Positions 1-64,000 of a DNA stretch of 64,000 nucleotides are shown piece after piece. The stretch's first letter is position 1, and each line of letters begins with the position of its first letter. The DNA lies in contig JARVGI010000005.1 of the NCBI GenBank assembly GCA_029762625.1, forward strand, positions 1 through 64,000, read 5' to 3'. The notes under the pieces were generated by a model, which saw only the letters and a list, made by a program, of their open reading frames with translations, searched no databases and was not told the origin of the DNA. The stretch comes from Methanomicrobiaceae archaeon. GTDB lineage: Archaea > Halobacteriota > Methanomicrobia > Methanomicrobiales > Methanomicrobiaceae. The position numbers were made by a program, and so were the translations under genes.

Positions 1-1450
1 GCTCGTCCCGCTCTTTGCCATCGAGCTGGTCGATGACATGATCGGCGCCGTCAGCGGGCCGGCGAGCGGCGATGACGCCGATGGCATCCTCCAATCGGGA
101 GAGGTGTGGGTGTATGAGGCCAACGGCACCGCCGAAGCGGGAAGGTACGAAAACCTCGCCACGGTGAACGCCACATTCTCCACGGCCGTGGTAAATGAAT
201 CGGACCGCAGTCACTACAATGGCACCGAGGAAATCGCGGCGATGATCGAGATCGAAAAACGGATCAACGGCGAGCTCGGGGAGGAGCCATCCGCACCGGT
301 TGAGGTGGAGGTGGGCTCCAGTGTCGTATATACCCTGAACGTCACCAATACCGGTGATGCACCGCTCTCGAATGTGTCGGTGACCGATGAGGATCTGGGA
401 GTGGAGCTGGATGCACCGAGCAGCGGAGATGACGGCAATGGTATCCTCGATCCGGGTGAGATGTGGGTGTACCATCTGGATCCCGTGGAAGCGATCCCGG
501 GACTTCGTGATAATACCGCAACGGTGACCGCCGAGGATCCCGGAGGCAACCTGGTATCCGCCAGCGCCACCGCGTACTACCAGTCGAGGCCCGCGGATGG
601 AGGTGCCGCAATCGAACTCGAAGTGCAGGTTGCAGATGAAACCAACCCGGCACCGCCGGGGCCCGAGGTGCCAGTAGGTGAACCGGTTTCGCTGTTCTTC
701 TATGTCACCAACACCGGAGAGGTCCCCCTCACGAATGTCGCCCTGACCGCCGACGGTTTTGCCACTTCGGGAACCGGCGAGGGTGACGATGAAAACGATC
801 TCCTCGATGCGGGGGAGACGTGGGGATACGAGACCTCTATCGAAGCGCTCGAAGGTGAACAGCAGATTGTTGCAGCGGTCACCGCAGAGGATCTGGAAGG
901 AGCCGAGGTGAATGGCAGTGCCACGGGATATTACGTGGGATTGCCCTCCGGCGAAGCGGAACTTTCGCTCGACGTGGAGATCGAAAGTCTAGCCGGGATC
1001 AGCAACCCTGAAGGTACCGATACTCCGCCCGGACCGGAGGTGCCGGCAGGCCAACCGATCCGCCTGATATTCTATGCGATGAACACAGGATCAGTCCCTT
1101 GGTCCGATCCCCTGCTCCGTTCAGACGGATTTGAAGCGGGCAGTTCTCCGGATGGATTTGACATCGATGCTGGATACACCTTCGGTCCCGGTGAAGGCTG
1201 TTCATTCGAGGAAAGTGCCACCACCCGTGAAGGGGAACAGCGGGTCACCACAACGGTTACCGCGCAGGATCCGGATGGCAACCCAGTGAGCGGCAGCGTG
1301 ATATTCTATTACACCGGAGTGGTGGAAGAGGAAACCCCTGAAGAAGAAATGACACCGGAAGAGGAGGAAACACCGACTGAAGAGGAGACCCCTGAAGATG
1401 AGAACGAGGAGGCTGTCGACCAGATAGATGGTGAGATGGTGGAGGCATAA
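1..1450 (+). CDS. Secreted/surface repeat protein, 5' truncated by window edge (paralogue 1)
   Basis: The reading frame is open from base 2 to the TAA at 1448-1450, so the gene begins outside the window. The visible 482 residues are a chain of roughly 110-residue beta-type repeats of the DUF11/CARDB kind. Each carries an 'xVTNTG' core and a 'DDGNGILDxGE' loop, and new units begin near 238, 604 and 955. The last about 40 residues form an acidic Glu/Thr/Pro tail. There is no C-terminal membrane helix or sorting signal. The first 150 bases are almost identical at DNA level to 3679-3830 in the next gene, which points to recent duplication or gene conversion. The role is inferred to be an extracellular or S-layer-associated protein; no ligand can be named. 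Confidence 0.85.
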   Translation, partial: LVPLFAIELVDDMIGAVSGPASGDDADGILQSGEVWVYEANGTAEAGRYENLATVNATFSTAVVNESDRSHYNGTEEIAAMIEIEKRINGELGEEPSAPVEVEVGSSVVYTLNVTNTGDAPLSNVSVTDEDLGVELDAPSSGDDGNGILDPGEMWVYHLDPVEAIPGLRDNTATVTAEDPGGNLVSASATAYYQSRPADGGAAIELEVQVADETNPAPPGPEVPVGEPVSLFFYVTNTGEVPLTNVALTADGFATSGTGEGDDENDLLDAGETWGYETSIEALEGEQQIVAAVTAEDLEGAEVNGSATGYYVGLPSGEAELSLDVEIESLAGISNPEGTDTPPGPEVPAGQPIRLIFYAMNTGSVPWSDPLLRSDGFEAGSSPDGFDIDAGYTFGPGEGCSFEESATTREGEQRVTTTVTAQDPDGNPVSGSVIFYYTGVVEEETPEEEMTPEEEETPTEEETPEDENEEAVDQIDGEMVEA

Positions 1451-1546
1451 ATCGAAAGAACAAGAACCTGAAGGTTTCTGATGGCCGCGGCAGGTTTCCC
1501 CTCAGCAGATGTGTGCCATCATGCCTGCCGTCCCATGCAACTGCTC

Positions 1547-1552
1547 TTTTTT
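1547..1552 (+). terminator. T-run, likely transcription stop of paralogue 1
   Basis: Six consecutive T (then C and two more T) lie about 100 bases after the stop codon, inside otherwise GC-rich DNA. Archaeal RNA polymerase terminates at such U-tracts without needing a hairpin. A comparable T-run follows paralogue 2 and paralogue 3. Confidence 0.35.
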
Positions 1553-1683
1553 CTTACCGCATGTGACCACGGTATTGTGGTACAGGAACGCGTTTTCAAG
1601 TATTCCCGGGCATTTGAGGAGCTCATAGCACCTAATTATTGAACACCCGGAAATTTCTCAAGAGATTTGCAACATTTTCCTAC

Positions 1684-1705
1684 AAATATATTTATATTCA
1701 TATAA
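1684..1705 (+). promoter_or_regulatory. A/T-rich TATA-type promoter block for paralogue 2
   Basis: This is a run of overlapping TATA-like words (aaatatatttatattc, then atataaag) in a GC-rich background. If used, transcription would start near 1725-1730 and leave an untranslated leader of about 175 nt, unusual in a genome where many promoters here look leaderless. The assignment rests on composition only. Confidence 0.4.
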
Positions 1706-1888
1706 AGGTAATCTCCCCACGTCCCCGTTCGCCGGAGAGAAACCGGACACGACATAATGGTGACCAGGATCCATACATTGCAGCCGATATCACCACCATC
1801 CGGCCCGAAAGAGTCAGCTGCGTAGCGACGCGCACACCAATCATTTTCACCAGCACATTCGAGGCGAAATGGGGGGTGCACAGCCCAT

Positions 1889-1896
1889 GGGGGGTG
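1889..1896 (+). promoter_or_regulatory. G-rich Shine-Dalgarno of paralogue 2
   Basis: The block ggggggtg sits 9 bases before the ATG at 1906 and supports that start. The same G-rich type (ggggg, 6613-6617) precedes paralogue 3. A second copy at 1871-1878 lies too far upstream to act on this start. Confidence 0.55.
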
Positions 1897-1905
1897 TAAA
1901 AACTC

Positions 1906-4900
1906 ATGCAACAAGTATTGAGGGGGATATTTCTCATTGTCCTTGCTGCGTTGTGCGTCTGCGCAGGGACAGCCGCGGCATTCGAACTCTCGGTCGTATG
2001 GAACACTACCTACGGCGATGAGGAGACAAATGAATCAGCGTATTCGATTATTCAAGCTGAAAATGAAAGCCTGATCTTCGCCGGGGATACAGACGCAAAA
2101 GGTGCGGGGTTGGCCGATGCATGGCTCGTGCTGTTCGATGAAGAGGAGGGAACGCTGCTCTCGGACGCAGCGTATGGAACGCTCCTGAATGACACCGCAT
2201 TTGACGTCATCCAGGCCGAAGACGGCAGCATCGTCTTTGCGGGCATCATCACGCTTCCGCTCGAGGCCGACCTGTACCACACCGATGCATGGGTGGTCGG
2301 GATCAACGCCACGGGAGATGAGGTGCTGAACCGGACCTTCGGCGGGCCCGAGTTCAATGCGACGGCTAACTCGATCGTCCAGACCACCGACGGCGGCTAT
2401 CTGGTCGCGGGAAGCATCGAGGGGTATGGAACCGGAACCACCGATGCGTGGCTGGTCAAGGTCAATGTCACCGGCGATGAGGAATGGAGCGGCACCTTCG
2501 GCGGCGATGGGGACGACACTGCGTATTCGGTGATCGAGGATGCAGATGGGAATTTCCTGTTTGCCGGGGATACGGAATCGTTCGAGGCCGAGGAGGCGGA
2601 TGCATGGGTCGTGAAGACGAACAGCACCGGTATGGAACTCTGGAATGCGACCTTCGGCGGGGCAGGAAACGATACGGCACGGGAGATCTTCCAGGAAACC
2701 TCGCAGAACTTCTCGTTCGTCGGCACGACCACCTTCTTCTCCGCTGACAACAGGACGGACACCGATGCCTGGTACCAGCGCATCAACGCCACCGGGGCCC
2801 CGCTGGGCGAGACAACCCTCGGCGGTGCTGAGGTCAATGCCACCGCTCAGGCCGCGGTGGATACCCCGGACGGGGGCCTTCTGGTCGCCGGGAGCATCGA
2901 GGACTACGGGTCGGGCAATGTCGATGCGTGGCTGATCAAACTCGATCCGAGCGGCGAGGAGGAGTGGAACGGTGCGCTGGGAGGATCGAACCAGGATCTC
3001 GCCCGGTCGATCATCCGCATCTCGGAGACATCCTATGTCTTCGCTGGTGAATTCAACAGGACGCTGGAAGCACAGCCGCCCTCCCCGGACGCCTGGGCGG
3101 TCAGGCTGGACGAGGTGATCGAACCGGCGCCGACACCTTCGCCCGGACCGACGCCCGGCCCTGCGCCTGTACCACCACCCAAACCCACGCCTGTGCCGAA
3201 ACCGGTTCCCAGGGCCAAGAACGGCGACTTCGTCTGGGAGGACCGCAACGGCAACGGTATCCAGGATAGCGGAGAGCCCGGCATCAAGGGCGTCAAGGTG
3301 ATCCTCTACGACAGCGAGGGAGCCCAGATCAGGTCGAGAACCACGGATTCTGAGGGCCGCTACTGCTTCTGCAGCCTGAAAGCGGGCACCTATTCGCTCC
3401 GGTTCATCCGGCCGGAAGGGTACGTGTTCACGCTCGAGGAGCAGGGCGATGACCCGGCCCTCGACAGCGACGCGGACATCGACACCGGGAATGCCGGGCC
3501 CATCGATCTCGCCGAGAACGAGAAAGACAGAACATGGGACGCGGGCCTGGTGAACGTCTCGACCATCGGGATCGATGTGGAGAAGTCGACGAACGGCGAG
3601 GATGCGGACGAGCCGCCGGGCCCGTCGATTCCGGTCAATGCCACGGTAAACTGGACCTACACTGTCACCAACACCGGGCTCGTCCCGCTCTTTGCCATCG
3701 AGCTGGTCGATGACATGATCGGCGCCGTCAGCGGGCCGGCGAGCGGCGATGACGACGATGGCATCCTCCAATCGGGAGAGACGTGGGTCTACGAGGCCAA
3801 CGGCACCGCCGACGCGGGACAGTATGCAAACAACGCCACGGTGAGCGGCACCTTCTCCACGGCGACCGCGGAGGACTCGGACCCGAGCCACTACAACGGC
3901 ACCGGGGCATTCGAGGCGAGGATAGAGCTTGAGAAGTACATCTATGACCCTGCGTCCCGCGCCTATGTCGAAGCCGACGAGCCGCCGGGGGTCGTATTCA
4001 CGGATACGGGGCCGGATATTCAACCTTACTATTCCGTGACCAATACCGGCGACGTTGATCTCATCAACGTGGAAATCGATGATTTCGAAGTTTTTCCCGA
4101 AGAAAGCTACAACATCAGTCCCATTGGAGACGTTGGAAATGATGGCATCCTGAGTCCGGGAGAAACATGGGAATACGAGTATGCCGAGCGAGGGGCCGAT
4201 GTTCATTGCCTACAAGAAGAAAGGACGGTAGCTTGGCCGGCCAACGTAACTGCACAGGACCCGGCAGGCAATGAGGTGACCGACACCGACCCTGCATACT
4301 ACACCCTGCCTCTATGTGCCGGCATCGATCTGGAGAAGTATGTCAACGGTGAGGAGGCGGACGAGCCGCCGGGGGTCATCTTCGAAAATGCGAATGACAC
4401 GGTCAACATCACCTACACTGTGACCAGCACGGGCATCAATCCACTCGTGAATGTTTTACTCACCGATCCCATGGTTACCATCGAGGGCCCCCTCGATGGC
4501 GATGGTGATCGGTACCTGGATGAGGGTGAAACATGGAGTTACCGCGTGCGGCCGGGAGATGAACCGACAGCGGGAACCGGCGAGCATATGAATACTGCGA
4601 CGGTGACCGCTCAGGATGAATTCAGAGGCTACCAGGTGACCGACACCGACACGGCATACTGGACCGGGCCGGAGGCGGGAGGAGCGGCTTCCATCGATCT
4701 GGAGAAGTACATCTTTGACCCTGCGTCCCGAGACTACGTCGAAGCCGACGAACCGCCGGGAGTAGTCTTCGAAAGCGACGATCTGGCGGTCACCCACACC
4801 TTCACCGTGACCAACACGGGCGACGTCGACCTCTCTGACGTGGAGCTTGAAGACAGCTATGTGGTGATATCCGGCCCAAAGGATGAAGATGGCAATGATG

Positions 4901-6060
4901 TGCTTGATAGTGTTCTTGGTCCGGGAGAAACATGGTACTACGATGTGCCGATAGGGGAGGACCCCGATTCGGGGACCGGCGAGCACATGAATACCGCCAC
5001 CGTGACCGCACGAGATCCGGCAGGCAATGAGGTGACCGACACCGACGTAGCATACTGGACCGGGCCCCCGTGGGCGGCCATCGAACTCGAAAAGTACGTC
5101 AACGGTGTGGATGCAGACGAGCCGCCGGGGGTCATCTTCGAAAATGCGAATGACACGGTCATTATCACCTACACCGTGGAAAACACGGGCACCAGGGATC
5201 TCTCTAATGTGGTGCTATCCGATCCCATGGTGACAGTCGAGGGCCCCCTCAATGATAATGGCGATGGCAGACTGAATGAGTTTGAAACCTGGAATTACCG
5301 CGTGCGGCCGGGGGATGAACCGACAGCGGGGACCGGCGAGCATATGAACACCGCCACGGTGTCCGCTCAGTACTATTGGCCCTGGACGCAGGGCTTCATC
5401 GAGGTGAACGACACCGATGTGGCATACTGGACCGGGCCTGAGGCGGAGGGCATCCCCGCGATCGGCCTTGAAGTGCAGGTCGAAAACGAGACCAATCCCG
5501 CATCGCCGGGGCCGGACGTGCCGGTCGGCACCCCGGTCTCGCTGTTCTTCTATGTCACCAACACCGGTGAGGTCGGCCTCACCAATGTAGCCCTCAGTGC
5601 TGACGGCTTTACCGCTTCGGGCACCGGCGAGGGCGACGACGGCAACGACATCCTTGATGCGGGTGAAACGTGGGGATACGAGACCTCGGTGGACGCAGTC
5701 GAGGGAACGCAGCAGATCGATGCCGCGGTTACCGCAGAGGATCCGGACGGAGGCGAGGTGAGTGACAGCCGAACGGTCTACTACACCGGTGTTCTGGAAG
5801 ATCAGGTTATCGATGAAGAAAACGGGGAGCCGGTCAACGGCGAGAACGGTGAGCCGGTCGATGGAGAAAACGGAGAACCGGTCAACGGCGAGAACGGTGA
5901 GCCGGTCGATGGAGAAAACGGAGAACCGGTCAACGGCGTGAACGGTGAGCCGGTCGATGGGGAAAACGGAGAACCGGCCAATGGGGAGGACGGTGAACCT
6001 GTCGATGAGGAAAACGGGGAACCGGTTAACGGCGAGAACGGTGAGCCGGTCGACGGGTGA
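1906..6060 (+). CDS. Giant secreted surface protein: propeller-like repeats, SdrD-B domain, TNTG repeats, NGEP tail (paralogue 2)
   Basis: The 1384-residue product starts with a Sec-type signal peptide (residues 1-25, ending TAAAFEL). Residues about 26-405 are a set of about 60-residue repeats with the recurring words 'YSIIQ', 'DGGYLVAGS' and 'DAWLVK', a propeller-like motif common in methanogen surface proteins. A Pro-rich linker (about 407-435) leads to an SdrD B-like domain (about 439-545, 'GDFVWEDRNGNGIQD'). Six TNTG-type repeats follow (about 553-1296), starting near nt 3568, 3910, 4318, 4687, 5074 and 5455. The tail (about 1303-1384) repeats 'NGEPVDGE'. There is no transmembrane anchor or PGF-type sorting motif. 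A cell-surface or adhesive role is inferred from the architecture; substrate and attachment are unknown. Confidence 0.88.
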   Translation: MQQVLRGIFLIVLAALCVCAGTAAAFELSVVWNTTYGDEETNESAYSIIQAENESLIFAGDTDAKGAGLADAWLVLFDEEEGTLLSDAAYGTLLNDTAFDVIQAEDGSIVFAGIITLPLEADLYHTDAWVVGINATGDEVLNRTFGGPEFNATANSIVQTTDGGYLVAGSIEGYGTGTTDAWLVKVNVTGDEEWSGTFGGDGDDTAYSVIEDADGNFLFAGDTESFEAEEADAWVVKTNSTGMELWNATFGGAGNDTAREIFQETSQNFSFVGTTTFFSADNRTDTDAWYQRINATGAPLGETTLGGAEVNATAQAAVDTPDGGLLVAGSIEDYGSGNVDAWLIKLDPSGEEEWNGALGGSNQDLARSIIRISETSYVFAGEFNRTLEAQPPSPDAWAVRLDEVIEPAPTPSPGPTPGPAPVPPPKPTPVPKPVPRAKNGDFVWEDRNGNGIQDSGEPGIKGVKVILYDSEGAQIRSRTTDSEGRYCFCSLKAGTYSLRFIRPEGYVFTLEEQGDDPALDSDADIDTGNAGPIDLAENEKDRTWDAGLVNVSTIGIDVEKSTNGEDADEPPGPSIPVNATVNWTYTVTNTGLVPLFAIELVDDMIGAVSGPASGDDDDGILQSGETWVYEANGTADAGQYANNATVSGTFSTATAEDSDPSHYNGTGAFEARIELEKYIYDPASRAYVEADEPPGVVFTDTGPDIQPYYSVTNTGDVDLINVEIDDFEVFPEESYNISPIGDVGNDGILSPGETWEYEYAERGADVHCLQEERTVAWPANVTAQDPAGNEVTDTDPAYYTLPLCAGIDLEKYVNGEEADEPPGVIFENANDTVNITYTVTSTGINPLVNVLLTDPMVTIEGPLDGDGDRYLDEGETWSYRVRPGDEPTAGTGEHMNTATVTAQDEFRGYQVTDTDTAYWTGPEAGGAASIDLEKYIFDPASRDYVEADEPPGVVFESDDLAVTHTFTVTNTGDVDLSDVELEDSYVVISGPKDEDGNDVLDSVLGPGETWYYDVPIGEDPDSGTGEHMNTATVTARDPAGNEVTDTDVAYWTGPPWAAIELEKYVNGVDADEPPGVIFENANDTVIITYTVENTGTRDLSNVVLSDPMVTVEGPLNDNGDGRLNEFETWNYRVRPGDEPTAGTGEHMNTATVSAQYYWPWTQGFIEVNDTDVAYWTGPEAEGIPAIGLEVQVENETNPASPGPDVPVGTPVSLFFYVTNTGEVGLTNVALSADGFTASGTGEGDDGNDILDAGETWGYETSVDAVEGTQQIDAAVTAEDPDGGEVSDSRTVYYTGVLEDQVIDEENGEPVNGENGEPVDGENGEPVNGENGEPVDGENGEPVNGVNGEPVDGENGEPANGEDGEPVDEENGEPVNGENGEPVDG
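5812..6057 (+). repeat. In-frame tandem repeat encoding the NGEPVDGE tail
   Basis: About eight 30-base units (or four 60-base double units) alternate codons for GEPVNGEN and GEPVDGEN with few synonymous changes. The near identity of units such as gagccggtcgatggagaaa suggests recent expansion and slippage. It encodes an acidic, flexible C-terminus. Confidence 0.85.
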
Positions 6061-6628
6061 GGAGGTTCGATACTGTAACCCACGCGTCATCCAACCAACC
6101 CCGGATCCCCGCTCTCCCGCGGGTACATTCTCTCCAAGAGATGAGAGAATTCATGCCTGCAATCCGGCCCAATTCACTCTTTTTCGCCGCGATGAATCAG
6201 GCCACCTGCACAGGAGTCGCCCCTCACCGTTTTCGCATGATGGTTGAGCACCGCAGGCGTCTCAGTCACCTTTCGCTCTGCCATCCGGGTTGTGCAGTTT
6301 CGGGCAGCCCCGCGGTGCCACGCCTCCTCCGCAGCCACCCCTCGCATTAAAAAGGACCAGAGCACCAGCCTATTCCTGAAGATTCCTGCCGGAAAGAAAT
6401 TATTTACACACTTAGATTTTTATGGTTGAATACACCACTCCATCCCGGATCCCTTTCCGCCGGTGTTGTCGGAACGATGCGTGAACCGGATTCCCGGCAT
6501 CCCCGATCCTGAGGACTGCGAGAAAGAACGAGCGAGCCACCACAGGGCATCGGACCGCGGATATCGCCCGGAGCATCCAGCACTACGGCGAAACGGGATT
6601 TCACAACTAATTGGGGGTAGAATAAACG
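6061..6628. other. Intergenic region, 568 bp, between paralogues 2 and 3
   Basis: No gene is supported. It contains a T-run at 6180-6184 after paralogue 2, an A/T-rich promoter-like block at 6394-6426 and a GC-rich stretch of about 190 bases before the start of paralogue 3. The overall arrangement mirrors the 1451-1905 region, and the segments just before the two T-runs share words such as 'catgcctgc', suggesting that the spacer was duplicated together with the genes. Confidence 0.5.
6180..6184 (+). terminator. T-run, likely transcription stop of paralogue 2
   Basis: Five T in a row lie 120 bases after the stop codon, in a position like the T-run after paralogue 1. Evidence is composition only. 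Confidence 0.3.
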
Positions 6629-8605
6629 ATGCTGCAATGTTCGAAAGGAGTCGTTCTCATTGTCCTTGCAATGATGTGCTTCGGCGCGGGAACCGCCGCG
6701 GCATTCGATCTATCGGCCATCTGGAACCAGACATACGGCGGTGTGGAAAGCAACGAATCCGCGTATTCAATCATTCAAACGGAGAACGCGAGCCTGGTCA
6801 TCGCGGGCGATACGGATGCACAGGGGGCCGGGCTGACCGACGCATGGCTTGGGGTGCTCGATGAAGAGGATGGAGCGCTACTCTCGGATGCGCCACACGG
6901 ATCCTCGCTGAATGACACCGCGTTTGACGTCATCCAAACAGAGGACGGCAGCATCGTCTTTGCAGGAAGCACGGCCCTGCCGCTCGGGGCCGATCGCTCC
7001 CATTCCGATGCATGGGTGGTCAGGATCGACGCCTCCGGCGAGGAGGAGCTGAACCAGACCTTCGGCGGGCCCGAGGTCAACGCGACGGCGTACTCGATCA
7101 TCCAGACCTCCGACGGCGGCTACCTCTTCGTGGGAAGTATCGAGGGCTACGAATCCGGAACCACCGATGCGTGGATGGTGAAACTCAATGCCTCAGGCGG
7201 CGAGGAGTGGGGCGGCATCTTCGGCGGGGAAGAGAACGAGTCCGCGTATTCGGTGATCGAAGATGCAGAAGGCGGGTTCCTGTGCGCCGGCGCCACGGAA
7301 TCGTACGGTGACGGGGAAGCAGACGCATGGGTGCTGAAGACGAACAGCAAGGGCGCGGAACTCTGGAATGCGACCTACGGTGGCGCCGGAGACGACAGGG
7401 CGCAGAAGGTTTTTCAGGAAACTACGCAGAACTTCTCGTTTATCGGCACGACCACCTTCTTCTCCGCCGACAACAGGACGGACACCGATGCCTGGTACCT
7501 GCGGTTCAATGAAACGGGAGCCATGGTGCGGGAGACAACACTCGGCGGCGCAGAGGTCAACGCCACGGCGTATTCCGCCGCAGATACCCCTGACGGGGGC
7601 CTACTGCTCGCCGGGAGCATCGAGGACTACGGGTCGGGCAATACCGACGCGTGGCTGATCAAACTCGATCCGAGCGGCGAGGAGCAATGGAACGGTGCGC
7701 TCGGAGGATCAAACCAGGATCTCGCCCGGTCGATCATCCGCATTTCAGAGACATCCTATGTCTTTACGGGCGTGTTCAACGCAACACCGGATCAGCAACC
7801 GCCCTACCATGACGCCTGGGCGGTCAGGCTGGACGAGGTGATCGAACCTGGGCCCGGACCAATACCGGTGCCGATACAAATTTCCAGGGGCAAGATCGGA
7901 GATTTTGTCTGGGAGGATGTGAACCGCAACGGCATCCAGGATGAAGGGGAGCCCGGCATCGGGGGCGTCGAGATCATCCTCTACGACAACGAGGGGAACA
8001 GGCTCCGGTCGAGGTCGACTGACGCTGAAGGCCACTACAGTTTTCATAACCTGGAAGCAGGCACCTATTCGCTTCGATTCATCAGGCAGGAGGGGTACGT
8101 GTTCACCTTCGATAGGCAGGGAGATGACCCGGCCCTCGACAGCGATGCGGACATCACCACCGGCAGGGCTGGACCGATCAATCTCGCCGGGAACGAAACG
8201 GATTACACATGGGACGCAGGCCTGATCCAGGTCTCGCCCGGCGTGATCGGCGAAGATGATGACAGGGATGATATCGATGACGATGACGACGATGACGACG
8301 ATGAACGAGACGATATGAACGACGATGACGACGATAACGACGATGAAAGGGACGATATGAACGACGATGAGAGGGACGATGACGACGATGAACGAGACGA
8401 TATGAACGACGATGACGACGATGAACGAGACGATATGAACGACGATGACGACGATGAACGAGACGATATGAACGACGATGAGAGGGACGATAACGACGAT
8501 GAAAGGGACGATATGAACGACGATGATGACGATAACGACGATGAAAGGGACGATATGAACGGCGATGAGAGGGACGATATCGACGACGATAAACGCAGGA
8601 GATAA
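6629..8605 (+). CDS. Secreted surface protein: propeller-like repeats, SdrD-B domain, Asp/Arg-rich tail (paralogue 3)
   Basis: The 658-residue product carries a signal peptide (residues 1-25, ending TAAAFDL) very like that of paralogue 2. Residues about 26-405 carry the same propeller-like repeats ('DAWLVKL', 'DGGYLFVGS'). Residues about 420-535 form one SdrD B-like domain ('GDFVWEDVNRNGIQD'). The TNTG repeats of the two upstream genes are absent; instead the protein ends in about 115 residues of Asp, Arg, Glu, Met and Asn in 'ERDDMNDDDD' units. A G-rich Shine-Dalgarno (6613-6617) supports the ATG. Blocks such as 7708-7742 match paralogue 2 almost base for base. The polyacidic tail could bind divalent cations or sit in the S-layer, but this is inference. 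Confidence 0.85.
   Translation: MLQCSKGVVLIVLAMMCFGAGTAAAFDLSAIWNQTYGGVESNESAYSIIQTENASLVIAGDTDAQGAGLTDAWLGVLDEEDGALLSDAPHGSSLNDTAFDVIQTEDGSIVFAGSTALPLGADRSHSDAWVVRIDASGEEELNQTFGGPEVNATAYSIIQTSDGGYLFVGSIEGYESGTTDAWMVKLNASGGEEWGGIFGGEENESAYSVIEDAEGGFLCAGATESYGDGEADAWVLKTNSKGAELWNATYGGAGDDRAQKVFQETTQNFSFIGTTTFFSADNRTDTDAWYLRFNETGAMVRETTLGGAEVNATAYSAADTPDGGLLLAGSIEDYGSGNTDAWLIKLDPSGEEQWNGALGGSNQDLARSIIRISETSYVFTGVFNATPDQQPPYHDAWAVRLDEVIEPGPGPIPVPIQISRGKIGDFVWEDVNRNGIQDEGEPGIGGVEIILYDNEGNRLRSRSTDAEGHYSFHNLEAGTYSLRFIRQEGYVFTFDRQGDDPALDSDADITTGRAGPINLAGNETDYTWDAGLIQVSPGVIGEDDDRDDIDDDDDDDDDERDDMNDDDDDNDDERDDMNDDERDDDDDERDDMNDDDDDERDDMNDDDDDERDDMNDDERDDNDDERDDMNDDDDDNDDERDDMNGDERDDIDDDKRRR
8254..8602 (+). 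repeat. Imperfect tandem repeat encoding the D/R/M/N-rich tail
   Basis: Repeats built from gacgatgaacgagacgat and gatatgaacgacgatgac words fill the last 350 bases of the gene. The strict triplet-type periodicity and lack of other amino acids suggest growth by slippage. The frame is kept open to the stop. Confidence 0.85.
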
Positions 8606-8617
8606 TCATCCCCTCTC

Positions 8618-8622
8618 TTTTT
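8618..8622 (+). terminator. T-run, likely transcription stop of paralogue 3
   Basis: Five T occur 13 bases after the stop codon, flanked by C/T-rich sequence. Evidence is composition only. Confidence 0.35.
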
Positions 8623-8945
8623 GCATCCTCCTCTCTGCTCGATGACGCCGTCTTTCGACCGGGGTATACGGCAGAAATCCCGATCCGCGAGTCCCGCAGG
8701 CCGCTGGGGGGATCGTCGTGCCACAATGGTGCCGGTCTTCTGGGAAAAAATCGAGGAGAGCCTTCGAGGACGTGCGTTCCGGGTTTTCGCACGGTACATC
8801 GTGCTCTTTGCTGCAACCCGGGTCAAGGATCTGCATGGCACCGTCAACGGGGCCCGGTGAGAGAAGAAAACGAGACGCACCCGGGCGGAAAAGCGAGGGT
8901 GTTCTGGGACGCCACGGCACAGCCGACGCAAGAGGCTTGCGAAAC

Positions 8946-8963
8946 CCCCGCCCTGGGGCGGGG
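8946..8963. other. GC hairpin in intergenic DNA
   Basis: ccccgcc and its exact complement ggcgggg flank a four-base loop, giving a 7-bp all-GC stem; a C-run and ttt follow shortly on the plus strand. It could be a terminator-like or RNA structural element. No gene on either side clearly depends on it. Confidence 0.35.
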
Positions 8964-9122
8964 AACAGCCCCCTTTGCACTCATTTCATCGGGACCGGTG
9001 CGGCGGCGTGCATTCTCCGGCGCCCCGATGCGCAATTTTTCCGCAGCCGGGTTCACTCTTGATGTTACTGGAGGCTCCCTTGCCGCAATGCACGCCGCCG
9101 GGCATCCCGCCGTATGCTCCGA

Positions 9123-9356
9123 TCACTGGTGCTTCTCCACGTGCTTTCGCAGTTCCGTCCCCGGCAGGGAGCGGTCGGCGATATCGAGCGCCACGGCCCG
9201 CAGCTGCGCGTGCTCCGCGAGGCAGCTCGCGGGGATGGTGCCGTTCCGGAGGATTGCCGATGTGTTCTCGGTGATCTGGACGAGCTCGGTGGCGATGAGG
9301 GAGTTCAGCCAGAGAAGGTCTTTGAGCATGCATTTGAGTTCTTCATCCGCATTCAT
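9123..9356 (-). CDS. Small conserved-looking hypothetical protein (77 aa)
   Basis: The 77-residue product is hydrophilic and mainly helical in composition, with natural-looking sequence (for example 'LLWLNSLIATELVQITENTSAIL'-type amphipathic stretches, split here by heptad-like spacing). It has a clear ATG start and no signal peptide or Cys motif. It is divergent from the thioesterase gene across 123 bp. Overlapping plus-strand frames look random by comparison. I do not recognise the family, and a protein-binding or regulatory helix pair is only a guess. Confidence 0.55.
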   Translation of the reverse strand: MNADEELKCMLKDLLWLNSLIATELVQITENTSAILRNGTIPASCLAEHAQLRAVALDIADRSLPGTELRKHVEKHQ

Positions 9357-9479
9357 ACAGGAGGAGGGGGATGTGAGCGCTCATTGCGGTTTCGGTTTGC
9401 CGAAATCGCCGGAGGCCTTCCTGCCGGTCGCTGCAATGTCGCAAGGGCTAAATTGGCGCGCCCCGTATCCGTTAATCGC

Positions 9480-9908
9480 ATGACCGTCAGGTATCTTGAG
9501 GAGATCCGCACGCGGGGGCGGGACGCGAACCCGTTCTTTTGCCTCATGGGCATCGATGTGGGAGCTTATGATGATGGGCGCGCCGAACTCTCCATGCAGG
9601 TGCGGCCCGATATGCTCAACGGCGACGGGTGGCTGCAGGGAGGTGTCTTTGCCTCCCTCTGCGACGAGGCGATGGCGCTCGCGCTCTGCACCGTCCTCGA
9701 TGAGAGGGAATCCATCGCCACCATCTCCGAGTCAACCTCGTTTCTGCGCGGCGTAACGGAAGGCGTGATCGTCGCCCGGGGCAGGGTGATCCGGAAAGGC
9801 CGAAGGGTCGCCTTCACCGAGGGCGAGGTGCGCATGCAGGGCACGGATGCCCCCCTCCTCTCCCAGACCGCTGCGTCCTTCGCGGTGATCAGGAGCCGCG
9901 AGGAGTGA
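9480..9908 (+). CDS. PaaI-family hotdog thioesterase
   Basis: The 142-residue product matches the usual length of PaaI-type acyl-CoA thioesterases. The hotdog-fold signature is visible as 'NGDGWLQGGVFASLCDEAMALAL' regions (residues about 42-64), with the Gly-Gly-x-x-x-x-Leu-x-Asp element that forms the active-site helix, followed by beta strands 'VIVARGRVIRKGRRVAF'. The frame is open further upstream to 9114, but homologous sequence begins at the ATG at 9480 ('MTVRYLEEIR'), which I take as the start. Its substrate would be an aromatic or small acyl-CoA; the precise one cannot be read from sequence. It stands alone, upstream of pyrG. Confidence 0.8.
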   Translation: MTVRYLEEIRTRGRDANPFFCLMGIDVGAYDDGRAELSMQVRPDMLNGDGWLQGGVFASLCDEAMALALCTVLDERESIATISESTSFLRGVTEGVIVARGRVIRKGRRVAFTEGEVRMQGTDAPLLSQTAASFAVIRSREE

Positions 9909-9988
9909 GGCCCGGAGATCCCCCTATCAGGTGCGGCGCCATATACCCTGCAGGCGTTGCGAAAACCCAATGATAATGCCTGAGTGCT

Positions 9989-9998
9989 ACATATAATA
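9989..9998 (+). promoter_or_regulatory. TATA box of the pyrG operon
   Basis: acatataata lies 42-51 bases before the TTG start of pyrG. Transcription would begin near 10020, giving a short leader that contains the Shine-Dalgarno aggag (10027-10031). Confidence 0.55.
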
Positions 9999-10039
9999 TG
10001 GATGGCAGAACAATCTGATCAGCAGCAGGAGAGGGCATA

Positions 10040-11623
10040 TTGAAGTTTATTGTTGTCACCGGAGGCGTAATGAGCGGTCTGGGGAAGGGCATCACCACCG
10101 CTTCCATCGGCCGGCTCCTGAAAAACCGCGGGTATCGCGTCACCGCCGTAAAGATCGATCCCTACCTCAATATCGATGCCGGGACGATGAACCCGGCACA
10201 GCACGGGGAGGTGTTCGTGCTCCGCGACGGCGGCGAGGTTGATCTCGATCTCGGCAACTACGAGCGGTTTCTGGACATCAACCTCAGTTCAGACCACAAT
10301 ATCACAACCGGGAAGGTCTACCAGACAGTGATAGAAAAAGAGCGGCGCGGCGATTTCCTCGGCGGGACCGTCCAGATTATCCCCCATATTACCGACCAGA
10401 TCAAGGCATGCATCCGGCACGCTGCCGAAGAGGAACTCGACAACAAAACCCATGCCGACATCTGCCTCGTCGAGGTGGGAGGCACGGTCGGTGATATCGA
10501 GAGCATGCCCTTTTTGGAAGCTGTGCGACAGATGCACGGGGAGCTGGAAGCACACGACATGGTGCTCGTGCACGTGACGCTCGTGCCGGTCGACAACATG
10601 GGAGATCATAAGACGAAACCCACCCAGCACTCGGTCAAGGCGCTTCGCGAACTGGGGCTGCACCCCGACATCATCGTGGGCAGGAGCGAATGCGTCATTT
10701 CGGGCGGGACGAAGAAGAAGATCTCCGCGTTCTGCGATGTGCCCCCGAGAGCGGTTATCAGCATGGCGACCGTGCCCGACATCTACCACGTCCCGATGGA
10801 GATGGAAAAGGAAGGGGTCGCCGACGTGGTTCTGGAATATCTCGACCTCGAAAAACGCACCCCCGATACCGAGTGGTACCACCTGGTCAGCAGGGAGTAC
10901 ACCAACAGGGTCACGGTCGCCATCGTGAGTAAGTACGGCATCGAGGATGTCTACATCAGCATCAAGGAAGCCCTGAAACATGCCGGGCGTGCGCTCTCGA
11001 CCGAGGTCGATATCAGGTGGCTTGACGCCGAAACATTCGATACCGCCGAATTGGCGGACGTCGACGGTATCCTGGTCCCGGGAGGGTTCGGCAAGCGGGG
11101 CATTGAGGGAAAGCTGCGGGCGATCCGGTTTGCCAGGGAGCAGAAAAAGCCATACCTTGGCCTCTGTCTCGGATTCCAGCTTGCCGTCATCGAATACGCG
11201 AAAAATGTCCTTGGATTGGCGGACGCCACGAGCGAAGAGATGGGGCCGGGCCTTCATGTGATTGCCATCCTCCCCGAACAGGAAGAGGTGGAGGATCTCG
11301 GGGGAACGATGCGGCTCGGCGAATACGCGATCGATCCTGGGGAGAATACCCTGATCGCACAACTCTATGAAAACACCGGAATCACCGAGCGGCACCGTCA
11401 TCGCTACGAGGTTACACCATCCATGATCGCCGACCTCGAAGCAGCGGGACTGGTCTTTTCGGGAAGGTGCGGGAACAGGATGGAGGTGTGCGAGCTGCCC
11501 GACCACCCCTTCTTCCTGGCAACCCAGTTCCATCCGGAGTTCACTTCGCGGCCTACCCGGGCATCGCCGCCCTATCTGGGATTCGTGGCGGCTTGCAGAG
11601 AGGAAAGAAACAGAGAGAGTTAG
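10040..11623 (+). CDS. pyrG: CTP synthase
   Basis: This enzyme makes CTP from UTP, ATP and glutamine. The 527 residues show the synthetase domain first ('[19 protein letters not shown]' P-loop region, residues about 5-23; 'KIDPYLN', '[11 protein letters not shown]') and the class I glutamine amidotransferase domain second (about 290-520), with the nucleophile in 'LCLGFQ' and the His/Glu pair in 'HPEFTSRP'. The start is TTG, supported by a preceding aggag and by homology beginning at 'MKFIVVTGG'. It leads a same-strand run with guaA(B), argD, hisC, the AK6-like kinase and a CDP-alcohol transferase, which suggests one transcript. Confidence 0.97.
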
Positions 11624-11642
11624 ACAGCGGTGGAATACTATC

Positions 11643-12560
11643 ATGGTGAATGTTGAACGGTTTATCGGAGCCGCAATTGCGAGCATACGGGACAAGGCAG
11701 GGAACGATTGTGTGGTCATGGCCCTCTCGGGCGGCGTTGACAGCTCGGTCTGTGCGGAACTCGCCCACCGGGCGATTGGCGACCGCCTCAAGCCCATCTA
11801 CGTGGACACGGGGCTCATGCGAAAAGGGGAGAGCGAGCGGATCTGCGAACTCTTCTGTGACTACAACCTCACGATGGTCGACGCCGCGGACGAGTTCTTC
11901 GAGGTGCTCCGGGGTATCACCGACCCCGAGGAGAAACGCAAGGCCATCGGCGAGAAGTTCATCAGGATCTTTGAGCGGGAAGCGAAAAAAACCGGCGCGA
12001 AACACCTGCTACAGGGGACGATCTATCCCGACCGCATCGAGAGCGAGGGGGGCATCAAGAGCCACCACAATGTGGGAGGGATGCCGCTCCACATTGCGTT
12101 CGAGACCATCATCGAGCCACTCGAGGATCTCTACAAGGATGAGGTGAGGGAGGTTGCCGCCGGGCTGGATCTGCCCCTCGAAATTCAGCACAGAATGCCG
12201 TTCCCGGGCCCGGGCCTTGCCGTCCGCTGCCTGGAAGAGGTGACACCGGATAAGATCGCCATCGTCCGTGAGGCAAACGCCATCGCCGAGGAGGAACTGG
12301 TCGAGGCCTTTAGCCCCTGGCAGTGCTTCGCCGCCCTGCTCGGCCTCGGCACAGGAGTCAAGGGCGATGTGCGCCTGCACGGGTGGATCATCGCGGTGAG
12401 GGCGGTCCATTCGCGGGATGCAATGACAGCAGACCCGATTGAACTTCCGTGGGAGACGCTCCGTGCCATCGCATCGCGGATCACCGCGGAGATACCGGGC
12501 GTTGCCCGGGTGGTGTATGATATCACCCCCAAACCCCCGGCCACGATTGAATACGAATAG
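11643..12560 (+). CDS. guaAB: GMP synthase subunit B (ATP-pyrophosphatase subunit)
   Basis: The product is the synthetase half of the split archaeal GMP synthase, converting XMP to GMP with ammonia from a separate glutaminase subunit that is not in this window. The 305-residue protein has the PP-loop '[10 protein letters not shown]' (residues about 29-38), '[11 protein letters not shown]', and the C-terminal dimerisation part ending '[10 protein letters not shown]', the standard ending of GuaA. It lies 19 bp after pyrG, fitting coordinated nucleotide synthesis. Confidence 0.96.
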
Positions 12561-12579
12561 GTGCGGAGGACAGGAATAT

Positions 12580-13710
12580 ATGGAGGAACGTGCACACTAC
12601 CGGGAACTCGATGCCCGGTACTATATGCAGGCATTTTCCCGGACGATGCTGATCGTGAAAGGCGCCGGATCGAAGGTGTGGGACGCGGAGGGAAACGAGT
12701 ATATTGACTGCGTGGCGGGAATCGCTGTCTGCAGCACGGGGCACTGCCACCCGGCGGTGGTGAGGGCCATCTGCGAGCAGGCGCATGAGCTTATCCACTG
12801 CTCGAACCTCTACTACGTCCCCCACCAGGCGGAACTCGCCCGAAAACTGGCAGAGATCACCGGGCTTTCCAGAGCCTTCCTCGTCAATTCGGGTGCGGAG
12901 GCCAACGAAGCGGCGATCAAACTGGCACGGGTCGCAACAGGCCGAAAACAGTTTGTCGCCTTCCGTGACTGCTTCCACGGGCGCACCATGGGATCGCTTG
13001 CCGTCACCCACAAACCGGCCATCAGGGAGCCGTTCGAGCCGCTCGAACCGAAGTGTACCTTCGTCGACTACGGCGATGCCGGTGCGCTCCGGAACGCGGT
13101 CGACGAGAATACCGCAGGGGTGTTCGTGGAGGCGGTCCAGGGGGAGGCGGGGGTCATCCTGCCGCCCGAGGGGTTCCTCAGGGAGGTACGGGAGATCTGT
13201 GATGAAACAGGAGCGCTTTTGATCGCCGATGAGGTGCAAACAGGAATGGGGAGAACCGGCACATGGCTCGCCATGCACCAGCACGGCGTGCAGCCCGATA
13301 TCGTCAGCCTCGCCAAGGGGATGGCAAGCGGATTTCCCGTCGGCGCCATTGTCGCCCGTGAAGGACTGGCATTTACCGCAGGCCAGCACGGGAGCACGTT
13401 TGCAGGCGGCCCCCTCGCCTGCGCAGCCGCGCTCGCCACCATCGGGGTGATCGAAGAGGTGCTCCCCGGTGTGGCAGCAAAAGGAAAACGGTTTGCCGAA
13501 GGCCTCGCGGCATACAACCCCCGTGCCATCGGCCTGATGGTCGGCATCCCGGTGGGCGACCGGTGCCCGGAGGTGCAGAAGACCTGTGCCAACCGGGGTG
13601 TGCTCGTCAACTGCGCGGCCAACGGCAACCTGAGACTTGTCCCGCCGCTCACCATCACCGAGGAGGAGATCGACCGGACAATCGAGGTTCTCCATGCAGC
13701 ACTTGGTTAG
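12580..13710 (+). CDS. argD: Acetylornithine aminotransferase
   Basis: A class III PLP aminotransferase of 376 residues, catalysing N-acetylornithine/N-acetylglutamate semialdehyde interconversion in arginine synthesis. Visible landmarks are 'NSGAEANEAAIKLAR' (about residue 100), 'FHGRTMGSLAVT', the PLP-contact segment 'IADEVQTGMGRTG', and the PLP-lysine segment 'LAKGMASGFPVGA' followed by 'GSTFAGGPLACAAA'. The frame is open upstream into guaA, but the ATG at 12580 is preceded by ggagga and begins the homologous part. It sits 19 bp after guaA and overlaps hisC by 17 bp. Some archaeal ArgD enzymes also act in lysine synthesis, but here DapL serves that route. Confidence 0.93.
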   Translation: MEERAHYRELDARYYMQAFSRTMLIVKGAGSKVWDAEGNEYIDCVAGIAVCSTGHCHPAVVRAICEQAHELIHCSNLYYVPHQAELARKLAEITGLSRAFLVNSGAEANEAAIKLARVATGRKQFVAFRDCFHGRTMGSLAVTHKPAIREPFEPLEPKCTFVDYGDAGALRNAVDENTAGVFVEAVQGEAGVILPPEGFLREVREICDETGALLIADEVQTGMGRTGTWLAMHQHGVQPDIVSLAKGMASGFPVGAIVAREGLAFTAGQHGSTFAGGPLACAAALATIGVIEEVLPGVAAKGKRFAEGLAAYNPRAIGLMVGIPVGDRCPEVQKTCANRGVLVNCAANGNLRLVPPLTITEEEIDRTIEVLHAALG

Positions 13711-14749
13711 GGACTGCTTTCGGGGTGAAGGATACCGGTTTGCCACCGGCGCCTTCGATATCGCCCGCGCCTGCGGGTGGGACCGGGTAGCCCGCCTTGG
13801 CAGCAATGAGAGTCCCTACCCTCCCTCTCCCCTCGCCATCGCCCGGGCCACCGAAGCCCTCGCCTCGGCGAACCGCTACCCCGACGAGCACATGGTGTCC
13901 CTGGTGGAATCCCTGAGACGCGCATTCGGCGACTACTCGTTCGTCACCGGCGCGGGGATGGACGGGGTTATCGAGACGGTGATCCGTGCAACGCTCGATG
14001 CAGGGGACAGGGTTGCGATCAGCACCCCCACCTTCTCCTTTTACGGCATCGCCGCACGCGCCCAGGGAGGGGTCCCGCATCCGATCCCGCGAACCGGTGG
14101 TTTTGCCATCGATGCCGGACGGGTGATCGCGGAAAGCCGCGGGGCGAAGATCACCTTTCTCTGCACACCCAACAATCCCACGGGGAATGCGACGCCCCCG
14201 GAGGTGATCGGGGAAATTTGCGACGGGATCGAGGGGATGCTCTTTCTGGACAACGCTTACGTGGAATTTGCCGCGCTTGACTACATGCCGCTCCTGCGCA
14301 GGTTTGACAACCTGATCATCGGCCGCACGTTCTCCAAAGCCTATGCGCTCGCGGGGCTCAGGGTCGGGTTCGCATGCGTGCCCTCGTGGTTCGAGCCCCT
14401 GTTCCGGCGTGCGCAGACCCCCTTCGCATTGAACGCAGTCTCCGCTGCGGCAGCAATGGGCGCCCTTGCCGACACCGAACACGTTCGGCGCATCGTGGCG
14501 CACGTAACCGCATGGCGCAGGCGGTTTACGGCAGAGATCCCCTTTCCCGTCCTGCCGAGCGACGCCAACTTCGTGCTCGTCGACGTTTCTCCCCTGACCG
14601 GCGACGAGGCAGTGGAGGCGCTCGCACGGCGGGGCGTGGTGGTGCGATCGGCCGCAGGGTTCCCCGGGCTCGGCGACCACTTCATCAGGGCGAGTATCGG
14701 TGATTATTGGGAAAATGAACGATTTATAGAGGAGATACAGAGTATATGA
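13694..14749 (+). CDS. hisC: Histidinol-phosphate aminotransferase
   Basis: A class I/II PLP aminotransferase of 351 residues that converts imidazole acetol phosphate to histidinol phosphate. Key segments are 'RLGSNESPYPPSP' (residues about 32-44), 'CTPNNPTGN', 'LDNAYVEF' and the PLP lysine in 'RTFSKAYALAGLRVGF'. The chosen ATG lies inside the end of argD (17-bp overlap), where the HisC-like N-terminus 'MQHLVRDCFRG' begins. The stop overlaps the next start as ATGA, indicating translational coupling. Confidence 0.93.
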   Translation: MQHLVRDCFRGEGYRFATGAFDIARACGWDRVARLGSNESPYPPSPLAIARATEALASANRYPDEHMVSLVESLRRAFGDYSFVTGAGMDGVIETVIRATLDAGDRVAISTPTFSFYGIAARAQGGVPHPIPRTGGFAIDAGRVIAESRGAKITFLCTPNNPTGNATPPEVIGEICDGIEGMLFLDNAYVEFAALDYMPLLRRFDNLIIGRTFSKAYALAGLRVGFACVPSWFEPLFRRAQTPFALNAVSAAAAMGALADTEHVRRIVAHVTAWRRRFTAEIPFPVLPSDANFVLVDVSPLTGDEAVEALARRGVVVRSAAGFPGLGDHFIRASIGDYWENERFIEEIQSI

Positions 14750-15258
14750 TGTGGGGCATCACCGGGACGCCGGGGACGGGGAAATCATCTCTTGCGGATG
14801 AACTTGCAGCCCGCGGCTATCCCGTCCTCCACCTCTCGGAAACGACTGCGCCCTACATTATCGAACAGGATGCCGCACGACAGACGGCCGTCATCGATGA
14901 AGAACGGTGGGTCGCGAAATTATCCCCGTTTGCAGGATTTGTGGAAGGGCACCTTGCGCACCTCCTGCCCTGCGACCGGGTGGTGGTGCTCCGCTGCCGG
15001 CCCGATGTCCTTGCCCTGAGGCTCGGCAAACGCCGGTACCCCCCTGAAAAAATCCGCGAGAATCTCGAAGCCGAGGCGCTGGATGGTATCCTGATCGAGG
15101 CGCTCGAGGAGCACCCCCCTGAGCACGTTCTCGAGCTCGATACCACCTACCGGTCGATCTCGGAGACCGCCGACCGGATCGAGGATTTTATTCACGAAAA
15201 GCTCCCACCGTCTCATGGAACAACCGATTGGTCGGAATTTCTGGAACATATGGTATGA
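14746..15258 (+). CDS. AK6/Fap7-type adenylate kinase-like NMP kinase
   Basis: A small P-loop kinase of 170 residues. The Walker A motif 'GITGTPGTGKSS' (residues about 4-15) opens the protein, and the short lid region and 'RYPPEKIRENLEAEALD' segment are typical of the archaeal AK6/Fap7 adenylate kinase family. Members phosphorylate AMP or other NMPs and in archaea bind ribosomal protein S11 during small-subunit maturation. It is coupled by ATGA overlaps to hisC before and the CDP-alcohol transferase after. Two adjacent Met codons (14746, 14749) are possible starts. Confidence 0.88.
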   Translation: MMWGITGTPGTGKSSLADELAARGYPVLHLSETTAPYIIEQDAARQTAVIDEERWVAKLSPFAGFVEGHLAHLLPCDRVVVLRCRPDVLALRLGKRRYPPEKIRENLEAEALDGILIEALEEHPPEHVLELDTTYRSISETADRIEDFIHEKLPPSHGTTDWSEFLEHMV

Positions 15259-15878
15259 CGCTCGACCGGCTTCGCCCCCACTCGGAAGTACTCTTTGCCC
15301 CTCTTGTCAGCATTTCTCTTCGCGCGGGACTGACGCCCAATATCTGCTCCGTCATCTCCCTGCTTTGGGCCCTCGGAGCAGGCATCGCCTTCTACCTTGG
15401 CGCAATCCTGCCCGGAGTGGTTCTCGTCGCGGCAAATGCGGTGTTTGACGCAATGGACGGGGCGATTGCCAGGGAACTGGGTGTTGACAGTAAAAAAGGA
15501 GATTTTCTGGACCATGTGCTCGACCGCTATGCGGACATCTTCATTATCACAGGCATCTTCGCCGGTGGTGCCGCATCATGGCAGGTGGGCGTCTTTGCGC
15601 TCACCGGAGTCCTGATGTCCTCCTACCTGGGAACACAGGCGCAGGCGGTGGGTGTGGGCCGGTTTTACGGGGGGATCATGGGCAGGGCGGATAGACTGCT
15701 GCTGCTCATAATCGCCGGTATACTGGACGTCCTCATTCCGGGCGGGGTGCTGGGGATGCCGTACCTCGGGTGGCTTCTGGTCATTTTCGGGGTGCTGGGC
15801 AATTATACCGCCATCCAGCGGTTCATCCATGTCTGGAAGCAGATGGACGAGACCGAAGGCCCGCAAAAACGCTCCTGA
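15255..15878 (+). CDS. CDP-alcohol phosphatidyltransferase (archaetidylinositol phosphate synthase type)
   Basis: A membrane enzyme of 207 residues carrying the full CDP-alcohol transferase signature D-G-x2-A-R-x8-G-x3-D-x3-D, seen as 'DGAIAREL' through 'GDFLDHVLD' (residues about 67-88). About five to six hydrophobic helices follow. Length and sequence fit the archaeal enzyme joining CDP-archaeol and inositol 1-phosphate to form archaetidylinositol phosphate, a step in ether-lipid headgroup synthesis. The start at 15255 overlaps the kinase stop as ATGA. Substrate identity is by family resemblance. Confidence 0.85.
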   Translation: MTLDRLRPHSEVLFAPLVSISLRAGLTPNICSVISLLWALGAGIAFYLGAILPGVVLVAANAVFDAMDGAIARELGVDSKKGDFLDHVLDRYADIFIITGIFAGGAASWQVGVFALTGVLMSSYLGTQAQAVGVGRFYGGIMGRADRLLLLIIAGILDVLIPGGVLGMPYLGWLLVIFGVLGNYTAIQRFIHVWKQMDETEGPQKRS

Positions 15879-16004
15879 TTCGCCGGCACCGGTGGCAAAC
15901 CCGCCATTCGCACTTTTTCTGCGGAAGGATTGGTACAACGAGGAAAAACGATACATTGAAACGCATCCTGACGATTCTGCGCAACATCGGGCATTGGAAG
16001 GAAG

Positions 16005-16012
16005 GTATAAAT
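16005..16012 (+). promoter_or_regulatory. TATA box of the HEAT-repeat membrane protein gene
   Basis: gtataaat lies 26 bases before an in-frame GTG (16034) and 35 before the ATG (16043). The spacing to the GTG fits a leaderless transcript. Confidence 0.5.
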
Positions 16013-16042
16013 GGGTACAGCGGTGAAAGTTGTGTGATCCCA

Positions 16043-17299
16043 ATGTCGTTCCCGATACACGTACCGTCATACCATCTCCCGCGGTTTGAGGAGAGTGATG
16101 TCGTGAAACTCTGGGTGATCGCGGCCTTTGTCACGGTCTCCCTTCTCATTTCCGTCTACTCGCTCGAACCCTCCACCCACGAGGCATTTCCCTCGCTTGC
16201 GTTGTTCAGCCCGCATCTGTACTATATTCCCATCGTGCTGATGACCATCTGGTACCCCCATCGAACATTGCTCTTATCCGTCCTGATCATGGCCATCTAT
16301 ATCCTGTTCACGTTCTATTTCATGATGAGCGGCGCAGCCATCGATTTCATCTCCTCCGCCTTTACCGCCGCCATGTATCTCTGGGTGGTCGCCGCCACGT
16401 CCATGGCGCTGAGGGACTCGCGCTTTGGGCCACCCCCTGCTGCCATAGACGAGAGTGCGTACGGTCTTCAGGGAGACACTGCTGTGGTGTCCGGAAGCGG
16501 GATAAAAGAACAGCAGATCGTCAGGAAATCACGGGAATACATCTGCGGGATCATCAATGCGTTCCGTTCGCCAAACAGCCAGGAACGCGCACGGGCGATG
16601 CAGACGCTGAATACAATCGGCGAACCGGCAGTCGAGCCGCTCATCGATACGCTGAATGATGCGTGCTCGAGTACGAGGGATGCAGCGGCACGGACGCTCG
16701 GAATCATCGGGGATATAAGGGGAATCGAGCCCCTGATCGCGGCATTGAAAGACGAAGACAGAAGAGTCCGCGAGGCGGCGTCCCAGGCGCTTGCAAGCAT
16801 TGGCAGACCGGCTCGGCCGCGGTTGCTCGATAATCTTTGGGATGAAGACTGGCATGTTCGGATGGGAGCGGTGATCGCGCTGCGCATTATCGGGGGAGAC
16901 GATCTGGTACCCGAATTTGTCCGCCTCCTGCGTGATGAAAGCCCCTATGTGCGTGGAGAGAGTGCAAAATCACTTGGAAGGCTCGCAAACGGCGGGGTGA
17001 CCCATCAGCTTCTCGAAGCTCTTCATGACCACGCCAAGTACGTCCGCATCCGGGCGGCAGGATCGCTGGGCCGGTTACGCGACCCCGCGGCTGTTCCTGC
17101 ACTTGAACAGGTGCTTATGGAGGATCCGGAAGATGACGTGCGGCAGCGCGCTGCAGTGGCGCTCCTGCAGATCGGCACAGAGAGGGGAAAGGATGCCGTG
17201 CTGCGGGCAGCATCGTCGGCGGATCCCCGCACCAGGCGTGCGGCACAGGATTCATTGCACCCGGGACCTGGTACCAGATCGCCCGGCGGGTGCACCTGA
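16043..17299 (+). CDS. Membrane protein with sensor-type N-terminal module and HEAT repeats
   Basis: A protein of 418 residues. The first about 120 residues contain four hydrophobic helices; the second carries 'FSPHLYYIPIVL', a word seen in the membrane input modules of Methanomicrobiales sensor kinases. After a linker, residues about 165-405 form roughly seven HEAT/PBS-lyase-type repeats ('AVEPLIDTLNDACSSTRDAAARTLG', 'GIEPLIAALKDEDRRVREAAS' units, split by about 31 residues). No kinase, PAS or catalytic motif follows. The start could be the ATG at 16043 or a leaderless GTG at 16034. A membrane-anchored scaffold or sensor is inferred; the partner is unknown. Its 3' end touches the convergent broken kinase gene. 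Confidence 0.8.
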   Translation: MSFPIHVPSYHLPRFEESDVVKLWVIAAFVTVSLLISVYSLEPSTHEAFPSLALFSPHLYYIPIVLMTIWYPHRTLLLSVLIMAIYILFTFYFMMSGAAIDFISSAFTAAMYLWVVAATSMALRDSRFGPPPAAIDESAYGLQGDTAVVSGSGIKEQQIVRKSREYICGIINAFRSPNSQERARAMQTLNTIGEPAVEPLIDTLNDACSSTRDAAARTLGIIGDIRGIEPLIAALKDEDRRVREAASQALASIGRPARPRLLDNLWDEDWHVRMGAVIALRIIGGDDLVPEFVRLLRDESPYVRGESAKSLGRLANGGVTHQLLEALHDHAKYVRIRAAGSLGRLRDPAAVPALEQVLMEDPEDDVRQRAAVALLQIGTERGKDAVLRAASSADPRTRRAAQDSLHPGPGTRSPGGCT

Positions 17300-17879
17300 G
17301 CGGGTGCACTCGCGTAATCGCGCGTAGAACTGCTTCCACCACCTCGTCGAGCGGGCGCGCACCATCGATTACCACATTGCTGTTGCGAAGAAGAAGCGGG
17401 CGGTCGCGCCTGAAGGAGGGCCCCACGACCTCCTCGTTCTACGCGCGATCAAGGTTACGATCGCGCCTGCATCATCCGCGCACCTGCTCCTCCTCCGGGA
17501 TATCGAGAAACACCCTGCTATCAAGGAGATGCACAGATATCCTTGCAGACACAGAGGAGAAATCCATCCACGAGCACCAGCGGGGCGGGGTCCACCCTCA
17601 GGGAAAAGTCTTCGGTCCACGGGGCACGAGGGATCAGCACAGCCCTGCCCTGCTTCAGCTCCCCAAGGCATACTACCAGCCGGTCGAGTATCAGCGATTC
17701 ATCGATCTTCCGGTTGGAAAGGCCATGCGCGCTGCCTGCGTGCATTTTCCGGGAAAAAATGGGTCCAGCGGGAAAGACACGCGTTTTCTGAGGTTTTCGG
17801 CCACCGTCGACTTCCCGGCGCAGCTCGGTCCGTCGATCCCGATCCGCGTGACGCCGGCCTGTGAATCCACCATCATCAC
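17296..17879 (-). pseudogene. Broken uridine-kinase-type P-loop kinase gene
   Basis: Pieces of one kinase lie in order on the minus strand but in three frames. The first, from the ATG at 17879, has the P-loop 'GIDGPSCAGKSTVAENL' and 'FPLDPFF'. A shift near 17700-17750 leads to 'SLILDRLVVCLGELKQGRAV' and 'PLVLVDGFLL'. A further one-base shift near 17530 leads to 'DSRVFLDIPEEEQVRG', then an in-frame TGA (17472-17474), then a TAG (17439-17441), then 'NEEVVGPSFRRDRPLLL' and 'LDEVVEAVLRAI'. These match the uridine kinase/PRK fold from start to end. It begins 15 bp after fen1, so it was probably co-transcribed. Two shifts plus two stops argue for real decay rather than one sequencing error. Confidence 0.85.
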
Positions 17880-17894
17880 CCCCGCCGGAGCCGG

Positions 17895-18896
17895 TCAGAA
17901 CCACCGGTCGAGCGTCTTCTGACCGCTCGTTTTCATGATCTTTTCCAGAGATCCGGTGACCCGTTCGGGCGAAAAATCGTAGCCCTCGCATAGCAGCTCG
18001 AGGATGCCCTCCTCGTCGGGAGAGGCCCAGGCGAGATCATATCGGCCGGTGACCGGCGGGTGCAGGAAGAACTCTCTGACCAGTCCCGGGTTGAAACCGG
18101 CCATCTTCTCTGCTACGGTGGCGTCAAATGCATCCTGCTGCACAAGCTTCAGCGCAGTCCTTGGCCCCACACCCCTGATGCCCTCGTTGAAGTCGGTGCC
18201 GATCAGGATACCGATCTCGACGAGCTGTTCCCGCGAGATTTCGAGGCCCTCGAGGACATCTTTGAGCACGATCCTCTCGGGCCTGATGGTCAGCGTCCGG
18301 TTCCTGAACTTCCGTTTGCCGCTCACCGTGAGGTTCCGGACCAGCACCGGCGCGCCGAAGAGCAGTGAGTCATAATCCTGGGACACCGGGTAGGAGACAT
18401 CCCCGCGGATTGCCATGAACGCGGCCTGCGCCTCTCCCTCGGTCGGCGCGTCCACGGCGGGGATTCCCATGAGAGCGAGCAGGGATTTCGCGCTCTCGAT
18501 CACCGCCTCATCCACGCGGGACGAAGAACGGGCCTGCTTGTAGGCTTCCTCGAGGTCGCCCTTCTTGAGCGCTTCCTGCCATTTTTCCCCGGCAGCACGC
18601 CTCGTCTCCCTTCGCTGCTCGAGGGTTGCGGTCTTGAATGCCGGGGGCGGACCGTCGAAGATGTATACCGGCCGTATCCCTTTCTCGATGAAATTGACCG
18701 TCCGGAAAAAAAGGCCGGAGAGGTGGGATGTCACCCTTCCTTCGCGGTCCATCAGCGGCGTGCCGTCTGGTTGGCGGATGATGCTCAGAAACTGGTAGAG
18801 GGCATTGTGGGCATCGACCGCCGCCACACCCGCCAGCGACCCCCACTCCACCGTCGACTTGAAATCAGCCAGGATATCACGTATCGCAACGCCCAT
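17895..18896 (-). CDS. fen: Flap endonuclease FEN-1
   Basis: A structure-specific nuclease of 333 residues that removes 5' flaps in Okazaki-fragment processing and base excision repair. The XPG N-region (about 1-100, 'AAVDAHNALYQF', 'VYIFDGPPP') and I-region (about 120-255, 'GEAQAAFMA', 'VSQDYDSLLFG', 'IGTDFNEGIRGVGPRTAL') with the acidic metal ligands are intact. The protein ends in 'QKTLDRWF', a PCNA-interacting PIP box. I choose the Met of 'MGVAIRDIL', the usual FEN-1 start, over an upstream Met at 18905. The broken kinase gene follows. Confidence 0.95.
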   Translation of the reverse strand: MGVAIRDILADFKSTVEWGSLAGVAAVDAHNALYQFLSIIRQPDGTPLMDREGRVTSHLSGLFFRTVNFIEKGIRPVYIFDGPPPAFKTATLEQRRETRRAAGEKWQEALKKGDLEEAYKQARSSSRVDEAVIESAKSLLALMGIPAVDAPTEGEAQAAFMAIRGDVSYPVSQDYDSLLFGAPVLVRNLTVSGKRKFRNRTLTIRPERIVLKDVLEGLEISREQLVEIGILIGTDFNEGIRGVGPRTALKLVQQDAFDATVAEKMAGFNPGLVREFFLHPPVTGRYDLAWASPDEEGILELLCEGYDFSPERVTGSLEKIMKTSGQKTLDRWF

Positions 18897-19014
18897 GCGG
18901 ATCACTCCATGTGATCATTCAGAGAACAAAGGTTTTTTGACCGGCAATCACCCGGTATCATGGTCGGCCGCATAAACGCCGGATGCATTAAAAATGCAAA
19001 TGGGAGTGCCCTGC

Positions 19015-19329
19015 TCAGCGGTACATCCGCCGGGAGAGTTCGTTGACCACGTCGTCGATGTGCGAGATCGAGTTGTCGTATTTCTGGCTCATCCGGTTCG
19101 AAATATCCTCAAGATTAACCCGCATCGTGTGTTCGCGGGAAATGACACTCTCATCGAGATGCCGGATCTTCATGGCAAGGGAGATGAACAGCCCCCCGAA
19201 TGCAAGCATCATGAACGTTGCGGAAAACGCGATGATCAGATCCTGCCACAGCCGCATGACCAGCACGAGGGTTGATACGACGAGAACGAAGGTGAGTACA
19301 ATATCAACCAGGTAATCCCGAATATCCAT
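19015..19329 (-). CDS. Small membrane protein with coiled-coil tail
   Basis: The product is 104 residues with two N-terminal hydrophobic helices (about 8-28 and 32-53) and then a charged helical tail ('KIRHLDESVISREHTMRV', 'HIDDVVNELSRRM') that looks coiled-coil. No catalytic motif is present. It is divergent from the presenilin-like protease across 57 bp, so shared regulation is possible. I do not recognise a named family. Confidence 0.7.
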   Translation of the reverse strand: MDIRDYLVDIVLTFVLVVSTLVLVMRLWQDLIIAFSATFMMLAFGGLFISLAMKIRHLDESVISREHTMRVNLEDISNRMSQKYDNSISHIDDVVNELSRRMYR

Positions 19330-19386
19330 GCTTTTACATAATAACGAACCACTAATTAATCTACCTATAATTCATGGAGAACCAGT

Positions 19387-20292
19387 ATGGATATCAGAAA
19401 TAGTGCACCATTCGTCGGGATGCCATTGCTGCTGCTGCTCGTTCAGGTGGGGGCGATCCTCCTCTCGCCGCGGATGCAGGAGGCGGGAGTGGCGGCATTC
19501 GAGGACCCCTCGTCGGCGGCGAATCCAATTATTTTCATCGGGATATTGCTCATATTCACCCTCCTCATGCTTTTCCTGATCAAACGGGGGAGCAAACACC
19601 TCATGGCGGTTCTCATCGCCGTATCGATCTTCTTCAGCCTGATCTATATCTTCTCCGCGATCAGTTCACATTTCTTCGGGTTCACCCTCATCGCGGGAGG
19701 TATTACGCTCGCCTCCGCCGTGCTGGCAACCGCGCTTCTCCACCTTTATCCGGAGTGGTACGTCATCGATGTCATCGGCGTGCTGATCGCCGCAGGGATC
19801 GCCTCGATATTCGGCATTTCCCTTGAAATCATTCCGGTCATCATCCTGCTCGTCCTTCTGGCCATATACGACGCCATCTCGGTGTACAGGACCAAGCACA
19901 TGATCTCGCTTGCAGAAGGCATCATCGAGCTCAAGACCCCCATCCTCGTCGTGATCCCGAAAACACGGTCCTACTCCTATATCAGGGAGGGACTATCCAT
20001 GGAAGGCGGGGAGAGGGGGGCATTCGTGATGGGGCTCGGCGACCTGATCATGCCCACCATTCTGGCCGTTTCCGCCCATGTGTTCATCGACGCACCCCTC
20101 ATTGCTGGATTTACAGGCGCTCCGGCGCTCGGCGCGATGATCGGGACCTTCGGCGGGCTCGGCGTGCTGATGTATTTCGTCAACAGGGGAAACCCGCAGG
20201 CGGGGCTGCCTGCGCTCAACGGTGGCGCGATTGCAGGATTTTTGATCGCCTGCGCGCTCACGGGGACGTGGGGCTGGATCCCCGGTGTGTGA
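19387..20292 (+). CDS. Presenilin-like intramembrane aspartyl protease (A22 family, PSH type)
   Basis: The protein is 301 residues with nine hydrophobic segments. It has the two catalytic aspartates in 'AIYDAIS' (Asp162) and 'GLGDLIMP' (about Asp219) and the PAL motif in 'GLPALNGG' (275-277). It closely resembles in length and motif spacing the Methanoculleus marisnigri presenilin homologue PSH, the structural model for gamma-secretase. It would cleave transmembrane helices of unknown substrates. The start is supported by ggag 8 bases upstream. Its 3' end overlaps the convergent GTPase gene by 35 bp. Confidence 0.93.
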   Translation: MDIRNSAPFVGMPLLLLLVQVGAILLSPRMQEAGVAAFEDPSSAANPIIFIGILLIFTLLMLFLIKRGSKHLMAVLIAVSIFFSLIYIFSAISSHFFGFTLIAGGITLASAVLATALLHLYPEWYVIDVIGVLIAAGIASIFGISLEIIPVIILLVLLAIYDAISVYRTKHMISLAEGIIELKTPILVVIPKTRSYSYIREGLSMEGGERGAFVMGLGDLIMPTILAVSAHVFIDAPLIAGFTGAPALGAMIGTFGGLGVLMYFVNRGNPQAGLPALNGGAIAGFLIACALTGTWGWIPGV

Positions 20293-21205
20293 GAAGGCGT
20301 GCAACCACGTCTTCAACACCCTCTCCGGTCATCGTGGACATATTTGCATAGCCTTCAAGAGACTGGAGATCTGCCTTGTTCACGGCAACCTCAACCGGCA
20401 CCATGGCCATTTTTTCCCTGATATCCTCCAGAAGATGAAGCTGGTCTGCCAGCGTATATCCGCATGCCTCGCTCGCATCGATAATAAAGAGCACCACGTC
20501 GGCGACGTTTGCAATCGCGGCGAGCGCCTGCTGCTCGATAGGGTTGCGCTCCTCTTCCGGGCGATCAAGGATGCCCGGCGTATCCACGAACTGCATGCGC
20601 TCCCTTCTGCCGATCTCCCGGTGGCCCACCACGATCTGCTTGGTGGTGAAGGGATACCCGGCCACCTCGGGTTCGGCCGACGACGCGAGCCTGATAAATG
20701 AGGATTTCCCGACATTGGGATACCCCGCCACCACAACAGTGAACTCGTCGCCGATATCGGGCAGTTTCCGCAGCACATTGCGGGCTTCGTTGAGGAAGCG
20801 CAGATCCCCGTCCACCTGGTGGACAATAGACGAAATTCTCGCAGTTGCCTGTTTGCGGGCGCTCGCAGTATCAGGGGCGTGGCGCATCTCGCGGACATAC
20901 CCGTAGCCCACCTCGCGGGACTGCGATGCCGCCCAGGAGAGCGCGCCGAGCGATTTTTTCATGCGGTCGACATTGAAAAGGATCTGCACCGTTTCCCGGT
21001 AAAAAGGTGGCAGAGAATCGAACGAAGGGAATTTAGTCACCATATCATTGAGTTTGTCATATACGGAACTTGCGATGGCACGCACGAACTCCTCATTCGC
21101 ACGGTCCCGGTTCCTTTTCTCCCGCATGGCCTTCGCTGCTCGTCTCAGGGAACGGTCCATAATTTCGTCTGCGGTAGGAATAGTAGGTATTTTTTCAAAT
21201 TCCAC
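20258..21205 (-). CDS. NOG1-type GTPase
   Basis: A GTPase of 315 residues with an N-terminal helical NOG1 region (about 1-150) and an Obg-like G domain. G1 is 'AGYPNVGKSSF' (about residue 164), G3 is 'FVDTPGILDRP', and G4 is 'AVNKADL'. Archaeal and eukaryotic NOG1 proteins act in large-ribosomal-subunit assembly. The start is GTG at 21205, 47 bp from the divergent HTH-CBS gene. It lacks the long C-terminal extension of eukaryotic NOG1, as usual in archaea. Confidence 0.9.
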   Translation of the reverse strand: MEFEKIPTIPTADEIMDRSLRRAAKAMREKRNRDRANEEFVRAIASSVYDKLNDMVTKFPSFDSLPPFYRETVQILFNVDRMKKSLGALSWAASQSREVGYGYVREMRHAPDTASARKQATARISSIVHQVDGDLRFLNEARNVLRKLPDIGDEFTVVVAGYPNVGKSSFIRLASSAEPEVAGYPFTTKQIVVGHREIGRRERMQFVDTPGILDRPEEERNPIEQQALAAIANVADVVLFIIDASEACGYTLADQLHLLEDIREKMAMVPVEVAVNKADLQSLEGYANMSTMTGEGVEDVVARLLTHRGSSPTSP

Positions 21206-21219
21206 GAATGTACAACCAA

Positions 21220-21231
21220 ATCTATTTATTC
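21220..21231. promoter_or_regulatory. Possible shared TATA element of a 47-bp divergent promoter
   Basis: atctatttattc reads as a TATA-type element on either strand. Its centre is 28 bases before the ATG of the HTH-CBS gene, fitting a leaderless message, and about 20 before the GTG of the NOG1 gene on the other strand. The region is too short for long leaders. Confidence 0.45.
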
Positions 21232-21252
21232 AATTTCTTATGATTAATCATT

Positions 21253-22131
21253 ATGGATCTCTCGCTCATCCAGAAAGATATCCTGATCACCCTTATCAGC
21301 CTCTATCACCAGCATTCCCACGCGATCAAGGGAGAGGAAATCGCCCTGGTCCTGCGGCGCAACCCCGGGACGGTGCGCAACCAGATGCAGGCCCTCAAAG
21401 CCCTTGGTCTCGTCGACGGCATTCCCGGCCCGAAGGGAGGGTACCATCCCACCGCAGCGGCATACAACGAGCTCAACCTGACAATATCGGAGCAGGAATC
21501 CGTCGTCCCTATCAGCCGGGGAGGAGACCATGTCAAGGGTGTCACCGTGCGGGAGATCGATTTCACCACGCTCTGCCACCCCGACCTCTGCCATGCAGTG
21601 GTGAAGCTGCTCGGGAGCGTGAAATCCTTCGAAGTGGGCGAGATGATCACCGTCGGCCCGACCCCGGTCAACAAACTGGTGATAAAAGGAGAGATTTATG
21701 GAAAAGACGAGGTACAGCAGGCGTTACTCATCACGATCTCGGAGATGACCTCCCTGCCGAAGAAAGCGATCCGGGATTACATGAGCGCCCCGCTCTACAC
21801 CCTCAACACCGATGCCACGATTGCGGATGCAATACAGCTTTTTGCCAAACGCCACATCCATGGCGCACCGGTGGTGGATGATGAACGCTTGCTGGGCATC
21901 ATCACGTTGAGCGATGTTGCCAGGGCAATCGATAAAGGCCTTTCAATCGAGATGCGCGTCGTGGATATCATGACGCGGGACGTGGTTATCGCCCCGGCAC
22001 ATATCAAACTCTACGAGGTTATCAGCAGGTTCAAGGAGCGTGAAATAGGTCGGCTCGTGGTGATCGAAAACGAAAAGCCGGTCGGCATTATCACGCAATC
22101 AGACATCATCCGTGTGTTCCCCTCACTCTGA
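21253..22131 (+). CDS. HTH and twin-CBS-domain transcriptional regulator
   Basis: The 292-residue protein has an N-terminal winged helix-turn-helix (residues about 1-65, 'EEIALVLRRNPGTVRNQMQAL'). A middle ligand-type region follows (about 90-165). Two CBS domains finish the protein (about 170-230, 'MSAPLYTLNTDATIADAI'; about 238-292, 'MTRDVVIAPAHIKLYEV'). CBS pairs usually bind adenosyl ligands, so the protein probably couples energy or S-adenosylmethionine status to transcription. No target is visible beyond its own divergent promoter. Confidence 0.88.
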   Translation: MDLSLIQKDILITLISLYHQHSHAIKGEEIALVLRRNPGTVRNQMQALKALGLVDGIPGPKGGYHPTAAAYNELNLTISEQESVVPISRGGDHVKGVTVREIDFTTLCHPDLCHAVVKLLGSVKSFEVGEMITVGPTPVNKLVIKGEIYGKDEVQQALLITISEMTSLPKKAIRDYMSAPLYTLNTDATIADAIQLFAKRHIHGAPVVDDERLLGIITLSDVARAIDKGLSIEMRVVDIMTRDVVIAPAHIKLYEVISRFKEREIGRLVVIENEKPVGIITQSDIIRVFPSL

Positions 22132-22241
22132 TGCTGCTGTGCCGGCGGCGTGCATGCGAAGGTGCGACACTGCCCGCAGCATGCATGGAAGAAGGAGGGT
22201 GAAATTCGGGGGATATACCGGTTTTTTCGGATTTGGAACAA

Positions 22242-22249
22242 TTTAAATA
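22242..22249 (+). promoter_or_regulatory. TATA box of the PRC-barrel gene (leaderless)
   Basis: tttaaata is centred 26 bases before the ATG at 22272, so transcription should start at or next to the start codon. No Shine-Dalgarno is present. This supports 22272 over an in-frame TTG at 22233. Confidence 0.6.
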
Positions 22250-22271
22250 CTATCATGAACTCCTTTTTTTT

Positions 22272-22523
22272 ATGAAAAAAACCTTTGCTCGTGCTCTCTC
22301 CAAAAAACAGATCATGAGTACCGACGGTATGGTCATGGGAACGATAAAAAACATCACGTTTGATCTGCACACGGGGCAGGTCATTGATCTCGTCGTCAAG
22401 CCCGACCAGAACTTCGAAACGGCGGGATATGCGGTGGAGGCGGAACGGATGTTCGTTCCCTTCGAGGCCGTCAGGGACATCAAGGACTATATCGTGGTCG
22501 ACCGCTACCTTTCGAAGAAATAG
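22272..22523 (+). CDS. PRC-barrel domain protein
   Basis: An 83-residue protein that is almost entirely one PRC-barrel ('STDGMVMGTIKNITFDLHTGQVIDLVV', read as two strands around residues 14-40). Such small archaeal PRC proteins are implicated in RNA metabolism and cell division (CdpB type). Which role applies here cannot be told. The 3' end overlaps the convergent phosphatase gene by 19 bp. Confidence 0.8.
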   Translation: MKKTFARALSKKQIMSTDGMVMGTIKNITFDLHTGQVIDLVVKPDQNFETAGYAVEAERMFVPFEAVRDIKDYIVVDRYLSKK

Positions 22524-23224
22524 GGAAAAAAGGTCTTCACCGCTTCAACGAAACCTTCCCCATACCTTTTTTGAGCGACCCAGTCCGCTGCAGCCTTTGT
22601 GGCAGGGCACCCGTTTCCGACGGCAGCGCCGACTCCCGCGGCACGTATCATCTCCACGTCATTTTCCGAGTCGCCGATTGCCATGAAATCTGCGGGAGAA
22701 AACCCCATCTCCCCAACAAGATGCAGGAACGCCGTCCCTTTGTTCACATCTTTTGACACAAGGTGAATCGCAAACTGCGTGTCCAGCACCCGCACGCGAC
22801 TGCCCGCAAGAACGTCCCGCACCTCGTCCACGTCCACGTTTCGCGCGAACGCGACATCGGCAAACCGGTACTCGGCAGAATACAGCTCAAGCGCTCTTCC
22901 CTTCGCCTCAAAGTGTTGTTCGAGCGTGTGGTATGCATCCCAGGCGAGCGAGCGATCGGCACAGACATGCCGCTCGCCCTGGTATGTCACCCGGTACACC
23001 CCGCCGTTTTCCGAGATGATCGTCCCGTCGGTCCCGACCATCTTGCACAGGACATCCATGGCGCAGACCGTGTTGCCGCTTGCCAGCACCACGGGGACGC
23101 CGGCATCGATCAGCGTCCGCAGGACGCGCACCGCCTCGAGATTGATCCGGCGGCGCTCATCGGTGATGGTACCGTCGACATCGCACACCAGCGCGGTGGG
23201 GGATAATGCAGGATTGGGATGCAT
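22505..23224 (-). CDS. Phosphoglycolate phosphatase (archaeal HAD, Cof/SPP type)
   Basis: A 239-residue HAD-superfamily hydrolase. Motif I is 'VCDVDGTITDE' (about residue 13), motif II 'VLASGNT', then a C2-type cap, a lysine in 'SKDVNKGTAF', and motif III 'IGDSENDVEM'. Archaeal members of this subfamily act as phosphoglycolate phosphatases, which would fit a RuBisCO/PRK-bearing methanogen, but sugar-phosphate substrates are also possible. It is 14 bp downstream of radA on the same strand. Confidence 0.85.
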   Translation of the reverse strand: MHPNPALSPTALVCDVDGTITDERRRINLEAVRVLRTLIDAGVPVVLASGNTVCAMDVLCKMVGTDGTIISENGGVYRVTYQGERHVCADRSLAWDAYHTLEQHFEAKGRALELYSAEYRFADVAFARNVDVDEVRDVLAGSRVRVLDTQFAIHLVSKDVNKGTAFLHLVGEMGFSPADFMAIGDSENDVEMIRAAGVGAAVGNGCPATKAAADWVAQKRYGEGFVEAVKTFFPYFFER

Positions 23225-23238
23225 CGGGCAAATCCTGG

Positions 23239-24213
23239 TCAGACCGATTTGAGGCCGCTTTCTTCCACGATAAACGGCGCCTCACCCTCGGGAAGGCTGG
23301 GGCTGTCGACGAGTTTTGCAAGCCGCTTTCCTCCCTTGCTCTTTCGCAGGTAGACGCGGAATTTTGAGGCGTGGCCGACGATGTTGCCTCCCACCGGTTT
23401 GGTGGGATCACCGAAGAACACCGCAGGATTGGACTGCACCTGGTTGGTGACGAGGGCCACGGCGTTGTGCTCCTCGGCGAGTTTGGCGATGTCGTACATG
23501 TGCTTGTTCAGTTTCTGCTGCCGCACGGAGAGCGTTCCCCTGCCCGCGTACTCCGCCCTGAAGTGCGCGGTCAGCGAATCGATCACAAAGAGCTTCACCG
23601 GTTTGTCGGATTCCTTGAGATCCGCGGCGAGCTCCCGGGCACTGTCGATGAGAAGCATCTGGTGGTCGGAGGTGTACCCCTTTGCCACATGGATATGCTC
23701 GAGGAAGGTTTCGATATCGGGGATATCGGTATCGAGTTCCAGTCCTTTGACCATCTGGGCGATGCGCTCGGGACGGAAGGTGTTTTCCGTGTCGATGTAG
23801 ACACCGGATCCGTTCAGCCCGCCGTACTCCTCGGGCAGCTGGACGTTCACCGCCATCTGGTGGGCGATCTGGCTTTTCCCTGAACCGAACTCCCCGTAAA
23901 ACTCGGTGATCGATTTAGTCTCCAGGCCGCCGCCCAGCAATTCATCGAACTCGGGAACGAGCGTCGTGAGCTTGCGGACCTCTTTTCGCTCCTCCAGCAC
24001 GACTTTTCCGGTCTTGAATCCCCCAATATCAGCCATTTCACGGGCTGCTTTCACCATTTTTTTCGCAGAAGCTTCGCCGATTTCCGCGGCCTCGGCGAGA
24101 TCGGAAGGGGAGGCAGTTGCGATGCCCTCAATGGTGGCATAGCCCGCATCGCGCAGTTTGTCGGCTGTTGTCGGTCCAACGCCGGGAATGTCCTCGAGAT
24201 CCAGTCCTGACAT
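23239..24213 (-). CDS. radA: DNA repair and recombination protein RadA
   Basis: The archaeal RecA/Rad51 homologue, 324 residues, which forms filaments on single-stranded DNA and drives strand exchange. Landmarks: an N-terminal helix-hairpin-helix region ('[19 protein letters not shown]', residues 6-24), the polymerisation segment 'GGFKTGK', Walker A 'GEFGSGKSQ' (about 106-114) and Walker B 'LFVIDSLT'. The N-terminal HhH separates it from RadB. A gaggt lies just upstream of the ATG. Confidence 0.97.
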
Positions 24214-24312
24214 GATAATGTACCTCTTTCTATAGGATCACATATCACTTTCCTCACCGGCATATACGAACAGATGGCGCGCAGGGTGAAAGTGAAGCAG
24301 AGAAAGCGGAAC

Positions 24313-24588
24313 TCACCGCCGCCTCGTTTTCTCTGCCCGTTCGTACCGCTTCAGGCTCTCTGCATCATTATATATCCGCAGTCTTCCCCGCACCTCGCCT
24401 CTGCCGGCACGGCTCTGCAGCCGGTCAAGCACAGCGGTGTCCTCGGCACAGCTGTAGAAGAGAGACAGCTGCCCGAGAAGTTCATTTTTCGAGGGCACCG
24501 GACCGGCAAACTTCGCCACAAAATCAATTTCGGTCCGGCATTTTTCCTCGTTGCGTTCATAGCGCACAAAGTTGAAATCCATCGCCAT
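24313..24588 (-). CDS. Ribosomal protein S24e-like protein
   Basis: The 91-residue product has S24e layout: 'MDFNFVRYERNEEKCRTEIDF' first strands, then 'GPVPSKNELLGQLS' (cf. the PTRKEVRxKL-type element), 'TAVLDRLQSRAGRGEVRG' and 'LRIYNDAESLKRYE', with a basic RRR end. The match is divergent, for example where canonical S24e has VVD...FG. I start at the first Met of 'MAMDF' (24588); 24582 is equally possible. Canonical archaeal S24e normally sits next to spt4/rpoE'' and S27ae, so this may be the sole copy moved elsewhere or a paralogue. Confidence 0.65.
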   Translation of the reverse strand: MAMDFNFVRYERNEEKCRTEIDFVAKFAGPVPSKNELLGQLSLFYSCAEDTAVLDRLQSRAGRGEVRGRLRIYNDAESLKRYERAEKTRRR

Positions 24589-24667
24589 CACCCGGGAGGA
24601 TATATGTGCGCAAACCTCATGAACCTTTGAGCGGGGATGGGCAGACAGGGAGGAGATGACCACAACA

Positions 24668-24676
24668 CTTTTAAAG
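24668..24676 (+). promoter_or_regulatory. TATA box of msrA
   Basis: cttttaaag is centred 48 bases before the msrA ATG. Transcription would begin near 24697, inside the inverted repeat at 24687-24706, leaving a leader of about 20 nt with the Shine-Dalgarno. Confidence 0.5.
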
Positions 24677-24686
24677 AAGAACGCCT

Positions 24687-24706
24687 GTCCTGTTGTCTCA
24701 CAGGAC
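24687..24706. promoter_or_regulatory. Perfect 7-bp inverted repeat between msrA TATA box and start
   Basis: gtcctgt and acaggac flank tgtctc. It covers the predicted transcription start and ends directly before the Shine-Dalgarno (ggaggaag, 24707-24714). It could be an operator or, if transcription starts further upstream, a leader hairpin. Confidence 0.5.
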
Positions 24707-24719
24707 GGAGGAAGTATCG

Positions 24720-25226
24720 ATGGCTGAACCGTCAAAGCAGGAGAAACACAGGGCCTACGAAACAGCAACCTTTGCCGCAGGCTGTTTCTGGGGTGTGGAA
24801 GAGGCATTTCACGGCGTCAAGGGCGTGGTGTCGACCACTGTCGGTTATACGGGCGGCGAGACGGAAGATCCCGGCTATGAGCAGGTCTGCACGGGCAGGA
24901 CAGGCCATGCGGAATCGGTGGAGGTGATCTTCGATCCCTCGGTGGTGAGCTACGAGGAACTGCTCGACGTCTTCTGGGAGGTGCACGACCCGACGACACG
25001 CAACAGGCAGGGGCCGGATATCGGCTCCCAGTACCGCTCGGCGATCTTCTACCATGATGAGCAGCAGAAAGAGGCGGCGGAGGCATCCCGAGAGTGGCTG
25101 GAACGATCAAAACAGTACAGGCACCCTATCGTCACCGAGATCGTGCCGGCCTCCGCATTTTACCCTGCGGAAGAGTACCATCAGCGCTATCTCCAGAAAC
25201 GCGGATTCATAAGGCCCCACATCTGA
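24720..25226 (+). CDS. msrA: Peptide methionine-S-sulfoxide reductase MsrA
   Basis: The product reduces methionine S-sulfoxide in oxidised proteins. In 168 residues it has the MsrA active site '[10 protein letters not shown]' with Cys22, '[16 protein letters not shown]', '[11 protein letters not shown]', and '[12 protein letters not shown]'. The ATG is fixed by a strong ggaggaag. There is no fused MsrB. It probably forms part of the oxygen-defence capacity together with FprA and the rubredoxins elsewhere in the window. Confidence 0.96.
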
Positions 25227-25268
25227 AAAGGAGGCCCGCAAGCACCACGGGCCGCCGGAGAAGGGACG

Positions 25269-26564
25269 CTATGGCCGGGATGTGCGGATCAGGTGCGTTG
25301 CACGCCCCTTGAGAGACGCCGCATCCGGCATTACCGGTTCACACATGATCGGGCGCAGACGCCGACCGGTGAGCGTCCCGCGTATCTTCAGCTCCGTCCC
25401 CAGCATAAGATCGCCATCGAGCAGGTAGCTTGTCCTGCCGTCATCGATGCACCGCCCGAACGCGGTATCGATCACCGTCCCCCGCACGGAGATCTCTTCC
25501 GGTTCCGTCAACGCGATCACCATCGCACTCCCCCACCCCGCATGGAGCTCCATCTCACCGCCCCTCCCCCGCCTTCCCACCGCGTGGTAGAGTTCCACGC
25601 GCTCGCGGGGGACGAGGTTCTCCTTTGCCAGATCACCCCAGAACACGACTCTGAGGGGGCCAGATTCGTCCGCCAGCACCCCGTTTCTCACCCATGACTC
25701 CTCCCCTTTTCGTGTGGTGAAACGCCGGGGGGGATCGACCGCCGCCACCTGCCCGGAGACCGCACAGATGCTCCCATCCTCCACTTCGGCAAGTGCGGAG
25801 AACGGGATAGTGATGTCTCGTTCTGCAGGACTGATGGATGCATGTTCCCCCACCGTATACTCGCGCTGCCGGGCGCGGGGATTGGGGCGTGCCCCCTCAA
25901 TGTGCAGGCTGCTTTTCGGGATTACTCCGTCGAGCAGCGGCGGGTACCAGCAGACAAGCCGCGCCGTCCCCTCCTCGTTGCCCACCACCGCTTCGACCAT
26001 CTCTCCCTCGGTTCCGTCCCTGCGCACGAAACGTCGTGGTTTTTCGATATGCACGACCCTGACCTCCAGTGTCAAGGCGGCGACCTCGCCGGACGCCCGC
26101 ACCCGTGCGCCCTCTTCGCGTGTAGCGATGTCGCAGGGCGTCCTGCGCATATCAAGCACGTGCACCTCGGCGCCGCCGGACTGTTTGGGACGCCCGAAAA
26201 TCTCGAGCACCTCCCCGACCTCGAGCTCGGTCACCGCAGCCGCGGCATCGTCCCAGAGTACGGCCCGGATCTCGCCCGAATCATCGCCCACCAAGAGCGA
26301 AGACACCTGCCCGCAGTCTCCATCATTGCGTTCAAACTGTTTCGGCCCCTCAATGCCCAGGATTTTGCCGAAAAAACAGGTCAGGGTGGCGCGTGCCGGA
26401 ACGTCCCGGATCTTCACGTGCTGGCGGCCCGCCTCCCGGACCACCATGACGGCTGCCGTATGCTCGTCGATCAGGTCGCCGGCCTTTGCGATGGTCTCTG
26501 CCACACGCCGCTCGAACTCTTCGGGGGAAAGCAGATCGTCCACAAGGGCGTAGTGCATCTGCAT
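25269..26564 (-). CDS. RPA-type single-stranded DNA-binding protein (multiple OB folds)
   Basis: A protein of 431 residues that begins with the RPA-family N-terminal helical segment ('DDLLSPEEFERRVAETI') and 'HVKIRDVPARATLTCFFGKI'. Several OB-fold units follow (about residues 50-150, 155-245, 260-350 and 355-420), each with the 'DDSGEIRAVLWDD' or 'DESGPLRVVFWGD' strand pattern typical of RPA. No zinc finger is visible. It would coat single-stranded DNA in replication and repair. The start chosen is the Met of 'MQMHYAL', 13 bp after lysA, because the upstream extension has no homology. Confidence 0.85.
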   Translation of the reverse strand: MQMHYALVDDLLSPEEFERRVAETIAKAGDLIDEHTAAVMVVREAGRQHVKIRDVPARATLTCFFGKILGIEGPKQFERNDGDCGQVSSLLVGDDSGEIRAVLWDDAAAAVTELEVGEVLEIFGRPKQSGGAEVHVLDMRRTPCDIATREEGARVRASGEVAALTLEVRVVHIEKPRRFVRRDGTEGEMVEAVVGNEEGTARLVCWYPPLLDGVIPKSSLHIEGARPNPRARQREYTVGEHASISPAERDITIPFSALAEVEDGSICAVSGQVAAVDPPRRFTTRKGEESWVRNGVLADESGPLRVVFWGDLAKENLVPRERVELYHAVGRRGRGGEMELHAGWGSAMVIALTEPEEISVRGTVIDTAFGRCIDDGRTSYLLDGDLMLGTELKIRGTLTGRRLRPIMCEPVMPDAASLKGRATHLIRTSRP

Positions 26565-26577
26565 ACGAACGGGTACC

Positions 26578-27879
26578 TCAAGGTGCTTCCTGGTGCCAGG
26601 GGAGGGGTTCCATGGTGGCGAGAAGGTCGTCAACGGTCTCCCCCCGGCGCATCAGCGCCTTTCTCTCGCCGCTGACCATGACTTCAGGACAGCGAGGCCT
26701 GCTGTTGTACTGGGAGGACATGGAAAACCCGTAGGCGCCGGCATCGAGCACTGCGATCACGTCCCCCTCCTCCACGGCGGGGAGCATGCGGTCTGCCGCA
26801 AGGATATCGCCTGTCTCGCAGATAGGGCCGGTGATTGTGTACTCCTGTACCGGCTGGGCGTCGACCCTGTTCGCCACGAGCACTTCGTGGTAGGAATCGT
26901 ACATCGCCGGGCGGAGAAGGAGGTTGAACCCCGCGTCCACGTTGATAAACCTCTTATGAGCCGATTTGACCGAGTTGACACCGGTGAGCAGTACCGTGGA
27001 GTCCCCGACAAGCGAGCGCCCAGGTTCAACCCATAGCTCGGGCGAAATGCCCAGCTCCGCCAGTCCTTCAAGGACCACCGGCATGACCGCGTCGGCATAC
27101 TCCTCGGGGCCCGGCGCAACATCCGCGTCCCGCCGGTAGGGGATGCCAAGGCCTCCGCCGATATCAAGAAACGCAAGGTCCACCCCGATATCGGTAACAT
27201 CGCCGGCCACCCGCACCATCACCTCCGCAGCGCGGGCGAAGGGCTCCACATCAAGGATCTGCGATCCGATATGGCAGTGCAGACCCACGGGGCGCACAAA
27301 CGCGCAGCTGAGCGCTTCCCGGTAGGCATCGAGGATCTGCCCTGCAGGGATGCCGAACTTGGTGGTGGCGAGTCCGGTGGCGATCTTGGGGTGCGTGGGC
27401 ACCTCGAGTGCCGGGTTCACGCGGAAGGAGATCTCCACCTCGCATCCCGCGTCCCCCGCGACTGCATCCAGCTGCCGCAGCTCGTCGAAGGAGTCGACCG
27501 AGACACGGATGCCCTTCTCCACGGCGAGCGCAAGATCGGCGCGGCTCTTGGAACTGCCGTTGAAGAGAAGATATTCGGGCCGCATTCCCGCGAGAAGGGC
27601 CAGCTGGACTTCTCCCGCGGAGAAGACGTCGGCTCCTGCACCCTCCCGCGCCAGCGTCTGCAGCACGGAGAGGTTGCCGTTGGCCTTGGCTGCGTAGAGG
27701 ATGCGGACCGCAGACGAGTGCCGGGCGAGCGCGGCGCGGACCCGGCGGAAATTCTCCTGAATCCGTTCCTCGTCGGTGACATACAGGGGGGTGCCGAACT
27801 CGGCGGCAAGGCTCGTGCAGTCATGCGCCCCGATATACAGGTGCTCGTCCCGGATGTGCATGTGCGCGGGGAGGTTCAC
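26578..27879 (-). CDS. lysA: Diaminopimelate decarboxylase
   Basis: A fold III PLP decarboxylase of 433 residues that converts meso-diaminopimelate to lysine. It carries the PLP-lysine motif 'LYAAKANGN', the 'GLHCHIGSQI' segment, 'GGGLGIPY', and the C-terminal active-site 'CETGD' and 'DAGAYGFSMSSQYN'. It overlaps dapL by 4 bp (translationally coupled), so the last part of the lysine pathway is one transcript. Confidence 0.96.
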   Translation of the reverse strand: MNLPAHMHIRDEHLYIGAHDCTSLAAEFGTPLYVTDEERIQENFRRVRAALARHSSAVRILYAAKANGNLSVLQTLAREGAGADVFSAGEVQLALLAGMRPEYLLFNGSSKSRADLALAVEKGIRVSVDSFDELRQLDAVAGDAGCEVEISFRVNPALEVPTHPKIATGLATTKFGIPAGQILDAYREALSCAFVRPVGLHCHIGSQILDVEPFARAAEVMVRVAGDVTDIGVDLAFLDIGGGLGIPYRRDADVAPGPEEYADAVMPVVLEGLAELGISPELWVEPGRSLVGDSTVLLTGVNSVKSAHKRFINVDAGFNLLLRPAMYDSYHEVLVANRVDAQPVQEYTITGPICETGDILAADRMLPAVEEGDVIAVLDAGAYGFSMSSQYNSRPRCPEVMVSGERKALMRRGETVDDLLATMEPLPWHQEAP

Positions 27880-29024
27880 GAAAAGAGCCCCCTCATGCGC
27901 TCGATCGCCTCTTCGATCCGCGCTACCGAGCGGGTGATGGCGAACCGGACATAGCCCTCGCCGTGCGCCCCGAACCCGATTCCGGGGGTGACGACAATGC
28001 CCGCGTCATTGAGCATAGTTGTGGTAAACGCCATGCTGTTGTCCACTTTGAGCCAGACGTAGAAGGTGGCCTTCGGCGCGGTCGCCTCGAAGCCCAGGTC
28101 GCGCAGGCCCGCGACGAGGACATCGCGCCGCTCCTGGTAGATCCGGCACGACTCCTCCACGCAGTCCTGCGGGCTCGAAAGGGCCGTGATGGCCGCATGC
28201 TGGATGGCATCAAAGGCGCCGGAGTCCACATTGGTCTTGACACGACCCAATCCGGCAATAACGCTTTCGTTCCCGCATGCCATCCCGATGCGCCACCCGG
28301 TCATGTTATAGGTCTTCGAGAGGGAGTGCATCTCGATGCCCACCTCCCTCGCCCCGTCCACCTCCAGAAAGGAGAGGGGGCGGTAGCCGTCGAAGGCGAT
28401 CTCCGAGTAGGCGTTGTCGTGGACGACGATGACATCGTGCTCCCGCGCGAACCCGACCACCTCCTCGAAAAACGACCGGGGGGCCACTGCTCCGGTGGGG
28501 TTGTTGGGGTAGCCCAGAAACATCAATTTCGCCCGTTCGAGAACCGCCGCGGGGATCTCGTCGAACACCGGCAGGAAATCATGCTCCTCACGGAGCGGCA
28601 TCTCGTGCACGTTGCCTTCGGCAAAGAGCGTGGATGTCTTGTAGACGGGGTAGCCGGGATCGGTGGCGAGCACGTAGTCGCCGGGATTGACAAACGCCTC
28701 GGGAATATGGGCGATGCCCTCCTTGGACCCGATGAGGGCGAGCACCTCGGATACAGGGTCGAGGGAGACGCCGAACCGGGATGCGTACCAGTCGGCAACC
28801 GCCTGCCGGTACGGGAGCATCCCCGCGTAGTTCGGGTAGTGGTGCGTGGCAGGGTCCCGCGCCGCTTCGCAGAGGGACTCCACGATATGGGCGGGCGTGG
28901 GCAGGTCGGGGTCACCCACCCCGAAATCGATGACGTCGACTCCCTGGCGCTGCTTCTCCGCCTTCAGTTCATCGATGCGTGCAAAAAGATAGGGTGGAAG
29001 ATGGTCGAGTCGTCTGGCGTACAT
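27876..29024 (-). CDS. dapL: LL-diaminopimelate aminotransferase
   Basis: A class I/II PLP aminotransferase of 382 residues that converts tetrahydrodipicolinate directly to LL-diaminopimelate. Signature segments are 'DFGVGDPDLPTP', 'GYPNNPTGAVA', 'VHDNAYSEIAFDG' and the PLP lysine in 'SLSKTYNMTGWRIG'. Its pairing with lysA supports DapL over a generic aspartate aminotransferase. The dapA and dapB partners are not in the window. Confidence 0.92.
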   Translation of the reverse strand: MYARRLDHLPPYLFARIDELKAEKQRQGVDVIDFGVGDPDLPTPAHIVESLCEAARDPATHHYPNYAGMLPYRQAVADWYASRFGVSLDPVSEVLALIGSKEGIAHIPEAFVNPGDYVLATDPGYPVYKTSTLFAEGNVHEMPLREEHDFLPVFDEIPAAVLERAKLMFLGYPNNPTGAVAPRSFFEEVVGFAREHDVIVVHDNAYSEIAFDGYRPLSFLEVDGAREVGIEMHSLSKTYNMTGWRIGMACGNESVIAGLGRVKTNVDSGAFDAIQHAAITALSSPQDCVEESCRIYQERRDVLVAGLRDLGFEATAPKATFYVWLKVDNSMAFTTTMLNDAGIVVTPGIGFGAHGEGYVRFAITRSVARIEEAIERMRGLFS

Positions 29025-29143
29025 TGATATTCTATTGCCCCCGCACTCTCATTAATATCACACACGGTTCACCGGGCCTGTGCGGGCCCGCGTCATTTAT
29101 GACCCTCAGGAGACCATATCACCAGAGAAGGAGAAGGGTGTGC

Positions 29144-29899
29144 ATGGTCATGGATATGCTCCCGGCGATCCGGGTCGAGGGAGAGGAGGTTGTGCGGATC
29201 ACCGAACCGGTGATTCGCGAGGAGCGGTACCTGATCTACCTGAACAACCAGCTCCTCGCCGAACAGATCGCCAGTCCCGACCAGCGGGAGGAACTTGGCG
29301 CTGGGTTCGTCATCTGCGAGGGGCTCGCCGAACATGTGGAAGGAGTGAGCGCAGACAGAAACGATATCTGGGTCGAGGCTGAGAGCCGGGGCGGGATCGA
29401 ACGCGAGTTCCGGTCAGGCGGGGGATGCGGCATCCGCGGGGTGCCGAAACAGGTGCACTCGTCCCTTAGCATCAACCCGGAGCAGGTCCGCCGGATCACC
29501 CGGGAAATCGAGTCGGAGACCTGGAAGAAGACCGGCGGAGTACACTGCTCGGTGCTCTTCTCTGACAACGGGCTGGTCGTCAAGAGCTGCGATATCGGGC
29601 GGCACAATACCGTGGATAAGGTCGTGGGCCATGCCGAACTGCAGGGAATCGACCGGGGGAAATGTTTCATCGGCTGTACCGGGAGGCAGCCTGCGGGCAT
29701 GGTGGCGAAGTCCGCCAACGCCGGCATCCCCATCATTGTCTCCAGGGCCGCCTCCACCAGCGCCGGAATCCTCACAGCGGACCAGACCGGGATCACGCTC
29801 ATCTGCTTTTCACGGCAGAACCGGTTCACCATCTACACCAACCCGCAGCGGATCGAGGGCATTGTCCGGGCAGTGCGGGAACCCAGAGAGGACCACTGA
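29144..29899 (+). CDS. fdhD: Formate dehydrogenase accessory sulfurtransferase FdhD
   Basis: FdhD transfers sulfur to the molybdopterin cofactor of formate dehydrogenase. The product has 251 residues with the FdhD core: 'REERYLIYLNNQ', 'GFVICEGL', 'GGGCGIRG', 'VHCSVLF', 'DIGRHNTVDKVVGHA', and 'STSAGILTA'. The redox-active CxxC of bacterial homologues is reduced to a single Cys in 'GGCGI'. The ATG at 29144 is preceded by ggagaaggg. Formate-using Methanomicrobiales need this gene. The DUF1890/DUF1894 pair follows directly. Confidence 0.9.
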   Translation: MVMDMLPAIRVEGEEVVRITEPVIREERYLIYLNNQLLAEQIASPDQREELGAGFVICEGLAEHVEGVSADRNDIWVEAESRGGIEREFRSGGGCGIRGVPKQVHSSLSINPEQVRRITREIESETWKKTGGVHCSVLFSDNGLVVKSCDIGRHNTVDKVVGHAELQGIDRGKCFIGCTGRQPAGMVAKSANAGIPIIVSRAASTSAGILTADQTGITLICFSRQNRFTIYTNPQRIEGIVRAVREPREDH

Positions 29900-29901
29900 T
29901 T

Positions 29902-30399
29902 ATGACACTTCCACGTGATCGTGGAGGGACGGGCGCTCCCCGCACCGCGCTGGTGATGCTCGGCTGCCCGCAGCTCTGCGCGCAGACGAGCGGGGCGCTC
30001 TTTCTGCTCAACGAATTGGCGGCCTGCGGCATTGATGCAATGGTCGCGGGGACGTCGTCGGCCTGCGCCCACCTCGAGGTGGGGGACCCCGCAGGCCATT
30101 ACCTCGGGGCGCATATGGACATCGACGAATGCATCGCAGAACTTGCCGAAGGGGAGCAGGATTACGATGTTTGCTTTGTCTTCATCCACAACGATGCCGG
30201 GGTTGCATACGCCGCGACCCTCGCCTCGATCTCGGGGGGGGCGACCATCGCCCTCATCTTCGGGGAGCACGCGGAGGAACTGGCGTCGGGGCTGGAAGGC
30301 ATCCGCTGCGAAAGGCACATTATCAGGGGCGGGCACAATCCCCTTCCCATGAAGCGGACACTCAGGGAGGTGGTCGCATGGGTTGCGTCGAAAAACTGA
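29902..30399 (+). CDS. DUF1890 family protein
   Basis: A 165-residue protein with a Rossmann-like start ('TALVMLGCPQLCAQTSGALFLLN', split by the Cys pair) and 'FVFIHNDAGVAYAATLASIS'. This matches the methanogen-specific DUF1890 family, whose function is unknown. It follows fdhD by 2 bp and overlaps the DUF1894 gene by 22 bp, so all three are likely co-translated. The Cys residues near 22-26 may be functional. Confidence 0.82.
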   Translation: MTLPRDRGGTGAPRTALVMLGCPQLCAQTSGALFLLNELAACGIDAMVAGTSSACAHLEVGDPAGHYLGAHMDIDECIAELAEGEQDYDVCFVFIHNDAGVAYAATLASISGGATIALIFGEHAEELASGLEGIRCERHIIRGGHNPLPMKRTLREVVAWVASKN

Positions 30400-30662
30400 A
30401 CTACGAAGTGCTCATCCGCCATTGCTCGTTCCGAGAAGCGGCGGAGTACATCCGGCAAAACACCCCTGAATACTATGAAGTGCCCCCGGGGTTCAAGATC
30501 TTTGACGTCCACATCATCGGGGTGCCTCCCATCCTCGTGGGGATCGAGGGTGAGCACATCATCTTTCCGTACACCAAACCCTGCCACGGCACATTTCTCC
30601 TGAGAGTCGGGGGGGGAGAAGAGATCGAAAGCCTCAGGAGACGCGGGAAACGAGTCCGGTGA
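30378..30662 (+). CDS. DUF1894 family protein
   Basis: A 94-residue protein ('CSFREAAEYIRQNTPEYYEVPPG', 'IIFPYTKPCHGTFLLR' regions) of the methanogen-specific DUF1894 family, found next to DUF1890 genes. The ATG lies within the end of the DUF1890 gene. Function is unknown; conserved pairing suggests a complex. Confidence 0.8.
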   Translation: MGCVEKLNYEVLIRHCSFREAAEYIRQNTPEYYEVPPGFKIFDVHIIGVPPILVGIEGEHIIFPYTKPCHGTFLLRVGGGEEIESLRRRGKRVR

Positions 30663-30677
30663 ACCGGCAGGAGCGGC

Positions 30678-33266
30678 TCAATCATCAAGCGGGCCTCTCA
30701 GGAAGTGACCGGTGGTGATCCCCCCTAACGCCCGCTCCCGAATGGGCGTTTTCAGCGCCGCAAGACGGTCGGCAGCCCCATCACCCTCCCTGAGAACCGC
30801 ATCGATCGCAGCCGTATAGAGGGACGCCATATCGCGGGCATACACGGCGGTCCTGCCGCGGGCGTCGATGGCGAGGGAATCAAACCCGATCTCGAGCAGC
30901 GCCGGCATATGATCCACCAGGCAGGTTTCCACCGCATTGAAGATGTGCGTCCGGCCCTCGCAGTCGGTGCGCACGGGGAAGGTGTAGCCCCGCTCGTCCT
31001 GCACGCCCAACCACACCGGCTCATTCTGCCCGTCATCACCCCCGTTCCGCCTCGCCGCACTCCTCACAAGCGCGTCCTCCGTCACCATGAGCTCCGCCGG
31101 GCCCTGCACGAGGTACTCCAGCGAGGAATGCTGTCCTGCAGCCCGTTCCCGGGAAACGAGGGCATGGAGGCGTGCCCTGTCGAGCTCGGGCGAGAGGGTG
31201 AGGGTGGAAAACAGATCGCGATATGCCTCTGCGGCGAGGTGGTTCCATACATTCAGGCCCACCGACCCGTGGATGGGGATAGTGCACCCGATCAGTCGTA
31301 TCGCCGTCGCCGCGCCCGCATCCTCCACCATGATCCCAGAAACCCCCGCCTCGCGCACTGTCTCGAGCAGCGGGACAGCGCGGTCAAGAAAGGCGCGGCG
31401 GCAGATACGCGGCCATTTCCACACGAGCTCTGCGCCATCAGCCCCACACCGCTCCGCCGCATCGGCGATCGTCGCCAGAAACGCTTCGGGTGAGGAGAAG
31501 AGAGCGCATCCATCCGCCTGCAGGGTGGGCTCGAAGTAGATGCGCCTGCACCCGCCTTCCACCGCACCGCGGAGGGCGTCGATGCTGTCCGCGTATGCGG
31601 AGAGCAGGGGTGCTGCGCGGCGTGGTGCAGGGTGCGCAACGGGCACCTCGAGGCGTGCCGTCCACATGCGGCAGCACTCCTCCGCACCTGCGACATCGGC
31701 GTCGCCCGGCCGCCAGGCCTCCACAATCGCTGCCTCCAGCGACGCCATCGCCGCCCGGCGCAGTCCGGTAATCTCGCTGATCGGGGTAAACAGCCCGCCG
31801 GGATAGTGCATCGCCACCTCCCGCACCGCAAAGAGCGAGTCCCCGCTTCGCCTGAGCAGCTCCTCGATGCGGCCCGCGGTGAGCGGGCGCGTCCGGGCCG
31901 GTTCCATGGGAAGCGAGCCCTCGACGCACACGGCCACCTCCATTCCTCCTGCCGCGACAGCTCTCGCCCCGACCACCGGCACCCGGTCGCGAAGCGAGAA
32001 CGAGAGAGCGACGGGGAGCGGGGAGCGGGGTGCGGGAGCGCGCCGGGTGAGGGGCTCGCGCCGGGTGAGCGAGACCGCTGATCCCGCCCCCACCGCCTTC
32101 GGGACCCGGATTGCCACGACCTCGTCTCCGGCGGCCTCCACCCTGCGCACAACCATGCCCACCTCGTGTCCGCCCATCTCCCCCTCGATCACGATGCCGT
32201 CACCCGGCTCAGGGAAGAGTGTTCCTTCGATCCGTATCAGGGCCCTGTGCTGTCGCCCATCATAGCCGACCACCGTGCCGATGCGCACCCCGCGGTCGTC
32301 GGGGCGGGCGGGCCCCATCAGCGCACCGCCGCGGTCGCCGAGCAGGTAGCCGCAGGTGAAGCCGCGGTTGAAGGCGAGGAGCAGGGCAAGCTCGTCATCT
32401 TCGGAAGGTGTCCATGCACCCTGCGCGATGGCGTCGAGCGCACGCCGGTAGACATCGACCACCGCTCCCACGTAGCCTTCCGATCGCATCCTCCCCTCGA
32501 TCTTGAACGACTCCACCGGCGCATGGGCAACCCGGTCGAGCCGGGGGTAGACCGCAAGATCCCGCGGCGAGAGCAGGTAGCGGCCCCGGGTCACGATTGT
32601 GCTGAGGTGGACGGGGCGGCCGAATGCATCGATCGAGCCCCGTACCAGCCGATAGGGCTTGCGGCAGGGCTGGGCGCACATACCGCGGTTGCCGCTCCTC
32701 CCCCCGACCATCGAGGAAAAGAGGCACTGGCCGGAGTAGCAGTAGCAGAGGGCGCCGTGCACGAATATCTCGAGGCCGATCCGGTCGAGGGGGAGGTGAG
32801 CGGCGATATCCTCGATCTCCTCGAGGGACAGCTCTCGGGCGAGCACCACCCGTCGCATCCCCAGCTGCGCGGCCCGGAGCGCCCCCTCCCGGGAGAGAAC
32901 GGTCATCTGGGTGGAGGCATGCACCGGCAGGCCCGGCACGATGTTGCGGGCGAGTGCGGCAACCCCTGCATCCTGCACGAGCACTGCATCCACCCCGATG
33001 CCGTAGAGCCAGAGCAGGCGCCGCGCCACCTCCGCCAACTCGTCGTCCGTGACCAGCACGTTCAGGGTGACATAGACACGCACCCCCCGCAGATGGCAGA
33101 AGGCGATCGCCCGGCAGAGCTCCTCGTCGTCGAAATTTGCCGCGTACCGGCGGGCACCGAACCTCTTCCCGCTCAGGTAGACCGCATCGGCGCCTGCGGC
33201 GATCGCGGTCCGGAGGACATCGAACGACCCTGCCGGCGCGAGGAGTTCAGGGGTTGTTTCGTGCAT
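30678..33266 (-). CDS. Peptidase U32 family protein (DUF3656-type C-terminal region)
   Basis: A large (862-residue) member of the U32 family. The N-terminal TIM-barrel part opens 'ELLAPAGSFDVLRTAIAAGADAVYLSG' (in two parts, residues 7-33) and contains the U32 cysteine signature 'HGALCYCYSGQCLFSS' with 'MCAQPCR' (about 170-200), cysteines that bind a [4Fe-4S] cluster in relatives. A long C-terminal half carries the DUF3656-type region. Relatives include tRNA and rRNA hydroxylases (TrhP, RlhA) and the ubiquinone-pathway proteins UbiU/V, so an RNA-hydroxylation role is more likely than proteolysis. It stands alone, tail to tail with DUF1894. Confidence 0.88.
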   Translation of the reverse strand: MHETTPELLAPAGSFDVLRTAIAAGADAVYLSGKRFGARRYAANFDDEELCRAIAFCHLRGVRVYVTLNVLVTDDELAEVARRLLWLYGIGVDAVLVQDAGVAALARNIVPGLPVHASTQMTVLSREGALRAAQLGMRRVVLARELSLEEIEDIAAHLPLDRIGLEIFVHGALCYCYSGQCLFSSMVGGRSGNRGMCAQPCRKPYRLVRGSIDAFGRPVHLSTIVTRGRYLLSPRDLAVYPRLDRVAHAPVESFKIEGRMRSEGYVGAVVDVYRRALDAIAQGAWTPSEDDELALLLAFNRGFTCGYLLGDRGGALMGPARPDDRGVRIGTVVGYDGRQHRALIRIEGTLFPEPGDGIVIEGEMGGHEVGMVVRRVEAAGDEVVAIRVPKAVGAGSAVSLTRREPLTRRAPAPRSPLPVALSFSLRDRVPVVGARAVAAGGMEVAVCVEGSLPMEPARTRPLTAGRIEELLRRSGDSLFAVREVAMHYPGGLFTPISEITGLRRAAMASLEAAIVEAWRPGDADVAGAEECCRMWTARLEVPVAHPAPRRAAPLLSAYADSIDALRGAVEGGCRRIYFEPTLQADGCALFSSPEAFLATIADAAERCGADGAELVWKWPRICRRAFLDRAVPLLETVREAGVSGIMVEDAGAATAIRLIGCTIPIHGSVGLNVWNHLAAEAYRDLFSTLTLSPELDRARLHALVSRERAAGQHSSLEYLVQGPAELMVTEDALVRSAARRNGGDDGQNEPVWLGVQDERGYTFPVRTDCEGRTHIFNAVETCLVDHMPALLEIGFDSLAIDARGRTAVYARDMASLYTAAIDAVLREGDGAADRLAALKTPIRERALGGITTGHFLRGPLDD

Positions 33267-33424
33267 GAAAGGCTCCGTACCGCCGCCAAAACGGGCGGCA
33301 CTGCTGCATCAGAAGTGGGAGAAGTGGCTATATAGCATATTGTATCGGGGAAGGGAAACGAGGCCTTGCAGAACCACCGGGATGGTTTATGTCCCCCTCC
33401 CCCATGGTATTCAATAGAAGGAGC

Positions 33425-33756
33425 ATGGAAGAGGCGATGAAATATTCTACCAAACTGGCATCCACATTATTCCCGATTTTCTCTGCAACGGCGGCTGGGC
33501 GATCGTCTCCCACTTCGAGATGATCCAGAACCTCACAATGGACCACTGGTCCGAAGCCGAGGTATACCGCCGGCTCGATGAAAAGATGATTGCCGCATAC
33601 CGGGCGGTCGCAGACGTCTCCCGCAACTACGGGATGCCGATGCGGCAGGCAGCCTATACGCTCGCCGTCGAGCGGGTGGTCAGGGCGATGGAATACCGGG
33701 GATGGATCTCGACAGGACAGTACACCCCCCATTCCGTGAACGAAAACTGCGGTTGA
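33425..33756 (+). pseudogene. C-terminal remnant of a glutamate dehydrogenase
   Basis: In the frame through 33448 the sequence reads 'GDEIFYQTGIHIIPDFLCN', then 'GGWAIVSHFEMIQNLT', 'EKMIAAYRAVADVSRNYGMPM', 'AAYTLAVERVVRAMEYRGW'. This is the last about 100 residues of a Glu/Leu/Phe/Val dehydrogenase (compare 'PDxLANAGGVxVSYFE' and the terminal helix). An in-frame TAG lies just upstream, and the catalytic and Rossmann domains are absent. An internal ATG at 33520 leaves a 78-codon frame that may or may not be translated. Confidence 0.82.
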
Positions 33757-33790
33757 GAGAGCGGCATACGGGCATCCTGGCATCAGTTCG

Positions 33791-34126
33791 ATGACAACAC
33801 AGCAGGAGCGGCATTCCACCCCGACCATGCTGGCATGGTGCTACATTCATTACGCACTTCGAACAAACGCAGAAAGGAGATCTCCGGGTGAAATTGTGAG
33901 AAAAAAGTTTTATTATGACCAGTATTTTGACGACTGCGTGACCAGGCTCGAAGAGGTCGAACGACGGATAGAGCTTGCGAAAGAGGACATCCTGGAACTC
34001 TATGAGGAGATTGAAGGCCTCATGAGGGAAAAGCAGGATCTCATCGATTCGGGGGAGGCAGAAGAGTTCTGCCATTACTTTCTCCAGCGAAACCGTGAGA
34101 AAGATGCCTATAGAATCGACGAATAA
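33791..34126 (+). CDS. Hypothetical coiled-coil protein
   Basis: The frame encodes 111 residues. From about residue 36 it is a clear charged helix with heptad pattern ('CVTRLEEVERRIELAKEDIL', 'EEIEGLMREKQDL'). The first 35 residues look unlike natural protein, so the real start may be the GTG at 33896 ('RKKFYYDQYFDD'), giving 76 residues. No family is recognised. It precedes the rubredoxin genes on the same strand. Confidence 0.55.
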   Translation: MTTQQERHSTPTMLAWCYIHYALRTNAERRSPGEIVRKKFYYDQYFDDCVTRLEEVERRIELAKEDILELYEEIEGLMREKQDLIDSGEAEEFCHYFLQRNREKDAYRIDE

Positions 34127-34136
34127 CCACCCCAAT

Positions 34137-34147
34137 ACATAAATATA
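34137..34147 (+). promoter_or_regulatory. TATA box before the rubredoxin-fprA operon
   Basis: acataaatata is a strong TATA-type element in GC-rich DNA, 11 bases after the coiled-coil gene. Transcription would start near 34170 and carry the two rubredoxin genes and fprA, with a leader of about 120 nt. Confidence 0.5.
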
Positions 34148-34288
34148 CAGATATCTATTTTTCCGCAATGCATCCTCCTCGAGGCGGCAATAGTTCATCT
34201 CACCGCGAGGACGGCCGGAGCGCGGGCCTCTCCTGACCGGCACGGGATGCACGTACGAGTGAACGAAAAACCCCCAGAGGTGGAGTAC

Positions 34289-34462
34289 ATGGAAGTCTGG
34301 AAATGCGAAAAATGCGGATATGTCTATGATGCACGGATCGGCGATGCCTCATCCGGCATCTCCAAGGGAACGCCGTTTGAGAATCTTCCACAGGCATGGG
34401 TCTGTCCCCGGTGCGGCGCGCCGAAAAGGCAGTTTGTAAAGATGGAGATTGAAGGATCATGA
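34289..34462 (+). CDS. Rubredoxin (first copy)
   Basis: A 57-residue one-electron carrier with the two CxxC pairs of rubredoxin: 'CEKCGYVYD' and '[11 protein letters not shown]'. These bind one Fe in a Cys4 site; the aromatic and Gly/Pro core ('GTPFENLP') is intact. The frame is open to 34247, but the ATG at 34289 has an aggtggag before it and begins the homology. The stop overlaps the next ATG as ATGA. Confidence 0.93.
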
Positions 34463-34623
34463 GCGAATACCGAAAGATGCGGTGCCAGATCTGTGGCCAT
34501 ATCTATAATCCTGACAAAGGGGAGGGAGCCATTGAGCCCGGAACGCCGTTTGAGGATCTCCCCGATGTTTGGGTCTGTCCGATCTGCTCCGCGGACAAAT
34601 CGAAGTTTGCGGAGGTCGCATGA
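34459..34623 (+). CDS. Rubredoxin (second copy)
   Basis: A 54-residue rubredoxin, translated as '[20 protein letters not shown]', then '[20 protein letters not shown]'. Both CxxC pairs are present. It begins within the stop of the first rubredoxin gene and ends one base before fprA, so the three form one coupled operon. The two copies differ enough (about half identical) to serve different partners or potentials. Confidence 0.93.
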
Positions 34624-34624
34624 G

Positions 34625-35809
34625 ATGGCGGCGAGAGAGATCAACGACCACGTCCATGCCGTAGGGGTCATCGACTGGGACCGGCAGGTGTTCGATGAGC
34701 TCATCCCCACCCCCGACGGCACGACCTACAACGCCTATGTGGTGCAGGGCAGTGAGAAGACCGCCCTCATCGATACGGCCGACCCTTCGCGTGAAGAAGA
34801 ATTCATCACCAATATCGCCCGCCTCGGCGTGGGCTGCATCGATTACGTGATCATCAATCATGCCGAGCAGGACCACTCCGGCTCGCTCCCCATCCTCCTC
34901 GATCTCTTTCCCACGGCGACGGTGCTCGCCACCGAAAAGGGAAAGGAACTGATTTGCAGTCTCCTCCTGCTCCCGGAGGAGCGGGTGCAGGTGGTGGAAG
35001 ACGGGGCCACCATTTCGCTCGGGGACAAAACGCTTGAATTCCTGCACGCGCCATGGGTGCACTGGCCGGACACCATGCTCACCTACCTGCGGGAAGACGG
35101 CATCCTCTTCTCCTGCGATCTCTTCGGCTCGCACTTCGCCACAAGCGACCTCTACGTGCAGGACGACCATGCCATCGAACAATCAGCGAAACGGTATTTC
35201 GCGGAGATCATGATGCCGTTTCGCCACGTGATCGGGAACTATATCGACCGGGTCGAGGGGCTCAACCCCACGCTGATCGCCCCCAGCCACGGGCCGCTCC
35301 ATGACAACCCCGGGCGCATCCTTGACCTGTACCGGCACTGGGTGAGCGACGAGGTGAAGAACCTGGTGCTCATCCCGTATATCTCGATGCACGGGAGCAC
35401 CCAGCAGATGGTCGACTATCTCACCGAAGCGCTGATCGAGCGGGGGGTACGGGTGAAGCCTTTCAACCTCGCCTCTGCGGACACCGGCAGTATCGCCATG
35501 GCCCTCGTGGACGCGGCAACTGTGGTCATCGCCTCCCCCACCGTCCTGTTCGGCCCGCACCCGAAAATCGTGTATGCAGCCTTCCTGGTCAATATGCTCA
35601 AGCCCAAGACGCGGAGTGTCGGTATCATCGGCTCATTCGGGTGGGGAGGCAAGACCGTCCAGGCAATCACCGACATGCTTTCCAACCTCAAAGCCGACAT
35701 GCTCGACCCGGTGTACATCAGGGGACAGGCAATGGAGGAGGATATGCGCCAGCTCGAGCATCTCGCCGACGAAATTCTTAAACGGCATAAAGACTACACC
35801 ATCGTCTGA
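34625..35809 (+). CDS. fprA: FprA-type A-type flavoprotein (F420H2 oxidase)
   Basis: A diiron flavoprotein of 394 residues that in methanogens reduces O2 to water with F420H2. The N-terminal metallo-beta-lactamase-like domain holds the diiron ligand motif 'NHAEQDHSG' (H-x-E-x-D-H, about residues 78-86), with further ligands in 'PSHGP'. The C-terminal flavodoxin domain (about 250-394) opens with the FMN loop 'YISMHGSTQQM'. It follows two rubredoxin genes, which may feed or shuttle electrons. Oxygen protection is the expected role. Confidence 0.93.
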   Translation: MAAREINDHVHAVGVIDWDRQVFDELIPTPDGTTYNAYVVQGSEKTALIDTADPSREEEFITNIARLGVGCIDYVIINHAEQDHSGSLPILLDLFPTATVLATEKGKELICSLLLLPEERVQVVEDGATISLGDKTLEFLHAPWVHWPDTMLTYLREDGILFSCDLFGSHFATSDLYVQDDHAIEQSAKRYFAEIMMPFRHVIGNYIDRVEGLNPTLIAPSHGPLHDNPGRILDLYRHWVSDEVKNLVLIPYISMHGSTQQMVDYLTEALIERGVRVKPFNLASADTGSIAMALVDAATVVIASPTVLFGPHPKIVYAAFLVNMLKPKTRSVGIIGSFGWGGKTVQAITDMLSNLKADMLDPVYIRGQAMEEDMRQLEHLADEILKRHKDYTIV

Positions 35810-36123
35810 ACCACAGGTAGAATCAGGGAACCAGCCCTCGAAAGTACCACTGCCCCGGACGCGAGCGTTGCGATGATTCTGCTGCGCTGGCGGGGAGAAC
35901 CGTGCCGACTGCGGCGTGATACAGGAACCTTCGAGGAACAGCCGGCGGGAGGATACCCGGGGCTCACGCGTACTCCCCGGGAAATCCCGTCCCGCGTCCG
36001 TGATCCCGTGCATTGATGACAGCGAACCGGCAGGCTGCATCTGCGCCGATCGCCCATCCGGCCTCTGCCCCTGCAGGGCCACGCCGGCGACCACCCGCAT
36101 ATGCCATGAGAATACCGCAGACA
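35810..36123. other. Intergenic region, 314 bp, before phosphoribulokinase
   Basis: No gene or clear TATA box is visible; the stretch is GC-rich throughout. An in-frame ATG at 36013 could extend the next gene by 37 residues, but that extension is Ala/Pro/Arg-rich and looks untranslated. Confidence 0.45.
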
Positions 36124-37104
36124 ATGACGGAGCAATTGAATTTCAAGGATGCCATAGCAACCTCGCCCGTGATCTTCGCCATAGGGGTCGCCGGCGACAG
36201 CGGCTCGGGTAAGACCACGTTTACACGGGTGATCCGTGAAATATTCGGTGAAGGGTTGACCTCGACCATATCTCTCGATGACTACCATATCTATGACCGC
36301 ACCCAGCGCCGGGAACGAAACATCACCCCGCTTTCGCCGCAGGCCAATGATTTCGACCTGCTCGTCAAACACCTCGCCGATCTCAAACAGGGAAAGACCA
36401 TCGAGAAACCGGTCTACAGCCACACCACCGGCACCATCGAGCCGCCGGTCCCTTTTACCCCCACGAAGATCCTCATTCTCGAGGGGCTCCATACATTCGC
36501 CACACCTGCGCTCCGCAGGCTTCTCGACTTCACCATTTTCGTGGATCCCTCGGATGAGGTGAAAGCGTCCTGGAAACTGGCGCGCGACATGCGACGGCGG
36601 GGCTATGCGAAAGAAGAGGTTCTCAGAGAGATGGAGGTCCGGGAGCCGGATTACCGGGCGTATGTCGCGCCCCAGCGCGGGGTGGCCGATGCAATCATCT
36701 CCGTCGCGTTTTCCCGGTATGGCCGGGAGAAGGGGGAAGAAGACAATATCTACGCGGTGACCCTGCTGCAGGAAAAACAGGACCGGACGATCGAGACTAT
36801 CAGTCTCACCTTTGATCTCTTCTCCATGTGCTCACTCTCGGACCGGGATTTTCTCCTCGAATTCCGCGAGCAGCACCTTGACGGGCGGAGGATGGGGGCA
36901 ATCACCTTCGACGGGGAACTGCAGTACGGGGTGATACACAGGCTGGAGCGCACCGTTGAAGAACAGACCGGCGTGCACCCCATCTCCATGTTCGCCGGGC
37001 GATCGTACGTCAATGCATCCGATGTCATCCAGCTCATTCTCTCGTGGCGGATCATCAACAAACGTATCTATATCGCGGTGCGAGGTGACGCGGAAGGTGA
37101 ATGA
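36124..37104 (+). CDS. prk: Archaeal phosphoribulokinase
   Basis: A P-loop kinase of 326 residues, the length of the archaeal PRK characterised in Methanospirillum hungatei. It shows 'GVAGDSGSGKTTF' (Walker A, residues 21-33), 'TISLDDYHIYDR', 'KPVYSHTTGTIEPP' and 'ILEGLHTFATPALR'. PRK makes ribulose 1,5-bisphosphate and, with type III RuBisCO, completes the reductive hexulose-phosphate pathway. Such proteins are often labelled uridine kinase; the long C-terminal third (about 220-326) favours PRK. It overlaps the next gene, an ADP-dependent sugar kinase, by 8 bp. Confidence 0.8.
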   Translation: MTEQLNFKDAIATSPVIFAIGVAGDSGSGKTTFTRVIREIFGEGLTSTISLDDYHIYDRTQRRERNITPLSPQANDFDLLVKHLADLKQGKTIEKPVYSHTTGTIEPPVPFTPTKILILEGLHTFATPALRRLLDFTIFVDPSDEVKASWKLARDMRRRGYAKEEVLREMEVREPDYRAYVAPQRGVADAIISVAFSRYGREKGEEDNIYAVTLLQEKQDRTIETISLTFDLFSMCSLSDRDFLLEFREQHLDGRRMGAITFDGELQYGVIHRLERTVEEQTGVHPISMFAGRSYVNASDVIQLILSWRIINKRIYIAVRGDAEGE

Positions 37105-38365
37105 ACGGGAGAAACCCATACACGCCGGGGAAGAGCAGACCTGGCGCATCCTCTACGAGAATACCAGGGCGCGTCTTCCGGACTATGTATTCGTCGGATT
37201 CAACGCCAACATCGACCGGATCATCAGGGTCGCCGACCTCCCTCCCGGCGCCTTCTCCTTTCCGGGCGGCACCCTGCTGCACCGGAAGCTGGAGACGTCA
37301 ATGGAGCGCAGGGCCGCACAGGAATGGTTCGTGGACGACATTGCATTCTATCGCAGGGCGGTCGAGGCATTCGACGCCCACGGGCACACAGAGATCGGCG
37401 GACAGGCGGGGATCGCCTCGGTCCATCTCGCCGGCATGGGCGTGCCCCATGTCCGCTGCTTCGTCCCGGGGATCTGCCGGGAATGCGCCTCAATGCTGCA
37501 GAACAGGGGAGTCGTGCCCCTCGACGGGACACCCCCTCATCCCTGTGACGAACGGCATACCCACCTGGTATTCGAATACGGGGGGGACGAGGAACGCATC
37601 GACGCGGCGACCAGGGCCAACCGCTTCATTGCCTCGCCAAAGATGCATCCGGGAAAGCCATTGTTTGATGCACATGCCCTTGAAAAGCTCCCGTCACTGG
37701 TTATCCCCTGTACACGGGGATTTCTCTCCGGGTACCAGTATCTCACCACGGAGGAGGAGTTTCTTGAAGCGCGGAACCAGTTGCGCGCCATGCACCGTGC
37801 CTTTTCGTCCTTTCGCAGTCACATCGAATGCGTCACCATCGATCACGAGGAGATTCTGGCGATGCTCACACGGTGGGTGCTCCCCGAAGCCCACAGTGTG
37901 GGGTGCAACGAGCAGGAACTCAGGCTTATCCTCACATCGCTCGGCAGGGAACCTGCCCCGCCCCCCGGACGCGGCCACCTCGACCCCCCGGACCTCGTGG
38001 AAGGCGCCCTGACCGCCCACCGCTGCCTCGGGGTGCAGCGCCTCCACCTCCATACCTACGGGCTTTCTGTGCTCGTCCATTCCCTCCCCATCCATGATCC
38101 GGAAGGCGCGCGCGATGCCCTGATGACGGCAGCGCGCGCCGCGTGCGCCCGGGCGGGAGGCGACCGGAGGGTTCTGCTCCCCCGGATTGCCGATATCCTC
38201 CGGAATGCCGCACGGTCGCTTCCCCCTCCGGTACTACCGGGGATCTACGACGACGGGGAACGCATGGTCCTGATTGTTCCTGCATTGCTCTCTGTTCCGG
38301 TCAGGAAAACAGCAGGACTCGGCGATACCATCTCTTCCACCGCATTTGTCTGTGATCCCTTCTGA
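37097..38365 (+). CDS. ADP-dependent phosphofructokinase/glucokinase family kinase
   Basis: A 422-residue ribokinase-fold enzyme using ADP as phosphoryl donor. Family motifs are 'VGFNANIDRII' near the N-terminus, 'GGQAGIASVHLA' (the GGNAG-type substrate loop) and the catalytic 'GLGDTISS' near the C-terminus. It phosphorylates fructose 6-phosphate or glucose; sequence alone does not decide. I start at the GTG at 37097, which overlaps prk by 8 bp; a GTG at 37085 is possible. The coupling with PRK suggests shared control of hexose and pentose phosphate flow. Confidence 0.85.
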   Translation: MNEREKPIHAGEEQTWRILYENTRARLPDYVFVGFNANIDRIIRVADLPPGAFSFPGGTLLHRKLETSMERRAAQEWFVDDIAFYRRAVEAFDAHGHTEIGGQAGIASVHLAGMGVPHVRCFVPGICRECASMLQNRGVVPLDGTPPHPCDERHTHLVFEYGGDEERIDAATRANRFIASPKMHPGKPLFDAHALEKLPSLVIPCTRGFLSGYQYLTTEEEFLEARNQLRAMHRAFSSFRSHIECVTIDHEEILAMLTRWVLPEAHSVGCNEQELRLILTSLGREPAPPPGRGHLDPPDLVEGALTAHRCLGVQRLHLHTYGLSVLVHSLPIHDPEGARDALMTAARAACARAGGDRRVLLPRIADILRNAARSLPPPVLPGIYDDGERMVLIVPALLSVPVRKTAGLGDTISSTAFVCDPF

Positions 38366-38402
38366 TTCTCATCACCCCGCGAGAAGAGTGCCAATCAACA
38401 AA

Positions 38403-38410
38403 CCATAATA
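38403..38410 (+). promoter_or_regulatory. TATA-type element of trkH (leaderless)
   Basis: ccataata is centred 27 bases before the trkH ATG, the spacing expected when transcription starts at the start codon. No Shine-Dalgarno is present. Confidence 0.4.
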
Positions 38411-38433
38411 GCGGCGCAGTGTATTGAGTAATA

Positions 38434-39894
38434 ATGGATAGGATCGAGCAGTTCTCGATCATTGCCGATGATATTGGGAATATCCTCAGGTTTATCAGCA
38501 TTGGCACCTGCCTCCCTCTCATTATCACCATCATCTACGGTGAATGGGAGATGTTCGTTCCCATGGCAACGGTGCCGGTCACGCTCTTCGTGCTGGGAAC
38601 CCTGCTGCTGATGATTCCCTCCAACGGAAAAGAAGCCCGCCTGAGCCAGGCGCTTTTTGCGGTCGCGCTTATCTGGCTGATTTGTGCGCTCGTGGGAGCC
38701 CTCCCCTTCACCCTCGGGTGGGGCATGCCCTATCTCGACAGCGTGTTTGAGGCGATGTCGGGGTGGACGGACACCGGCATGACCCTCAGCCCCTCGATCG
38801 ACACTATGCCCAGAACCCTTCTCATCTGGCGATCACTCATGCAGTGGCTGGGAGGGATCGGGATCGTCGCCTTCACCATCGCCATGGCCACGCGTTCAGG
38901 ACTCACCCCATCAAGGCTCTACCGCTCGGAAGGCAGGACCGAGGCCTTCATGCCCAGCGTGGTCGCCACCGGGTTCCAGATGTGGAAGATCTATGTCATC
39001 CTCACCATCTTCTCCATCCTGCTCATCAAGCTCTCCGGCGTCTCTCTCTGGGACGCACTCAATATCGCACTGGTGGCCATCGCCACGGGAGGCTTCTCCG
39101 TGCATGCCGAGGGGATCCCCTACTACAACAACCCCCTGCTCGAGATGCTCATCGTCCCGGTCATGATCGCAGGAGCGCTGCCGTTTAAGCTCTACTACCT
39201 CTCCTGGCGCAGGAAATGGCCGAGCCTGTTCGTAGACGAGCAGGCGCGTCTGCTATTCGTCCTCATTGTCGCCGGGTTCTGTGTACTCACCTTCGACCTT
39301 ATCACCATCAACCAGCTTGATATCCCAACGGCGGTCCGCCACGGGATCTTCATGACCGTCGCTGCGGTGACGAGCACGGGGTTCCAGGTCGCGTCCCCGC
39401 ATACATGGGCCAATGTCACCGTCCTCTCGTTGATCCTCCTGATGCTGGTCGGGGGATCGTCGGGGAGCACCGCCGGAGGGATCAAGCTCTCCCGTGTTGC
39501 CCTCGGGTACCGGGGACTGAAGTGGTGGTTCCGCCGCGTCTTTGTCTCCGGCAAGGTGCTCGTCCCCTTCAAGTACGAAGGAAAGGTCATCCCCAAAAAC
39601 ATCGCCGAACTCGAAGTCTCCAGGAATATGCTCACAATCATGCTTTTTTTGCTGACAATCTTTATAACCACCGTGGTGGTGATGCACTTCGATCCCAGCC
39701 CCTTAGATTCCAGCAACGTGATCATGGAGGTAGTCTCCGCCATGTGCAACAACGGGATTTCCACGGGCTACGTCAGCCCGGATATGACGCCGGTCTCCAA
39801 GATCGCCTTCATCATGGTGATGTGGATTGGCAGGCTCGAAGTGATGGCGGTCATCGTCTTCTTCATGGGACTGTTGCGTGGTTTTGACAGGTAA
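38434..39894 (+). CDS. trkH: Potassium uptake protein TrkH/KtrB family
   Basis: A polytopic membrane protein of 486 residues with about ten hydrophobic helices. The four pore loops with the filter glycine are visible: 'SGWTDTGMTL' (about residue 110), 'AIATGGFSVHA', 'VTSTGFQVASP' and 'CNNGISTGYVSP'. It forms the K+ translocation subunit that works with a TrkA regulatory subunit, not encoded here. A remnant of a second trkH lies 240 bp downstream. Confidence 0.95.
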   Translation: MDRIEQFSIIADDIGNILRFISIGTCLPLIITIIYGEWEMFVPMATVPVTLFVLGTLLLMIPSNGKEARLSQALFAVALIWLICALVGALPFTLGWGMPYLDSVFEAMSGWTDTGMTLSPSIDTMPRTLLIWRSLMQWLGGIGIVAFTIAMATRSGLTPSRLYRSEGRTEAFMPSVVATGFQMWKIYVILTIFSILLIKLSGVSLWDALNIALVAIATGGFSVHAEGIPYYNNPLLEMLIVPVMIAGALPFKLYYLSWRRKWPSLFVDEQARLLFVLIVAGFCVLTFDLITINQLDIPTAVRHGIFMTVAAVTSTGFQVASPHTWANVTVLSLILLMLVGGSSGSTAGGIKLSRVALGYRGLKWWFRRVFVSGKVLVPFKYEGKVIPKNIAELEVSRNMLTIMLFLLTIFITTVVVMHFDPSPLDSSNVIMEVVSAMCNNGISTGYVSPDMTPVSKIAFIMVMWIGRLEVMAVIVFFMGLLRGFDR

Positions 39895-40131
39895 CCCCAC
39901 AATTCCACTTTTCGAGAATGGAGTCAATTTTTGGCAGTTATACCAGAATCAGGACAAATGCTTCGGCGATACGAACCACAACATACATCCTGAGGATATC
40001 AGTCCTCGATACGAAGGATCGTTCAGCTCCTGATCGTTGCCCATGGTGCCAGCCCCATCTCATCACCCTGAGCATTGCCCCCGATCTGCCCCTTGCGGCC
40101 TCGCCCGTGTCCACAGAATCTCGTCCTGCAT

Positions 40132-40330
40132 ATGCAGCAGCAGGTGTGCGATACAGGCACGATCCTCTTTGAAATCGTGACGGCGATGAGCAACGCGGGG
40201 GTCACCACCGGATACCCCTCCCGGGGTATGGCAGACCCGGTGAACCTTCGCTTCCATCATCACCAGGTGGGGTGGCAGGCTCGAGGTCATCCCGGTGACG
40301 GCACTGATTTCCGGAATGGTACGGAGATGA
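40132..40330 (+). pseudogene. C-terminal remnant of a second trkH
   Basis: One frame gives 'TILFEIVTAMSNAGVTTGYP', matching the fourth pore loop of TrkH; after a shift near 40250 another frame gives 'FIITRWGGRLEVIPVTALIS' to a TGA at 40328-40330, matching the TrkH C-terminus. The remainder of the gene is missing. The residues differ from the intact trkH upstream, so it is a remnant of a diverged paralogue, not a recent partial duplication. Confidence 0.8.
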
Positions 40331-40387
40331 TTACCACTTTCGTGCATTTTTTTGGGAACCCGCCGAACACCACAAAAATTGCGTTGA

Positions 40388-40409
40388 CATCAATGAGATA
40401 ATATTGATG
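40388..40409. promoter_or_regulatory. Inverted repeat overlapping the TATA box of the nitrogenase-like operon
   Basis: catcaat (40388-40394) and attgatg (40403-40409) are exact complements around gagataat; the TATA-like ataatatt lies across the spacer and right arm, about 30 bases before the ATG at 40430. The position suits a repressor operator. It does not match the NrpR operator pattern I know. Confidence 0.5.
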
Positions 40410-40429
40410 CACACCGTACCTGTAATGCA

Positions 40430-41248
40430 ATGAAGCAGATTGCCCTCTACGGGAAGGGTGGAATAGGCAAGTCAACCACATCGGCAAACCTCTCCGCCGC
40501 GCTCGCGGATACGGGCCTTGATATCATGCAGATCGGCTGCGATCCCAAACATGACAGCACGCGGATGCTCATGCACGGGACGTGGATTCCGACCGTGCTC
40601 GACCTGGTCAGGGAGAAAGGGGATGAACGCATATCTGCAGATCAGGTGGTGTTCAAGGGCTACCGCGGCATTCGCTGTGTTGAGGCGGGCGGCCCTGAAC
40701 CGGGAGTCGGGTGCGCCGGGCGGGGGATCATCGCCACCTTCCAGCTGCTCGAGCGGCTCGATGCCCTCCACGGCGACGTGATCGTCTATGACGTACTCGG
40801 CGACGTGGTCTGCGGCGGATTTGCCATGCCCATGCGGGAGGGCTACGCGCAGGAGATCTACCTGGTCACGTCGGGAGAACTCATGTCGCTCTATGCAGCC
40901 AACAACATCTGCAAGGCAATCGCGCGCCTCTCCCGGAGAGTGCGGAGCAAGTGCGCCCTCGGCGGCGTGATCTGCAATTCGGCAAACATTGCCGAGGAAA
41001 ATGTGCTCGTGGAAGAGTTCGCCCGCAGGATCAACTCCCGCCTGATCGCTTACGTACCCCGGGACAGGATCGTGCAGGTGGCAGAGATCAACCGGCAGAC
41101 GGTCATCGAGTACGCGCCGGACTCCGCACAGGCAGGCGTGTATCGCGCCCTTGCCGCGGGCGTTCTCGAGATCACCAACACCGACCTGACCATCCCCACA
41201 CCGCTTGAGATGGATGAACTTGAATCCCTCGCACTTGAATTTGTCTAG
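40430..41248 (+). CDS. NifH-like ATPase (nitrogenase-like reductase component)
   Basis: A 272-residue NifH-family iron protein. It has the Walker A 'GKGGIGKST' (residues 8-16), 'GCDPKHDST', switch '[11 protein letters not shown]', and the two cluster-binding cysteines Cys95 ('GVGCAGRG') and Cys128 ('VVCGGF') that bridge a [4Fe-4S] cluster between two subunits. It delivers low-potential electrons with ATP hydrolysis to a component-1 partner. It resembles CfbC of F430 synthesis, but here it is followed by two NifD/NifK-type genes, overlapping the first by 35 bp. No nif assembly genes are in the window. Confidence 0.92.
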
Positions 41249-42257
41249 ATACGAAGGCTGCACCATCACCGGCGCACTTGCCGTCAGCGCGTTTATCCCC
41301 GATGCGCTGACGGTGGTGCACGGTCCTGCCGGGTGCGCCCACCACAACCTCTCGCTCCTGCACGCAACACTCCTCCAGCAAGACCGGCTTTTCCTCCCCC
41401 CGGTCTTCTCCACCGGGCTTCGCGAACCCGACATCATTTTCGGGGGGGAGGACGCACTGCAGCGGACCATCGAGCGGGCGCTGGAGCGCAAACCCCGGGC
41501 GGTATGCGTGATCAGTACCTGCATCGCCGAGACCATCGGCGATGATACAGATGCGGTCTGTGGCCGCGACTGGGGGGTTCCGGTGATCCACCTCCACAGT
41601 TCGGGATTTCTGGGCGGGTCTTTCAACGAGGGGTTTGTCAACGCCCTGAAACGGATTGCCGGCCTGGTGCCCCCGGCAGAGACACGGGACGGGGGCATCA
41701 ATATCGTCGGCGAGAAGAACCTGGAGTTCGAGGTGGAAGAAAACTTCGAAGAGGTTGCGAGACTGCTGGGAGTGCTGGATCTGGACGTCAATGTGCGGTT
41801 CGTGCGCAACGAAACGGTGGATGATATCTCCCGTTTTTCCGCAGGATGCCTCAATATCCTGCGCGAGCCCGCGCTCGATCCGATCGGAAGGCATTTTCAG
41901 GAGGCATTCGCCCAGCCCTATCTCTCCGGCTTTCCCGTCGGGCTGCAGGGAACGCGGGAGTTTCTCCGGGCGGTCGGGGAGGCCTGCGGTAGTGCGGCGG
42001 ACGAGGCAATCGCCGCAGAGGAAAGCCTGCAGGATGAACTCTCGGCTGAGTTTGCGGATCTCGATGGTGAGGCGATCAGCCTCTCCCCGTTCGGGTTCCA
42101 GTGCCCTGAGTTCTCCCTTCTCTCGGAGGTGGCCGAAGCAATCGGCCTGCGCATCGATCCGGAAGGAACGGAAATCCCGGTCCCCTTCGGGGCGCCGGTG
42201 GGAACGGCGGGGATACGGCGGATGCTGCACCAGTGGAGGCGGTTTCTCCATGCATGA
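41214..42257 (+). CDS. Nitrogenase component 1-like protein, D-type subunit
   Basis: A 347-residue member of the NifD/NifE/BchN/CfbD superfamily ('oxidoreductase/nitrogenase component 1'). Three cysteines sit where nitrogenase P-cluster ligands lie: Cys16 in 'YEGCTITGA', Cys41 in 'HGPAGCAHH' and Cys103 in '[12 protein letters not shown]'. No obvious counterpart of the cofactor-binding His of NifD is seen near the end. The CfbD-typical start (YPRPSPI-like) is absent. The ATG at 41214 lies in the 3' end of the H gene; a TTG at 41205 is possible. It overlaps the K-type gene by 8 bp, so it is likely part of a D-K heteromer. Confidence 0.85.
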
Positions 42258-43383
42258 TGCGGGCTGCATCAACCCTCTCTGGCCCTGCGCCATGACCGGA
42301 GCGGTGGCATGCCTTGCAGGATTCTCCGACCTTGGCGTGATCGTGCACGGCTCGTCCGGCTGCTACTACTACACCGAGACGCTCGTCCCCGTTCCCGTCC
42401 ACTCCACCTTCCTGGTCGAAGAGGAGGTGATCTTCGGCGCGGAGCGGCGGCTCCGGGAGGTGGTGGGGGATCTCGCGGCGATGTATTCGAGGGTTGCCGT
42501 CGTCAACACCTGCGTCCCCTCGGTGATAGGCGAGGACATACGCCAGTTTCTCGAGGAGTACGACGTGATGATCGTCGACGCCCCTGGCTTTTCCGGGCAC
42601 CTTGAGGACGGCTGGAAGAACGCCATCGACACCCTCGCGCCGGGCGTCGACGAGCAGCGGCAGGGCGTCAATATCGACGGGCTATTCTCCGCCGATCCCT
42701 TCTACCATGGCAACAGGATGGAGGCGGAGCGCCTCCTCGCCATGGCGGGTATTCCGCCCGCGACGCGGTTTTGTGCGGATACGCTCGGAGCAGCATATCG
42801 CGCAACGCCGGTCTCGGTTGCGGCAAACCCGGATTTCCGCTCGGGGGTGGGAACGGAGGCAGGGTCGCTCGTGGGTATCAAGCCCCTCAAATCCTGCTTT
42901 TCAAGGATCGCTGCGCTCTGCAGTGACGCGGATGTCGGTCCCGTCATGGAAGCGGTCGACGAAGCCGAGGAGCGGATCGTCCATACCTGCGACCGCCACC
43001 TCCGCCGCTTCGACCCGCCCGCGGCCGCTATTTTTTCGGGGTTCGGCCAGGCTGACGCGGTGGCGACCATGCTGCGCGACTACCTCGATGCCGAGATCGC
43101 AGTGATCGGATCGCGGAACCGGACCGGACCGTCGGCGTTCAAGGTGGAAGAGACCCGGGATCTCGACCATATCGCCGCCCTGATCGCGCGCCACGCCCCT
43201 GACCTGGTCATCGGATCGGCCTATGAGGAAACTGTTGCGGGGGGTGCGGCGTTCGTCCCGCTCACGCTGCCCATGCGGGGGCGGGTCATCCTCGCCCACC
43301 GCCCCCTCGCGGGAACGGAGGGCGCCCTCGGGATCATGGAATCGGTGCTCAATGCCTGCATGGACACAAAACAGAAGAAATAG
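42250..43383 (+). CDS. Nitrogenase component 1-like protein, K-type subunit
   Basis: A 377-residue protein of the same superfamily. It opens 'CINPLWPCAMTGAVACLAGF', the pattern of NifK/NifN/NifE N-termini, followed by 'HGSSGCYYYTE' and 'NTCVPSVIGED'. Cys13, Cys38 and Cys88 therefore occupy P-cluster-ligand positions, with an extra Cys6. A second domain (about 260-370) carries 'FSGFGQADAVATMLRDYLD' and 'GSAYE'. It completes an H-D-K trio with overlapping genes. The substrate is unknown; nothing here shows nitrogen fixation. Confidence 0.85.
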   Translation: MHDAGCINPLWPCAMTGAVACLAGFSDLGVIVHGSSGCYYYTETLVPVPVHSTFLVEEEVIFGAERRLREVVGDLAAMYSRVAVVNTCVPSVIGEDIRQFLEEYDVMIVDAPGFSGHLEDGWKNAIDTLAPGVDEQRQGVNIDGLFSADPFYHGNRMEAERLLAMAGIPPATRFCADTLGAAYRATPVSVAANPDFRSGVGTEAGSLVGIKPLKSCFSRIAALCSDADVGPVMEAVDEAEERIVHTCDRHLRRFDPPAAAIFSGFGQADAVATMLRDYLDAEIAVIGSRNRTGPSAFKVEETRDLDHIAALIARHAPDLVIGSAYEETVAGGAAFVPLTLPMRGRVILAHRPLAGTEGALGIMESVLNACMDTKQKK

Positions 43384-43400
43384 ATGACATCTGGGAGCGT

Positions 43401-44437
43401 TCAATCAAATTCGTAATACTTTCTCAGCCAGTCGCGGATCTTTCGATCCGATCCACCCCCGGTCGAGCCGGTGGACGATATCGTTGATGACCCCGGCCTG
43501 TTCAAGAATGTTCTCCGCCATTCCCTCATCTTCCAGATGCAGCAGGGTGAGACCCACGATCACCTGAAGGGGGGTTCCGAAGATGGTCGTCGAGGATGGC
43601 AAACTGCTCCATGTTCTTCTCGATCTGTTTGAACGCCTCACATTTGAGTCGTTCCGTCTCCTTGCGCTCGCTGATATTCCGGGCAACCATGCGGGCCTCT
43701 GCGCCCCCCATATGCTCGAAGAGATGTGCATTGACCTCCATTGGAATGAGCGCCCCGTCACACCTGTTATCGACGGTCTCGTAGATGCCATGCTCGTGCT
43801 CGAGCAGTACCGCAGGAGTGATGCTATCTACTGGCAGGAAGGCCATGGTAAAGATACGGGTGACTTCCGCGTCAGCAAAAAAAACGCCCCATGACAACTG
43901 ATCCAGCCACTTCGTCGGAACCGGGGGCCAGCACAGGGCGGGATGCCACCAGCATGGGCCCTTCGGGGAACATCACAATCCCCGTGAGCGTCGAATCCGG
44001 ATCTTCATGGATGCTGAGCGGGAGCCCGGGGCCGATTGCCCCTTCAGGCTTTCGGGCACCGCAATGGACGCACCCTCCCCGACGTCAGATCCCCCGCTGT
44101 CGAGAATCCGGCCGGCGCCACTCACGATGAGGACGACATTGATGCCCGGTCGCTCGAGGATCCGATCATTGATGCTGGAAAACCCTCCCGTAGTGGAATA
44201 CCCCCCTGCATATGCACGCGTCTCGTCCCGGGAAGCCCACGCATAAACCACTGCATCGAGCATGGTGATATCGTCTGCCAGGGCGCACACGATGCGATCG
44301 CAGTTCTGCACAGCGATCTCCTCTTCTCTCCGGGCGAAGCCGCCAAGCAGAATACTTGTCGACGCAGCATGCAGAATAATCAGGAGACCAAGCAGTGTCG
44401 CCAGTATGATCACGCCGGTTATCTGGTAGATCTTCAC
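43401..44437 (-). pseudogene. Broken CHASE4/PAS membrane sensor gene
   Basis: In order on the minus strand: an N-terminal membrane helix ('MKIYQITGVIILATLLGLLI'), a CHASE4-like extracytoplasmic region ('VYAWASRDETRAYAGG', 'ESLKGQSAPG'), after a shift 'VMFPEGPMLVASRPVL' and 'DAEVTRIFTMAF', then a PAS end ('IPMEVNAHLFE', 'VARNISERKETERLK'), and after more shifts 'LQVIVGLTLLHLEDEGM' and 'GSDRKIRDWLRKYYEFD'. The last part matches the dimerisation-type C-terminus of Methanomicrobiales PAS sensors. At least three frame changes and a missing PAS N-terminus make it non-functional. It ends 18 bp from the nitrogenase-like operon, tail to tail. Confidence 0.82.
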
Positions 44438-44629
44438 GTATCCAGCCTCCGGCCGAGAAGAACGGCAGGTTCAGTGACACCCCATATCCCGGGCAGAGGA
44501 TGGATACCCAACAAGACATGTGGGTACTCTCTTATTGCAGATATCGTGCTCTGCCGTCCAGGACGACATCCACAGTATGAATACCCCGGACATTCTCCGA
44601 AACCCGGTAAGAAACACGATAAATAAGAA

Positions 44630-45745
44630 TCAGGAGGAGAGAATCGTGGCGGCGATGTGGTCTGCCACGGCCATGGTCCCGGCCGATCCTCCCATATCCC
44701 TCGTGACCACCCCGTCTGCAATGCTCGTCTCGATCGCCGAGATCACGGCAGCGGCGGCCTCCTGCTCGCCGAGGTGATCGAGGAGGAGTGATCCGGCCCA
44801 TATCGTTGCCACCGGGTTGGCCACCCCCAGCCCGCGGTACTTGGGGGCTGATCCGTGGATGGGCTCGAACATGGATGTGCCGTTCGGGTTGATGTTCCCG
44901 CCGGGCGCGAGGCCGAGGCCCCCCTGGATCATCGCACCCAGATCGGTGATGATGTCGCCGAACATATTGGGAGTGACCACGACATCGAACCATTCCGGGT
45001 TCTTCACAAACCACATCGTCACCGCGTCCACGAAATTGAACTCATGTTCCACGTCCGGATAGTCAGCGGCGACGCCGGCGAATACGTCCCGCCAGAGACC
45101 GTAGACGTCCGTGAGGACGTTTGCCTTGTCTACCGACGTCACCTTTTTGCGACGGCGCTCCGCGTGATCGAAAGCGTAGCGGATGGCCCGCTCCGAACCC
45201 TCCCGGGAGACCACCCCGATCTGGTAGGCGATCTCGTCGGCATCGCTCTCCACATCCAGACCGAAGCGGACCGAGTAGAGGGCGCGGATCACCTCGAGCT
45301 CTCTGTGCTCACTCCCCTTCAGGCGCGAGCCGATCCCGACGTAGAAATCCTCGGTATTTTCCCGTACGACCACGAAGTCGATGTCTTCGGGACCTTTTCG
45401 CGCGAGCGGGGTCTGCACCCCGCGCAGCAGGCGGATGGGGCGCAGGTTGATGTACTGGTCAAAGGCAAAGCGCATCGCCAGAAGAATCCCCTTTTCGAGG
45501 ACCCCCGGTTTCACACGGTTGTCACCGATGGCGCCGAAGTAGATCGCCGGATAGCCGGCCAGCTCTGCGAGATCGTCTTCGGTGAGCAGCCCGCCCGTTT
45601 TCAGGTAGCGCTCGGCGCCGATGTCGAAAGCCTGCCACTCGATGTCGAACCCGAACCTCTCCCCGGCGGCATCGAGGACACGCGTTCCGGCCGCGATGAT
45701 CTCCGGGCCGATCCCATCGCCGCCTATGACCGCGACCCGGTGCAC
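44630..45745 (-). CDS. leuB: 3-isopropylmalate/homoisocitrate-type dehydrogenase
   Basis: A beta-decarboxylating dehydrogenase of 371 residues: '[11 protein letters not shown]' near the N-terminus, '[12 protein letters not shown]', the catalytic lysine in 'SVDKANVL', '[14 protein letters not shown]' and '[13 protein letters not shown]'. The start is taken as the GTG at 45745, inside the end of leuD. With leuC and leuD it forms an isopropylmalate-type module. In methanogens paralogous modules act in leucine and isoleucine synthesis or in 2-oxosuberate synthesis for coenzyme B (AksF). Sequence alone does not separate them. Confidence 0.88.
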
Positions 45746-46221
45746 AGCTCCACCTCCTCCAGTGTGCGCGCCCATGCGACCAGCCCGCCCGCATCGGCGA
45801 TCTCGCGGAAGAATCCGGGCACCGGCTCGATGGAACAGCGCCGTCCCGTCGCCTCGATCACGCCCTCCTCAAGGTCGACGCATACCTCGCTTCCCTCCTC
45901 GATGGTATCCGCCTCCTCGCAGATCAGGGGGAGCAGGCCCGTGTTGATGGCATTCCGGTAAAAAATACGGGCAAACGACCGTGCGATCACCATATCGATC
46001 CCCGCACCCTTCAGGGCGAGAGGGGCGTGCTCGCGGGACGAACCGCACCCGAAGTTCCTGCCGGCGACGATCACGTCGCCCGGCGCCGCCTGCGCGGCAA
46101 ACTCATCCCGCGTCCCCTCGAATACATGGCGGGCAAGCTCGTCGGGATCGTAGATGGTCAGGAACCGGCCCGGGATAATGGCATCGGTGTCGATGTCATC
46201 GCCGAACTTCCATACCCGCAT
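45724..46221 (-). CDS. leuD: Isopropylmalate/homoaconitase-type isomerase, small subunit
   Basis: A 165-residue swivel-domain subunit with '[13 protein letters not shown]' near the start and '[12 protein letters not shown]' (about residue 58). The specificity loop, YLxx in characterised archaeal enzymes (YLRT in homoaconitase, YLVY/M in isopropylmalate isomerase), here reads FLTI, which leaves the substrate open. The start overlaps the leuC stop and the end overlaps leuB by 22 bp. Confidence 0.9.
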
Positions 46222-47474
46222 CAGCCCACCTCCCTCGGGTCGCAGATCTCCCCGGCGATCGCACTCGCCGCCGCCGTTGCCGGCGAGGAGAGGTAGACCT
46301 CCGCTCCGGTGCTCCCCTGCCTGCCGCGGAAATTCCTGTTCGAGGTGGAGAGCGAGACCTCGCCCGGCGCCAGCAGCCCGAACGATCCCCCCATGCAGGG
46401 GCCGCAGCAGGGAGCCTCCAGAAGCGCTCCCGCTTCCACGAAACGCTCGATCAGCCCGGCACGCAGCACCTTCAGGTACTCCTCGCGGGACGCGGGAATC
46501 ATGATCACGCGCACATCGGGGGAGAACGAGCGGTCGCCGAGAACCTCCGCCGCATCAAGGAAATCCTCGTAGCGCCCGTTCGTACAGGAGCCGATGAATA
46601 CCTGGTCGACGTGCGTGCCGGCGACCTCCGTGACGTCCACCACATGGTCGACATTGTGGGGCACCGCCACTTTCGGCACCAGATCGGTGGCATCGTATTC
46701 CCGCACCTCGCAGAATTCTGCGTCGGCATCGCTCATCAAACGGAAGGGGGATACGGCTCGGCGCTCCTCCATGTACTTCCACGTAAGCGCATCGGGCGGG
46801 ACGATGCCCGCTTTCGCGCCCATTTCAATGGCCATGTTGCAGCAGGTCATCCTCCCTGCCATGGACAAGGCGGCGATCGTCTCCCCCCCGAATTCCAGCG
46901 CCCGGTAGGTGGCGCCGTCGGCCCCGACATCCCCGGTGATGGCAAGGATAAGGTCTTTTGCTCCGACGAAAGGAGCGAACTCCCCGTTCACCTCGATGCG
47001 GATGGTCTCGGGGACCCTGAAATAGAGCGCGCCGAACCGGAGCACGAATCCCATGTCGGTGGACCCGATGCCGGTAGCGAATGCCCCCGCCGCCCCGTAG
47101 GTGCAGGTATGGGAGTCTGTCCCCACGACAATCTCGCCGGGCCCCGCCCGCCCCTTCTCCATCACCACCTGGTGGCAGACGCCCTCATGGAGATCATAGT
47201 TATGGATCCCCTGCTCACGGGCGAACTGCCGCATATACGCCTGGTTCTCTGCTGCGGGTATCGAATCTGCAGGAACCTGGTGGTCAAAGAGCATGATCAC
47301 CCGTTCCGGATCGAAAACCTGCTTCCCTCCCATCTGCTGAAAGACGCGGATGGCGAGGGGGCCGGTGATGTCATGGATCATCGCCCCGTCGACCGGAACC
47401 ATCATGACATCGCCTGCATGGACATCCTTTCCGCAGGTGCGGGAAAAGATCATTTCCGTGATCGTTGCCGCCAT
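46221..47474 (-). CDS. leuC: Isopropylmalate/homoaconitase-type isomerase, large subunit
   Basis: A 417-residue aconitase-family subunit binding a [4Fe-4S] cluster through the Cys of 'IGSCTNGRYED' and the pair in 'APCCGPCMGG'. 'GTDSHTCTYGAAGAFATG' (in two halves) is the family signature. It begins an overlapping leuC-leuD-leuB unit. Two Met codons (47480, 47474) are candidate starts. It is divergent from mutS across about 100 bp. Confidence 0.93.
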   Translation of the reverse strand: MAATITEMIFSRTCGKDVHAGDVMMVPVDGAMIHDITGPLAIRVFQQMGGKQVFDPERVIMLFDHQVPADSIPAAENQAYMRQFAREQGIHNYDLHEGVCHQVVMEKGRAGPGEIVVGTDSHTCTYGAAGAFATGIGSTDMGFVLRFGALYFRVPETIRIEVNGEFAPFVGAKDLILAITGDVGADGATYRALEFGGETIAALSMAGRMTCCNMAIEMGAKAGIVPPDALTWKYMEERRAVSPFRLMSDADAEFCEVREYDATDLVPKVAVPHNVDHVVDVTEVAGTHVDQVFIGSCTNGRYEDFLDAAEVLGDRSFSPDVRVIMIPASREEYLKVLRAGLIERFVEAGALLEAPCCGPCMGGSFGLLAPGEVSLSTSNRNFRGRQGSTGAEVYLSSPATAAASAIAGEICDPREVG

Positions 47475-47540
47475 TGACAATCATAGAGGCATACGTCGTG
47501 GGACATGTTGTATTTTGGGGGGAGAAATGAGAAGGATGTA

Positions 47541-47549
47541 ACATATATG
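47541..47549 (+). promoter_or_regulatory. TATA box of mutS-mutL
   Basis: acatatatg is centred 34 bases before the mutS ATG; predicted leader under 10 nt with no Shine-Dalgarno, so the message is essentially leaderless. Confidence 0.5.
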
Positions 47550-47578
47550 CCCTCCGGGATACAACGTCTATCGAAGCG

Positions 47579-50215
47579 ATGAGCAAAGGACCCACCCCCG
47601 CGATGAAACAGTTTTACGAGATGAAATCACGATATCCGGACTGCGTTCTCTTTTTCCAGATGGGGGACTTTTACGAAACCTTCGGCGAGGATGCAGAGCT
47701 GGTGGCACGTGAGCTCGACATCACCCTCACCGCGCGGGGCAAGGATAAGAATGGCGACCGCATGCCGCTCGCGGGCGTCCCCATTCACGCGGGCGACACC
47801 TACGTGGCAAGGCTGATCCAGAAGGGCTACCGCGTCGCCATCTGCGACCAGATCGAAGACCCGAAAACCGCAAAGGGCGTGGTCAGGCGTGACGTGGTGC
47901 GGGTGGTGACGCCCGGGACCGTGATCGATTCTGGCATGATCAACTCGTCAAACAGCACCTATCTCATGGCGGCGACGCCGGACCGGCGGGACGGATCGAT
48001 CGGCATGGCGTTCCTCGATATTTCCACGGGAGAGTTTTTTGTCGAGCAGTGCGGTGCCGGCAACGGCGCAGTCGACGTGTTCTCGGGGATCGCGCGCAAC
48101 CGCCCCACCGAATGTATCATTCCGCCGGGATTTCCCGCAGATATCCGCCAGCGCATGGAGCATGCCGATGTCCTTGTGACCGTGTTCAGGCACGATGCTT
48201 TCGATGAGGAGACGGCGAAGTCTCTCCTCATCGAACAGTTTTCCGTCTCCTCGCTCGACGGCTTCGGGTGCGAGGGGATGCATGCGGGCATTGCTGCGGC
48301 GGGAGCCTGCCTGGCATATGCAAAAGAGACGCAGATGACCGATCTCGCCCATATCAACCGCCTCCAGACGCGGATCGCCACGCAGACCATGGCGCTCGAC
48401 GCCATCACCCTGAGAAACCTGGAGATCTGTCACAATATCAGGAAACACGGGGACGATGCTACGCTGGTCCGGGTGCTCGACGAGTCGATGACGCCGATGG
48501 GAGGAAGGCTCCTGCGCGCATGGATCACCTCACCCCTTATCGATCCCGGGGCGATCAATGCCCGGCTCGATGCAGTGGCGTTCTTCGCCGAAAACCCCCT
48601 CATCCGCAACGGCGCGCGCTCGCTGCTCCACCGGTGTGCCGATGTGGAGCGCATCGCCGGCAGGATCAGCTACGGCAATGCCGGGCCAAGAGACCTCAGG
48701 GTCCTGAACGCGTCCCTTGAAAAGATACCTCCGCTTGCGGAGTACTGCCGCGGCGGCGATGCCGCGCCCCCGGCACTGATCGGGCAGGCACTGGAAGAGA
48801 TCGCCGATCTCGCCTGGTTGCGTGGACTCATCGAGCAGGCGATCGTCGATGACCCTCCGCCGACGGTCAGGCAGGGCGGCGTGATCCGGGAAGGGTATGA
48901 TGAAAGCCTCGACACGCTGCGCTCCACCGCAACCGGGGGCAGGTCGTGGATCGCCGAATTCCAGGCGAATGAACGTGAACGGACAGGAATAAAGTCCCTG
49001 AAAGTGGGGTACAACAAGGTCTTCGGCTACTATATCGAGGTGACGAAGCCGAACCTCCGTCTGGTGCCCCCTGAGTACCGGCGCAAGCAGACCACCGCAA
49101 ACGGCGAGCGCTACACCATCCCCGTACTGCAGGAGAAGGAAGCGATGATCGCCAATGCGGAAGAGCGCCTCGGGGCACTCGAAGCCGAGCTCTACGAGAA
49201 ACTCATCGAGAAACTGCGAACATGGGTCCCCGACCTCCAGGCCACGGCGCGCGCACTGGGGACCATCGACGTCTTTGCCGGCCTTGCGGAGGTCGCACGG
49301 AAGAACGGCTACACCCGGCCCGAGATCACGGACGATGCGGTGCTCGTGATCCGGGAAGGGCGCCATCCCGTGGTGGAGCGGAGCCTTGCACACGGGTTCG
49401 TCCCCAACGACACGGTGCTGGACAGCCGCAATGACCAGATCCTGATCATCACCGGGGCCAATATGGCGGGGAAGTCGACGTACATGCGCGGCGTTGCGCT
49501 CATCTGCATCATGGCGCAGGCGGGCAGCTTTGTCCCGGCGAATTTTGCCAGCGTGGGCATCGTGGACCGGGTGTTTACACGGGTGGGGGCGTTCGACGAC
49601 CTCGCCAGCGGGCAGAGCACATTCATGGTGGAGATGCTGGAACTTGCCAACATCCTCAACAACGTCTCCCCGCGCAGCCTTGTCATCCTTGACGAGATCG
49701 GGCGCGGCACGAGTACGCTGGACGGACTGTCCATCGCGAGAGCAGTCCTCGAGTACCTGCACGGCCGCGGCTCGGAAGGGCCCCGCACCCTGTTCGCGAC
49801 CCACTTCCACGAGCTCATCGAGACGGAGAGCGAGCTCAAAAGGGTCAAAAACTACCACTTCGCGGTCAAAGACACCGGGAAGGAGGTCGTCTTCCTCAGG
49901 AAAATCATCCCGGGGGCGACCGACAGGAGCTACGGGATCCATGTGGCACGGCTCGCCGGCATCCCGATCCGCGTGACCGCACGCGCGGAAGACCTGCTGA
50001 AAAAGAGCCTCGAGGAGGAATACCGGCCGACAGGCAAAAAATCCCCCCGCTATACGCAGATGCTGCTCATCGATTCGCCCGAGATGCAGAGCGCCGACCA
50101 TGCGCTCATCGAGGAGATCCGATCGCTGGATATCAATACCATTACACCGGTGGATGCCCTCACCGCACTGCACGCACTGCAGCGGAAGGCGCACGGGAGG
50201 AGCGATCAACCATGA
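47579..50215 (+). CDS. mutS: DNA mismatch repair protein MutS
   Basis: An 878-residue MutS1-type protein. The mismatch-reading Phe-x-Glu is in 'MGDFYETFGEDAE' (Phe31, Glu33), followed by connector, lever and clamp regions ('RQGGVIREGYDESLDTLR'). The ATPase has Walker A 'GANMAGKSTYMR' (about residue 626), 'DEIGRGTSTLDGLSIA' and 'FATHFHEL'. Presence of the N-terminal domain shows true mismatch repair rather than MutS2-type function. It overlaps mutL by 4 bp. Bacterial-type MutSL occurs in few archaea, mostly by ancient transfer. Confidence 0.97.
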   Translation: MSKGPTPAMKQFYEMKSRYPDCVLFFQMGDFYETFGEDAELVARELDITLTARGKDKNGDRMPLAGVPIHAGDTYVARLIQKGYRVAICDQIEDPKTAKGVVRRDVVRVVTPGTVIDSGMINSSNSTYLMAATPDRRDGSIGMAFLDISTGEFFVEQCGAGNGAVDVFSGIARNRPTECIIPPGFPADIRQRMEHADVLVTVFRHDAFDEETAKSLLIEQFSVSSLDGFGCEGMHAGIAAAGACLAYAKETQMTDLAHINRLQTRIATQTMALDAITLRNLEICHNIRKHGDDATLVRVLDESMTPMGGRLLRAWITSPLIDPGAINARLDAVAFFAENPLIRNGARSLLHRCADVERIAGRISYGNAGPRDLRVLNASLEKIPPLAEYCRGGDAAPPALIGQALEEIADLAWLRGLIEQAIVDDPPPTVRQGGVIREGYDESLDTLRSTATGGRSWIAEFQANERERTGIKSLKVGYNKVFGYYIEVTKPNLRLVPPEYRRKQTTANGERYTIPVLQEKEAMIANAEERLGALEAELYEKLIEKLRTWVPDLQATARALGTIDVFAGLAEVARKNGYTRPEITDDAVLVIREGRHPVVERSLAHGFVPNDTVLDSRNDQILIITGANMAGKSTYMRGVALICIMAQAGSFVPANFASVGIVDRVFTRVGAFDDLASGQSTFMVEMLELANILNNVSPRSLVILDEIGRGTSTLDGLSIARAVLEYLHGRGSEGPRTLFATHFHELIETESELKRVKNYHFAVKDTGKEVVFLRKIIPGATDRSYGIHVARLAGIPIRVTARAEDLLKKSLEEEYRPTGKKSPRYTQMLLIDSPEMQSADHALIEEIRSLDINTITPVDALTALHALQRKAHGRSDQP

Positions 50216-52014
50216 ACGCCGCACACACGGACCCACGCATCCAGATCCTCGACGAGGAGACCGTCAACCAGATAGCCGCAGGCGAAGTGGTGGAACGCCC
50301 CGCATCGGTGGTCAAGGAACTGGTGGAGAATGCCATCGATGCAGGGGCGGAAACGGTTCGCATCGAGATCATCTCGGGCGGCGGCGGCGGCATCAAGCGC
50401 ATGCGGGTCGTCGACGACGGCACGGGGATGAGCAGGGAGAATGTCCGCCTCGCGTTCCTGCGGCATGCGACCAGCAAACTGCGGGCAATCGATGACCTGC
50501 ACCGCATCCGATCGATGGGGTTTCGTGGCGAAGCGCTGGCGAGCATCGCCGCGGTCGCCCGGGTGGAGGTGGTGACCAAGCCCCGGGGTTCGGGAGCGGT
50601 TCCGGCCACGCGTCTGGTGATCAGCGGGGGCGAGATCGTCGAAGATGAGGAGACGGGTGCTCCCGAGGGAACGGGCGTTGCGGTGGAGGATCTCTTCTTC
50701 AACATCCCCGCCAGGAAAAAATTCCTCAAGAGCACACAGACCGAATTGCGGCATATCTACGCGATCATGGAGCAGATAGCCCTCGCTCACCCCGACATCT
50801 CGTTCCGCCTGCTGCACAACGGCAGGGAGCGGATCGCCACCCAGAAAAAGGGCACGCTGGTCGACGCCATCAGTGCCCTCTTCGGCAGCGATCTCGCCCG
50901 CGATCTCATTCCGGTCAGTGGCAGGACGGCATACATGCAGGTGGAAGGGCTGATCGCCGCGCCCGCGCACACCCGCCCCAATACCGCCCAGATCCTCACA
51001 TCCGTCAACCGCCGCCAGATCTCTTCCGCGGCGCTCGCACGGGCGGTCAGGGAGGGGTACGGCACCCTGCTGCCGAAAGATCGTTTCCCGATTGCATTCC
51101 TCTCCCTGACCATCGATACCGGCCTCGTGGACGTCAATGTCCACCCGACGAAACGAGAGGTGCGGATCTCGAGAGAGGCGGATGTGGTTCGCGAAGTTGC
51201 CTCGATCATCCGGGAAACGCTCCGGAGCGCCCGCCTCATCCCGGAGGCATCCCCCTCACCCGTGCCAGGGCACTCCCCCGTGCCGGAGAGCGGCTATACC
51301 CCGTCGGCGGGGGCATGGCAGGTGGCGGCGCCGGTGCGCGCCTACCACCCGGTGCACCGGGAGCAGAGCGCAACCGATACCCAGCTGCGGCTCACGGAGA
51401 AAACGGCTGATGCGACTGCGGAGACGTTGCTGCCCGGCATGAAGGTTATCGGGCAGCTCGATGCCGCCTACATCATGGTTACCTCTTCACCCGGCAGCCA
51501 TGAGGAACTGATATTCGTCGACCAGCACGCCGCCCATGAACGGGTGCTCTACGAGCAGGTGCGGGCAAAGCGGGAGCAGGGAGTGCGGTCCCAGGAGCTC
51601 CTGGTGCCCGTGATCCTCACTCTCCGCCCGAAAGAGGCCGCCGCGGTGCGGGAAGCATTGCCCCTCCTTCTTGCAGAGGGGTTCGTGCTCGAAGAGTTCG
51701 GCAGGGATTCCTTTGCGGTGCGTACCGTGCCGGTGGTGCTGGGCAAACAGGTCGAACCTGAGGTGATCGACGATATTATTGCCGACATCATCGGTGACGA
51801 GCTGCGGTCCGCCGCGGACAAAAAAGAGGGCGTCACCTGCATCATCGCCTGCAGGGGAGCGATCAAGGCGGGAGCGCACATGACCCGGGAGCAGATGGAA
51901 CGCCTTCTTTCTCAGCTCTTCCGCACGAAAAACCCCTCTACCTGCCCCCATGGCCGGCCCACCATGGTGTCCTTCTCACGGGAGCGGCTCGACAGGATGT
52001 TCCGGCGGACCTGA
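50212..52014 (+). CDS. mutL: DNA mismatch repair protein MutL with endonuclease motif
   Basis: A 600-residue GHKL ATPase: 'NQIAAGEVVERPASVVKELV' with 'ENAIDAGA' (residues about 20-47), 'DDGTGM', 'GFRGEALASI' and 'KREVRISRE'. The C-terminal domain carries the metal-binding endonuclease motif 'DQHAAHERVLYE' (DQHAx2Ex4E), 'ACRGAIKAG' and 'CPHGRPT'. It should therefore nick DNA itself, as in organisms without MutH. It is coupled to mutS. Confidence 0.97.
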   Translation: MNAAHTDPRIQILDEETVNQIAAGEVVERPASVVKELVENAIDAGAETVRIEIISGGGGGIKRMRVVDDGTGMSRENVRLAFLRHATSKLRAIDDLHRIRSMGFRGEALASIAAVARVEVVTKPRGSGAVPATRLVISGGEIVEDEETGAPEGTGVAVEDLFFNIPARKKFLKSTQTELRHIYAIMEQIALAHPDISFRLLHNGRERIATQKKGTLVDAISALFGSDLARDLIPVSGRTAYMQVEGLIAAPAHTRPNTAQILTSVNRRQISSAALARAVREGYGTLLPKDRFPIAFLSLTIDTGLVDVNVHPTKREVRISREADVVREVASIIRETLRSARLIPEASPSPVPGHSPVPESGYTPSAGAWQVAAPVRAYHPVHREQSATDTQLRLTEKTADATAETLLPGMKVIGQLDAAYIMVTSSPGSHEELIFVDQHAAHERVLYEQVRAKREQGVRSQELLVPVILTLRPKEAAAVREALPLLLAEGFVLEEFGRDSFAVRTVPVVLGKQVEPEVIDDIIADIIGDELRSAADKKEGVTCIIACRGAIKAGAHMTREQMERLLSQLFRTKNPSTCPHGRPTMVSFSRERLDRMFRRT

Positions 52015-52190
52015 TCCTCCCTGCGGCACGACGGCCTCCTTCACGCACCTCACAAACCGGACGATGCCGGGCGCTCGGCCGAAGGGATACAATACCGGCA
52101 ATAGCGTTCGCATACCTCCCACGGAACTGCACGCGTGCGGCGGAAAGATTGATGAAGGATCAGCAACACTTCTGGCTATCGGTGAGTGTC

Positions 52191-52451
52191 ATGCCCATTC
52201 CAAGGAAAGATTTTGACCAGGGAGCCACCCCGGCGGAGATCAAGTCGAGGATCATCGAAGTGCTTGCAAAAAACAAGGGATACGCCTACACCCTGGATGA
52301 GATCCGGGAGCTGGTCTTCGGTGATAACAGCGGTTCTGCCGAGTCGTGGAAAGGAGCGTGCTTTCTGCAGGATCTCATTGAGGAGGGCTATGTGGAGGAG
52401 AAGATCATCGAGGTGGAAAACGGGCGATGGGTATTCTATCACTGGAAATAA
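52191..52451 (+). CDS. Small hypothetical protein, winged-helix-like
   Basis: The product is 86 residues: 'TPAEIKSRIIEVLAKNKGYAY', 'LDEIRELVFGDNSG', 'LQDLIEEGYVEEKIIE', 'GRWVFYHWK'. The helix-helix-recognition helix-beta hairpin order resembles a small winged-helix domain. I start at the ATG at 52191, preceded by ggtgag, rather than at 52149. It lies 176 bp after mutL; the stretch between has no feature I can support. Confidence 0.65.
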   Translation: MPIPRKDFDQGATPAEIKSRIIEVLAKNKGYAYTLDEIRELVFGDNSGSAESWKGACFLQDLIEEGYVEEKIIEVENGRWVFYHWK

Positions 52452-52626
52452 GGCCCTGGATTCCCAAAGAGAACAGACTACGGATCCCCGGAAAGCAGGC
52501 CGAGATCCGCATCCACCATACCCCTGTGCTCTTCATGCACGGGAAACACGCAGTCCTGCACTGAACGATCGCCTGAACCGGAGCAGCCGCACGCAATCGC
52601 CGGGGCGAAGGCAGGAATCAGGCAGG

Positions 52627-53210
52627 TTATTTTTTTAGGCGCCACTCCTCCGCAGGGCGCCTGTCGCGGTGGGTGTCGACAACCAGCGTTTTTCCCGAGA
52701 TGAAATAATTCCCGATTTCTACATACAACGCGTTGTTTATGGCGCGCCTCCTCGGGGGGGCACCGATGCCGGGTTGATCCCGTTGTCAAGATCGAGGAGG
52801 ACGATATCGGCGCTGCGAAGCACCGCCCGTGCGCGCGCGTGCCATGCGCGGCGCTCCGCCTCCCGCTCCCGGAGGACCGGGGAGGGCTTCGGAGCACCAT
52901 ATGGTTGCTGCGGGGAGGAACCCCAGCCGTCCGATCTCCGCGATGCACCGCGGTCCCGAAACAACGATCTCGCGCAACTGGTCGTAGATCTCCGGGCTGT
53001 AGTTGCGAGACCTCCCCTCGCCCTTCGCCCCTCTGTGAAGGCAGGCAGTATGGCTGCCGACTCCACGATCCTGCTCCCCGGACGCCGCATAGTACCAGTT
53101 CACCCAGGGTACGGGCGCCGGATTGGGGGCGGCTGCGCGCGGTAAGCAGGATGTACTTTTTCGATATCTTCCTGCATCGCCGCAGGAGCGATCCTGCATT
53201 ATTGCCCTCC
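52627..53210 (-). pseudogene. Broken gene of an uncharacterised 'DxDNG' protein family
   Basis: Ordered fragments in two or three frames on the minus strand read 'VPWVNWYYAASGEQDR', 'RNYSPEIYDQLREIVVSG', 'GRLGFLPAATIW', 'RARAVLRSADIVLLDLDNGI' and, after a shift near 52740, 'NALYVEIGNYFISGKTLVV' ending at a TAA. These follow the layout of a poorly described family with a YLxx.../LPDxDNG core ('VFLDPDNGL'). At least two shifts separate them. No intact copy is in the window. Confidence 0.65.
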
Positions 53211-53288
53211 CGCGTATCCACCCGATCGTGGGAGGGGAGTGCACTTCGCCGTCACCTTTCCGGGAGGGGGAAAGCAATGGAGGTATGG

Positions 53289-53525
53289 CTACAGGAGATA
53301 CGTGCGCCGCCTGAGAGCTCCACCGACCATCCCGATCGCACCGGACAGCAGGAGGCGGGCGAACCGGAAGAGGAGGGAAACGAGCACCATCGATGCCACC
53401 ATCAGGCCGAGGGAGGCCCAGCTGCGGTGCCACAGGAGAGACGCGATGGTAAACAGGGATAGTACGCGGAAGAGGGGCGCGAGGGGGTTGAAAGGGGATG
53501 TTAACACAAGGCCGATCAGGTTCAC
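53289..53525 (-). CDS. Small hydrophobic hypothetical protein
   Basis: The frame encodes 78 residues with two strongly hydrophobic helices ('VLSLFTIASLLW', 'LGLMVASMVLVSLLF') and a basic C-terminus ('RRRTYLL'), so a small inner-membrane protein is plausible. No family is recognised. It lies upstream of the broken gene on the same strand and could be a remnant. Confidence 0.45.
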   Translation of the reverse strand: MNLIGLVLTSPFNPLAPLFRVLSLFTIASLLWHRSWASLGLMVASMVLVSLLFRFARLLLSGAIGMVGGALRRRTYLL

Positions 53526-53623
53526 GGGATCACGACTCCATCAACCCTGCACTCCGGCAGGGTAATCCATGGTGAGTGGGCGGCAGGGGATAAAATGGTA
53601 TTGCCAGCGCAGCGCCGGACAGG

Positions 53624-54226
53624 CTATGCCCTGCAACGGCAGAGATCACGCGTGCCCCGCAATACATAGAGCGTCTCGTCCTCCACCTGCTTTGCTGCGA
53701 CGATGAAGACGAGAAAACCATGGCCGGCAAATATCTGCTGCACCTCCTCGAGCCCGGTCAGCGAGGAGACGAGGACCAGTATGCGGCCGCGGGGAGAGAG
53801 GACGCGGTGCACGCTCGCGATGAACCGTGCGATCACCTCCCGCCCGCTCTCCCCGCCATCGAGGGCGTATTCAAGCCAGTCGTCGAGTCGATCTTCCTCG
53901 CATGTTGGCAGGTAGGGTGGATTGAAGAGAATCAGATCGAATTCGCCGCAGATTCCTGCGCAAAGGTCGGTCCGCACCACCTCCACGCCGCGCATGGCGG
54001 CGGCAATCACCGCATGGGGGTTGATGTCGGTCGCGATGAGCGGGGCGATCTCTGAAATGCGCGCTGCAATCTCGCCGCTGCCGCACCCGATCTCGAGCAC
54101 CCGATCATCGCAGGAGAGCTCGCGCAGCACCGCCTCCAGCAGGAGATAGGTATCCTGTTCGGGAGGATACACCTGCTCGCATCGATAGCCATCGCCTCCA
54201 GTACCGGAACGGTCTTTTCCGTGCAT
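53624..54226 (-). CDS. HemK2/Mtq2-type protein methyltransferase
   Basis: A 200-residue SAM-dependent methyltransferase with 'PEQDTYLLLEAV', SAM motif 'VLEIGCGSGEIAARI', and the catalytic 'LFNPPYLP' (NPPY), typical of glutamine N5-methyltransferases. Archaeal and eukaryotic small HemK2 proteins modify the GGQ of release factor aRF1/eRF1, and some methylate histone-like or tRNA-linked targets. It closes the translation block at its 3' end. Confidence 0.88.
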   Translation of the reverse strand: MHGKDRSGTGGDGYRCEQVYPPEQDTYLLLEAVLRELSCDDRVLEIGCGSGEIAARISEIAPLIATDINPHAVIAAAMRGVEVVRTDLCAGICGEFDLILFNPPYLPTCEEDRLDDWLEYALDGGESGREVIARFIASVHRVLSPRGRILVLVSSLTGLEEVQQIFAGHGFLVFIVAAKQVEDETLYVLRGTRDLCRCRA

Positions 54227-54317
54227 GGATCTCTAGCAATGTGGGACTGCGGGATGAAGAATATCCCGGTTCTCCCCGGGGAAATGGCGCCGGCGCCGGA
54301 AAAAATAGGGGCAGCGC

Positions 54318-54641
54318 CTACTTCACCCAATGCTTGCGCACCTGCAGGGTTTCAAGCAGCATCTGCTGTTTCTCGGAGCCGCGGGTGCAGTAGAAGGTGT
54401 TTTTCAGCCCGAGTTCCGCCGCAAGGGGGCAGGTAGGGCAGATACATTGTTTTTCCCCTGTAATGCACACGCTCTTTCCCGTGCTGCAGAAGGCGAGTTC
54501 GTTTTCTTCAGGATTGCATTCCTTGTAATTGGGGCATTGCGGGCAGATGCACTGCTCTTCACGCTTCCTGAGGACCATCAGCTTCTCTTCTGTCGAGAGA
54601 TCGAGCGCCTCCATCATCTGTTGATACGCCTTAATATCCAT
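54318..54641 (-). CDS. DUF2769 cysteine-rich protein
   Basis: A 107-residue protein with ten cysteines, including two 'CxCPxCP' clusters ('CICPQCPNYKEC' and 'CICPTCPLAAE') and 'FYCTRG'. This is the DUF2769 pattern found in methanogens. Zinc or Fe-S binding is likely. An N-terminal helix ('QQMMEALDLSTEEKLMVL') precedes the Cys region. Function is unknown. Confidence 0.82.
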   Translation of the reverse strand: MDIKAYQQMMEALDLSTEEKLMVLRKREEQCICPQCPNYKECNPEENELAFCSTGKSVCITGEKQCICPTCPLAAELGLKNTFYCTRGSEKQQMLLETLQVRKHWVK

Positions 54642-54736
54642 ACGAACACCTCATCTGCACAATGGCAGCAGCGCCTATTTAACTTTTTGTGCATCAGGTA
54701 TGCAAAGGGGTAATCGCCCCGTTAAGGAGGTCCGAT

Positions 54737-55504
54737 CTACGACACCGCATTCGCGATCCGGGCAAATGCTTCGAGTGAGAGCGCTTCGGGGCGGGCCTGC
54801 AGGATATCCGCCGGAAGTACCTGCACCAGTGTGTCCACCCGTTCGTCCCCCAGCAGAGTCCTGGAGGCCTTGAGCGCCTTCCGCACCGTTTTCCGGCGGT
54901 GCGAGAAGAGGGCCCGCACGACATCCGCATAGAGTGTACGGTCCTTGATGGGGTGAGGCGGATCGCGCGGCGTTATCTTCATCACCCACGACCGCACCTG
55001 CGGTTTTGGCCGAAACGCGTTCGGTGAGAGCTCGAGAATCGGTTTTACGCGAGCGTACGTCTGTACCATCACCGAGAGCCGCCCGCACTCAGGCGTTCCC
55101 GGGAGCGCGATCATCCGCTGCCCGAACTCCTTCTGGTACATCAGTACTGCAGTCTCGAACCCGATATCGAGCAGCCGGAACGTGATCTTCGAGGACGCCG
55201 AGTAGGGGAGGTTCGCCACCACGAGATCGAAGGGAGGCAGATCGCATTGTACCGCATTGCCGTGGATGAGCGTGAGCTGCCCGGTGGCAAGCTCCGCGGA
55301 AAAGCGCACTGCGAGGTTCTCGAAGAGTCTGCGATCGAGTTCGACGGCAATGACATGCGCGCCCTGTTCGAGCAGGGTGCAGGTCAAAACACCCTCGCCG
55401 GGACCGATCTCCAGCACACGCCGGCCCCGCACATCGACCGCACCGACAATCTTCGACACGGCGTTTCTGTCGATGAGGAAGTGCTGATCGTGCCTGGGTT
55501 TCAT
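54737..55504 (-). CDS. rsmA: 16S rRNA dimethyladenosine transferase RsmA/KsgA (Dim1)
   Basis: A 255-residue enzyme that makes m6,2A at the two adjacent adenosines near the 3' end of 16S rRNA. It has 'QHFLIDRNAV', SAM motif 'VLEIGPGEGVLT', 'NLPYSASSKI' (NLPY catalytic motif), 'KEFGQRM' and 'FRPKPQVRSWV'. It overlaps the DUF655 gene by 4 bp, the usual archaeal arrangement. Confidence 0.95.
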   Translation of the reverse strand: MKPRHDQHFLIDRNAVSKIVGAVDVRGRRVLEIGPGEGVLTCTLLEQGAHVIAVELDRRLFENLAVRFSAELATGQLTLIHGNAVQCDLPPFDLVVANLPYSASSKITFRLLDIGFETAVLMYQKEFGQRMIALPGTPECGRLSVMVQTYARVKPILELSPNAFRPKPQVRSWVMKITPRDPPHPIKDRTLYADVVRALFSHRRKTVRKALKASRTLLGDERVDTLVQVLPADILQARPEALSLEAFARIANAVS

Positions 55505-56061
55505 TTTGAGGTAAAGAGGTGGTATTTAACGTGAGGATCTTCGAGTTCCTCCATGATCCGGTTGAGGATCATCTTTTCAGGGTGGGGTATGGCCTTGATT
55601 CGCTCACTGATATCCGCGAAGCTCGTAAACGGCGCCTTCTCCCGTTCTTCGAGGATCTCCCACATCAGTTTCTTGCCGATCCCGGGAAGCAGGTGCAGCA
55701 TATGCAGTTTCGGGGTGACCGAAATGGCCTTGTTGAAGAACTCGACGAAGCGGCCCTCATGCTCCTTTACGATACCCTCCACGGCAAAGGGTAGCTCGAG
55801 CTTTGCAGTGGGCGTGAGGTCCTCGTACCCTATCCGGCGCTTCACCCGCTCGATTTTATCCCGCTCCTTGTCGCCGATATAGACCATGTCATGGAGCTGG
55901 AGGTCATCTGTTTTGGGCACCAGCTCGAGCAGCTTGCACTGGTCGATGCCTACCGCCTGTAGCAGTGGTTCCCTCCGGAACTGGGGGCGCGGATCGTTCG
56001 CGTGCCCGCGCGGAAGGATATCGATCACTACTGCATAGATTTCCTTCTTCTCGGTCCTCAT
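55501..56061 (-). CDS. DUF655 family protein
   Basis: The product is 186 residues. An OB-like N-terminal part ('YAVVIDILPRGHAND', 'DMVYIGDKERDKIERVK') precedes a helix-hairpin-helix ('LLPGIGKKLMWEILEERE', about residue 125). This is the archaeal DUF655 family, always near rpoF, L21e and rsmA; it probably binds RNA in ribosome biogenesis, though its role is not established. Confidence 0.9.
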   Translation of the reverse strand: MRTEKKEIYAVVIDILPRGHANDPRPQFRREPLLQAVGIDQCKLLELVPKTDDLQLHDMVYIGDKERDKIERVKRRIGYEDLTPTAKLELPFAVEGIVKEHEGRFVEFFNKAISVTPKLHMLHLLPGIGKKLMWEILEEREKAPFTSFADISERIKAIPHPEKMILNRIMEELEDPHVKYHLFTSK

Positions 56062-56071
56062 TCCAACCCCC

Positions 56072-56422
56072 TCAGAAATGGGCCATTACGAGGTCGATTA
56101 TTTCGTCGAGTTCCTCACCCGAAAGGGTAAACCGTTCCTTTGCGTAGATTGCCCGAAGTTCATCACGCGTCCGGGGCATGACATTGGCGATGCGAAACGC
56201 GATGTCAGGCTTCATTTTTTCGAGCTTCACCAGCTCTTCCACAAGGTTTCGTGCGTTTTCTGCGCTGGTTTTTGCAAGAAGATTGGCATGCTCGATGCTC
56301 TTTCGAAGTTCATAGGACATCTCTTCGCCCTCGTCCAGGCGCCTCGCCTCAATCGAGAGCAGTGTTTCCCGGACCTCGGGAAGCGTTACCCTCTCTTCGC
56401 TACTGATACCCTTTACTCTCAT
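56072..56422 (-). CDS. rpoF: DNA-directed RNA polymerase subunit F (Rpb4 homologue)
   Basis: A 116-residue Rpb4-like subunit that forms the stalk of archaeal RNA polymerase with subunit E' (Rpb7), not in the window. The helical HRDC-like layout is visible: 'LPEVRETLLSIEARR', 'KSIEHANLLAKTSAENARNL', 'DELRAIYAKERFTLSGEEL'. The Met of 'MRVKGISSEER' is chosen over one three codons upstream. Confidence 0.92.
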   Translation of the reverse strand: MRVKGISSEERVTLPEVRETLLSIEARRLDEGEEMSYELRKSIEHANLLAKTSAENARNLVEELVKLEKMKPDIAFRIANVMPRTRDELRAIYAKERFTLSGEELDEIIDLVMAHF

Positions 56423-56443
56423 GCCAATCACAATCGTTGGGAA

Positions 56444-56737
56444 TTATATTTTTTGTGGCTTTAGATGTTGCGATCGGGTAATGACCGTCTTTGTCGCATT
56501 GCCGTCCCTGATCTCGACGAGCCAGGCGCGTCCCCGCTGTCCGACAACCGTTCCCGTTTTTCCGTGGAAACGGCGGTGCGGCATGCCGGTGTGCACGCTC
56601 GGATCGATCACCAGATGGACCCGCTGCCCGACATCGAACTTCTGGATTACCGTCGTTGCCGGTGCGATGCCTCGTTTCCGCAATGCTTTCTTGAACTTAT
56701 ACCGTGTCTTTTTTCGTGGACCGTTATGATGTGCCAT
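56444..56737 (-). CDS. rpl21e: Ribosomal protein L21e
   Basis: A 97-residue basic protein of the large subunit: 'HHNGPRKKTRYKFKKALRKRG', 'FDVGQRVHLVIDPSVHTGMP', 'RFHGKTGTVVGQRGRAWLV'. It lies between pus10 and rpoF as in many archaea. The start is 'MAHHNG', with two upstream codons also open. Confidence 0.97.
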   Translation of the reverse strand: MAHHNGPRKKTRYKFKKALRKRGIAPATTVIQKFDVGQRVHLVIDPSVHTGMPHRRFHGKTGTVVGQRGRAWLVEIRDGNATKTVITRSQHLKPQKI

Positions 56738-58007
56738 ATTCACCTGACTCCGTCTTCATCTGTTGGGGCCGCGTTTCGGGGACGACCGCTTCTACCATCA
56801 CCACATCGAGGCCCGTCACCCGTGCCGCAGCACCCAGGATTTCGGAGAGACTCGGCGTGGTTCTTCCGTCATCCCCCGAAATGAGCTCTTTGATATAGAG
56901 TCCCGCCTCGCCGAGGACTTCTATCAAAAATTTGCAGTCCTGGACTCCAACGCACTCTATTTCCTTGACGCGGCGCTTTCTCACCCTGTCCGATCGCCGG
57001 TGCGATACTCTCGCCGGGGTGCGCTGGTGTATTGTCACCCCTTCAAGGGTTTTCAGGGCGGTTTGCACCTCCTCTTTCGAGAAAGCACCATCGATTTCAA
57101 CCAGAATGCTGTATTTTTTATACGCTTTTTCTGATTTAATAGTTTCCACTTCCCGGCGGTCGCTCCAGTGGTCGAACACGACCGCAACCCTTCCCCCGGC
57201 GCTCCGGTTGACCGCATCCTCGAGCGAGGTGAGGTCGTGGCGGCGGGTTATTGGTGCCACCACCTCGATGACAAAGGGGCGCCCCGTGCCGAGCATCCGC
57301 GCATCGATATCCTCCCTTCCTGCGCCGTGCAGGACGGCATCATCGGCCGAAAAGATCTCGATAAGCGGCCGACCGATAAGCTCCTCCACCGAATCGACAT
57401 ACATCCTGCCGGTAAAGCCGCACCGCTCGCACCCCTTTCCCCTGCACACCCGGCAGTGCCATCGGGTCTGGGGGATGCCCCGCTCGTATTTCCAGTACCG
57501 CCCGTAGATGAAGAGGGGGCTCACCTGCACCTCCACCTCGCCTGCGGCGAGACCGGCGATGGCGACCACATCGGGGTGCGTGAAATCCACCTCGTGTCCG
57601 GTGCGCGCGGAGACCCGTTTGCCGACCTCGCGGTTGAACTCGGCCTTCAGGGGTTCGGGGTGGGTGAGCAAAAGATCGGTCCAGACCATCTCCTCGCTCT
57701 CGGCGATGAGGGGCGGCACCCTGCAGCCGATGAGCAGGGTGTCGAATTCAATGCCCTCCAGTGCCGCCGCAACCCGGTCTGCCCATAGATCGAGCTCTGT
57801 GAAGAGCCCGTTGCAGATCCAGCACACCTCCTGTTCCGGGGCAAAGGGCACATCGCCGGCTATCGCGCCCGTAATGCGTAATGCTCGACCCCGTTCATCG
57901 TTGCCCAGTCCGTGCGACCGCTTCCCGAACATCCTGCCGAGACAGTGATCGCATATGGGCCCGTATTCCAGGATTGATGCCACACAATCGAGAATTTCCA
58001 TCAGCAT
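56724..58007 (-). CDS. pus10: tRNA pseudouridine synthase Pus10
   Basis: A 427-residue enzyme making pseudouridine at tRNA positions 54 and 55 in archaea. The N-terminal THUMP-like part has zinc cysteines ('CDHCLGRMFG', 'VCWICNGLF'), and the catalytic part contains 'EDIDARMLGTGRPFVIEV' with the catalytic Asp and 'GLYIKELISGDDGRTTPS'. A further Cys pair lies in 'CRVCRGKGCERCG'. It overlaps trmY by 7 bp and L21e by 14 bp. Confidence 0.95.
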   Translation of the reverse strand: MLMEILDCVASILEYGPICDHCLGRMFGKRSHGLGNDERGRALRITGAIAGDVPFAPEQEVCWICNGLFTELDLWADRVAAALEGIEFDTLLIGCRVPPLIAESEEMVWTDLLLTHPEPLKAEFNREVGKRVSARTGHEVDFTHPDVVAIAGLAAGEVEVQVSPLFIYGRYWKYERGIPQTRWHCRVCRGKGCERCGFTGRMYVDSVEELIGRPLIEIFSADDAVLHGAGREDIDARMLGTGRPFVIEVVAPITRRHDLTSLEDAVNRSAGGRVAVVFDHWSDRREVETIKSEKAYKKYSILVEIDGAFSKEEVQTALKTLEGVTIHQRTPARVSHRRSDRVRKRRVKEIECVGVQDCKFLIEVLGEAGLYIKELISGDDGRTTPSLSEILGAAARVTGLDVVMVEAVVPETRPQQMKTESGEYGTS

Positions 58008-58570
58008 CCGCTCCGATCGATTTCGTTGAGTACCACCGTGATGGTATGGTCGGCATGCAGTACCTTCGGGCCGACCGCAATACGCGGAAGGTCTGCCACC
58101 AGTGCCGCCTCCTCTGCGGTGAAGTCCCTATGATCGCTCAGCAGCCAGGCGCCCGGCAGCGCCTCCAGCCCCCTGATATCCGTACCGCCCTCGTCGAGCA
58201 GCACGAACTCGTGTTCGCCGAGCAGCTCTGCCAGACCCCCCCGTCTCACGTACACGCCCTTCGTCGATTCGCGGAAGGTTGACCCGCACGGGATATTGAG
58301 CGCCTTTTGTATAAGCGATGCGGCGCTCCGCTCGTCGGGACTGAGGTAGCGCAGCCCGTCGCCGCGGAAGAGGATCGTTTTTGGCGGGGCAGGCTCGCCG
58401 AGCAGGACGAGCATGCATTCCACATCGCGCCGGAGATCGTGGGAGAGAAAAAAGGCCGAGTTCACGCACCGGCACAGCACGTCCATGCGCCCCGCGCCGC
58501 CGGGCAGATCGTTGAGCGAAAAGTCACCGGTCGTCCGTGCCCGGTGGCCCACTACCGCAAACCGCAGCAT
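58001..58570 (-). CDS. trmY: tRNA (pseudouridine(54)-N1)-methyltransferase TrmY
   Basis: A SPOUT-class methyltransferase of 189 residues: 'FAVVGHRARTTGDFSLNDLPG' (in two parts, residues 4-24), 'RMDVLCRCVNSAFFLSH', 'GLRYLSPDERSAASLI' and the knot region 'WLLSDHRDFT'. It methylates N1 of the pseudouridine that Pus10 makes at position 54 to give m1-pseudouridine, so the two adjacent genes encode successive steps. Confidence 0.95.
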   Translation of the reverse strand: MLRFAVVGHRARTTGDFSLNDLPGGAGRMDVLCRCVNSAFFLSHDLRRDVECMLVLLGEPAPPKTILFRGDGLRYLSPDERSAASLIQKALNIPCGSTFRESTKGVYVRRGGLAELLGEHEFVLLDEGGTDIRGLEALPGAWLLSDHRDFTAEEAALVADLPRIAVGPKVLHADHTITVVLNEIDRSGC

Positions 58571-58577
58571 CTGGCCT

Positions 58578-59900
58578 CTACATCCCGCCGAACTTTTTCA
58601 TCATGCGCTGCATGTTGAACTTGCCGCCCCCGCCCCCGCGGAAGAGCTTGAGCGCACGTTGCATGGTCTTGTAGTACTTGAGCAGTTCTCGCACCTCATC
58701 GGGGGAAGAGCCGGCACCTGCGGCGATACGATGGACGCGCGACCCGCCGATCACCGAGGGGGTTTCCAGTTCGGCATCGGTCATGGAGTCCATGATCACG
58801 CGATAACGCTCCATCTTCTGCCCGGTCACGTCATACGCGTCCTGCGGGATGTCCATGCCACCCAGGGGGAGCATGCTCATGACCTGTTTGAGAGGGCCCA
58901 TTTTTTTGAGCGCTTCCATCTGCTTGTACATGTCGCGAAGGGTGAACTTGCCCTTCATGAGGGCATTCATATCCACCTCATCCTCGCCGATCACCTCTTC
59001 CGCGCGCTCGACGAGCGCCCGCAGGTCGCCCATACCGAGCAGGCGGGAGATGAAACCGTCGGGATCAAACCGCTCGATGTCGTCGATGGTCTCACCGCTC
59101 CCGATGAACACGATACCGCTTTGCGTCTCGGAGACCGCCGAGAGCGCGCCGCCGCCCTTGGCCGTCCCGTCCATCTTGGTGATGATCACGCCGTCGATGT
59201 TGATGGCGTCGTGGAAGCGGCGCGCCTGGTCCCGCGCCTGCTGGCCCAGCGCCGCATCGATGACAAGCCAGCGGTGGCTGGCCCGGGTGAGCTCGTTGAT
59301 CCGGACGATCTCGTCGATAAGGTCGTCCTCGAGCGCGTGCCTGCCCTGCGTGTCGATGATGACGACCTCGGCATGTTTGAGCTCCCCCAGCCCGCGCCGG
59401 ACGATCGCCACGGCGTCCTTTTCCCCGGGATCGCCGTAGCAGGGAACATTGATCTTCGTGCACAGGGTAGTTAACTGGGCGTAGGCGCCGGGCCGAAATA
59501 CATCGGCACAGATCACGCCCACGCGGAGACCTTTGCGCTGGAAATAGCGGGCGAGCTTGGCCGTGGTGGTGGTCTTCCCGCTCCCCTGCAGCCCCGCCAT
59601 GAGGATGGTCTGCGGACCCAGCTGCACCTCCGCCCCCTGCCCCATGAGGTTGACCAGTTCCTGGTAGACGATGCGCAACACGTGCTCGCGCACGCTCATC
59701 CCTTTCGGGGGTTCCTCATCGAGGGCGCGCTGCTTGATCGCCTGTGACAGCTGCATCACCAGCTTGACATTGACATCGGCCCCGATGAGGGCGCGCTGGA
59801 GATCCCGGACCAGCTCATCGACCGCAGCCTTGTCGATGACCGTTTTGCCCGCCAGTTTCTTCAGTGCGTCCTTGAGTCCGCTTCCCAGCCTATCGAGCAC
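58578..59900 (-). CDS. srp54: Signal recognition particle 54 kDa protein
   Basis: A 440-residue GTPase that binds 7S RNA and signal peptides. The N domain (1-85) is followed by the G domain with '[15 protein letters not shown]' (about residue 108), '[11 protein letters not shown]', '[11 protein letters not shown]', and a Met-rich M domain ending '[13 protein letters not shown]'. It lies 3 bp after ftsY, the gene for its receptor. Confidence 0.98.
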
Positions 59901-59903
59901 CCT

Positions 59904-60980
59904 TTATTCCTCCTCGCGCAGGAGTTCGTCCACCACATCTTCGGGCCGGAACGGGATGACATCGTCGTAACTCTGCCCCACGCCGAGAAACATGACCGGC
60001 TTTCCGATGGTATGGGCGATGGATATGGCCGCCCCTCCCCGGGGATCCATGTCCGCCTTGGTCAGCACCACGGCGTCGGTGCCCACCGCGTTGTTGAACT
60101 CTTCAGCGCGGATGACCGCGTCGTTGCCCGCCACCGCTTCGTCGACATAGACCACGAGGTCGGGCTTCATCACCCGGCGGATCTTTTCCAGCTGGTTCAT
60201 GAGGTTGGCGCGGTTGTGGAACCGACCGGCGGTGTCGGCGAGCACGACGTCGATGCCGTGGGCGGTGGCGTACTGCACCGTGTCAAAGAGCACGGCGGAC
60301 GGGTCGGCCCCCTCCTGGTGGCAGATTGCCTTCACCCCGACACGATCGGCATGCGTTTTCATCTGCTCGGTGGCGCCCGCCCTGAACGTGTCGCCCGAGC
60401 CGATCACCACAGAATACCCCTGTTTCCGGAGGTACTGTGCAATTTTCGCGATCGTGGTCGTTTTACCCGTGCCGTTCACCCCCGTGAAGAGCACTTTTAC
60501 GGGGCGTTCATGAGAATCGATGTACCCGGTGAGGGAGAACCCTTCCCCGAGCACGGTGAGGAGGGCTCTTTTAAGCGTATCCATCACGAGGGTGTCCACC
60601 GATGCGCCGATCTTTCTGCTCCTCCCCACGAGATCGGATCGCATATGCTCGACGATGGCTTCTGCCACGGGCAGCGCCACGTCATTTTCGAGCAGCACGA
60701 TCTCCAGCTCCTGCAGCGGTTCGGCGACATCCTTCTCGCCGAGCATCACCTCACGGTCGGTGACCAGCACCCGGACACGCTCGGTAAACGTCGATGTCTT
60801 CTTCGCGGCTTTTTCTTCGGGAGCCTGCGCCTCTTCCCCTGCGGCCTTTTCTTCAAACCCGGGGGCGGGTGCATCGCCGGCGGTGAGGGGGCCCTCCGGG
60901 GCAGCCTCAGCCGCGGACTCGATGGTGAGCCCGAGCTTCTCTTTGACGCCTCTGAGCCTGTCTTTCAGTGAACCGAACAT
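59904..60980 (-). CDS. ftsY: Signal recognition particle receptor FtsY
   Basis: The SRP receptor GTPase, 358 residues. An acidic Ala/Glu-rich N-terminal region (about 15-60) precedes the NG domain: 'GVNGTGKTTTIAKIAQ', 'DTAGRFHNRANLMNQL', 'TKADMDPRGGAA' and the C-terminal 'GVGQSYDDVIPF'. No membrane helix; membrane binding is by the N-terminal amphipathic part. The gene follows prefoldin alpha by 3 bp. Confidence 0.97.
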   Translation of the reverse strand: MFGSLKDRLRGVKEKLGLTIESAAEAAPEGPLTAGDAPAPGFEEKAAGEEAQAPEEKAAKKTSTFTERVRVLVTDREVMLGEKDVAEPLQELEIVLLENDVALPVAEAIVEHMRSDLVGRSRKIGASVDTLVMDTLKRALLTVLGEGFSLTGYIDSHERPVKVLFTGVNGTGKTTTIAKIAQYLRKQGYSVVIGSGDTFRAGATEQMKTHADRVGVKAICHQEGADPSAVLFDTVQYATAHGIDVVLADTAGRFHNRANLMNQLEKIRRVMKPDLVVYVDEAVAGNDAVIRAEEFNNAVGTDAVVLTKADMDPRGGAAISIAHTIGKPVMFLGVGQSYDDVIPFRPEDVVDELLREEE

Positions 60981-60983
60981 GAA

Positions 60984-61433
60984 TTATTGACCTTTCTGGG
61001 ACGAACGGGCCTTCCTGTAGGTCATCTCAATCCGTTGTGCCACTTCGTTGGCCTGGTTTCGGATCTCGTTGATATTGGCGGAGAGTTTCTTTATCATCGC
61101 TTCCATTTCCGTGGTGCGATCCTGCAAAAAGTCGATCGCCTCCGCGTTGCTGCGCTCGACCACCACATCGGATCCGATATTGAGGAGAACCCGATCCGGA
61201 TCGGTCACCTTCACCCGCAGGCTTGCCCCTCCACCGAGCTGGAGCAGCACCACATCGCTGCCATTCTCGCCCAGTTCTTTCAGCGTGTCGATGGCGGCGA
61301 ACGACTCGAAGCGCCGCTGCTCGATCATCTGCATCTGCCGGGAAAGAATTTCTATCTGCTGGCCGAACTCGTTGAGATACTCCTGCAGCATCTCCATTTC
61401 GCGCCCCTGCACGGTTTCCACGTTATTCACCAT
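60984..61433 (-). CDS. pfdA: Prefoldin subunit alpha
   Basis: A 149-residue chaperone subunit with two long coiled-coil helices ('EMLQEYLNEFGQQIEILSRQ' and 'TTEMEAMIKKLSANINEI') flanking the beta hairpins ('SDVVLLQLGGGASLRVKVTD'). Two alpha and four beta subunits form the jellyfish hexamer that holds unfolded proteins. The ATG at 61433 overlaps the LX stop; a TTG two codons upstream and a Met at 61397 are alternatives. Confidence 0.93.
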   Translation of the reverse strand: MVNNVETVQGREMEMLQEYLNEFGQQIEILSRQMQMIEQRRFESFAAIDTLKELGENGSDVVLLQLGGGASLRVKVTDPDRVLLNIGSDVVVERSNAEAIDFLQDRTTEMEAMIKKLSANINEIRNQANEVAQRIEMTYRKARSSQKGQ

Positions 61434-61608
61434 CAACAAGGTTTACGCCAGAAACGGTGATATAATTTCTCTTGAGCCGGTGTTTGCTCCCCAGATCCGC
61501 AAGAATTCGTTCCTGCGCCTGTTTTTCATTCGGGGCGCCGACTATCTTGCTGAAGGTCTTCCACTCGCCGCTGATTTTAAACGTTCCCGTCACTTCATAT
61601 TGTGCCAT
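61423..61608 (-). CDS. rplX: Ribosomal protein L18Ae/LX
   Basis: A 61-residue protein: 'YEVTGTFKISGEWKTFSKIV' and 'AQERILADLGSKHRLKRNYI'. This is the short archaeal LX, homologous to half of eukaryotic L18ae. It sits between aIF6 and prefoldin alpha as usual. Confidence 0.95.
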   Translation of the reverse strand: MAQYEVTGTFKISGEWKTFSKIVGAPNEKQAQERILADLGSKHRLKRNYITVSGVNLVDGE

Positions 61609-61612
61609 ACCA

Positions 61613-62275
61613 TCACTCCAAAAATCCGAAAACTTCCTCTATTCTTCCCAGCTCGAACCCGCTCGTATACTGCCCCGCAAGGAAACCCCTGCTGTTAGCG
61701 ACAAGGCCGGTCCCGATAAGCCCGCTTCCCATGTTCACCGAACCCGTTCCGATGGGAAGGTCGGACATTGCCTCGAGATGGGCGATCTCCTGAGCGGTCG
61801 CACGGGCATGCACGAGCACCCCGCGATTCGTGCTCACCGCTGCCATGCCGACGGTGGGCAGCCCACCGAGCGTGCCCATAAGCACCGGTACTTTACAAAA
61901 TGAACCGATCTCCTCTGCCAGACTCTCGGGCATTCCCGGATGCACCACCGCAAACATGTCATTGACCAGAATCACGTTGCCTGCGGCATTCATGCTGCGC
62001 TCGAGCAGCATCACGTCACGGTACTCCTCCAGCACCGCCCGCTCCTCGGGGGTGATGAGCCCGCTGACGACCAGCCCGTGCGAGTTCCCGGCAAGCAGCG
62101 ACCCGACGATGGAACTTCCCTGCAGGGTGGTTGACACAATCTCGACATCGAGTTCGCCCCTCACTGCTGCGGTGAACGTTTCCGGTGCCGATGGCGGGAT
62201 GACTGCGATATCCTCGAATACCCGTGAGAACACTCCGATGTGTGGATCGCCGGCAAAATCGATCGTATCGGTCAT
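61613..62275 (-). CDS. eif6: Translation initiation factor 6 (anti-association factor)
   Basis: A 220-residue aIF6 that binds the large subunit and blocks premature joining. The five-fold repeated alpha/beta unit is visible in '[20 protein letters not shown]', '[18 protein letters not shown]', '[20 protein letters not shown]' and '[20 protein letters not shown]'. It lies 1 bp from L31e and 4 bp from LX. Confidence 0.97.
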
Positions 62276-62276
62276 C

Positions 62277-62540
62277 TCACTCCTCGGCGAGCTCGGCCTG
62301 AACCTGCCCGTCCTCGAATTTCATGGCGCGTACGCGTATCTTCCTCGGGGGTTTTTCACTGCCCCGATCCCACACCTTCTCGTTGATGCTGCGGTCAAGC
62401 TTGACATCCTCGCTCTTCATGTGCTTGACAAGAAATGCGCGGATATCTTTGACTGCTTTGTGGCTCCGCTTCCACCGGGGAGCCCGTTTTGCGTCACGGA
62501 GAGGGATCACATAGATCTGTTCTTTCAGTACATCGACCAT
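62277..62540 (-). CDS. rpl31e: Ribosomal protein L31e
   Basis: An 87-residue large-subunit protein: '[20 protein letters not shown]', '[15 protein letters not shown]', '[20 protein letters not shown]'. L31e lies near the exit tunnel, and archaeal genomes keep it between L39e and aIF6, as here. Confidence 0.97.
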
Positions 62541-62544
62541 GCGC

Positions 62545-62697
62545 TCACACCTTCAGAGAACTGCGGCGCCAGCTGCGGCGGCGCGGATGGGAACTCACGT
62601 TTCTTTTCGTCCTGATCATCACCCAGGCTGGCACACGGCGGTTCTGCTCGCACGCTTTCGCCAGCCTGATTTTTCGACCTTTCGTCACTTTGCTCAT
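62545..62697 (-). CDS. rpl39e: Ribosomal protein L39e
   Basis: A 50-residue basic protein, translated '[20 protein letters not shown]' then '[20 protein letters not shown]' and ending 'WRRSSLKV'. It lines the exit tunnel of the archaeal ribosome. It starts at the ATG at 62697 and stops 4 bp before L31e. Confidence 0.97.
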
Positions 62698-62718
62698 AGT
62701 ATTCACCAGATATGATTG

Positions 62719-63309
62719 TTACCCGCAGACGACACCCACGACAAGCGACTGTCGGTGGTGGGCGGGGAAGAGCGGTGCAGGATCGCACCCGCGCTCGCGC
62801 AACGCCCCCCTGATTTCGTGCTCGTAATCGCCGTTCTCGATCTCCCCGGTCTCCCCGAACCGGACCACCAGGTGCCGTTCGGCGAGGCGTTTGACCTCGG
62901 TGGTGCCGAATCCGAGCAGGGGGCGGACATAGCTGCACCCGAGACGCGCCTCAATGCTCTGCACCTCAGCGGCGGAGAGCATGGGGACACGGTCGTTGAG
63001 CCTTGTTCCGTCACCCACGACCGGGTACAGCGCGGCAAGGCTCGATAAGGCATGGCGATGCACGAGGTTGATGGCATCGTTCGGGTAGCCGCATCCCACC
63101 ACCAGATCACATGCCTCCTGCAGGAATGCGTCGCCGAGCACCCTCGTGACATGGGGAAGGCCCAGTACCTGCGCCGCGTTCTGTACGGCTGCAATGTCGC
63201 GCTCCGGGCGAAACACGAAGGTATTGAGCTCGACCTCGTAGTCGCGGGAGAGCATGACCGCAGCGAGCGCACTGTCCTTGCCACCACTGAAGAGAATCCC
63301 GGCTTTCAT
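62719..63309 (-). CDS. PP-loop ATP-pyrophosphatase-family protein
   Basis: A 196-residue protein with the PP-loop 'GILFSGGKDSALAA' (residues 4-17) of the adenine-nucleotide alpha-hydrolase superfamily (asparagine synthase, QueC and tRNA-thiolation enzymes). Archaea keep this gene next to PDCD5 and L39e, suggesting an RNA or translation role, but the substrate is unknown. A Cys in 'GCGYPND' and one in 'LGCSYVRP' could take part. The start overlaps the PDCD5-like stop by 4 bp. Confidence 0.85.
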   Translation of the reverse strand: MKAGILFSGGKDSALAAVMLSRDYEVELNTFVFRPERDIAAVQNAAQVLGLPHVTRVLGDAFLQEACDLVVGCGYPNDAINLVHRHALSSLAALYPVVGDGTRLNDRVPMLSAAEVQSIEARLGCSYVRPLLGFGTTEVKRLAERHLVVRFGETGEIENGDYEHEIRGALRERGCDPAPLFPAHHRQSLVVGVVCG

Positions 63310-63644
63310 TTTCTTTTGATAGTGAAATCCCGTTTTCCAGGGGCAATCTGCTGCAGGAGCGCCTTCAGCTGCTGGTCGGTGAGGCGCTCGCGTAGCCTTC
63401 CGCTCTGGGCAAGCACGACCAGCTGCTGTTCGATTGCCCGGGCAAACTCTGGGCGGGTGAGTTTGATGGTGTTAAGGCGCTCACGGGCCTGAGGGTCAAG
63501 TACCTGCTTCAGAATCAGCTGGATCTGTGCATCCAGTTGTTTCTGGCGTTCGTACTCCTCTTCCATCGCTCCCTGATCCGCCTGCTGACGCTGGAGCTGT
63601 TCAAGCCTTCGCCGACGAAGTTCTGCCAGCTCGTCATCGCCCAT
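63306..63644 (-). CDS. PDCD5-family DNA-binding protein
   Basis: A 112-residue helical protein: 'DDELAELRRRRLEQLQRQQA', 'VLDPQARERLNTIKLTRPEFA', 'LLQQIAPGKRDFTIKRK'. This is the archaeal homologue of eukaryotic PDCD5/TFAR19, a triple-helix-bundle protein with nucleic-acid affinity. The Met of 'MGDDEL' is chosen; three more codons upstream are open. Confidence 0.93.
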   Translation of the reverse strand: MGDDELAELRRRRLEQLQRQQADQGAMEEEYERQKQLDAQIQLILKQVLDPQARERLNTIKLTRPEFARAIEQQLVVLAQSGRLRERLTDQQLKALLQQIAPGKRDFTIKRK

Positions 63645-63659
63645 AATTATCACTCATTT

Positions 63660-64000
63660 TTAATATTTTGCAAGCTCGGGAACCGTTTCGGCCACGCTTG
63701 TTTTGAGACCGTTTGCGATCCGGTCGATAAACGAGCGGCCCTTTGGGGACACAACCCTTCCCGTGCCTGCACGCTCGATAAGCCCGGCTTCCTCGAGCTG
63801 CTGGAGCGCCTTGCGGAGCACAGAACCACTTCCCCTCCGGAACTGGTAGGGATTGGATCCGCGGTCACGGTTCCCGCCATAGAATGTTCTCATACGCTGT
63901 ACACCGACCGGCCCGTCGATATAGACGCGGCGCAGGATGGAGGCCGTACGGATATACCACCAATCATCCTGATTCGGCGGTGCCTGTTTGTGAACCCCCG
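63660..64000 (-). CDS. rps19e: Ribosomal protein S19e, 5' truncated by window edge
   Basis: The last 113 residues are visible, from 'GVHKQAPPNQDDWWYIRTAS' through 'LRRVYIDGPVGVQRMRTFYG', 'RGSGSVLRKALQQLEEAGLI' to 'SVAETVPELAKY'. The start lies beyond base 64000. S19e is a small-subunit head protein with a winged-helix fold. It heads the visible part of the minus-strand translation block. Confidence 0.96.
   Translation of the reverse strand, partial: GVHKQAPPNQDDWWYIRTASILRRVYIDGPVGVQRMRTFYGGNRDRGSNPYQFRRGSGSVLRKALQQLEEAGLIERAGTGRVVSPKGRSFIDRIANGLKTSVAETVPELAKY

Follow-up and report, generated by a model that had tools for sequence, protein, structure and literature searches.

DPOR (BchLNB) holds its [4Fe-4S] cluster by three cysteines and one aspartate. 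Nitrogenase-like relatives that lack the cofactor ligand are known to act on tetrapyrroles (PMC7242693), Mar binds an [Fe8S9C] cluster (PMC12552129), and the MCR activation complex draws on the [8Fe-9S-C] cluster made by NifB (PMC12176620). An arrangement in which NifH and NifD are fused was noted, with no function assigned to it, by Dos Santos et al. 2012 (PMC3464626), and Methanospirillum hungatei JF-1 is reported to carry a nifH-like gene without nifDK (PMC8597730). Nitrogenase-like reductases without cofactor ligands are already on record; the H-D-K variant described here, its conservation across the order and the accompanying displacement of cfbC were not found in the searchable literature. 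Our searches of the open literature returned no characterisation of D or K, and no paper that treats CfbC together with Methanomicrobiales.

The locus lies in the window, by which we mean the whole stretch of DNA analysed, 64,000 nt from one end of contig JARVGI010000005.1 of a Methanomicrobiaceae archaeon. A gene for an Fe protein with a Fer4_NifH domain (H) is followed by two component-1 genes, D and K, both of which matched the Oxidored_nitro domain in profile searches (Table 1). H and D overlap by 35 nt and D and K by 8 nt, in agreement with the original prediction of an overlapping three-gene nitrogenase-like operon, and an overlap of H and D, by 17–50 nt, is seen in 32 of 33 orthologous loci. 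The best start for D is the ATG at 41214, which also fits the residue numbering of that prediction. A pseudogene or truncated gene can be ruled out for D, as every orthologue used is 338–364 aa long. In Methanoculleus-type genomes (four loci), K is detached from H-D and lies ~2–3 kb away, mostly on the opposite strand. Conserved neighbours of the D/K locus (TrkH, an FprA-like flavoprotein, phosphoribulokinase and leuBCD) gave no hint of a substrate. Between trkH and H in the window (39918–40401) there is an apparent decayed, frame-broken second copy of the TrkH C-terminus (TAMSNAGVTTGYPSRGM vs SAMCNNGISTGYVSPDM); the ORFs 3' of K on the minus strand (43405–44437) look like pieces of a PAS-type sensor spread over several frames, probably a pseudogene.

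Table 1. Features of the H-D-K locus (positions in the window)
Feature	Position	Strand	Basis
H, NifH/CfbC-type ATP-dependent Fe protein, 272 aa	40430..41248	+	PF00142 361 bits; NF033200 CfbC 415.6 bits, cut-off 402
H Cys95 codon, [4Fe-4S] ligand position	40712..40714	+	GVGCAGRG motif
H Cys128 codon, [4Fe-4S] ligand position	40811..40813	+	GDVVCGG motif
D, NifD/E-side component-1 protein, 347 aa, shortened domain III	41214..42257	+	PF00148 190 bits; AF2 model; ATG conserved in relatives
D Cys16, P-cluster position	41259..41261	+	invariant 34/34; aligned with NifD P-cluster Cys
D Cys41, P-cluster position	41334..41336	+	invariant 34/34
D Cys103, P-cluster position	41520..41522	+	invariant 34/34
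D Arg217, at or next to FeMo-cofactor Cys position (NifD Cys275 / NifE Cys250)	41862..41864	+	invariant 34/34
K, NifK/N-side component-1 protein, 377 aa, three domains complete	42250..43383	+	PF00148 136.5 bits over 1-398; AF2 pLDDT 93.4
K Cys13, P-cluster position	42286..42288	+	34/35; 35/35 once one start corrected
K Cys38, P-cluster position	42361..42363	+	35/35
K Cys88, P-cluster position	42511..42513	+	35/35

H has a P-loop of the Fe-protein type at residue 8, and the two cysteines predicted to ligate its [4Fe-4S] cluster were both located in the motifs listed above. In an alignment of 108 proteins, the six cysteines of D and K occupy the columns of the P-cluster cysteines of NifD, NifK, NifE and most NifN, three in each protein as originally predicted. 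Their conservation was scored over 34 D and 35 K orthologues; the one apparent exception, at K Cys13, has its cysteine upstream of a mis-called start. Both AlphaFold models (pLDDT 88.7 for D; K in Table 1) match nitrogenase-type component-1 folds, the best match being MarD (9d9u) for D and VnfK for K. This agreement of cysteine positions and folds is far beyond chance, and the six cysteines suggest a putative [8Fe-7S] cluster of the P-cluster type.

The site of the FeMo-cofactor looks different in D. Where NifD and most NifE have the motif NLxxC, D reads NILREP, so that the cofactor cysteine is missing, and the protein stops short of the His442-bearing domain, with domain III reduced to a stump in the model. 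A FeMo-cofactor or L-cluster in D is unlikely because the cysteine is gone and so little of domain III is left; the cavity in D may serve a substrate. Several charged residues of domain II are invariant in D (Arg183, Arg195, Arg217, Glu171 and Glu180), with Lys168 near-invariant, and Lys168 and Arg195 are also present in the NifH-D fusions. Alongside these residues, a carboxylated substrate, for example a tetrapyrrole, is possible. Nitrogen fixation is ruled out by the missing cofactor ligands and nifEN.

The genome is 99.8% complete and H is its only true Fe protein. Other matches to PF00142 reach at most 37 bits, against 361 for H, and being so much weaker are probably MinD/ParA-type ATPases. 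H scores above the cut-off of the NCBI CfbC model and just under that for nifH. Four component-1 genes were found: D, K, a CfbD (P0005) encoded in a cfbE-cfbD-cfbB cluster, and a lone NifE-like gene (P0004). The CfbD cut-off of model TIGR03282 (268.4 bits) is far exceeded by P0005 (502.5 bits) and unmet by D (50.6) and K (45.5). Neither D nor K has the YPRPSPI-type start of a CfbD, just as had been predicted, whereas P0005 begins with MQYIQPRPSSI. The top score of D among NCBI models is for NifE, although none of the four genes rises above the NifE or NifN cut-off, and the Bch models were not passed either (best score 70.9 bits, cut-off 490). The absence of nifE and nifN claimed earlier is thus borne out, but that of nifB is not: a nifB-like gene is present here, and nifB occurs in 18/18 genomes tested. 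As for P0004 (424 aa; L010:6855-8129, minus strand, on contig C11 of the same genome), it keeps three P-cluster cysteines as well as the cofactor cysteine (NIVVCEP) and is separated from cfbB-cfbD-cfbE by an aminotransferase gene. Its relatives occur in other genera of the order and of the phylum, with no evident partner.

A search of the genome for a separate cfbC/cfbD pair yielded the cfbD and no second cfbC. Throughout the order the cfb operon reads cfbE-cfbD-cfbB, with a short gap between cfbD and cfbB and no cfbC (31/31 loci, comprising 30 order loci and that of genome G043), while six loci from three families of sister lineages read cfbE-cfbD-cfbC-cfbB. Since cfbC stands between cfbD and cfbB in the sister families and cfbB follows cfbD directly here, the gene order says that Methanomicrobiales has lost its operonic cfbC, and H is the sole candidate replacement. 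The view that the whole locus is distinct from CfbC/CfbD holds for D and K, but is not supported for the function of H, which is the sole Fe protein, passes the CfbC model, belongs to an order whose cfb operon lacks cfbC, and persists where D and K are gone.

D was detected in 201 of the 232 genomes of the order, and in 124 of the 135 that are at least 90% complete; K shows the same pattern. Across 296 genomes of the phylum, the best match outside the order scored 197 bits, compared to at least 413 inside it. The 80 relatives of D listed are all Methanomicrobiales by name or Euryarchaeota MAGs, and the closest named record among these matches is a Methanoculleus sp. MAG with 94% identity. Judged by these searches, D and K are restricted to Methanomicrobiales. 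CfbD was present in 60/60 order genomes tested.

Two groups have kept H and cleanly lost D and K: G043, which represents a further genus, and the Methanospirillum-type genus g127. In G043, H is the only Fe protein and CfbD the only component 1, and H sits between its usual neighbours with D and K missing from that junction. In g127, D is present in 0/12 genomes while H exceeds the CfbC cut-off in ten, and in the six loci opened the gene found after K in other genomes comes immediately after H. An assembly gap in G043 is ruled out by the intact flanks of H and by the same junction in closed g127 genomes. H proteins from D/K-free genomes form one group (support 89/92), consistent with a single loss of D and K. 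As these genomes still keep H, they say that H would have a job independent of D and K, for which CfbD is the only remaining candidate partner in G043; conversely, since D and K can be lost, some lineages manage without their product. G043 also retains nifB, probably for MCR activation, and nifB therefore has no bearing on D and K.

Phylogenies of the proteins, suggested with the original prediction, placed H as sister to the H half of archaeal NifH-D fusion proteins (96/85) and D as sister to the D half of the same fusions (100/100). Operonic CfbC forms a separate clade (100/100), and H falls outside it in the free tree; constraining H to that clade costs 15 log units and gives an AU p of 0.06, above the 5% level. 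The outcome named beforehand as refuting the original prediction, an H inside CfbC with no second copy in the genome, thus came out by half: no second copy was found, but the free tree puts H with the fusion H halves. This H tree leaves out BchL and uses trimmed fusion sequences. A first H tree, rooted on BchL, was dropped because one branch reached almost 4 and the fusion-H sequences aligned poorly. On the D side, the AU test rejects a grouping with NifD/NifE (p about 1e-104), as well as one with the NifE-like E4 group (p 0.0007). The D side was rebuilt alone, as the all-family component-1 tree, which holds no bona fide Mar sequence, did not settle the place of K or the order of the D-side groups. 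Together with the alignment, these trees uphold the idea that component 1 is heteromeric, carries cysteines of the P-cluster type but no ligands for a cofactor, and stands apart from NifDK, NifEN and CfbD. That H and D are sisters of the fusion halves, and not of operonic CfbC, makes H look like a paralogue that took over the job of CfbC. Their occurrence as one fused protein in other genomes is a Rosetta-stone argument in favour of H being the reductase of D-K.

We suggest that H-D-K is probably a nitrogenase-like two-component reductase of Methanomicrobiales, whose Fe protein also acts as CfbC, the electron donor to CfbD. Reasoning from sequence comparison, we infer the electron flow, the cluster type and the dual use of H. 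The H homodimer would dock on D-K, hydrolyse ATP and reduce a P-cluster-type [Fe-S] cluster at the interface of D and K; the electrons would then reach a substrate bound at the site used by the cofactor in nitrogenase, which in D lacks the cysteine and part of domain III. The same H would also donate electrons to CfbD in coenzyme F430 synthesis, as the cell has no other Fe protein and cfbC is gone from the operon. A tetrapyrrole may be the likeliest single substrate class for D-K, at a probability well short of even, because the characterised relatives without a cofactor ligand (BchNB, BchYZ and CfbD) act on tetrapyrroles. The fuller account, in which F430 is made with an Fe protein taken over after the loss of cfbC, and this Fe protein also drives an order-specific D-K reductase that has only a P-cluster-type site, no active-site cofactor and a new substrate, is one that we put forward tentatively, as somewhat less than evenly probable.

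H could alternatively be no more than an orthologous CfbC, relocated from the cfb operon and joined later by D and K, which would have an unrelated role. Its score above the CfbC cut-off, its retention in genomes without D and K and the failure of the AU test to reject its union with operonic CfbC at 5% would all fit, but the free tree pairs H and D with the two halves of the same fusions, and the genes overlap in nearly all genomes; we consider this explanation unlikely. If D-K were instead another reductase of the F430 pathway, this one heteromeric, with the Ni-tetrapyrrole of CfbD or a neighbouring one as its substrate (for example in an order-specific F430 variant), it would make sense that it shares an Fe protein with CfbD and that tetrapyrroles are the substrates of known relatives in which the cofactor ligand is missing (PMC7242693). 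The presence of CfbD in all 60 order genomes tested, however, indicates that D-K is no replacement for it, Methanospirillum-type genomes retain H in the absence of D and K, and D and K are unlinked to the cfb operon, which leaves such a role doubtful.

A further alternative is that D-K serves, much like NifEN, as a maturase or scaffold for the NifB-made [8Fe-9S-C] cluster of the MCR activation complex, with H helping. It draws on the occurrence of nifB in all 18 genomes and on NifE being the best-scoring NCBI model for D. Yet D has a stump for domain III and lacks the cofactor cysteine kept by nearly all NifE and all E4 proteins in our alignment, nifB stays where D and K were lost, and the union of D with NifD/NifE is rejected by the AU test, so we regard a maturase as quite improbable.

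Should the dual use of H be true, the F430 step of a whole methanogen order would rely on a shared, replaced Fe protein, and cfbC annotations in Methanomicrobiales would hide a paralogue. The order would also offer a natural collection of nitrogenase-like complexes that have P-cluster-type ligands but lack a cofactor site, with which one could ask what enzymes of the P-cluster type can do by themselves and by what route nitrogenase arose from the F430 pathway. Natural D/K-negative strains exist in Methanospirillum and G043, opening D/K function to direct comparison, and nifH-like genes such as H should not be taken as a sign of nitrogen fixation.

The nearest relatives of H and D are the NifH-D fusions, which have the same gene order and a D half that keeps the three P-cluster-position cysteines without the cofactor cysteine, as D does. 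They differ in that H and D are one polypeptide there and separate genes here, and their K partner has one cysteine (Asp/Cys/Pro) against three in K of the window, a set that recalls the three cysteines and one aspartate of DPOR. In loci L146-L153, from Methanosarcina-type and some Methanomicrobiales genomes, fusions of ~730–800 aa precede a K-type gene of 426–435 aa. Another locus (L202, G017 C1:2061500-2081400) packs three pairs of component-1 genes and one Fe protein into 20 kb, with a full nif cluster elsewhere in that genome. Compared to CfbC/CfbD, H scores as a CfbC and no other candidate partner exists for the CfbD in its genome, but it lies outside the operonic CfbC clade; CfbD is a single protein and has two of the three cysteines, whereas D and K are two proteins with three each. 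MarD is the best fold match of D and shares the P-cluster-type cysteine set, but Mar binds an [Fe8S9C] cluster, whereas in D the cofactor cysteine and the greater part of domain III are missing. NifHDK and NifEN have a similar heteromeric D/K fold and six P-cluster-position cysteines; D nevertheless has neither the cofactor cysteine nor the His442-bearing domain, falls in a separate clade, and its genome lacks nifE and nifN. DPOR and COR (BchXYZ) resemble H-D-K in having three components, with an Fe protein and a heteromeric component 1 that works without FeMo-cofactor. Their sequence similarity to D-K is low and D-K has six cysteines, but their tetrapyrrole chemistry offers a model for a possible D-K substrate.
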